Shown: positions 1 through 21,565 of the stretch, in pieces
Layout of the letters: each line of letters begins with the position of its first letter
How positions within the stretch are numbered: position 1 is the first letter of the stretch
From: a virus
DNA length: 21,565 bases
Strand: one strand, 5' to 3'
IMG/VR virus record: IMGVR_UViG_3300021137_000117
Coordinates: 1 to 21,565 of that record
Program-made: the position numbers and the translations under genes
Notes under the pieces: model-generated
What the model saw: only the letters and a program-made list of their open reading frames with translations
The model's database searches: none
Told to the model about the DNA's origin: nothing

Positions 1-216
1 CCCTGCGCCAGCCGCCGCAAAGCCACCGGCTGCGGGTATTGTACTGCGTGCAGCGCCTCTAAAAAATTCACCTGTGGCGCTGGTTTGCGCGCCGATTGGC
101 GTGCCGCCCAAAGTGTCATCTATAAATTTACCGAAATCATCAGTATTTGATTTTTGCGAAGGAACCGCATAAGCCGCAAAAGGATCTAAATTTGCTGTGG
201 TGTTTTCGTCGGCCAT
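1..216 (-). CDS. Ala/Gly-rich phage protein, N-terminal fragment (partial)
   Basis: An ATG at 216 opens a frame that runs without a stop to the left edge, giving 72 codons. AGGA lies about seven bases upstream of the ATG, and the start is 15 bases after the stop of the large virion hydrolase, so it belongs to the same operon. The peptide begins MADENTTANLDPFAAYAVPS, continues with a polar stretch, and ends in an Arg-containing Ala/Gly-rich segment (RGAARSTIPAAGG). Segments of that kind are common near the N-terminus of very large phage virion proteins encoded after the internal core genes, so this may be the start of another ejected or tail-associated protein. That is inference from position and composition. 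The function cannot be read from the fragment. Confidence 0.7.
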   Translation of the reverse strand, partial: MADENTTANLDPFAAYAVPSQKSNTDDFGKFIDDTLGGTPIGAQTSATGEFFRGAARSTIPAAGGFAAAGAG

Positions 217-230
217 CAATCAAATCCTAT

Positions 231-3200
231 TTAATATATACGCCATGTTGAATTTGGCGGAGGGGCGCCATTTTTCGGTGACATTACCGACCAATCAGGT
301 AAAGGTCGAGTTATATCTTCAGGCGGGCCTAATTTCTTAATATAATCTTCGGCGTGCGATATGCCTTGTGTTGTAGCAAATTTCGCATTGAATGCTGAGA
401 TATTTTCAGGTTTTGGATCACGCAACAAAGCGGTAACAACGGTTGCCCATTCATCCGCGCCCACATATCTCTGCGTTCCGCTCTTTTCTGTAATTTTTGG
501 CAGATTACGCATCATGGTATTCCATTCAATAGGATTGACGCCTGCCGGTGGTTTAGGAACATTTGTTTCTGCAAGTATGCGATACATAGGCGTATCAATT
601 GCCAATGTGGATTCTTGTTTTTCACGCTCCATAAGCGCATCGTATTTTGCTTTTTCTTTTTCGGCAGGTTCGCGATAAATTTTAAAGAACGCATCTTGCT
701 TTTTCGGATCTATGGCTAAAGGAAATTGAGTTGGATCATTACCATCCGCTACCCATTTTGTCATGGCAGTATCAATATCACGAATAGCGTTTTCTTTAGC
801 AATATTACCTTTAATATCAGTGTTGATTTTGCCTCCGGCATAATCCTGAGTTAGCACCAATTCATCTTTTGCTCTTTCAAACAAGCTGTTCAAAACTACA
901 GCGCGGGAGGATGTGTAACCCTCTTGCTTATCCTTGAGCAGACTAAAACCAAGCTGAAAGCCAGCTTTATTTATCTCTTTGTTGGCGAATAGGGTTTCCA
1001 ATTGGCCGACACTTTTTATACGGTCTGGGCGGTCAGCGGGCAATGTCAACCGTTTCATCATGTCATCGACGCCAGCACCATAAGTATCTTCATCATTCCC
1101 GGCCAGCTTATTGACAAGATTGTATAATGATAATTTTGAAGATGCGTTCAAATCGTCATTGTTTATTATTTTATCGACGAGAGCATTCAAATTTGCAGTG
1201 TCATGTTTTCTATCAAAAGTGAGGGCTTGCGTTGTGAAATCATTTTCAGCAATTCGAGATGCGTCTGCGGATTTTCGCATGTTGGTTTCATATTGAATAT
1301 TTCGTGCAGTGGCTTTCTTTGCCACTTGAGCACGCGCAATCGTTTTAACTTCTTCGCTCGCACCAGATTCTTCAATTCGCTGATACGCTTGCGCTTCAGA
1401 ATCGGCGATCATTTGTTTTGTAACTTCAACCGGCCTAGGCGGAACATTAGCACCATTTTTAATCTCTGATGCAATCGCGTCCTCAGAAACGGGCATAACT
1501 TTAGGTTTAGCGGGTTCCTCTGCGGTGCTTACTGGAGCTACAACATCAGGTTTATTATAGTCGGTTAAAAGTGTTGGAGGTGAACCCATATCACTTTGCG
1601 AGAAACCTAAAGAGGGGGTCGTGATGTTTGTTTGCGGTGCAAAAGTATTCGTTCCGGTTATTGGAAAATCTCGAAATGCAAAACCCATTGCGGCGGTAGA
1701 AGGACGATCAGGTGCGCCAGATACACTTGCAGGCATGGTCATTGATCGACCGCCACCAATTGCAGCTTTGGCGTTATTAAATGTGACAATCCATTTATTT
1801 GCAAAATCTTGAGCTGATATATTTGAATCATCATTTTTGCCGATATTACCGCGAACAGCCTGCATGGCCAAAGCACGATTGCCTTTGTACGCATAGCGCG
1901 TAAGAGCATCAACAGCACTCATTTCAGGATGGCCGAGCAAAGCAGCCGCACCAACAGATCCTTGTTGATGCGCCAGATAGAGTTCAGCACCGGTGACATC
2001 CCGCCCAAGACGCCGATTTAAATCTTGCCGATTATCAATGGCTAGACGTTGAGCACCGATATAGGATTCGTTTGGATCTAATGGTGAGCCGTGAACGTAT
2101 TTCTTTGCGGTGCCGGGCATAAATTGCATCACGCCTTGTGCAGCATGGCCGGGTTGCCCAGCACCAGTATTTGCACCAAAACGTGATTCAATATAAGCTG
2201 TAGTGGCTAAATCCTGTTCTGAAAATCCACCTTGTTTTTCCATCTCAACGGCTTGTTTCCAACCCCATGTTGATCGTACTGCATCCGGTATGGCCAAAGT
2301 AGGTAAAGCATTTGCTCCGACAGATGAAGCCGGTGGAATATCGGAAGCGTCAACCATACCACGAGTACGGGTTAAACTTGCCGCTGAACCGTGTAGATTG
2401 TCAGGTGTGTTTGGAGGGAATATTGTATCGCTTATTTTTTTATAGTCTTTTGGGTGTACGCCATCTGAAGATAAATTTTCAGGGTCCAGTGGTCCCATAA
2501 AAGAAACGCCAGCTTTTTTGGCAATGTCTGATAATTGGCCATTCACATTCAAATTTTTAAAACTATCGTTAGGGCCAGTACCAACACCTGCAATATGAAT
2601 ACGCGAGGGTGCTATGCCCATGTCTGTAAACGCTTTAATCTGATCCGCAACAATCCCTATACTTTTTGGATCATTTGACACGCCAGTTGATACTATGATG
2701 GCGCCAGTGCCGAAGTCAGCGGCTTTCATAGATTGAATTTTTGTTAATATGCGATTTGGTGTTAAGCCGACAGTTGTATCGCCGGGCGCACCGGAAGCAG
2801 TGCGAATACCTTCGCCAATTGAATCGCCAATCACAAATGAATTTTTTGGATTACTATTGGCAGGAAGAGGAGGGGAAACACCCTCTGCAAGATTTCGGCC
2901 TTCATAATCGTCGGCCTTTCTTTTGTAATCATCGTACAAAGTTTCGTAATCAAGACCTAAAAATTGTGCGTTATCTTTGACCAATTGAAAAGATTTATCA
3001 GGACGTGTTGGTCCATACGCTTTAATTTTCACCTTAAGGAAGTATTTTTCACCATCGCGTATTGCCGCATCATACTGCGGAGAACCTTCTACAGCTCCCG
3101 TATCGTGTAAAGCCTGTTTGACATGGGCATTTACTATATCGTGATGAGCGCTTTCTAAAACAGCATCGTCAAAAGGATGTGCCATAATTTGCTGAGTTGC

Positions 3201-3722
3201 AGCACTTGCCGTGTCAGAATTGACTTTAGAATACCATTCAGTTGCTTGCTTTGAGGAGTGTGTACCGATTTCACCCAAAGCATAATTGCTGGTGCGGCGC
3301 GAGCCGGTTTCAAATGTATAACGTGCAGCATCAGTTGGCATATTTGCACCAAGTGATTGACGTAGAGCTTCTAATTGCTGCTCGACCTGCGGGCGCGCAC
3401 GCAATGCTGCTTCACCGTTCAAACCGAGGTAGCCAGTATCCGGCATGTCAGTGCCGTCTGGTCCTTTAATCATTTTGTTTGGATCACCATGCAAAATGTG
3501 ATTGGTTTGCTCTGTATATTTGTTTACCGCATCATCTGCCGATATTTCATTGTGAAGTGAGGCATATTTATTAAGCCCTTCCCCAAGTTTCCCCAAACCT
3601 TCTGCAATTTGACCACCAAAAGCATTTGGATTGGCCGCAGGAACACTAATCGGACCGGCTGAAGATGGGCCAATTGGTTCGACTGTAGGCGTGGCATAAG
3701 GATCAGAAAGGAAATTTGCCAT
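231..3722 (-). CDS. Large virion protein with SGNH hydrolase and lytic transglycosylase (SLT) domains
   Basis: 1163 residues, far longer than a stand-alone lysin. Residues 1-285 are polar and probably helical. Residues about 294-437 look like an SGNH/GDSL hydrolase: GDS at 299-301 with nucleophile S301, block III G347 and N350 in GVSND, and the acid/base pair D420 and H423 in DGVHP. Residues about 483-655 look like a Slt70-type transglycosylase: E512 in YIESRF as catalytic acid, GVMQFMPGT at 530-538, and ELYLAHQQG at 580-588. A Pro-rich linker and a long charged helical region of about 400 residues follow. Position after the gp13/gp14-like genes matches that of T7 gp15/gp16, so this is probably an internal virion protein ejected at infection to cut peptidoglycan. 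It has no signal peptide and is unlikely to be the endolysin. The esterase substrate is unknown; O-acetyl groups of peptidoglycan or of a surface polysaccharide are candidates. Confidence 0.85.
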   Translation of the reverse strand: MANFLSDPYATPTVEPIGPSSAGPISVPAANPNAFGGQIAEGLGKLGEGLNKYASLHNEISADDAVNKYTEQTNHILHGDPNKMIKGPDGTDMPDTGYLGLNGEAALRARPQVEQQLEALRQSLGANMPTDAARYTFETGSRRTSNYALGEIGTHSSKQATEWYSKVNSDTASAATQQIMAHPFDDAVLESAHHDIVNAHVKQALHDTGAVEGSPQYDAAIRDGEKYFLKVKIKAYGPTRPDKSFQLVKDNAQFLGLDYETLYDDYKRKADDYEGRNLAEGVSPPLPANSNPKNSFVIGDSIGEGIRTASGAPGDTTVGLTPNRILTKIQSMKAADFGTGAIIVSTGVSNDPKSIGIVADQIKAFTDMGIAPSRIHIAGVGTGPNDSFKNLNVNGQLSDIAKKAGVSFMGPLDPENLSSDGVHPKDYKKISDTIFPPNTPDNLHGSAASLTRTRGMVDASDIPPASSVGANALPTLAIPDAVRSTWGWKQAVEMEKQGGFSEQDLATTAYIESRFGANTGAGQPGHAAQGVMQFMPGTAKKYVHGSPLDPNESYIGAQRLAIDNRQDLNRRLGRDVTGAELYLAHQQGSVGAAALLGHPEMSAVDALTRYAYKGNRALAMQAVRGNIGKNDDSNISAQDFANKWIVTFNNAKAAIGGGRSMTMPASVSGAPDRPSTAAMGFAFRDFPITGTNTFAPQTNITTPSLGFSQSDMGSPPTLLTDYNKPDVVAPVSTAEEPAKPKVMPVSEDAIASEIKNGANVPPRPVEVTKQMIADSEAQAYQRIEESGASEEVKTIARAQVAKKATARNIQYETNMRKSADASRIAENDFTTQALTFDRKHDTANLNALVDKIINNDDLNASSKLSLYNLVNKLAGNDEDTYGAGVDDMMKRLTLPADRPDRIKSVGQLETLFANKEINKAGFQLGFSLLKDKQEGYTSSRAVVLNSLFERAKDELVLTQDYAGGKINTDIKGNIAKENAIRDIDTAMTKWVADGNDPTQFPLAIDPKKQDAFFKIYREPAEKEKAKYDALMEREKQESTLAIDTPMYRILAETNVPKPPAGVNPIEWNTMMRNLPKITEKSGTQRYVGADEWATVVTALLRDPKPENISAFNAKFATTQGISHAEDYIKKLGPPEDITRPLPDWSVMSPKNGAPPPNSTWRIY

Positions 3723-3743
3723 TTTTAATAAGACCTATGACTG

Positions 3744-4352
3744 TTAAACTTGGCCACCGCCGGCGAACCCAAAATTAGCTTGTTGAGTTCCAAACAGATA
3801 GGAGCCAAGATTAGGTGTATTGACTTGCCCGGGTGCAAATAAATTACCAATACTGGATGCGCCGCTTGCTAAAGAGGAACCCATACTGCCAAAATTACCA
3901 ATACCGCCAGCCAAACTTCCAGCAGCGCCAAGAATACCACCGAAAATATCGAAAGATGCTTGTGATTCAAGAGCACTGGCCTGATCCAAATAACTTTTTT
4001 GCTGCGTGATATATCCATAGGCTTGTTTTTCGGCATTTGATTGAGTTGTTTGAACATTTGTATTTGCATTTTGAGTTGCACCAGCCTCAACATCCTTTAC
4101 AGACCCAGTATTGACATCAATACCTTTCGCCGCAGTACCAGCTTTATATTGTGCAATTTCTTCGCGACTTTTCAGACCTACATTGGTTGCTTGAATATCA
4201 CCAGCTTGACTTGTCCATTGTGCATTTTGCTGCGCGACAATCGCATTATTTCGGGCAATTTGAGCTTGATAATCCGCAGCATTGGACGAAGCAATACCGC
4301 CCATAATTGAGCTGCCTGCGGAAATCAATGTGCCAAGCATAGCAAAGCCCAT
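3744..4352 (-). CDS. Internal virion protein, T7 gp14-like
   Basis: 202 residues. It starts with a hydrophobic Gly/Ser/Ala segment (residues 1-27), followed by a helical region with QIARNNAIVAQQNA near residue 30. A GIDVNTGSVKDV stretch around residue 76 is typical of the T7 gp14 / internal virion protein B-like family of podophages. The C-terminal third is Gly/Ser-rich with a second hydrophobic segment (IFGGILGAAGSLAGGIG). In T7, gp14 sits in the internal core and is ejected into the outer membrane to start the ejection channel. Here the gene lies between a gp13-like gene (one base upstream) and the large hydrolase gene (21 bases downstream), the order expected for ejection proteins. The family call rests on the motif pattern and synteny. 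Confidence 0.75.
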   Translation of the reverse strand: MGFAMLGTLISAGSSIMGGIASSNAADYQAQIARNNAIVAQQNAQWTSQAGDIQATNVGLKSREEIAQYKAGTAAKGIDVNTGSVKDVEAGATQNANTNVQTTQSNAEKQAYGYITQQKSYLDQASALESQASFDIFGGILGAAGSLAGGIGNFGSMGSSLASGASSIGNLFAPGQVNTPNLGSYLFGTQQANFGFAGGGQV

Positions 4353-4353
4353 G

Positions 4354-4830
4354 TTATAATCCTATGTGATAGCGCCGAAAAGGTGCATTATTTATACCAA
4401 AAGGTTCTGGCTCGTCGAGTTTAAAGCCGCAAGCAATTAAAAAACTGCAAGCGCCACCATACGACGCATCAACATAACCAATTAACTGTGGACGCCATTC
4501 TAGCATCTTTTGAACTTGCTGTCGCCCAACTTTAATGAAAGCAATCGGCATTCTAGCAACCGCAGGCGTAGTCAATAACCAAGGATAACCTGTATGGCCG
4601 ATATAACTACTGCACAACCCAAACATAAGGGCTAGATCACCATCTACAAAAACTGCATCAGCATATAAACTATTGCGAAGGCTTTTCCAAATTGCTCGTT
4701 TTGGTGTTAATCCGCATACTTCAATTTCACGCCGATCGCCATCTCTTAAATTATTGGCCAGTATTACAGCGTGTTCACCTGTTGCTGGTACAATATGTAT
4801 TCTTGGATCAAGCATGAAGTTCTCGTTCAT
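4354..4830 (-). CDS. Internal virion protein, T7 gp13-like (GNAT-like fold)
   Basis: 158 residues from ATG at 4830. An in-frame TTG at 4836 and an ATG at 4815 are alternatives, none with a strong ribosome-binding site. The pattern PATGEHAVILANNLRDGDRREI, then LALMFGL and WLLTTPAV, then a late YVDASYGGACSFLIACGF segment, resembles the GNAT-like phage family that includes T7 gp13 (DUF2833). T7 gp13 is needed for virion assembly. Acetyltransferase activity is not established for the family, and I do not claim it here. The start overlaps the end of the preceding small gene by about 23 bases, and the stop is one base before the gp14-like gene, which suggests translational coupling. Confidence 0.7.
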   Translation of the reverse strand: MNENFMLDPRIHIVPATGEHAVILANNLRDGDRREIEVCGLTPKRAIWKSLRNSLYADAVFVDGDLALMFGLCSSYIGHTGYPWLLTTPAVARMPIAFIKVGRQQVQKMLEWRPQLIGYVDASYGGACSFLIACGFKLDEPEPFGINNAPFRRYHIGL

Positions 4831-5035
4831 CGACAATTGGGCTTAAACGGTGCAGCCACTGCCGACAAATATCATTGGCCGTGACCTCCGGCCATACTAC
4901 GATAAATCTTAATTCACCGTCAATTTCTCTTTCCACCGTCCAAGGTGAATAATGACAAGTTAATCGTGATTCACTCACACCGTTTTTTTCGGCTCGCACC
5001 ACAACAGCATTTTGACATTCTGCACAACCGGCCAT
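4808..5035 (-). CDS. Small Cys-containing phage protein, function unknown
   Basis: 75 residues from ATG at 5035, preceded by GTGGGG at a suitable distance and four bases after the stop of the nozzle gene. A longer frame opens at 5068 but lies inside the nozzle gene and lacks a better signal. The protein begins MAGCAECQNAV with a CxxC pair at residues 4 and 7, then has a CH pair near residue 27 and a Cys near 57. This could bind a metal, but the pattern is too sparse to call a zinc finger. It contains a short beta-like segment (LRFIVVWPEV). Small proteins often sit between gp12-like and gp13-like genes in podophages. I do not recognise this one. Confidence 0.65.
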   Translation of the reverse strand: MAGCAECQNAVVVRAEKNGVSESRLTCHYSPWTVEREIDGELRFIVVWPEVTANDICRQWLHRLSPIVDERELHA

Positions 5036-5039
5036 GATA

Positions 5040-8000
5040 TTACCCCACTTGATCGTCTGAATCACCACTTTCCCATGTCGGTGCTAATAGAAGCACATTC
5101 ATAGGAAGTGGATTTATTTGCTGCACAGCCAAGAAACCGGGACTAGCTTCCCCATCAAGCATATTCCAATCATCATCAATCGGTAGATAACGATCACCAG
5201 TGAATAGCGGAATTGCATGGCTGTTGTTTAAGGGAACATCACGTTCTTTAATTTCTTGCAGATTATTCCAAATTGTTTCGGCTTGATACGGTGTCGTCGA
5301 AGCTGTAGGTTGATTAGCACCTGCAAAGACTCCGCGACTTTTATCCATACGGACAGTCATACCGGAAATTCTTTTACGTTTTCCTTGAATAGTAGTGTGA
5401 CCGCCAGCTATATCCAAATGCAGAGTTTGAACTTGTGCAACAAAAGGCAAACCAATTGTTATAGCTGTTGCGGGATTAGGCAATTCTACAGTGCCATTTG
5501 TTACGGTCAAACCAGACACGACATTTCCGTCAGCTAAAGCAGTCACTTGCAAACCTTCTAAGTGTTGAAGATTTGTAATTGTTTGTAAAGGAGTTGTTAT
5601 TGTCCAGTCACCATAAGGAGCGGGTGCTGGCGTGTTATAAGGATCATTTGAAATAGTTAGAGTGATATTTTGTGACATCGTGCAAATGACTTGAAAAGCA
5701 TTGACGAATGTAATCACAGTTCCGATACCGCCGCTCATACGAATTACCGAGCCGACATCGGCGGAAGTAAATACAGGTTGATCTGCGGTGAAAGTTATGG
5801 AACGATCAATCGTCAAACCAACCGCACCACCATGGCCAGTAGGGTCTTGCAATTTTACTTGTATCCGGCTGTAGCTAGAACCGCCGTTCACAACAACGGC
5901 ACTTGTTATCGAACCGCCAAATGCGCCATTACCGCCGAAATCTGTGTTGAAATCGCTATTAAAATCCGAAGTGACTGAAGTTTGCAGTTTAACAATCGCA
6001 CCGTGCCCAGATCCTGACGGATCAGTTATGATTAAACTAGGGTTTGAATATCCCGTGCCACCATTGATAACGAATGCAGTCAGGACACTTCCCGAACCGG
6101 ACGCGGAACTGGCCGATAAATTAGCATTTCGTATGCCTTGTATTGATGCAAGGCCGCAATCAACGCACCACGGATCTTCAGTATTTACCCACAAACGATT
6201 ATCCATACGCTCGACATAGTAAGCCCATTTTGAATATGCGCGGATATATCTTTTCACTATGAAATAAATGGCGTCGATTGGTGGCTCAACGATAGATACA
6301 ACAGACTGAAATAAGCCATTCGTATCGTGTCTCGCCCATCCGTTAATTTCTTGCTCTTTGAGATATGTAAGTGACAACGCTTTGCCGTCATCACGCACCG
6401 CCCACAAAAGTTTGTAGGGTTCTTTTGCCCAAGCCCATTCTTTAATCTGATGATTTTCAAGAAGGTGACTTGATAAAAAGCTGATGTCTGTACCAGCATA
6501 AATCTGTGCAAAGAAATTATACTGCAAAGAAATGACCACAGAACCTAAAGGCTGTAGGTGGAGAATGTCGTAATTGATTTTTACAGGCGGCACAGTCTGT
6601 GAAAAGCCATTTGATGCTTGTGGCGTTGCACTTTGACTTGCTGGCGTAATGGCGCTTCCGTTTCCGTTTGCACCTGACAACTGCCAAGCGTCCAACCCTG
6701 TACCAACGACTAAGCCGCCCGGCATTGGTTGCAGCCATTGAATACCATTGACCTGTAAGCCCCAAGGATTGCCGGAGATCGCATCGCTTGCAATTGGTGG
6801 TGATGCTGCGTCCATGTTGGTGTACGCGCCTGTCTGGCTCATCTGATACCCATCTGGGTTATTTAATGAGTTGGCATACACGCGACGCGATTGAAAATAT
6901 GAAACAACACTCGGATATGTGCCGGTCTGCGGGCCGATTGTCAGTGAAGCAACAGCACCTGCCCCTGAACCACTATCAGTAATAACAAGTGAATCTCCAG
7001 CTGTATAATTTTCGCCGGAATTTTGCACAATACAATCAACTACCACACCGCCGACAATGATCGGAGTGATGACCGCGCCAGATCCGGTATTGGTTATAAC
7101 ATTTGCACCAACGGTGGCCTGAGTATAACCTGAACCTTGGCTGGTGATAACCGCATTTAAAATCATCCCGCGAGCAAAAGGATTTACATGAACTGGAGGG
7201 GTGCGTGTAAAATCTTGCGTGATGTTTGAATCTACAAATTGGTTGCCAAAAGATGTACCGGCGTAACCAAATACGCTTCCGATTGGAACATCGGTATTGT
7301 ACGATGAAGGCGCTTTATAAATATTGTAGTATCCTGCGGCATTAACCGGAGGCCAGTTAATTGTGATTGAACCGAGATACAATGCAATATCGACAGAGTT
7401 CAAAACATACGCAATAGGCGATGCAACACTTTCTTGGCCGGTGATAGAATCAACTGCGGTAACGCAATATGCGTATTTTGTCGGTAATTGCTGACCGCTG
7501 GTGACTGGCGTTAAAGTCGAAGCAGTGGCGGTGCACGCTGTTGGCGGCAAAATTGATGAAGCATAATTTGTCTGCACAAATACCCAATTATTTGACGAAT
7601 AACGTGTCAAATCATAAGGCGGATATTCGGTCAAAGTATTCTGATTTACGCAAGTTAAACTCATTACGTCTGCGGATTGCGTAAATTTTAAAAACGGTAA
7701 ATCTACAGCTGAGTATGGTGTTGTCTGCGTATAAATTTTGGCCGCTGTTCCACCACCAGTCCAGCCGGACAGGCTTAAACCGTTATAGGAATTTCCAAAC
7801 ATATCAGCAACGGAAACAAGGCAGGATGAACCAACAATGACTGGATTTGTCAGCACGACAAAATATAGATTGTTTAAGGCCAACAATCCGGTCATCCCGG
7901 ATACATAAAACATATCTCCAGCTTTCCATGTGGAAGCGTTAAGAGGCAATGTCATTCCGAGAGGCCAAGTGCTCGCAATACCCAATATATTTAAAGGTGT

Positions 8001-8300
8001 TTCAGTGATATACGCGCCTTGTGAAATTACACGCATATACTGATCGCCAAATTCAAGAACATAAGACTGTTGAATTGAAAAGCGAAATGGAATTAAACGT
8101 GGCGGAAGAGCCGTACCGTTTTGCAAACACGGGCCGACAAATGCAGTTCCGGCGCGCGAGGCCGTACCGCCGCGATAATTTACAAAACTGTTCCGCATGA
8201 CGGAACAACCGGAATGAAATTTCGCTTGATCAGTTCGACCCCAAAACGCGGGGTTTATTTCACCTGATGCGAATGATGGCCGAGCTGTGGTTTGCGACAT
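5040..8300 (-). CDS. Tail nozzle protein, T7 gp12 (tail tubular protein B)-like, with inserted beta repeats
   Basis: 1086 residues. The N-terminus PSFASGEINPAFWGRTDQAKF, followed by NYRGGTASRAGTAFV, is the signature start of a widespread podophage tail protein that follows the gp11-like gene and forms the distal tail tube or nozzle. The core is beta-rich and aromatic. Residues about 250-345 look fibronectin-III-like (TKYAYCVTAVDSITGQESVA, then ITINWPPV). Four copies of a G-x-x-Y / GSGxGA repeat occur near residues 383-416, 417-455, 741-772 and 799-831. The nearly conserved core continues between them (residues 470-725). Its ATG overlaps the stop of the gp11-like gene (TAATG). T7 gp12 is about 794 residues, so this version is long, and the repeats account for part of the excess. 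They may be surface-exposed adhesive or stabilising insertions. Confidence 0.75.
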   Translation of the reverse strand: MSQTTARPSFASGEINPAFWGRTDQAKFHSGCSVMRNSFVNYRGGTASRAGTAFVGPCLQNGTALPPRLIPFRFSIQQSYVLEFGDQYMRVISQGAYITETPLNILGIASTWPLGMTLPLNASTWKAGDMFYVSGMTGLLALNNLYFVVLTNPVIVGSSCLVSVADMFGNSYNGLSLSGWTGGGTAAKIYTQTTPYSAVDLPFLKFTQSADVMSLTCVNQNTLTEYPPYDLTRYSSNNWVFVQTNYASSILPPTACTATASTLTPVTSGQQLPTKYAYCVTAVDSITGQESVASPIAYVLNSVDIALYLGSITINWPPVNAAGYYNIYKAPSSYNTDVPIGSVFGYAGTSFGNQFVDSNITQDFTRTPPVHVNPFARGMILNAVITSQGSGYTQATVGANVITNTGSGAVITPIIVGGVVVDCIVQNSGENYTAGDSLVITDSGSGAGAVASLTIGPQTGTYPSVVSYFQSRRVYANSLNNPDGYQMSQTGAYTNMDAASPPIASDAISGNPWGLQVNGIQWLQPMPGGLVVGTGLDAWQLSGANGNGSAITPASQSATPQASNGFSQTVPPVKINYDILHLQPLGSVVISLQYNFFAQIYAGTDISFLSSHLLENHQIKEWAWAKEPYKLLWAVRDDGKALSLTYLKEQEINGWARHDTNGLFQSVVSIVEPPIDAIYFIVKRYIRAYSKWAYYVERMDNRLWVNTEDPWCVDCGLASIQGIRNANLSASSASGSGSVLTAFVINGGTGYSNPSLIITDPSGSGHGAIVKLQTSVTSDFNSDFNTDFGGNGAFGGSITSAVVVNGGSSYSRIQVKLQDPTGHGGAVGLTIDRSITFTADQPVFTSADVGSVIRMSGGIGTVITFVNAFQVICTMSQNITLTISNDPYNTPAPAPYGDWTITTPLQTITNLQHLEGLQVTALADGNVVSGLTVTNGTVELPNPATAITIGLPFVAQVQTLHLDIAGGHTTIQGKRKRISGMTVRMDKSRGVFAGANQPTASTTPYQAETIWNNLQEIKERDVPLNNSHAIPLFTGDRYLPIDDDWNMLDGEASPGFLAVQQINPLPMNVLLLAPTWESGDSDDQVG

Positions 8301-9097
8301 TAGAAAACACTGCCTCCCGGCATACTCAAGCTATCCCAGCCGATCAATGCAGATGCGGTATTCATGCCGACTGGACGTGACATGCGAATTTGAATCCAAT
8401 CTGGTGTGTTATCAACAACACTTGTACCTTCATTACCGTCAGACATTCGAGCTTGCCGAACAAGTTCAGTGGCCAATGCAACAGATTTTGCGGCCAATTG
8501 ATTGTTGCCGGTGATTGGTTCGCATATCCATGAAGCTAAAAGCGCCACGGCAGCATCAAGAAAATTTGAATCCCATAAATCGGGATCGTCAATGCGCGCG
8601 GTGTAAACAAGCTGCGCTTGAGGCACATTTGTCAAAATAACGCGAATTTGATTGCCGTTTGCATCGACATCACTACTCGTTATGAAAGGCGCTTCGACAC
8701 CACTATAAGGTGTCATCATAGTGCCGCCTGATGTCGTGAAAGGCACGCTCGATGCGTTTACAGCCGTCACCGGCCAGATTGGAACAATGTAGCGAGGCTT
8801 CAAGCAATAAGGTTGCGACGGCCAAGCATATTCGTATGCCCAAGGCATAGGCGGAACAGGGGTCACTCCGTTTAAGTTTTCGGGAGTGCCGCGCGCTGCT
8901 TTCAGTAAAGTAAGACCGGATTGATAACGAGCGCAGTTCCAATGAGCTGCACGAAAAAGCGCGTCAATACGATTTTGATATTGACGCGACAATATATTAG
9001 CGGCTAGCGAACCATCACTAGGGTCGATGCTCGTAACAGTCGCGCGAGCGCGGATCAGATCAAGTGCCTGATTACAAACATCAATTACTGAAGTCAC
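8300..9097 (-). CDS. Head-tail adaptor, T7 gp11 (tail tubular protein A)-like
   Basis: 265 residues from GTG at 9097, with AAGGGGTGG just upstream. The N-terminus VIDVCNQALDLI, the following SLAANILSRQYQNRIDALFR, and AAHWNCARY match the gp11-like adaptor family (usual length about 190-260). WAYEYAWPSQPYCLKPRYI is the typical proline/tyrosine block that follows. This protein forms the dodecameric ring under the portal that joins head and tail tube. The next gene encodes the gp12-like nozzle, its expected partner, and the stop/start codons overlap by one base. GTG is the first possible start with a good ribosome-binding site. Confidence 0.85.
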   Translation of the reverse strand: MTSVIDVCNQALDLIRARATVTSIDPSDGSLAANILSRQYQNRIDALFRAAHWNCARYQSGLTLLKAARGTPENLNGVTPVPPMPWAYEYAWPSQPYCLKPRYIVPIWPVTAVNASSVPFTTSGGTMMTPYSGVEAPFITSSDVDANGNQIRVILTNVPQAQLVYTARIDDPDLWDSNFLDAAVALLASWICEPITGNNQLAAKSVALATELVRQARMSDGNEGTSVVDNTPDWIQIRMSRPVGMNTASALIGWDSLSMPGGSVF

Positions 9098-9107
9098 AGC
9101 CCACCCC

Positions 9108-9476
9108 TTAATATTTATCGGAGTCCGTGGTATATCGGCTTTTCATACGATCTTCGTTGCTCATGGATGGCGGTTGTTCGTCCTCATCCTGTTCGACACC
9201 GAGATGTGTGATTTGAAGTTCAACACGGCGGCGAAGAGTTTTCTTGCCATCCTCTTCAACTTCATGCTGACTATATGCCGTGACTTTGGCCATCGCGTCA
9301 AAGGAGACGATGCTGCCAACTTCACAACTTATATCACCGAGTTTATCAAGCTCATCATCGCACAAAGAAATGCAAAGACCGTAAGGGTAGGTATTAACCA
9401 CCGGTTCAGTGGTCATACGTTCCTTTTTTTCTTCGACTTCATCTGGCGTTTTGGCCATGTGAACGAAAGATTTCAA
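9108..9476 (-). CDS. Capsid-stabilising (staple-like) small structural protein
   Basis: 122 residues if translation begins at TTG 9476, which has GGAG seven bases upstream and overlaps the preceding stop; ATG at 9458 (MAKTPDEVEE) is the alternative, with no clear ribosome-binding site. The block YPYGLCISLCDDELDKLG, followed by VGSIVSFDAMAKVTAYS and RRVELQITHLGV, is a small beta domain widely seen in tailed-phage head clusters and often annotated as a capsid-stabilising protein. The C-terminus carries SNEDRMKSRY, closely similar to the C-termini of two neighbouring small proteins and related to that of the scaffold. I infer a capsid-bound role. The family name is from memory of the pattern. 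Confidence 0.65.
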   Translation of the reverse strand: MKSFVHMAKTPDEVEEKKERMTTEPVVNTYPYGLCISLCDDELDKLGDISCEVGSIVSFDAMAKVTAYSQHEVEEDGKKTLRRRVELQITHLGVEQDEDEQPPSMSNEDRMKSRYTTDSDKY

Positions 9477-9823
9477 GGCTCTTCTCCCTTGGTTCCGATG
9501 TCTTTTTCGGAGTGCATGGCTTTGAGTTCTTCACCGTGACGTGCAATCATTTTCTGATGCTCATCAACATGGCGCGCATGAGTGTCAATCATTTCACCGA
9601 CATGACGTTCGCCCATTTCTTTATGCTCGCGGGAGTGACGATCAGCCACTTCACCCCAAGTTGCATCATGGCCAGCCGAAGGACCGGGATCTGGATGTGG
9701 GCCTTCACCATTCATTGCAGGTTTTCCGGCAGTTTCTTTGGCGCGATCTTCGGCAGCACCAATGACTTTTGAGGCCGTACCCTTGGTGTTGGAAGGATGT
9801 TTGTAACGATCTTCACCAGCCAT
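9473..9823 (-). CDS. His-rich protein with four 11-residue repeats, function unknown
   Basis: 116 residues from ATG at 9823, with AAGGAT about nine bases upstream. The first 55 residues are polar and Gly/Pro-rich. Residues 62-105 form four consecutive 11-residue repeats, each starting with Arg-His (R62, R73, R84, R95) and with Glu at the fifth position: RHSREHKEMGE, RHVGEMIDTHA, RHVDEHQKMIA, RHGEELKAMHS. This suggests an amphipathic helix with a hendecad, possibly right-handed coiled-coil, register. The many His residues could also bind metal. It lies in the capsid accessory cluster, overlaps the staple-like gene by four bases, and is probably a minor virion or assembly protein. No enzymatic motif is visible. 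Confidence 0.65.
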   Translation of the reverse strand: MAGEDRYKHPSNTKGTASKVIGAAEDRAKETAGKPAMNGEGPHPDPGPSAGHDATWGEVADRHSREHKEMGERHVGEMIDTHARHVDEHQKMIARHGEELKAMHSEKDIGTKGEEP

Positions 9824-9827
9824 AATA

Positions 9828-10010
9828 TCAATCCTTTTTACCGTATCGGTCTTTCATACGCTGTTCGTTCGATTTTGGGAAGGTTTTTCCCTTATCAGCT
9901 TCAGCGAAATCTTTACCTACAGACTGTTTGATACCGACTTTTTTGGCGAAACTCTTATTGTGAGCGACCGCCTCCATAAGCCGATGTTGTTTTCCGCTGA
10001 CTGAAGGCAT
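9828..10010 (-). CDS. Conserved small basic phage protein
   Basis: 60 residues from ATG at 10010, with an excellent GGAGG five bases upstream. The start MPSVSGKQHRLMEAVAHNKS, then FAKKVGIKQSVGKDFAEADK, matches a very widespread short phage protein found in structural gene clusters. Its role is not known to me. It is strongly basic. The C-terminus SNEQRMKDRYGKKD shares the R-M-x-x-R-Y pattern with its neighbours at 9108 and 10012. The ribosome-binding site overlaps the stop of the preceding gene, so the two are probably coupled. Confidence 0.75.
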   Translation of the reverse strand: MPSVSGKQHRLMEAVAHNKSFAKKVGIKQSVGKDFAEADKGKTFPKSNEQRMKDRYGKKD

Positions 10011-10011
10011 A

Positions 10012-10233
10012 TCAACCTCCGTATCTGCCGGCCATACGAGCCTGATCGGTCATACCGGGACCGGCAGGAGCGCCAGCAGGCATAGGAGCACCAGCAGGGG
10101 CACCACCATCAGCGCCGCCAGCAGCATTCTGCGCCTGAGCCTGAGCAGCCATAGCTGCGGCGTCTTTGGCAGCCTTGGCGGCTGCCGCTTTCTTTTTGCC
10201 GTATCGCTCAACAGCTTTGTCGCGCTTAGCCAT
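10012..10233 (-). CDS. Ala/Gly/Pro-rich small protein with an RYG motif at each end
   Basis: 73 residues from ATG at 10233, with GGGAGA at proper spacing; another ATG five bases upstream is in a different frame. The N-terminal 30 residues are basic and Ala-rich (AVERYGKKK, then KAAKDAAAMAAQ). The middle is low-complexity Gly/Ala/Pro and likely disordered. The C-terminus TDQARMAGRYGG carries the R-M-x-x-R-Y-G pattern shared with the proteins at 9828 and 9108. A flexible linker between two similar end motifs suggests a bridging peptide, for example between two capsid subunits, but that is inference. No catalytic feature is visible. Confidence 0.65.
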   Translation of the reverse strand: MAKRDKAVERYGKKKAAAAKAAKDAAAMAAQAQAQNAAGGADGGAPAGAPMPAGAPAGPGMTDQARMAGRYGG

Positions 10234-10262
10234 TTCATTCTCCCGAATACGAGCCGTTTGAC

Positions 10263-10937
10263 TCAGTTCATTGCGTTCACTTCGAAAAAGTTGAGCAGAA
10301 TATCGGAAGTTGCGGTTGCTGCGTTGCCAGTGACAGCAATCAGGATCGCGCCGCTTTCTACAGCGGTGGTCGCCAAAGGCAAACCCATGCCGCCATGTGT
10401 GGTGCCGACAATGGTTGCGGTTTCCTGTGCATACTGAGTGTTGGAGCCAGCCGCACCATATTTGAAAATGTTAGTTGCAAGCTGCCAGCCAACATTGTTA
10501 CCGGTAGATACACCGGTGGTTGCAACAGTCGTGCCACCAGCACCAACTGTACTACCAACAACAGCCGTTGCAGGGTTAAAAATAATCTTGGCTGTTTTGT
10601 TGTTATTGGTAGCCGCGAATGCGCCGACTGCAGTTAGGGATAGGCCGCGACCAGCAATGTCAAACGCGCTGGCGGGCAGAGCGTAAACGGCCAAAACCAC
10701 ATCACTACCTGTTGCGGCAGGGGATACGCCTGTGCCAGATACGAAACGGTATAGATTACCTTCTTCCAAGAAATAGCCGGTGCTTGAACCGAACTGAGTC
10801 TGCGCGCCTGAAGTCAGACCAGCCGCAGCGCCAGCCTGAACGAGACCCTGAACAGATGTGATTTCGGAGACAGCCGCAGGCTGACCATTAGGCTGAAGGC
10901 CAACTACATAGAGAATTTCGGAGCCTGAGAGTGCCAT
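10263..10937 (-). CDS. Beta-rich phage structural protein (putative head decoration or fibre protein)
   Basis: 224 residues from ATG at 10937, with AGGTG five bases upstream. The N-terminus ALSGSEILYVVGLQPNGQPA is a frequent phage structural motif. The following part is low-complexity Gly/Ala/Ser. From about residue 80 a beta-rich domain begins (VLAVYALPASAFDIAGRGL, then KTAKIIFNPATAVVGS, WQLATNIFKYGAAGSN and a final ILLNFFEV), with the look of a jelly-roll. It sits two genes after the cement protein and before the capsid accessory cluster. It could decorate the head or form a short fibre. I recognise the N-terminal pattern from phages but know no verified function. Confidence 0.65.
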   Translation of the reverse strand: MALSGSEILYVVGLQPNGQPAAVSEITSVQGLVQAGAAAGLTSGAQTQFGSSTGYFLEEGNLYRFVSGTGVSPAATGSDVVLAVYALPASAFDIAGRGLSLTAVGAFAATNNNKTAKIIFNPATAVVGSTVGAGGTTVATTGVSTGNNVGWQLATNIFKYGAAGSNTQYAQETATIVGTTHGGMGLPLATTAVESGAILIAVTGNAATATSDILLNFFEVNAMN

Positions 10938-10961
10938 TTTACACCTATCTTCTGATTAGAA

Positions 10962-11621
10962 TTAAATAAGAACGCCTATACCGCTTTGACGGCCAAGAAG
11001 TTCGGATCGGCTCGTCGCAATTGCGGGTGCCGCTTTATTTGCGGCAGAAACCGGATCTGCGCGGAGTTTTGTTTTGGCTGGCGTCTTAAAAGACGACTGG
11101 CCGGAAATGCGAGTGTTTGACATGACGGGAACATTACCAATTCGCTGTGGCGATTTAAGGTTATCCAATTCCGGCATATCACGAGGCAGAATGCCTTGTT
11201 TCTGATATTGAAGTTCAAGAGCGCGTTGAAGAATTTTGCCCTGATATTCGGCCAATGATTGTGCGTCATCACCTTCTTTAGGACGCATCTGCATTGCAGC
11301 TTCAATGATATTTTCGAATGCTGGTGTTTTCTGAGCCGAAGGCAAAGTGCGAAGCCAAGCACGCATACAGCGTTCGGCAGCTGCGTTTTTTGGTTCCATA
11401 AATTCATTCGGCGGAATTAGACCGCCAGTAACATCTTCAAAACGTGCGCCTTCAGGATAATAAATATCGTCAGGCGACATAAATGCAGCAAGCAGTTCAT
11501 AAATCGGATTTTCAGACTCCGATTCAATTTCAGCATGGCCCTGAAGCGCGCGAAGTTGCTCGCTCAGATATTTCACTTGAGCTTGAAGATCAGAAAAATC
11601 TTCTGTGACAGCGTTTGACAT
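10962..11621 (-). CDS. Hypothetical structural-cluster protein
   Basis: 219 residues from ATG at 11621, chosen because AAGGG lies seven bases upstream; a longer frame reaches 11657 but would start inside the perfect stem-loop and lacks a ribosome-binding site. The N-terminal 30 residues are predicted coiled coil (DLQAQVKYLSEQLRALQGH). The centre is mixed acidic (SPDDIYYPEGARFEDVTGG) with helical segments. The last 50 residues are basic, Ser/Ala-rich and probably disordered. It lies between the cement gene and the second beta-rich structural gene. I do not recognise a family; a minor head protein or an assembly factor is plausible from position only. Confidence 0.65.
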   Translation of the reverse strand: MSNAVTEDFSDLQAQVKYLSEQLRALQGHAEIESESENPIYELLAAFMSPDDIYYPEGARFEDVTGGLIPPNEFMEPKNAAAERCMRAWLRTLPSAQKTPAFENIIEAAMQMRPKEGDDAQSLAEYQGKILQRALELQYQKQGILPRDMPELDNLKSPQRIGNVPVMSNTRISGQSSFKTPAKTKLRADPVSAANKAAPAIATSRSELLGRQSGIGVLI

Positions 11622-11643
11622 AAATTTACCCTTGTGATGATAA

Positions 11644-11668
11644 GGCCGCTGTGACAATCACAGCGGCC
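11644..11668 (-). terminator. Perfect 11-bp stem-loop after the cement gene (weak terminator or RNA-processing site)
   Basis: Arms GGCCGCTGTGA (11644-11654) and TCACAGCGGCC (11658-11668) pair perfectly around a 3-base loop. It begins ten bases after the cement stop codon in the direction of transcription. The bases that follow on the minus strand (TTATCATC) are only partly U-rich, so it may attenuate rather than end transcription, or protect or process the upstream mRNA. Confidence 0.65.
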
Positions 11669-11678
11669 AGAGTTGATA

Positions 11679-12239
11679 TTAAGCGCCGACCGTAAAGTTG
11701 CCAGCGTAAGCAGGCCCGGTCTGGAAGTCTGGACGCTCGGAAACCATACCAGCAAACGAGATCGTACCAGCGGTGAAAGTACCCACTGGGATGTAAGCCA
11801 ACTGCAAGAAACGATACAGTTTCTGGCCAGCTGCGCGACGTGGAATGTCGGGCAGAGGGATGTAGGAGTTGGATGCGGTCAGGTTTGCCAGAGGAATAGC
11901 ACCGGTTTCAGCAATGGTCTGGAAAGTCAGGCCAGAGAAGTTGCCCGAACCCTGCGTATCCACAGCGGCCTGAATAGCGATGTTCAGCGAAGTACCACCT
12001 GCAAAGGTTGTACCGATTGCTGCGTACATCATCAAGCGCTTTGGACCAATGCCGAGATCCTCGCCATAATATGTCGCATTGCCGTCATTGATAGGCGATG
12101 TGGCATAAGTAGAACCGGTATTCATCAAACCTGTTGCCAGATCATAGATGCCGGTCGAAATGACGGTCGAGCTGGTGATGGCCTGAGCCGAACCAGTATT
12201 ACCGCCAGTGAAGATAAGATTGATGTCTGTCTGAGCCAT
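11679..12239 (-). CDS. Capsid cement/decoration protein, Bbp16-like
   Basis: 186 residues from ATG at 12239, with AAGGAAAT about eight bases upstream. It is a compact beta-rich protein immediately after the major capsid gene. Elements such as GIYDLATGL, then GIGPKRLMMYAAIGTTFAGG, LNIAIQAAVD and FQTIAETGAIPLANL, and the late YRFLQLAYIPVGTFTAGTIS resemble the Bbp16 cement protein family of Bordetella phage BPP-1, a jelly-roll protein that clamps capsid subunits together. Stem-loops lie on both sides of the gene (12265-12299 and 11644-11668), which fits a transcript made at high level. The family call is by eye. Confidence 0.75.
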   Translation of the reverse strand: MAQTDINLIFTGGNTGSAQAITSSTVISTGIYDLATGLMNTGSTYATSPINDGNATYYGEDLGIGPKRLMMYAAIGTTFAGGTSLNIAIQAAVDTQGSGNFSGLTFQTIAETGAIPLANLTASNSYIPLPDIPRRAAGQKLYRFLQLAYIPVGTFTAGTISFAGMVSERPDFQTGPAYAGNFTVGA

Positions 12240-12264
12240 GTCAAATTTCCTTTTGTCCTAGAAG

Positions 12265-12299
12265 GGAAAGTGTCTCACCGTTAGGTGAGACGGCTTTCC
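12265..12299 (-). promoter_or_regulatory. Stem-loop containing the major capsid stop codon
   Basis: An 8-bp perfect stem (12272-12279 with 12284-12291) has a 4-base loop that holds the TAA of the capsid gene. A second stem (12265-12270 with 12294-12299, GGAAAG/CTTTCC) extends it past a small internal loop. No U tract follows, so it is more likely a processing or mRNA-stability element than a terminator. Confidence 0.5.
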
Positions 12300-13318
12300 G
12301 TATTAAGGAGCGAGTCAACGATCCGGATTGGAACGCCACGGAAATCGACGATAGGCATACCTTCGTATTCGCGTGGGGTGAGCAGCACGTTTTTATCACG
12401 AATTGCCTGAATGTCCATGTACTGACGAACAGTACGATTGACATACCAAGCTGGACGCATGGCCGGTGCTGGCTGGTTAGGAGCATCAACTTTGGTGATG
12501 CCGGAGATACGACGACCAGCGGTCGGAAGGCGTACAACAGCCTTTGACATCAGGGCGAAAATATCAGGTGGGGTTGTGCCAGCAAGGCCAGCGGTCGTGG
12601 TATCGAGGTTGGCGATACGAACGAAATACTGCCAGTTCTTGATGTGCAGACCGCATTTCCACATGAATAGCGAGGTGTAAGCCTCAAATTCACGCTGGTT
12701 GGCGTCGAAGCCCGGACGAATGTCGCCCTTATCTTCAAACACCAGACCTGCTTTGGAACCTTTGGGATAGAAGCCGAAACCGGTCTGTTCGCCCCAGCAA
12801 GCCAGCCAAATCGAAGCGTTAGAAGAGCCAGTACCACCACCGTCGAGAACGTTTACGGCGTTCTGTGCGTTTGCAGTCGAAACGGTGTTGAAACGAGGAG
12901 CAAGGCCAGTGAACTGAGCCTGTGTCACAAGTTCGTTGCCGTAGAAGAAGGTTGTGGACATCTGCTGAGACAAACCTTCGAGATGGGCATTATCTTCCGT
13001 CAGGCGCAGAGCTGCAACGTTGCCTTCGAGTTCGGCCAGCGAGCGGTCGATACGGGAATAGGCTACGAGTTCGCCAATCGAGTCAGTAACCTGTGCGGTC
13101 GTCGATTTGGTGAATGCAACACCCTGATAGAAGTTGCGCCATGTACCCTGTGGCAAGCCGGTACGAATTGTACCAGTGTGACCGAGGGTCTGGTTGCCTT
13201 CGCGCCAAAGCATGTCGTCGAAGATTTCATTGCACTGGGCGAGCATCTCTGCGATGTCGTCGATGCTACCATCACGACCAACGCGGCGACCCCAGTCTGC
13301 CAAAGTTAGATAGGACAT
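12281..13318 (-). CDS. Major capsid protein, BPP-1 Bbp17-like
   Basis: 345 residues from ATG at 13318, with GGAG seven bases upstream. The N-terminus (LTLADWGRRVGRDGSIDDIA), the block WREGNQTLGHTGTIRTGLP followed by TWRNFYQGV, and STTAQVTDSIGELVAYSRID match a major capsid family known from podophages including BPP-1, with an HK97-related fold. EMLAQCNEIFDDMLW and a MSTTFFYGNE stretch are also typical. About 345 residues is the usual length. The gene follows the scaffold gene after an 83-base spacer, the longest gap inside the operon, and precedes the cement gene. Its stop codon lies in the loop of a hairpin. Confidence 0.88.
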   Translation of the reverse strand: MSYLTLADWGRRVGRDGSIDDIAEMLAQCNEIFDDMLWREGNQTLGHTGTIRTGLPQGTWRNFYQGVAFTKSTTAQVTDSIGELVAYSRIDRSLAELEGNVAALRLTEDNAHLEGLSQQMSTTFFYGNELVTQAQFTGLAPRFNTVSTANAQNAVNVLDGGGTGSSNASIWLACWGEQTGFGFYPKGSKAGLVFEDKGDIRPGFDANQREFEAYTSLFMWKCGLHIKNWQYFVRIANLDTTTAGLAGTTPPDIFALMSKAVVRLPTAGRRISGITKVDAPNQPAPAMRPAWYVNRTVRQYMDIQAIRDKNVLLTPREYEGMPIVDFRGVPIRIVDSLLNTESRLT

Positions 13319-13401
13319 TATACGGCTCCATTTTTAGGACTAGCGCGCTTACTAAGCGGGCTGGGGCGTTCCTGCCGGAACACTTTCTGCGTTTACAAGA
13401 T
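13319..13401 (-). other. 83-base spacer before the capsid gene with two small hairpins
   Basis: Two short dyads are visible: GTTCC/GGAAC (13368-13372 and 13377-13381) and CGCTT/AAGCG (13346-13350 and 13354-13358). I see no convincing promoter. The spacer could set a processed 5' end for capsid mRNA, but this is weak evidence. Confidence 0.3.
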
Positions 13402-14271
13402 TTAACGATTACCGCTATACCTTGCCAAACCTCTTTCTTCGCGCGACATTTTCGGCGCGCTTGGTGGCGGTGCCGGAACCGGTGAAGCCTCTCTACCCAG
13501 AGCCTTACCGATATTATGGAACATCCGCAATAAAAGCGGGTTATTCCCGGCTCCTGTAGCTGTCAGCACATTTTTCAGTGCGATTTGCTGGTCAGGAGAA
13601 CCACCATATTGATCTATTACAGATGCCACAGTTCGCATAGCTGTCACAAGACGGCTTCCACCAATTTCGGGGTCGGCCTTTACTTCAGACTTCCATTGCT
13701 CTTGTTGACGGTTAAAAACATCCCACTGATGCTGTGCAACATTCTTAGCTGCTATTTGCAACTCTGCCAAGTGCATATCTAAAAACTTTTGGCCCATTTC
13801 AGGTGGCACTTTTGCTTCGCTAAGTGCTGTCGTATATTGGCCCATCAGTTCCGGATTCACACTTTCAGGTTTTACACCTTCAGGGAATTGGAATTTATAT
13901 TCAATCGGCTGCGGTTCGACCGGAGCTTCAGTAACAGGGTCTGAAAGTTCTTTAGCCGCATCATCGGCTTTAGGTTCTTCAGCTGCCTGTTTAACGGCCT
14001 CATCTAATAATAAGGACGCAGGAGTTGGTTCTGGCGCATCTGAAGGCTTTGGAGCCTCAACAGGTGCCGATAATTCTGTTGCCGCAGGAGTAGCAACTGC
14101 GGGCGCTATTACTTCTACCGCAGGTGCGGGTGTATTGTCAACTGGTGCAACCGATACGGGTGCACTTGGTATTGATTCAACTGGGGCAGATGCTGGCGCA
14201 GGGGCAGATACCGGCGCAGAACCTTCGGCCAGACCGTCCGGCGCGCGCAAAATGCGTGAATACAAATTCAT
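13402..14271 (-). CDS. Scaffolding protein
   Basis: 289 residues from ATG at 14271, which overlaps the preceding stop (ATGA) and has GAGGTG upstream. Residues about 18-120 are Ala/Pro/Val-rich, acidic and low-complexity. Residues about 125-265 are helical and match phage scaffolds placed before the capsid gene: PPEMGQKFLDMHLAEL, HQWDVFNRQQEQWKSEVKAD, then GGSPDQQIALKNVL and TGAGNNPLLLRMFHNIGKAL. The C-terminus is KMSREERGLARYSGNR, a basic tail of the sort that binds coat in other scaffolds, and it resembles the C-termini of three small proteins near 9-10 kb. No protease catalytic motif is apparent, so scaffold removal probably does not depend on a fused protease. Confidence 0.8.
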   Translation of the reverse strand: MNLYSRILRAPDGLAEGSAPVSAPAPASAPVESIPSAPVSVAPVDNTPAPAVEVIAPAVATPAATELSAPVEAPKPSDAPEPTPASLLLDEAVKQAAEEPKADDAAKELSDPVTEAPVEPQPIEYKFQFPEGVKPESVNPELMGQYTTALSEAKVPPEMGQKFLDMHLAELQIAAKNVAQHQWDVFNRQQEQWKSEVKADPEIGGSRLVTAMRTVASVIDQYGGSPDQQIALKNVLTATGAGNNPLLLRMFHNIGKALGREASPVPAPPPSAPKMSREERGLARYSGNR

Positions 14272-14699
14272 AATACACCTCGTTTAGCGTTTGATTCCAT
14301 TTCAGCTTCTAAAATTTCTATCTTTGTCCTCCACGGACCAGAAGCAACAGGTTCAGAATCAGATTTACGCTCGGATGATTTGGCCAAACGAGTGCGACGC
14401 TCACGCATCATCTGATTGTAATTATTTGGAGCATATTTATCAATTTGATCGACAATATAGCGGCCAATGCTCGCCCGACCATCGCGCTTCATGGCGGCAT
14501 ATACGTCGCCATCCTCACGATAGGCATCGGAATACATATTGCATTCCTCCAGCAATTTCTCAACCCACATGCGACCCGGCGCTGTGCTCATCAAAGCCTT
14601 AACGACTTCCTCATCCCATTTTTGGGCGCGGCCAGCTTCAGTTTTTTCATGTTGGAAACGGGCGGCGTCAATTTCGTCTTGTGCAAAAATATTGTCCAT
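14268..14699 (-). CDS. Bbp19-like phage protein
   Basis: 143 residues from ATG at 14699, which overlaps the previous stop as TGATG; a TTG one codon earlier is a poorer choice. The central segment STAPGRMWVEKLLEECNMY, followed by DGDVYAAMKRDGRASIGRYI and a terminal APNNYNQMMRERR, fits the Bbp19 family of BPP-1-like phages, in which a helical protein is encoded between portal and scaffold. Its exact role is not known to me; position suggests head assembly or portal incorporation. The C-terminal 35 residues are basic and probably disordered. The stop overlaps the scaffold start by four bases. Confidence 0.65.
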   Translation of the reverse strand: MDNIFAQDEIDAARFQHEKTEAGRAQKWDEEVVKALMSTAPGRMWVEKLLEECNMYSDAYREDGDVYAAMKRDGRASIGRYIVDQIDKYAPNNYNQMMRERRTRLAKSSERKSDSEPVASGPWRTKIEILEAEMESNAKRGVL

Positions 14700-15175
14700 C
14701 AATGTCGCACCTGAATAATGCCGGATTTTCTACGAGCCATGACTGAACAAGAATCGCGCATTTTTTCAAATTGCTGCGCGTACATCGACCAGCGAATATC
14801 GCCTCGATGACAGGTGGCCATTTGACGCGAGCCACGCTCGGCATTTTTTAAGCCCTCATATAAGCGCTCATAAGCGAGAACACGCGGCATGACAGATGCG
14901 CCCTCAACAGGCCGAGTTTCTTTCAAATCGCTTGGCCGATTGAAGCCGGAACTTTTTACAATAGCGATCCGCAAACGATCGAGAACCAACACCACGGTTT
15001 TCCAAGCGTCATCTTCACGCAGCACGACAAGATTGGCGGCACCTTCGGCAGCGGTACGCAACGCATGAATGATGACATCGTAACTGTCGGTTTCCAGCAT
15101 TCGAATACCGATTTTATCAAAATCACCCTGCGCTTCCTGATTATCGGGGATGATTAACTTTTCAGAATCACTCAT
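14699..15175 (-). CDS. Hypothetical helical protein between portal and scaffold genes
   Basis: 158 residues from ATG at 15175, three bases after the portal stop, with GGAGGA overlapping the end of the portal gene. The protein is helical and charged: IIHALRTAAEGAANLVVLRE, AWKTVVLVLDRLRIAIVKS and a basic C-terminus (RRKSGIIQVRH). No signal peptide, membrane segment or catalytic motif is seen. BPP-1-like phages have a small gene at this place, but I cannot match the sequence with confidence. Its stop and the next start overlap by one base, which implies coupled translation. Confidence 0.7.
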   Translation of the reverse strand: MSDSEKLIIPDNQEAQGDFDKIGIRMLETDSYDVIIHALRTAAEGAANLVVLREDDAWKTVVLVLDRLRIAIVKSSGFNRPSDLKETRPVEGASVMPRVLAYERLYEGLKNAERGSRQMATCHRGDIRWSMYAQQFEKMRDSCSVMARRKSGIIQVRH

Positions 15176-15178
15176 AAA

Positions 15179-17047
15179 TTACTGTCCTCCGCCACTCGGC
15201 CCAGCGCCGCCGATACCTGCACCTGCACCGCCTAGCATAGCTTGCAGAGCATTCATACCCCCGCCGACATCTGTTGCCGACAAATCTTTTGCTGCGCCAG
15301 TCAAAGCAGGGCCGATTTGCGTGGCCATGTGGCCCATTTGCTGCTGTTGAGCCGCTTGTGCGGCTTGCTGTGCTTTTGCATCACGCATTTTCAAAACCTC
15401 CTCCATCGGGCGGAAGATTTTTTTAGATACGCCAAGCTGCTCGCCGTATTCTTTCATCACTTCGTCATCGTCAATCAAATCGAGCACGCCCGGATTGACC
15501 GGCGCGAGTTTGCCTTGCAACGCCAGCAAGCGTTCAATGCCGGCTGTTGCGACTGCACGCTGCGCGAGAGCCAACATCGAAATATATTCGATCTGAATCT
15601 GCATTCCCTGCATTGAAGGTGGCATGGGCGGCAAAAGTTTTTTGCGCGCTAGGATCGAATAGACGCGCTTGATTGCAGGGCCAGCACCTTCATTTTGAAA
15701 ACGCTCAATAACGGGGCCGAGCACTTGCAGCTTTTCATTTTGACGCTGTGCAACTTCATAAGCGGTCATATCTTTGGTTGAACTGGCCAGCATTAAAAAC
15801 AGATCGTTGAAAAATCCGGTTTTAATGCGACCTTGAATTTGCATCAAATCATTTGTAATGCCGGGCAGCGCCTCGGCGCGAACTTCAAATACGGGCTTCA
15901 TTCCGTTACCCGGATTGGACGAATAAGTGATATGACCGGGCAAAATAGATGAAGGTTGGTTTTTCAACTCGATTGGCGCATTAAGCGGTGGCCGCACAAC
16001 TTTTTCAAGCAACTCGGCTTTACGTTTTGTTTCTTGCTGAAGCTGCATGATGTCGCCAAGAGCGTCCATTGCAGGTGAACGGCCATACGGATCGTTTGCA
16101 GAAATCCACCAGCGCGGCGCTATGAATGGCGCGTCTTTGAAACCACGTTTAGATAGCGGGAAGTCTGTCGAGGAACCCCAGATCCAGTAGACTTCTCGAT
16201 ATTTGAAATCTCCCTCGATCTTCCCAAACGCTTTTCCGTTGGGAGAGTCGATTTCGAAGTTTGGTTCGATGGCATGCGCGACGATCCTTTCTGTTTCAAG
16301 ATAAGATCCTTTATTTTGCCAGAGGGAGCGAACATCTTCAGGGCAGTTATCAAGACCGAACATTTCAACGATTTGCAAAATGTTCATCGTGAATTGGCGA
16401 TACAATGTTTCTGGACGGAAGGTGGAGCCGACGCCAATAAAATACTCGCCCACTACCGGATTGTAGCAGCGGATAATATCATCCTCATCTTCATAGATGA
16501 TCATCGGCGCTGTGCCGTAGATGGTCAAATCTTCAAACATCTGCGCGCCGGAGTCATAAAAGTTTGAATGTGCCATGACCGTGTATATCATCAACTCAAC
16601 GGCTTCAAACCAAAGTTGGCCGTCACGATCAAGTTCAACACTTCCGACAGGCTTCAATTTGAACCAAGGGCGGGATGGAGACATCAAACCGGCCATCATA
16701 CCGGCCGCACAAACGCGCGACGCATAAGTTGCTGTTGGATCAAGAATATTTTGATTGATCGGCAAACCGCGAGTCATAGAGTTTGCCACCGGCAGATCAA
16801 CACCGCCATTCGTCAACCATAAAGACCGACGAGGATTTATATACTGCGCGCACAAAGCCCAGTGCTGGATCCATGAAAAACGCCAGCTACGCATCATACT
16901 CAAACGAGTTTCGATGTGACCACGAAGAGAAGCCCAGTTCAGCTTTTCTTCAGGCGTCATATAAGCCATGGGTTCGCTGGTCGCAGCTTCTTCTATGAGA
17001 AGTCCCGGACCAGCCATTTCATAATGCGCGACTTCTTGTTCAGCCAT
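15179..17047 (-). CDS. Portal protein (T7-like head-to-tail connector)
   Basis: 622 residues. The N-terminal part (LSMMRSWRFSWIQHWALCAQ, YINPRRSL, then NQNILDPTATYASRVCAAGM followed by MAGLMSPSRPWFKL) is diagnostic of the T7-type head-tail connector family. GDIMQLQQETKRKAELLEK, PPLNAP and MTAYEVAQRQNEKLQVLGPV mark the wing/stem and crown parts. The C-terminal 80 residues are Gln/Ala-rich, then Gly-rich, a common low-complexity end. The portal forms the dodecameric DNA channel at one vertex, binds terminase during packaging and later the gp11-like adaptor. It lies five bases after a Pro-rich small gene and three bases before the next gene. Confidence 0.92.
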   Translation of the reverse strand: MAEQEVAHYEMAGPGLLIEEAATSEPMAYMTPEEKLNWASLRGHIETRLSMMRSWRFSWIQHWALCAQYINPRRSLWLTNGGVDLPVANSMTRGLPINQNILDPTATYASRVCAAGMMAGLMSPSRPWFKLKPVGSVELDRDGQLWFEAVELMIYTVMAHSNFYDSGAQMFEDLTIYGTAPMIIYEDEDDIIRCYNPVVGEYFIGVGSTFRPETLYRQFTMNILQIVEMFGLDNCPEDVRSLWQNKGSYLETERIVAHAIEPNFEIDSPNGKAFGKIEGDFKYREVYWIWGSSTDFPLSKRGFKDAPFIAPRWWISANDPYGRSPAMDALGDIMQLQQETKRKAELLEKVVRPPLNAPIELKNQPSSILPGHITYSSNPGNGMKPVFEVRAEALPGITNDLMQIQGRIKTGFFNDLFLMLASSTKDMTAYEVAQRQNEKLQVLGPVIERFQNEGAGPAIKRVYSILARKKLLPPMPPSMQGMQIQIEYISMLALAQRAVATAGIERLLALQGKLAPVNPGVLDLIDDDEVMKEYGEQLGVSKKIFRPMEEVLKMRDAKAQQAAQAAQQQQMGHMATQIGPALTGAAKDLSATDVGGGMNALQAMLGGAGAGIGGAGPSGGGQ

Positions 17048-17051
17048 GATC

Positions 17052-17264
17052 TCACTGACCTGTTAGAGATTTACCAGCGGTCGGAGTTGCCCCTACGCCC
17101 TGCCCGCCTGTAAACAGCGTGTTATCAAAACCACCACCGGCGGCAGCGGCTGATCGCATACGGGCGGCTTCACCTGTTGCAGCTGCCGAACCATTGGCCG
17201 CAGACGGAGGATTTGCACTTGGCGGTGGAGGAGGTGGCGCTGATGGTGGTGATAGAAAACCCAT
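17052..17264 (-). CDS. Pro-rich small phage protein
   Basis: 70 residues from ATG at 17264, with GGAG six bases upstream and one base after the preceding stop. The start MGFLSPPSAPPPPPPS, an Ala/Arg-rich middle (EAARMRSAAAAGGG) and an end GATPTAGKSLTGQ match a short protein seen before the portal in many podophages. Function is unknown to me. The composition implies disorder. A longer frame to 17285 lies inside the upstream gene and is less likely. Confidence 0.7.
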   Translation of the reverse strand: MGFLSPPSAPPPPPPSANPPSAANGSAAATGEAARMRSAAAAGGGFDNTLFTGGQGVGATPTAGKSLTGQ

Positions 17265-17265
17265 A

Positions 17266-17532
17266 TTAAGCTCCAAAAATAACAAGAAATGCAGCTACAG
17301 TGGACAATACAACAGAAGCCAATGAAAGCATCACACCTGACATGCTACGTTCTTTTGCACCCCAGAATGAATCAGATACGTCTGATTGATACGAAAGATG
17401 TGCCAGACCGACCGCAATCAAAATTATAGCCATTGCCCAATGGTTATCGCGCTCTAAGCAGCGAATAAATACCATACTCGTAAACAGTGCGCCATATAGA
17501 TGCAAACCAAAAATGTTTCCGTTGTAAGACAT
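17266..17532 (-). CDS. Small membrane protein with three transmembrane segments (candidate holin)
   Basis: 88 residues from ATG at 17532, overlapping the upstream stop as TGATG; GGGG lies about nine bases before it. Three hydrophobic segments are visible at about residues 7-26, 32-49 and 64-87, the last ending at the C-terminus. Size and topology fit a class I holin, which times lysis by making holes in the inner membrane. However, no endolysin or spanin gene is next to it and charged C-terminal residues typical of many holins are absent. A virion or superinfection-related membrane protein is also possible. Confidence 0.6.
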   Translation of the reverse strand: MSYNGNIFGLHLYGALFTSMVFIRCLERDNHWAMAIILIAVGLAHLSYQSDVSDSFWGAKERSMSGVMLSLASVVLSTVAAFLVIFGA

Positions 17533-17762
17533 CACACAACACCCCAATTTGAAGCTGACGGATCGTAATCAGAGGAGTGAGTTGTGACCCGCTCCATTTT
17601 CATTTCGACATTTATATATGCCAATCCGATATGATCAAGATCCCGAACTTCACGTTCTGCGCGTTCGATTGACCAATTATAACGCATAGCGAGATAATTG
17701 AGAAGCACTTCCTGTTTTTCGGCAGCCATCTTATCAAAAGCGGATAGGTGTGCTGAACTCAT
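17532..17762 (-). CDS. Hypothetical small protein
   Basis: 76 residues from ATG at 17762, overlapping the upstream stop by four bases (ATGA). The protein is amphipathic and helical in its first half (EKQEVLLNYLAMRYNWSIER, AEREVRDLDHIGLAYINVEM) and polar at the end. No family is recognised. It lies in the terminase-portal interval and is coupled at both ends by overlapping stop and start codons. Confidence 0.6.
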   Translation of the reverse strand: MSSAHLSAFDKMAAEKQEVLLNYLAMRYNWSIERAEREVRDLDHIGLAYINVEMKMERVTTHSSDYDPSASNWGVV

Positions 17763-18325
17763 CGGGAACCACCACCCTTAAATCCGAGATGCCGGTAATT
17801 CTCGCGCACCACATTCCCAACGCCATCACCGGTGTGATGACCTGCACCTTTGGTATTTGCGACACCCGCCGGTCGCGTATAAGAACCGGCCAACATCTTA
17901 GGCAAAGGTTTATATTCGCGCGAAGCGGTTTCGATCTGACGCACTCCCAAACCCATCAAAGCAGCCAATTCGTTTGAAGCGATACCGCCATCCGCATCGG
18001 CAGGAACTTCAAAATCATCGTCAACAACATCATCGTCGTAATAAGTTTCTTCAGGCTCAGGTTCGGGTGCAGGCGCAGCTTGCAATATGCGAGTAGGCGC
18101 GCCCTGAATTTGCGGTGGCAGCGCTGGCCGAGGCCGTGGCCGATCAATCGGTACTTCGGCGGCTTGCATTGATGCCGCAGAAATATTATTGCGGCGCTGA
18201 CGCACCAACATACGCATAAACGATGACGCATCAAGCCCAAGCATATCGGCTTCAGTCTCAATCCATGCTGCGTCCTCACCGGACAAACGCACCATCATGC
18301 GTGTGCTATTCGAATCTTTGCTCAT
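17759..18325 (-). CDS. Ribbon-helix-helix protein with a long disordered tail
   Basis: 188 residues from ATG at 18325, overlapping the terminase stop (ATGA) with GGGAG upstream. Residues about 8-45 resemble an Arc/MetJ-type ribbon-helix-helix: a short strand RMMVRLSG, then helix EDAAWIETEADMLGL, a turn, and helix DASSFMRMLVRQRR. Such domains bind DNA as dimers through the strand. Residues 57-115 are Pro-rich then strongly acidic (DDDVVDDDFEV). The C-terminus has a conserved-looking NYRHLGFKGGGSR end. Placement between terminase and portal suggests a packaging or late-regulation role, but this is inference. Confidence 0.65.
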   Translation of the reverse strand: MSKDSNSTRMMVRLSGEDAAWIETEADMLGLDASSFMRMLVRQRRNNISAASMQAAEVPIDRPRPRPALPPQIQGAPTRILQAAPAPEPEPEETYYDDDVVDDDFEVPADADGGIASNELAALMGLGVRQIETASREYKPLPKMLAGSYTRPAGVANTKGAGHHTGDGVGNVVRENYRHLGFKGGGSR

Positions 18326-19161
18326 TGTAATGTACTCCCTTTATCAATCATCCAACCCTCCGCCATCGGCGTATAATCAATCTGGTGCTTAGAATGCGTA
18401 ACCAATTTACCCCATTCTTCGCGCGGGCTTTGAGACGCAGCGGTAATGCCGCTTCGCACCAGATAGCGCGTCGCATCCATCGCGTGATCATTCTCTTTAA
18501 CGACTTTGCCGTTTCGGTCGCGCCGATAAATGCGGAACTCGGCCAGCCAATTTCGCATCGAGCGAAACACTTTTAATCGGCCAGTTGATAACCGCTGCCA
18601 AACATCAAAGATGCCGGCCTCAACCGCATTGTCAGCGGGAGTCAAATGCAAACCCAAATTCGTATATGACACCAGCAATTGTTGGCCATCGTGTTGCGCG
18701 CGACCGCGAGATGCCGGATCAATCACGCCGGGTATCCATCGGCCTCGTGCCATAATCGACTGAACGTGAATTGCCGGATCGGCTTGACCCCGATAATGCT
18801 CGGCGTACAAATAGACCGTATCATTGTCAACATCGACCGCGCCCCAGATCGCTGCCGTCCGGTTCCAACCTACGTCTAATCCGTAGACTTTGGTAAAATG
18901 CAGTGGAATATCGAAAGGATCCACAAGGATGTCATCTTCGGATATAGGATAGATAGATCCAGAACCCAGTTCTGGTATTCCTCGTGTACGGCTTTCACGC
19001 TGGTGGGGAGGAATTGCAGCATACAGATCATCCTTCTGCTTTTTGGTCAGATGTGGTGCTTCATCCCATGATACCTGAACGCAAAACCTTGACATCTTAT
19101 GATCCATCCCCGGTTTCATTGGCCGGTGCCATGTGCGGTAAGAACCGCAGCGCAACTTCAC
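18322..19161 (-). CDS. terL: Terminase large subunit, C-terminal nuclease part (second frame)
   Basis: The nuclease half of the large terminase. After the overlap region the sequence reads SRFCVQVSWDEAPHLTKKQK, AIPPHQRESRTRGIPELGSG and SIYPIS, all typical of the link between ATPase and nuclease domains. Acidic metal-binding candidates are D96 in GLDVGWN, D148 in VIDPASRG, and D225 or D229 in NDHAMDATRYL (numbering from the GTG at 19161). That GTG directly follows an in-frame TGA and encodes no known terminase sequence, so it is probably not a real start. The ATPase half is in the preceding frame; the combined product would be about 507 residues, normal for TerL. Either a +1 shift joins them, an assembly error separates them, or the gene is broken. 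Confidence 0.85.
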   Translation of the reverse strand: MKLRCGSYRTWHRPMKPGMDHKMSRFCVQVSWDEAPHLTKKQKDDLYAAIPPHQRESRTRGIPELGSGSIYPISEDDILVDPFDIPLHFTKVYGLDVGWNRTAAIWGAVDVDNDTVYLYAEHYRGQADPAIHVQSIMARGRWIPGVIDPASRGRAQHDGQQLLVSYTNLGLHLTPADNAVEAGIFDVWQRLSTGRLKVFRSMRNWLAEFRIYRRDRNGKVVKENDHAMDATRYLVRSGITAASQSPREEWGKLVTHSKHQIDYTPMAEGWMIDKGSTLQ

Positions 19162-19164
19162 TCA
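19097..19164 (-). other. +1 frame transition window in terL with GGGG slippery candidate
   Basis: The first frame stops at 19097 and the second is closed by TGA at 19164-19162, so a join must occur between these points. The minus-strand text ACC GGG GAT in the first frame becomes CCG GGG ATG in the second. The GGGG run (plus-strand CCCC at 19108-19111) allows a Gly tRNA to slip +1 from GGG to GGG, 3 codons before the TAA. The same spot is where a one-G length error would produce the split. Confidence 0.55.
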
Positions 19165-19846
19165 AACCCTTCAAAGGTGTGAAGGTGCACATCATAATAC
19201 CATTTGTTGTCATCAAACGCATCAGACATTCATCGTAAACATCGGCGGGCGGTTCTTCGTCCAGCCAGATCACATGCTTGGCCGTACCCTGAAATTTTGC
19301 GCGGCCAGATTCAGACGATTTCAAACCAATCGTGCTGACGCCACCAGACTTATGCCTCACCCGAAATGTATCGACCGCTTCTGCGATACCTTGTCGCCGT
19401 GTTGGTTCACCATCAAGGCAGCGATATGGTATCATACCTGTGCCAAAATCGCCAAATCGCCCTAACAGTGCAAACTGGATAATATCGCGGGTGGTTTCGT
19501 TCGTATCACCGGCTGCCCACATATCACATGGGGCTTCAAACCTTCGGCCTGTCCACCAATCGGGGTATTCACCGGTGGCGTGTAATGTGGTTTCAAAGCT
19601 GCCGCCGATTGTCTTGCCGGAACGGTTGCCGCCCATGAACGCACGTTCTTGATGCTCTGCACCAGCGGCGAAGAACTCAAGATGCTTCCGGTACAATTCT
19701 CGACGGAACGGCCCGCTATTCGGGAAGTATGTTGAGATTGCGTTGCGGCGCATCCTTAACGTCAACTCGGCCTGTAGCTTCTCCTGTAGAGCCAACAGCT
19801 GAGACGGATTTAATATTTGCAAGGATGTTGACAATTTCTTCGTCAC
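19097..19846 (-). CDS. terL: Terminase large subunit, N-terminal ATPase part (first frame)
   Basis: 249 codons of the packaging motor ATPase. Walker A is GGNRSGKT at residues 72-79; Walker B is HVIWLDEE at 191-198 with D196 and E197; the coupling motif is CTFTP at 220-224. The frame ends at TAA (19099-19097) just where the ATPase-nuclease linker should continue, and the nuclease half follows in the +1 frame. Translation probably starts at GTG 19846, since a stop precedes it, or at ATG 19753 (residue 32). The GTG start overlaps the end of the small terminase gene by 131 bases, the ATG by 38. In the cell the subunit would dock on the portal and pump DNA by ATP hydrolysis. Confidence 0.87.
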   Translation of the reverse strand: MTKKLSTSLQILNPSQLLALQEKLQAELTLRMRRNAISTYFPNSGPFRRELYRKHLEFFAAGAEHQERAFMGGNRSGKTIGGSFETTLHATGEYPDWWTGRRFEAPCDMWAAGDTNETTRDIIQFALLGRFGDFGTGMIPYRCLDGEPTRRQGIAEAVDTFRVRHKSGGVSTIGLKSSESGRAKFQGTAKHVIWLDEEPPADVYDECLMRLMTTNGIMMCTFTPLKGLSEVALRFLPHMAPANETGDGS

Positions 19847-20534
19847 TCATTTCAGTTAGTGGAGCCGGAGCGACTTGAATATCGCGCGGTAGCAGGGACG
19901 CAACAACTTTTAAATAATCCTGTGGCCGATCTCGGCGCACGATCTTCAAAACGGCCAGACCGTGTGTCTCCCAATCCGAATAGACATCCTCTAAAAACCG
20001 CGCCGACAAAACTTTCTTGTTTGTGCTTGCGCGGCGGTTCAAATCCGTCATGTTTGTAGAGCGCGCCGGCAATTGCACCAAGCCCTGAACAACTTCGGCC
20101 TCGCCGTCCTTCTTCGCCACTTTTCGACGCGGCGGGATTAAAACAGCATCAACCGTTTCACCGGCAACACCAGCCTCGCGCTCATGCTCTTCGGCCAGAT
20201 CACGCAAGAACTGCTCTTTCCGTTGCGCCTTCGCACCTGCAATATCCGCTGCTTTGGCCATGCGATTTTCAACTATCCAATCTTTAATTAAATGAGCGCC
20301 TTTACGAGATGAGCGTTCTTGCCATTTTCGAGTGCGCGTACTTTCGATACGCGCAAGCTCCTCTTCGGTCATCCGGTTCAGATTAAATCGGTATATCTTA
20401 TTACGAGCACCTTCAATCGCTGAATCAAAATACCCTTGATCTACCAATTTTTTTAAAACATCCCGACGGCGTTTAAGCAGGGAACTTACCGCGCCTAAAG
20501 AAAGCCAACCTTCGGGAAATTTCAAATCAGACAT
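19716..20534 (-). CDS. terS: Terminase small subunit (putative)
   Basis: 272 residues from ATG at 20534, overlapping the preceding stop (TAATG). The N-terminal 55 residues look like a helix-turn-helix (LSLGAVSSLLKRRRDVLKKL, VDQGYFDS), fitting recognition of the packaging site. A long charged helical region follows (IESTRTRKWQERSSRKGAHL). The late block FLEDVYSDWETHGLAVLKIV and DRPQDYLKVVASLLPRDI is typical of small terminases of alphaproteobacterial phages and prophages. It lies directly before the ATPase gene, its partner. The last 44 codons are overlapped by the large-subunit frame. The assignment rests on the late block and synteny. Confidence 0.75.
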   Translation of the reverse strand: MSDLKFPEGWLSLGAVSSLLKRRRDVLKKLVDQGYFDSAIEGARNKIYRFNLNRMTEEELARIESTRTRKWQERSSRKGAHLIKDWIVENRMAKAADIAGAKAQRKEQFLRDLAEEHEREAGVAGETVDAVLIPPRRKVAKKDGEAEVVQGLVQLPARSTNMTDLNRRASTNKKVLSARFLEDVYSDWETHGLAVLKIVRRDRPQDYLKVVASLLPRDIQVAPAPLTEMSDEEIVNILANIKSVSAVGSTGEATGRVDVKDAPQRNLNILPE

Positions 20535-20779
20535 TACACCACAGGTACAGCTTCAACAGGCACAATAACTTCAGGAACAACCGGAGTTGCAGTGCTGGCC
20601 GAAACAACAAGAGCGTGTTCGGCCACAAAAGCGTCCAGCTTACCCAATCCGGCGATAACTTCGGCTACGTTGCCGTCCAGAACTGCCGAACTGCGGCTGG
20701 CGACTCCAGCAGCTAGGTGGGAAGCGGCAGACTGGACGGCGGTGCGAATATTTTCAAGAGCAATCAGAACATCAGACAT
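20534..20779 (-). CDS. Hypothetical small Ala/Val-rich protein
   Basis: 81 residues from ATG at 20779, with GAGAGG five bases upstream. The first 60 residues look helical and Ala-rich (ALENIRTAVQSAASHLAAG, EVIAGLGKLDAFVAEHA); the last 20 are Val/Pro-rich and extended (PEVIVPVEAVPVV). No family is recognised. It is coupled to the small terminase gene by a one-base stop/start overlap, so a packaging-related role is possible. The 36 bases between it and the gcrA-like stop hold no clear terminator. Confidence 0.6.
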   Translation of the reverse strand: MSDVLIALENIRTAVQSAASHLAAGVASRSSAVLDGNVAEVIAGLGKLDAFVAEHALVVSASTATPVVPEVIVPVEAVPVV

Positions 20780-20815
20780 TTTAGCCTCTCAAATTAAAAC
20801 TAAACATAATATAGT

Positions 20816-21373
20816 TCATTCCGGACGATGCTGCAATGGTGCAACGCCGGACACTTTCGGCGGGATGATGTATCCAAGTTGCATGTGAGCCGTACAATAT
20901 GGTTTTCTGATGCGTAAATCCGCCGTTGCAGCTCCGCAATACAACTCCACCGCATCAAGCGAACCGCCCAAAGGCCACCGACACGTTCGACTACCTATTT
21001 CACTCAGCGGAATACCGATTATCCCTTCAACATCAAATCTATTCAGCTCTGGAACGACCGCAACTTTAATATTTGGCTCTATTTTCGTCTTTTGACGCCG
21101 AAATTGCGAAGGTTTTTGCACAATTTTTGCATTTTTCCGATTTATTTTTGGTATCTCCACCGAAATACTCGGATCGTCGGCCAGTTTGGCCAAAATTACA
21201 TGCAACTCTTCTGGGTTATACCGATCTAAACGACCGGCCACAGACGATCTGGTTCGGCCTAGGGCATGTGCAATTTCAGAATAGTGTGCATTGCGACTTT
21301 TCATTTTGAAAAGGGTCGCTTCATCGTCCTCTGACCAAGGTCGAGGTCGTGGGAAATCTCGAATAACTGCCAT
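20816..21373 (-). CDS. gcrA-like: GcrA-family transcriptional regulator
   Basis: 185 residues from ATG at 21373 (no strong ribosome-binding site). Residues about 11-52 (RPWSEDDEATLFKMKSRNAH, YSEIAHALGRTRSSVAGRL) are the Myb-like helix-turn-helix start seen in GcrA. A basic linker follows (KINRKNAKIVQKPSQFRRQK). The C-terminal part has SRTCRWPLGG, LYCGAA, and KPYCTAHMQLGYI, matching the CRWP...CG...PYC..H pattern of the GcrA domain that contacts sigma-70. Caulobacter GcrA is about 173 residues and activates promoters with CcrM-methylated GANTC. As first gene of the late operon it could steer host RNA polymerase to late phage or host promoters; that is inference. Confidence 0.85.
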   Translation of the reverse strand: MAVIRDFPRPRPWSEDDEATLFKMKSRNAHYSEIAHALGRTRSSVAGRLDRYNPEELHVILAKLADDPSISVEIPKINRKNAKIVQKPSQFRRQKTKIEPNIKVAVVPELNRFDVEGIIGIPLSEIGSRTCRWPLGGSLDAVELYCGAATADLRIRKPYCTAHMQLGYIIPPKVSGVAPLQHRPE

Positions 21374-21435
21374 TCACGATGCGTAGATGCGATAGTGCGG
21401 GTTGTCAAGAGGTTTGGGTGTGCGGAGCGGATAGG

Positions 21436-21464
21436 TCGGATAAGTCAAATAGACAAGATGTCAA
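21436..21464 (-). promoter_or_regulatory. Possible leftward promoter for the late operon
   Basis: On the minus strand, TTGACA (21464-21459) is a perfect -35 hexamer; 16 bases later TATCCG (21442-21437) is a weak -10. It would start transcription about 60 bases before the gcrA-like gene. The -35 lies inside the first dyad, so a dyad-binding protein would block it. The -10 is poor, hence the low confidence. Confidence 0.3.
21450..21464. promoter_or_regulatory. Operator-like dyad, copy 1
   Basis: TAGACAAGATGTCAA is a 15-base element with 6-base arms TAGACA and TGTCAA around a 3-base spacer; one arm base differs from perfect symmetry. It repeats copy 2 at 21517-21531, 67 bases away. The binding protein is unknown. 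Confidence 0.5.
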
Positions 21465-21491
21465 AAGTTTAAAATGTAAAAATTTAAAAAT

Positions 21492-21519
21492 TTGAGGGGT
21501 GTCGGGGCTTCTCTATTAG
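21492..21519 (+). promoter_or_regulatory. Possible rightward promoter
   Basis: TTGAGG (21492-21497), a 16-base spacer and TATTAG (21514-21519) give 4 of 6 matches in each hexamer. The -10 overlaps dyad copy 2. It would serve genes beyond the right edge, which cannot be seen. Confidence 0.2.
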
Positions 21520-21531
21520 ACAACATGTCTA
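21517..21531. promoter_or_regulatory. Operator-like dyad, copy 2 (perfect)
   Basis: TAGACAACATGTCTA has perfect 6-base arms (TAGACA/TGTCTA) around ACA, a layout typical of a site for a dimeric repressor or activator. The ribbon-helix-helix protein at 17759-18325 and the GcrA-like protein are in-window candidates; a regulator outside the window is as likely. Confidence 0.55.
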
Positions 21532-21565
21532 AAACTTATCTCTGAAAAATTTTTGAGGGTTGAGG

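Follow-up and report, generated by a model that had tools for sequence, protein, structure and literature searches.

The herpesvirus UL26 protease has the same C-terminal end as the UL26.5 scaffold by way of overlapping genes, and in phage lambda the protease gpC and the scaffold Nu3 have a common C-terminal part encoded by in-frame nested genes. According to PMC12005531, herpesvirus major capsid proteins bind the last 25 residues of the scaffold proteins, and the coat-binding part of the P22 scaffold is a C-terminal hook domain with a U shape. In T4 (IPI-IPIII) and P1 (DarB), a short terminal peptide is described as directing internal proteins into the head, and the T4 targeting sequence has been suggested to be a route for taking in varied proteins (PMC9026906, PMC9024508). 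A search of titles and abstract beginnings of open-licence PMC articles found, among the matches listed, no paper on a tail shared by a scaffold and accessory proteins, which is not proof of absence.

The window, that is, the whole 21,565-nucleotide stretch of DNA analysed here, is a fragment of an epsilon15/BPP-1-type podovirus. Its scaffold-like gene lies directly upstream of the coat gene, and the product presumably acts as the scaffold. As in P22 gp8, the putative coat-binding part is at the scaffold C-terminus; the P22 hook fold was not seen in the AF2 model, which predicts one short helix (residues 277-286) after a linker. We know of no natural copies of the P22 coat-binding domain on other P22 proteins. 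As in T4 and P1, a short terminal peptide (the tag) is found on unrelated proteins, whose assignment to the head is suggested by gene place. The T4 and P1 signals are N-terminal, and that of T4 is cleaved off, whereas most copies of the present tag are C-terminal; it is also the scaffold's own end, is not known to be cleaved and is documented by sequence alone. The likeness to herpesviruses is that a second protein would enter through the scaffold's own tail; there the end is shared by overlapping genes, and in lambda by nested in-frame genes, unlike the separate copies on unrelated genes here. The relevant features are as follows.

9108..9476, minus strand: epsilon15 gp10 family protein (PF21628 2.3e-10, phrog_825 5.6e-16, PDB 3j40_N E 0.0034)
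9111..9161, minus strand: C-terminal tag of the gp10 homologue, SNEDRMKSRYTTDSDKY (from the sequence)
9473..9823, minus strand: His-rich helical protein (N-terminal tag-like MAGEDRYKH at 9797-9823)
9828..10010, minus strand: small protein with the widespread MPSVSxKQHxLMEAVA domain and a C-terminal tag (phrog_16759 3.7e-23)
9831..9872, minus strand: C-terminal tag of the MPSVS protein, SNEQRMKDRYGKKD (scaffold-trained PSSM 7.5, threshold 6.4)
10012..10233, minus strand: 73-aa A/G/P-rich protein with a tag at each end (from the sequence)
10015..10050, minus strand: C-terminal tag of the A/G/P-rich protein, TDQARMAGRYGG (scaffold-trained PSSM 7.7, threshold 6.4)
10192..10224, minus strand: N-terminal copy in the same protein, RDKAVERYGKK (from the sequence)
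11679..12239, minus strand: Bbp16-type cement protein, untagged (PF21190 1.1e-6, 8cjz_B 0.0002, 3j4u_H 0.033)
12281..13318, minus strand: major coat protein (epsilon15 gp7 / BPP-1 Bbp17; PF20911 7.9e-115)
13402..14271, minus strand: scaffold-like protein (phrog_458 3.9e-27; epsilon15 gp6 / BPP-1 Bbp18 family)
13405..13446, minus strand: C-terminal tag of the scaffold, SREERGLARYSGNR (from the sequence)

The shared peptide in the window

The original prediction was that four non-homologous proteins end alike. All four C-termini read as claimed, the copy in the 9108-9476 product having its RY seven residues before the end, and the second RYGKK ascribed to the 10012-10233 protein is VERYGKKK at residues 8-15. 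As far as tested, the carriers are non-homologous, belonging to phrog_825/PF21628, phrog_16759 and phrog_458, with the A/G/P-rich protein lacking a good match. The shared-peptide observation is confirmed, and it is wider than first described: a fifth gene lying between the tagged ones (9473-9823) has a looser N-terminal copy that had been overlooked. N-terminal tags are found in this His-rich family and once in the 10012-10233 protein, where RDKAVERYGKK is present only in the window and near-identical contigs.

Of 27 window ORFs taken as genes by hand choice, four have R[MG]xxRY within their last 20 residues, and the motif is found nowhere else. Against these four, composition shuffles gave means of 0.0035 in 2000 shuffles of whole proteins and 0.013 in 5000 shuffles of the tails only (maximum 1 in both), for a motif picked after being seen; the looser R...RY recovered the same four against means of 0.044 (maximum 3) and 0.063 (maximum 2). 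Because of this post hoc choice, covariation in relatives is stronger evidence than the window shuffles.

The neighbouring head genes were identified by sequence. The gp10 homologue meets PF21628 with 41.1 bits (cut-off 27), and near the coat gene lie the cement gene (PF21190, 29.3 bits, cut-off 27.1) and a Bbp19-type gene (PF25181, 26.1 bits, cut-off 25). The coat protein matches 3j4u (9.1e-74), 3j40 and 8cjz, these three entries being used as sequence matches only. In the AF2 model of the scaffold, residues ~1-130 are unstructured and helices at 140-262 (pLDDT >90) are followed by the linker and the tail helix, predicted with moderate confidence (pLDDT 74-77). The gp10 model (pLDDT 79) has a tail helix at 107-115. 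Structure searches with these two models gave no match below E 0.001. The proposed tie to the basic C-terminus of P22-like scaffolds survives only as an analogy: the tag here is a short linear motif, not basic in most of the family, with a predicted short helix.

The tag across the family

From 211 loci, counted apart from duplicate contigs (L209-L222, L224, L226-L228) and MPSVS-only loci (L026-L105), 139 representatives were chosen by 90% coat identity. To keep the tag from aiding detection, the models for gp10 and scaffold omitted the last 22 and 25 residues, respectively, and the L016 row (an MPSVS protein, no gp10) was excluded from the gp10 model. A search from the window gp10 alone reached near-identical contigs only. 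In the 139 non-redundant loci, 131 of the 133 scaffolds have a short aromatic motif at the end, which is mostly RxxxRY in phages close to the window and mostly [LMF][YF][P/G] elsewhere. Plain R[MG]xxRY was rejected as the family motif; it is too narrow and fits the window clade only. The family-wide form is an aromatic residue with a variable residue before it. Written as [LMFIR][YFW], this form was found in the last 25 residues of 131/133 scaffolds and 44/47 gp10 proteins, against 26/139 coat, 26/135 cement (the negative control family), 49/115 Bbp19, 24/118 tail-tube A and 10/110 portal tails and 13-14% of internal 25-mers. The PSSM, trained on scaffold tails only, accepted 123/128 scaffolds (its own training set) and 33/42 gp10 tails; the controls passed in 0/129 (coat), 1/116 (cement), 1/105 (Bbp19), 1/109 (portal) and 0/98 (tail-tube A) cases. 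Length was the criterion for selecting gene-like ORFs, so that they include some shadow frames and real small genes may be missed (42 gp10 proteins versus 47). The idea of a general tag stands in so far as the motif marks the scaffold and several small head-cluster proteins, but the family's usual form is not basic.

The nine failing gp10 tails (of 42) include the window's own (3.8, threshold 6.4). Those of L021, L023, L223 and L230 have a mostly acidic end that lacks the motif; the same is true of L018-L020, and no tag motif is present on the gp10 of L312. Since gp10 was not detected in 86 of the 133 scaffold-bearing representatives, tagged partners are optional. Thirty of 1902 other gene-like ORFs pass the scaffold PSSM; as about 19 are expected by chance, only the small head-cluster genes checked by eye are credible.

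The gp10 family mostly bears its own phage's tail variant. The scaffold and gp10 tails are ISAFYPKK and KDAFYPDG in epsilon15, and SAAEVLYG and SAAETLYG in phiV10; in Caulobacter phage Jess A, the gp10-like gene (L113, 4345-4695) ends in DRAAKLYKDTD and the scaffold in VDAKSLYPNSNHN. Other carriers are tagged in the same manner: L313 has NRGWYDKS on the scaffold, SRGERWYGKKD on a KWI protein and KKRDWYDK at the His-rich N-terminus, and L312 has RRERLYTNK on the MPSVS protein and RRERMYGKG at the His-rich N-terminus. The His-rich homologues start with DRSKRYANPP, DRTKRYENSP, DRAEKRYPKK, RRERMYGKG, RDWYDK and similar, the window's N-terminus being among the looser forms; some starts (e.g. L015, L020 and L021) were shifted to an inner Met. 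A regular expression written after the sequences had been seen fits 8 of 12 hand-picked N-termini versus 6 of 168 other gene-like ORFs of the RY clade. It misses the window, L022, L023 and L313, all looser forms, and 7 of 11 are left when L223, which has no detectable homology to the His-rich family, is set aside. For ten small tag carriers, all Pfam matches were below the cut-offs and PHROGs gave only the name 'unknown function'.

The N-terminal copies bear on a reading in which the tag would serve as a signal for processing or degradation (protease site or degron), clearing the scaffold and accessory proteins after assembly. A degron is compatible with terminal tags, and phrog_458 carries the annotation 'protease' and epsilon15 gp6 'putative endoprotease'; however, the His-rich family bears the tag at the N-terminus, and the BPP-1 coat and cement proteins are described as apparently uncleaved from band masses (PMC3863775). 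We consider such a signal improbable.

In contigs without epsilon15-type head genes, R...RY tails were found on 0/77 MPSVS and 0/36 KWI proteins (0/113), versus seven tag carriers in epsilon15-type contigs, of which two (L026 and L027) are nearly identical to the window and a third (L311) is the same contig as L015. A tag rule for all phages was considered separately and rejected: other lineages have a different C-terminal peptide, SASxRADG[IC]AxRGKTRG, on several proteins of one contig, and it is missing from the presumed scaffold end. Of eight contigs, five (L040, L050, L057, L063 and L076) have the ~300-aa ORF that is called scaffold by its place, and in none of the five does it end in this peptide. 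The 80 MPSVS loci were kept redundant in both tail counts.

Covariation and the candidate docking site

The similarity of the scaffold tail to the gp10 tail was 26.3 within phages and 20.0 between phages (N=47, z 6.7, 0/5000 permutations), and the match persisted at 60% coat clustering (N=10, z 4.5, 0/5000 permutations) and inside the LY clade (z 5.7, 4.7 and 3.3). For control tails from five other head proteins, all |z| were below 1.9 and the permutations were not beaten; the gp10 stretch before the tail showed no own-partner effect. Compared with the mean of phages whose coat is 45-75% identical, the own gp10 partner scored higher in 32 of 46 cases (Wilcoxon 5e-5, which is too optimistic as the 46 phages are related). 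The own partner is often not the best, 23-31% of foreign gp10 tails on average outscoring it. The peptide does not vary freely in homologues, as it might have; in most cases its form goes with that of the scaffold in the same phage.

These results can be set against a neutral lineage bias, in which composition, the next gene's ribosome-binding site or gene conversion mimics the likeness. The genes do abut or overlap, and RYGG codons resemble a Shine-Dalgarno sequence. The tag codons, however, differ between copies (AGA..AGG TAT in the scaffold; CGT..AGA/CGA TAC/TAT in the other three), which makes it unlikely that the copies arose by a recent DNA duplication or as a by-product of a Shine-Dalgarno sequence. 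The motif also occurs N-terminally and may start 22 residues from the end (L009 gp10), and neither the control tails nor the gp10 pre-tail stretch shows the effect. This explanation is highly improbable.

We favour, with a probability of roughly 0.6, a short linear docking tag, probably for the coat protein, with which accessory proteins would imitate the scaffold and so enter the procapsid. Through its C-terminal tag the scaffold would attach to a site on the inner side of the immature head, the coat protein being the likeliest partner. The gp10 family, the MPSVS and KWI small domains and the His-rich and A/G/P-rich proteins, which bear this tag at one end or at both, would dock at sites of that kind and co-assemble, replacing a fraction of the scaffold. 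Since all tags would face one site, they would change together when the site changes, and the copies changing together between phages suggest a docking tag that carries extra proteins into the growing head. The coat as partner, procapsid entry and fate in the mature virion are what we infer from these patterns.

In a regression over 93 phages, scaffold-tail similarity was predicted by the coat (beta 0.31, ~4.4 null s.d.), and the scaffold core had a weight of 0.008. In the LY clade alone, too, the coat and not the core (-0.05 to -0.01) predicts the scaffold tail. A tag binding the scaffold core, with tails holding neighbouring scaffolds together and accessory proteins joining the scaffold lattice, would equally produce a shared tag, but the nil weight of the core makes it improbable. 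The portal had the second-largest weight (0.13-0.21, 1.4-2.1 null s.d.), and the P22 scaffold hook is described as anchoring on the portal too (PMC12005531). The tag may thus bind the portal or the portal-coat junction, tagged proteins joining the initiation complex at one vertex; this is unlikely, as the coat weight was larger in four of four regressions. Coat docking, as originally proposed, is partly upheld: the coat is the best-correlated candidate, with the portal as a weaker second. The further suggestion that the small proteins are later held on the mature shell found no support. The coat protein and the scaffold tail share their phylogeny, which counts against the coat reading.

Meaning of the tag for the family

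Read as a docking tag, the peptide is a capsid-targeting sequence of a new sort. There is about an even chance of a broader form of this reading, in which the scaffold peptide would be an interchangeable procapsid-entry tag in the epsilon15/BPP-1 superfamily, domains from a common pool (MPSVS, KWI, phrog_16160, LWANIHAKRERI and others) would turn into head cargo once they acquire it at one end or the other, and every cargo tag would co-evolve with the coat site.

The placement of epsilon15 gp10 as the outer 'staple' decoration protein was later judged a misassignment, as described in PMC9207676: the 3J40 map-model CC was 0.71 for the published chain versus 0.10 for the predicted 111-aa gp10, and a 130-aa protein gave 0.61, or 0.81 after refinement. 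The docking tag, if true, would give a hint at the role of the gp10 family now that the 'staple' assignment is doubted. It would also provide a readable rule, based on sequence only, for small head-travelling proteins in the family to which epsilon15, phiV10 and BPP-1 belong, and a reason to regard as head cargo several small phage domains that are very common but have no known function. The short tag would be usable for loading proteins into heads, and covariation could map the coat-scaffold contact to which it points.

The shared peptide and its gene neighbourhood

The head and tail genes of the 21.6-kb IMG/VR virus record all lie on the minus strand. The genes with family assignments that concern us here are:

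9108-9476, minus strand: gp10 family member (PF21628 and phrog_825)
9828-10010, minus strand: small MPSVSxKQHxLMEAVA domain (phrog_16759), very common among phage contigs as judged from the matches listed
12281-13318, minus strand: coat protein of the epsilon15 gp7 / BPP-1 Bbp17 family (PF20911, 7.9e-115; solved relatives 3j4u, 3j40, and 8cjz)
13402-14271, minus strand: scaffold-like protein (phrog_458, annotated 'protease')

That 13402-14271 encodes the scaffold is suggested by its place, since it immediately precedes the coat gene, and by its product, which has a long N-terminal part without structure and a core of helices. The coat gene is followed by a Bbp16-type cement gene (PF21190), by 10962-11657 and 10263-10937, neither of which gave a useful match to the families searched, and then by the small genes carrying the shared peptide (hereafter, the tag).

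The original prediction that four window proteins end in a common peptide agreed exactly with the tails read from the sequence, and the 10012-10233 protein indeed carries one tag copy near each end. The pattern R[MG]xxRY occurs four times in the 27 window ORFs taken as genes, every time within the last 20 residues, against a chance expectation of 0.0035 to 0.013 in shuffles. The codons of the four copies are not alike. The gene at 9473-9823, which the prediction passed over, begins MAGEDRYKH.

Two other features of the window were observed. The large terminase is represented by two minus-strand ORFs spanning 18322-19846 (N-terminal half, 19097-19846; C-terminal half, 18322-19161), and the DNA of L003 is identical in this region. 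The halves also match separate ORFs in L299 and L304 (L304 starts at the locus end) and a single ORF in four loci; the split could be natural. The small protein before the portal (17052-17285 in the window; gp3 in epsilon15, 3357-3563 in phiV10, and 2179-2388 in Carin1) has a C-terminus resembling LTGxxGxxxxxxxxGKxLLGQ, which recurs in many of the GenBank phages examined and is unrelated to the tag.

Scaffold and gp10 tails in related phages

Coat-gene loci were collected from IMG/VR, GTDB genomes, and 23 GenBank phages. Among the 211 loci, including the window, the tail-less search models detected coat in 210, scaffold in 203, gp10 in 83, and the cement gene in 202. An aromatic anchor was present in the scaffold tails of 131 of 133 representatives, the only exceptions being L117 and L143. 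Near the window (13 representatives) the anchor is RY, and in 10 of these an R stands five residues ahead of the Y. The remaining 120 mostly have L/M/F before Y/F, then P/G; in 84 of them an A lies four residues ahead of the aromatic one.

The gp10 tail variant mostly tracks the scaffold of its own phage, as the following pairs illustrate.

Scaffold and gp10 tails of individual phages (phage: scaffold; gp10)
epsilon15: SDLISAFYPKK; ELKDAFYPDGEDD
phiV10: QRSAAEVLYGK; EKSAAETLYGNGGE
BPP-1: GDARRLYAASNMNP; SAAQRLYGASSMSA
BcepC6B: EDARAAKLYDKS; EQRAAKFYANTPTT
Jess A: VDAKSLYPNSNHN; DRAAKLYKDTD
CP2: WNRMYPDM; YARMYADDPSMKD

When each 90% coat cluster was represented by a single phage (N = 47), best local scores between scaffold and gp10 tails averaged 26.3 for own pairs versus 20.0 for foreign pairs, and none of 5000 permutations reached the own-pair mean; at 80, 70, and 60% clustering (N = 28, 16, and 10), the corresponding mean was reached by 0, 2, and 0 of 5000, respectively. 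Within the LY clade alone, the effect gave z values of 5.7, 4.7, and 3.3 at 90, 80, and 70% clustering (0, 0, and 12 of 5000 permutations). In the full set of clusters, the same pairing test gave |z| < 1.9 throughout for the cement, Bbp19, tail-tube A, coat, and portal tails, and likewise for the gp10 stretch preceding the tail. Against phages with a 45–75% identical coat, the own gp10 was the better partner in 32 of 46 cases. The match is not absolute, since 23–31% of foreign gp10 tails outscore the own one on average. A scoring matrix (PSSM) built from scaffold tails only passed 33 of 42 gp10 tails at its 99% internal threshold (6.4) and 0–1 tails in each of five control families (98–129 tails each); the window gp10 tail scored 3.8, below the threshold.

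In eight loci (L018-L021, L023, L223, L230, and L312), gp10 has a mostly acidic end that lacks the tag, and further small ORFs on those contigs carry it instead, as if it had moved from gp10 to another carrier.

As to the location of gp10, PMC9207676 argues that the epsilon15 density formerly built as gp10 is a 130-aa protein, and reports putative identification of gp10 in virions by proteomics. The Bbp16-type protein of the epsilon15 record, gp8, is also 130 aa long, and from this equal length we infer that it is the protein in question. PF21628 ('Gp10-like, Major coat protein-like') was named from the 3j40 gp10 assignment, later judged wrong in PMC9207676. PMC12391199 (2025) still calls gp10 a staple and places it on the inner surface. 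Together, these accounts make the Pfam name probably misleading.

Other carriers of the tag

The tails of 9828-10010 and 10012-10233 passed the PSSM narrowly (7.5 and 7.7). Among other gene-like ORFs, 30 of 1902 passed against about 19 expected, so that this class is overall close to background and the credible carriers are small head-cluster genes picked by eye:

KWI-type proteins (phrog_20603)
L270: phrog_16160 protein (weakly DUF6582-like) and a 65-aa protein
L122: phrog_16028 protein
L230, L007-L009, L011, and L015: several small head-cluster proteins

In the His-rich family (9473-9823 in the window), the tag lies near the N-terminus and also matches the scaffold variant; in L020, the scaffold has SRAEKRYGKN and the His-rich protein DRAEKRYPKK. 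A strict N-terminal pattern, devised afterwards, was found in 7 of 11 His-rich homologues versus 6 of 168 other ORFs. L313 entered the collection through a KWI-protein query with the tail RKKGRYGG, not through its own scaffold or coat. Its scaffold ends in NRGWYDKS, its KWI protein ends in SRGERWYGKKD, and its His-rich protein, assigned by homology, has the N-terminus KKRDWYDK, the unusual WY being common to these three unrelated proteins. On L312, a contig without a scaffold, the MPSVS protein ends in RRERLYTNK and the His-rich N-terminus is REGRRERMYGKG; its gp10 lacks one.

Among the matches listed, MPSVS and KWI copies in contigs with epsilon15-type head genes have R...RY in 4 of 7 cases, the remaining three having RERLY, RQARLY, and RGERWY. 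In contigs without such genes, many of them short or mutually similar, a tag-like tail was found in 0 of 77 MPSVS and 0 of 36 KWI proteins among the matches listed.

A different C-terminal peptide, SASxRADG[IC]AxRGKTRG, occurs on several ORFs per contig in another lineage (L028-L105; e.g., L063, L038, L049, and L081). Of these 78 loci, drawn from the matches listed, 15 had no hit to the peptide pattern, 32 had one, and 31 had two to five. The peptide was absent from the ORF taken as the scaffold in five contigs examined, and is possibly a second, independent tag system.

The candidate partner and a possible route into the procapsid

For 93 phages, pairwise scaffold-tail similarity was regressed on the similarities of coat, scaffold core, portal, cement, and tail-tube A. 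The weight was highest for coat, at 0.309 with a null s.d. of 0.071, against 0.133 (0.097) for portal and 0.008 (0.077) for scaffold core. When the regression was restricted to the 86 phages of the LY clade, with tails of 12, 16, or 22 residues, coat reached 4.0–4.8 null s.d., portal 1.7–2.1, and core about 0. These correlations, among genes sharing one phylogeny, point to the coat protein as the putative partner of the tag.

The AF2 model of gp10 (pLDDT 79) places the tag within the last helix (residues 107–115), and in that of the scaffold a helical core predicted with good confidence leads through a linker to a short helix (277–286) containing the tag. A PDB structure search with the two models gave no significant match for either.

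The peptide common to the scaffold and the other proteins is real and conserved, with specific covariation with the scaffold. Its nearest working analogues are the capsid targeting sequences of T4 and P1 and the herpesvirus scaffold C-terminus, as described in PMC9026906 and PMC9024508 and in PMC12005531, respectively. Scaffold mimicry is the likeliest mechanism: accessory proteins bearing the tag would mimic the scaffold at a proposed docking site on the coat protein, and docking there would carry them into the procapsid.

Follow-up and report, generated by a model that had tools for sequence, protein, structure and literature searches.

A highly divergent GcrA-family gene at the head of the structural gene run of a lake bacteriophage, with a possible role in late-gene transcription

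Gene order and upstream region

The window analysed here, a 21,565-base viral contig from a lake bacteriophage, carries a minus-strand run of particle-building genes with a gcrA-like ORF at its head (Table 1). The order is the gcrA-like gene (ATG at 21373, stop at 20816), an 81-aa ORF, a 272-aa TerS-like ORF, the large terminase TerL in two pieces and the portal, followed by ORFs of the scaffold region, the GP7-type major capsid protein, and tail and internal virion proteins. After the short gap behind gcrA, the genes up to TerL overlap. Neither the 81-aa nor the TerS-like ORF matches a Pfam or PHROG family. The initial annotation had described the GcrA-like gene as the first gene before terminase; the order is right, with the refinement that these two ORFs intervene before TerL.

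Table 1. Features of the gcrA-like gene, its upstream region and the structural run (window coordinates)
Feature	Position	Strand	Evidence or remark
Operator-like dyad 1, TAGACATGTTGTCTA	21517..21531	-	perfect within TTAGACA-N3-TGTCTAA; 67 bases from dyad 2
Operator-like dyad 2, TTGACATCTTGTCTA	21450..21464	-	overlaps a TTGACA
Possible promoter, TTGACA-N17-TACGCA	21380..21408	-	by eye; weak -10; ends 6 bases before ATG
gcrA-like gene, 185 aa	20816..21373	-	Pfam GcrA 44.2 bits (cut-off 26.9); PDB GcrA 7ye1, E 7e-5
N-terminal Myb-like DNA-binding domain, residues 11-57	21203..21343	-	pLDDT ~95; 5yiv_A match
C-terminal sigma-interacting-type domain, residues 121-169	20867..21013	-	5yix_B match; residue comparison
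81-aa ORF, between gcrA and TerS-like gene	20534..20779	-	36-base gap from gcrA
272-aa ORF, TerS by position only (before TerL)	19716..20534	-	
TerL ATPase part, 249 aa	19097..19846	-	Terminase_6N 50.9 bits; phrog_31467 215.9 bits
TerL nuclease part, other frame, 257 aa from ATG	18322..19095	-	Terminase_6C 37.6 bits
Portal (head-to-tail connector)	15179..17047	-	PF12236 431.6 bits
Major capsid protein, GP7 type	12281..13318	-	PF20911 383.5 bits

The window reaches just 192 bases upstream of gcrA. The same gene is present at 100% identity in four other contigs, and contig L005, 99.9% identical to the window over 2.7 kb, extends 4.35 kb further upstream. There, real-looking genes on the opposite strand give way to GC-rich tandem repeats over about 0.6 kb and then to the gcrA promoter region. 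Because the upstream genes of L005 lie on the other strand, gcrA opens the structural run. The tandem arrays, composed of CCAGCCGA and CGACCG units, occupy 3438-4069 of L005 between the divergent operons and occur also in L002 and L003; their copy number varies among otherwise near-identical contigs.

Two operator-like dyads of 15 bases each precede gcrA in the window and, at the identical location, in L002, L003 and L005; within the window they are the sole GACAN3TGTC sites (0.33 expected). Their occurrence solely upstream of gcrA suggests that another regulator controls the gene. A consensus scan around the gcrA start found no good promoter and no terminator for gcrA. By eye, a second TTGACA is visible 35 bases upstream of the ATG and, after a 17-base spacer, a weak TACGCA; this combination would yield a leaderless gcrA mRNA. 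A CtrA-type site (TTAAN7TTAA) was considered and rejected, with no exact match and nine one-mismatch sites against 11.5 expected, none of them in the gcrA promoter.

The split of TerL (18322-19846, minus strand) is formed by a TAA that ends the ATPase part and an ATG of the nuclease part one base past this stop (TCATAAGATG). It is no sequencing error, since contig L013 keeps the split even though 10 of the 141 bases surrounding the junction differ. Podovirus MW202785.1 has its TerL split there too, and the roughly 130 bases inserted resemble an AP2-domain remnant; MW202478.1 encodes a single, longer TerL (623 aa), and TerL is an ordinary single gene in EBPR podovirus 1 and RHph_N3_2.

Family membership and divergence from cellular GcrA

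In alphaproteobacteria, GcrA assists RNA polymerase in initiating transcription of cell-cycle genes. The Pfam GcrA profile PF07750 matches residues 13-168 of the ORF (156 of 185; profile positions 3-145 of 155) with 44.2 bits and an E-value of 3.5e-11, above the curated cut-off of 26.9, and the ORF sequence retrieves Caulobacter crescentus GcrA from the PDB. The C-terminal pattern is complete (C131-R-W-P ... C146-G ... Y159-C160-x2-H163), with the cysteine spacing of C. crescentus GcrA. The initial annotation had assigned the protein to the GcrA family on a Myb-like N-terminus and a Cys/His C-terminal pattern, and both the profile search and the intact frame bear this out. The ORF is a real, very divergent GcrA-family protein, and the sequence-based case for membership stands on its own, independent of the fold model. 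In the PF07750 control searches, the archaeon Sulfolobus acidocaldarius also scored above the GcrA cut-off, probably through the Myb-like half alone.

A fold predicted from the single sequence was discarded (pLDDT 35) in favour of one from a 51-row homologue alignment, from which two rows of annotated phage records were left out. This gave pLDDT values of about 95 for the DNA-binding domain and about 78-92 for the C-terminal domain, in a model that is biased towards the GcrA fold because the alignment includes GcrA proteins. On the two Caulobacter GcrA crystal structures, the predicted Myb-like domain superposes on 5yiv_A with an rmsd of 0.8-0.9 A over 41-44 residues (34% identity), and the predicted C-terminal domain on 5yix_B with an rmsd of 1.6 A and a TM of 0.78 by target, which agrees with the earlier assignment of this domain. 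Foldseek E-values are poor (above 0.1) because both domains are short. The DNA-binding domain alone is unspecific, since in VIA-align many unrelated Myb/HTH chains rank level with that of GcrA.

Divergence is evident from the NCBIfam equivalog for cellular GcrA (NF050816), which scores the ORF at 27.1 bits where the cut-off is 280, and from a residue comparison with 17 host and 33 other viral GcrA sequences. The ORF keeps the invariant residues W13, R42, G47, R51, C131, W133, P134, G136, C146, G147, Y159, C160 and H163. Within the C-terminal signature it carries D137G, P138S and F143E, at positions where D, P and F are kept in all or nearly all other aligned sequences, an invariance of D and F that is partly imposed, as the DNA pattern that collected most of those sequences required D and F/Y. 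Further replacements affect residues invariant in host GcrA, namely N43 and A44 in the recognition helix (both to S) and K48 (to R). The equivalog score and these changes at otherwise invariant positions indicate, from sequence, that this GcrA-family member is no orthologue of the cell-cycle regulator. Compared with alphaproteobacterial GcrA (PF07750; 5yiv, 5yix, 7ye1, 7ye2), the two-domain plan, the domain folds, the Cys/His frame and most invariant residues are alike, whereas identity is only about 20-30%, the six residues N43, A44, K48, D137, P138 and F143 are replaced, the score is far below the equivalog cut-off, and the gene lies inside a phage structural run with no GANTC in its promoter.

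The loss of D137, P138, F143, N43 and A44 means that binding to host sigma or to DNA may be altered. One reading of these changes, combined as they are with a preserved Cys/His frame, is that the protein is a decoy whose altered sigma-binding face occupies sigma70 and shuts host GcrA-dependent promoters late in infection; phage proteins that target sigma are common (PMC7403470). We consider this quite unlikely, as the protein retains both the fold and the key residues of the DNA-binding domain, which a decoy would not need.

In a tree of 51 GcrA proteins, phage and host copies are intermingled. The end branch of the ORF measures 8.15, against a median of 1.25 for viral copies, and its nearest neighbour, L074, is joined with weak support (79/82). 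This branch is far too long for the ORF to be placed, so that a claim about its origin would lack a basis.

The same divergence bears on the published proposal for phage GcrA proteins. A phage GcrA homologue was described in 2012 for phiCbK-like phages and proposed to act on host replication (PMC3556154), and the GcrA of Atu_ph08, reported in 2019, was likewise proposed to do so (PMC6630229). For the present phage, such host reprogramming would mean that the protein takes over from host GcrA and activates host replication genes, making a non-replicating cell able to support the phage, as suggested for phiCbK gp222, a member of the same family from a phage that infects swarmer cells without GcrA (PMC3556154). 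This is unlikely here, though it merits consideration: the protein has drifted much further than the majority of viral copies, as its branch length shows, its equivalog score is far below the cut-off, the host-type recognition residues N43 and A44 are changed, and the gene is part of the structural run, not among early genes. The gp222 protein and its relatives (Dolichocephalovirinae) are likewise two-domain, phage-encoded GcrA homologues, but gp222 is 25% identical, is encoded next to a DNA polymerase fragment and short genes of early type, in genomes exceeding 200 kb, and has a proposed host-directed role. Small-genome phages with a GcrA annotation include Rhizobium phage RHph_X2_24, Caulobacter phage DMCA, the Synechococcus-assigned Yong-M4-211 and Atu_ph08, the comparison with the last resting on its paper (PMC6630229); in the three small-phage regions inspected, the neighbours of gcrA are early or replication genes, with helicase, methylase, RusA or primase close by. 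Phage-encoded GcrA is thus not a novelty, with precedents from 2012 and 2019. It is already known and common, and what is new here is where the gene sits, at the head of the operon, and how far it has drifted.

GANTC sites and methylation

Caulobacter GcrA works at methylated GANTC promoters. The initial annotation had noted the absence of GANTC from the 192 bases upstream of gcrA, which is true of the window and extends in L005 to 930 bases upstream and through the gene itself (GANTC-free from 3421 to 5017). Within the genes of the window, GANTC is rarer than expected from synonymous codon shuffling (37 seen, 55.9 +/- 4.0 expected), and depletion is seen in nearly all contigs examined. It fits a host with CcrM or with restriction enzymes and gives no support to methylation-dependent control of the gcrA promoter. 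By the same shuffling, GGNCC (26 against 50.8) and CCNGG (23 against 51.5) occur in window genes at about half the expected frequency; together with the avoidance of GANTC, these are signs of restriction avoidance. Intergenic GANTC sites number two against 1.2 expected, and no consistent intergenic enrichment was found across GcrA-bearing contigs. A search for N6/N4 methylases gave no match in the window, and in its relatives nothing exceeded the cut-off.

These observations weigh on the idea that the protein reads CcrM-methylated GANTC and thereby links late transcription to the methylation state of the host. Its appeal comes from the mode of action of Caulobacter GcrA and from the avoidance of GANTC in window genes, as expected of a phage with a CcrM host. 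It is nevertheless very improbable, given the GANTC-free promoter region and gene, the equally strong avoidance of GGNCC and CCNGG, and the intergenic count close to expectation. Accordingly, where the first reading raised a possible tie to host replication and CcrM methylation, its cell-cycle and methylation components are not supported: there is no GANTC near the gcrA promoter, GANTC is avoided no more than GGNCC and CCNGG, and no N6/N4 methylase matched in the window. The other half of that reading, a late-gene activator, remains plausible from the head position of the gene, from the survey described below and from a Brevundimonas prophage operon.

Proposed role in late-gene transcription

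The position of gcrA in other viruses was surveyed by searching for DNA that encodes CxWPxGDx5[FY]xxCG, a pattern too strict by design to catch sequences such as that of the window. The pattern was found in at least 120 viral stretches and in at least 117 stretches of bacterial genomes, where the listed titles were all alphaproteobacterial or unspecified Proteobacteria; all 50 viral records tested score above the Pfam GcrA cut-off. TerL was located by phrog_2 in 22 of these 50 records and by other models in a few more, and 21 contigs were used. The gcrA gene is on the TerL strand in 19 of the 21 and, within this strand, at most 12 kb upstream of TerL in 15, where randomly chosen genes give 4.5 +/- 1.8 (0 of 20000 draws). 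Four Mu-like contigs share DNA, as do two others, and keeping one of each left 17, with 11 of 17 at such a position (3.5 expected, p 0.0001; 5.8 expected and p 0.007 when compared with TerL-strand genes alone). At tighter limits the excess is not significant (6 kb, p 0.11; 8 kb, p 0.08). The position upstream of TerL is consistent with a late-gene activator and supports it without proving it, the test being unspecific because any early or middle gene would score likewise.

Since gcrA heads the run of particle-building genes, the arrangement points to a switch acting on late genes of the phage itself, not to a device of the cell cycle. With moderate confidence, we regard the protein as most likely a sigma70 cofactor through which host RNA polymerase transcribes the phage late operon. 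On host RNA polymerase, this diverged GcrA-family protein would raise transcription of the packaging and structural operon, its C-terminal domain docking on host sigma70 at domain 2 while the Myb-like domain touches promoter DNA near -10 to aid opening of the closed complex, as described for Caulobacter GcrA, whose domain roles have been reviewed (PMC7403470). As first gene of the unit, gcrA would provide positive feedback once the operon is switched on. An activator encoded within its own operon needs another start, a point against this scheme; the switch would probably be a separate regulator binding the two upstream dyads of TTAGACA-N3-TGTCTAA type. In this scheme we infer sigma70 binding, the promoter targets, activation, its timing and the role of the dyads. 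The closest experimental precedent for GcrA driving phage structural genes is a 26-gene prophage operon of Brevundimonas (terminase, portal, tail) that loses expression in a gcrA mutant (PMC7987155). Counting against a late-operon role, published phage GcrAs are mostly found among replication or accessory genes and do not head a late operon.

The proximity to terminase also permits a role as packaging helper, in which the HTH protein marks DNA for TerS/TerL. The tight linkage of gcrA to the terminase genes speaks for it, as does a relative of the phage, G005, in which a protein with the DNA-binding domain alone overlaps a TerL-like gene, but a complete sigma-interacting-type domain would have no use in packaging and gcrA genes elsewhere are not linked to terminase, which makes this role improbable.

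A broader form of the late-gene activator reading, held only tentatively, is that alphaproteobacterial phages have adopted GcrA for the dedicated task of activating late genes independently of methylation, with the phage copies no longer bound to the cell cycle or to GANTC, and that it serves as a sigma70 cofactor in the place held elsewhere by antiterminators or Mor-type activators. The reading bears on how late genes are switched on in alphaproteobacterial phages that lack their own polymerase. No match to a single-subunit (T7-type) RNA polymerase was found in the window or its relatives, an absence that is unproven, as the control genomes gave no match either. If the broader reading is true, viruses carry an abundant branch of a master cell-cycle regulator of bacteria, one that acts at phage promoters; the sigma-cofactor mechanism could then be studied in phage systems that are short and non-essential, and the published idea of phage GcrA resetting the host cell cycle would be recast.

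The late-gene reading is also favoured by two relatives collected by their portal protein and by the Mu-like group described below. In G004 (portal 64% identical), a canonical GcrA (119.8 bits) is encoded on the strand of the TerL-like gene, about 11 kb ahead of it, and RusA comes next after this GcrA. In G005 (portal 65%), a NusG-like gene and a Terminase_2 small subunit come before the protein with the GcrA DNA-binding domain alone, which precedes and overlaps the start of the TerL-like gene. PF03237 detected no TerL over the limit in these portal relatives, and their TerL is of another type, assigned by position, length and the look of the sequence only. MW202785, which has a related terminase, carries an RfaH-type gene about 3 kb before TerL. 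These NusG/RfaH-like genes upstream of terminase (4300-4875 of L010, from G005; 1173-1721 of L040, from MW202785.1) are possibly antiterminators for the late operon. In several members, the place before the terminase genes thus holds transcription regulators of different kinds.

Mor is a family of middle-gene activators. In Mu-like phages that bear GcrA, a Mor-like gene adjoins gcrA (12599-12994 in L324, 10563-10973 in L330 and 9008-9418 in L331), two of the three scoring just below the Pfam cut-off. Like gcrA in the window, the Mor and NusG/RfaH-like genes encode transcription factors upstream of terminase and structural genes, but the Mor and NusG-like proteins are unrelated to GcrA and make other contacts on RNA polymerase.
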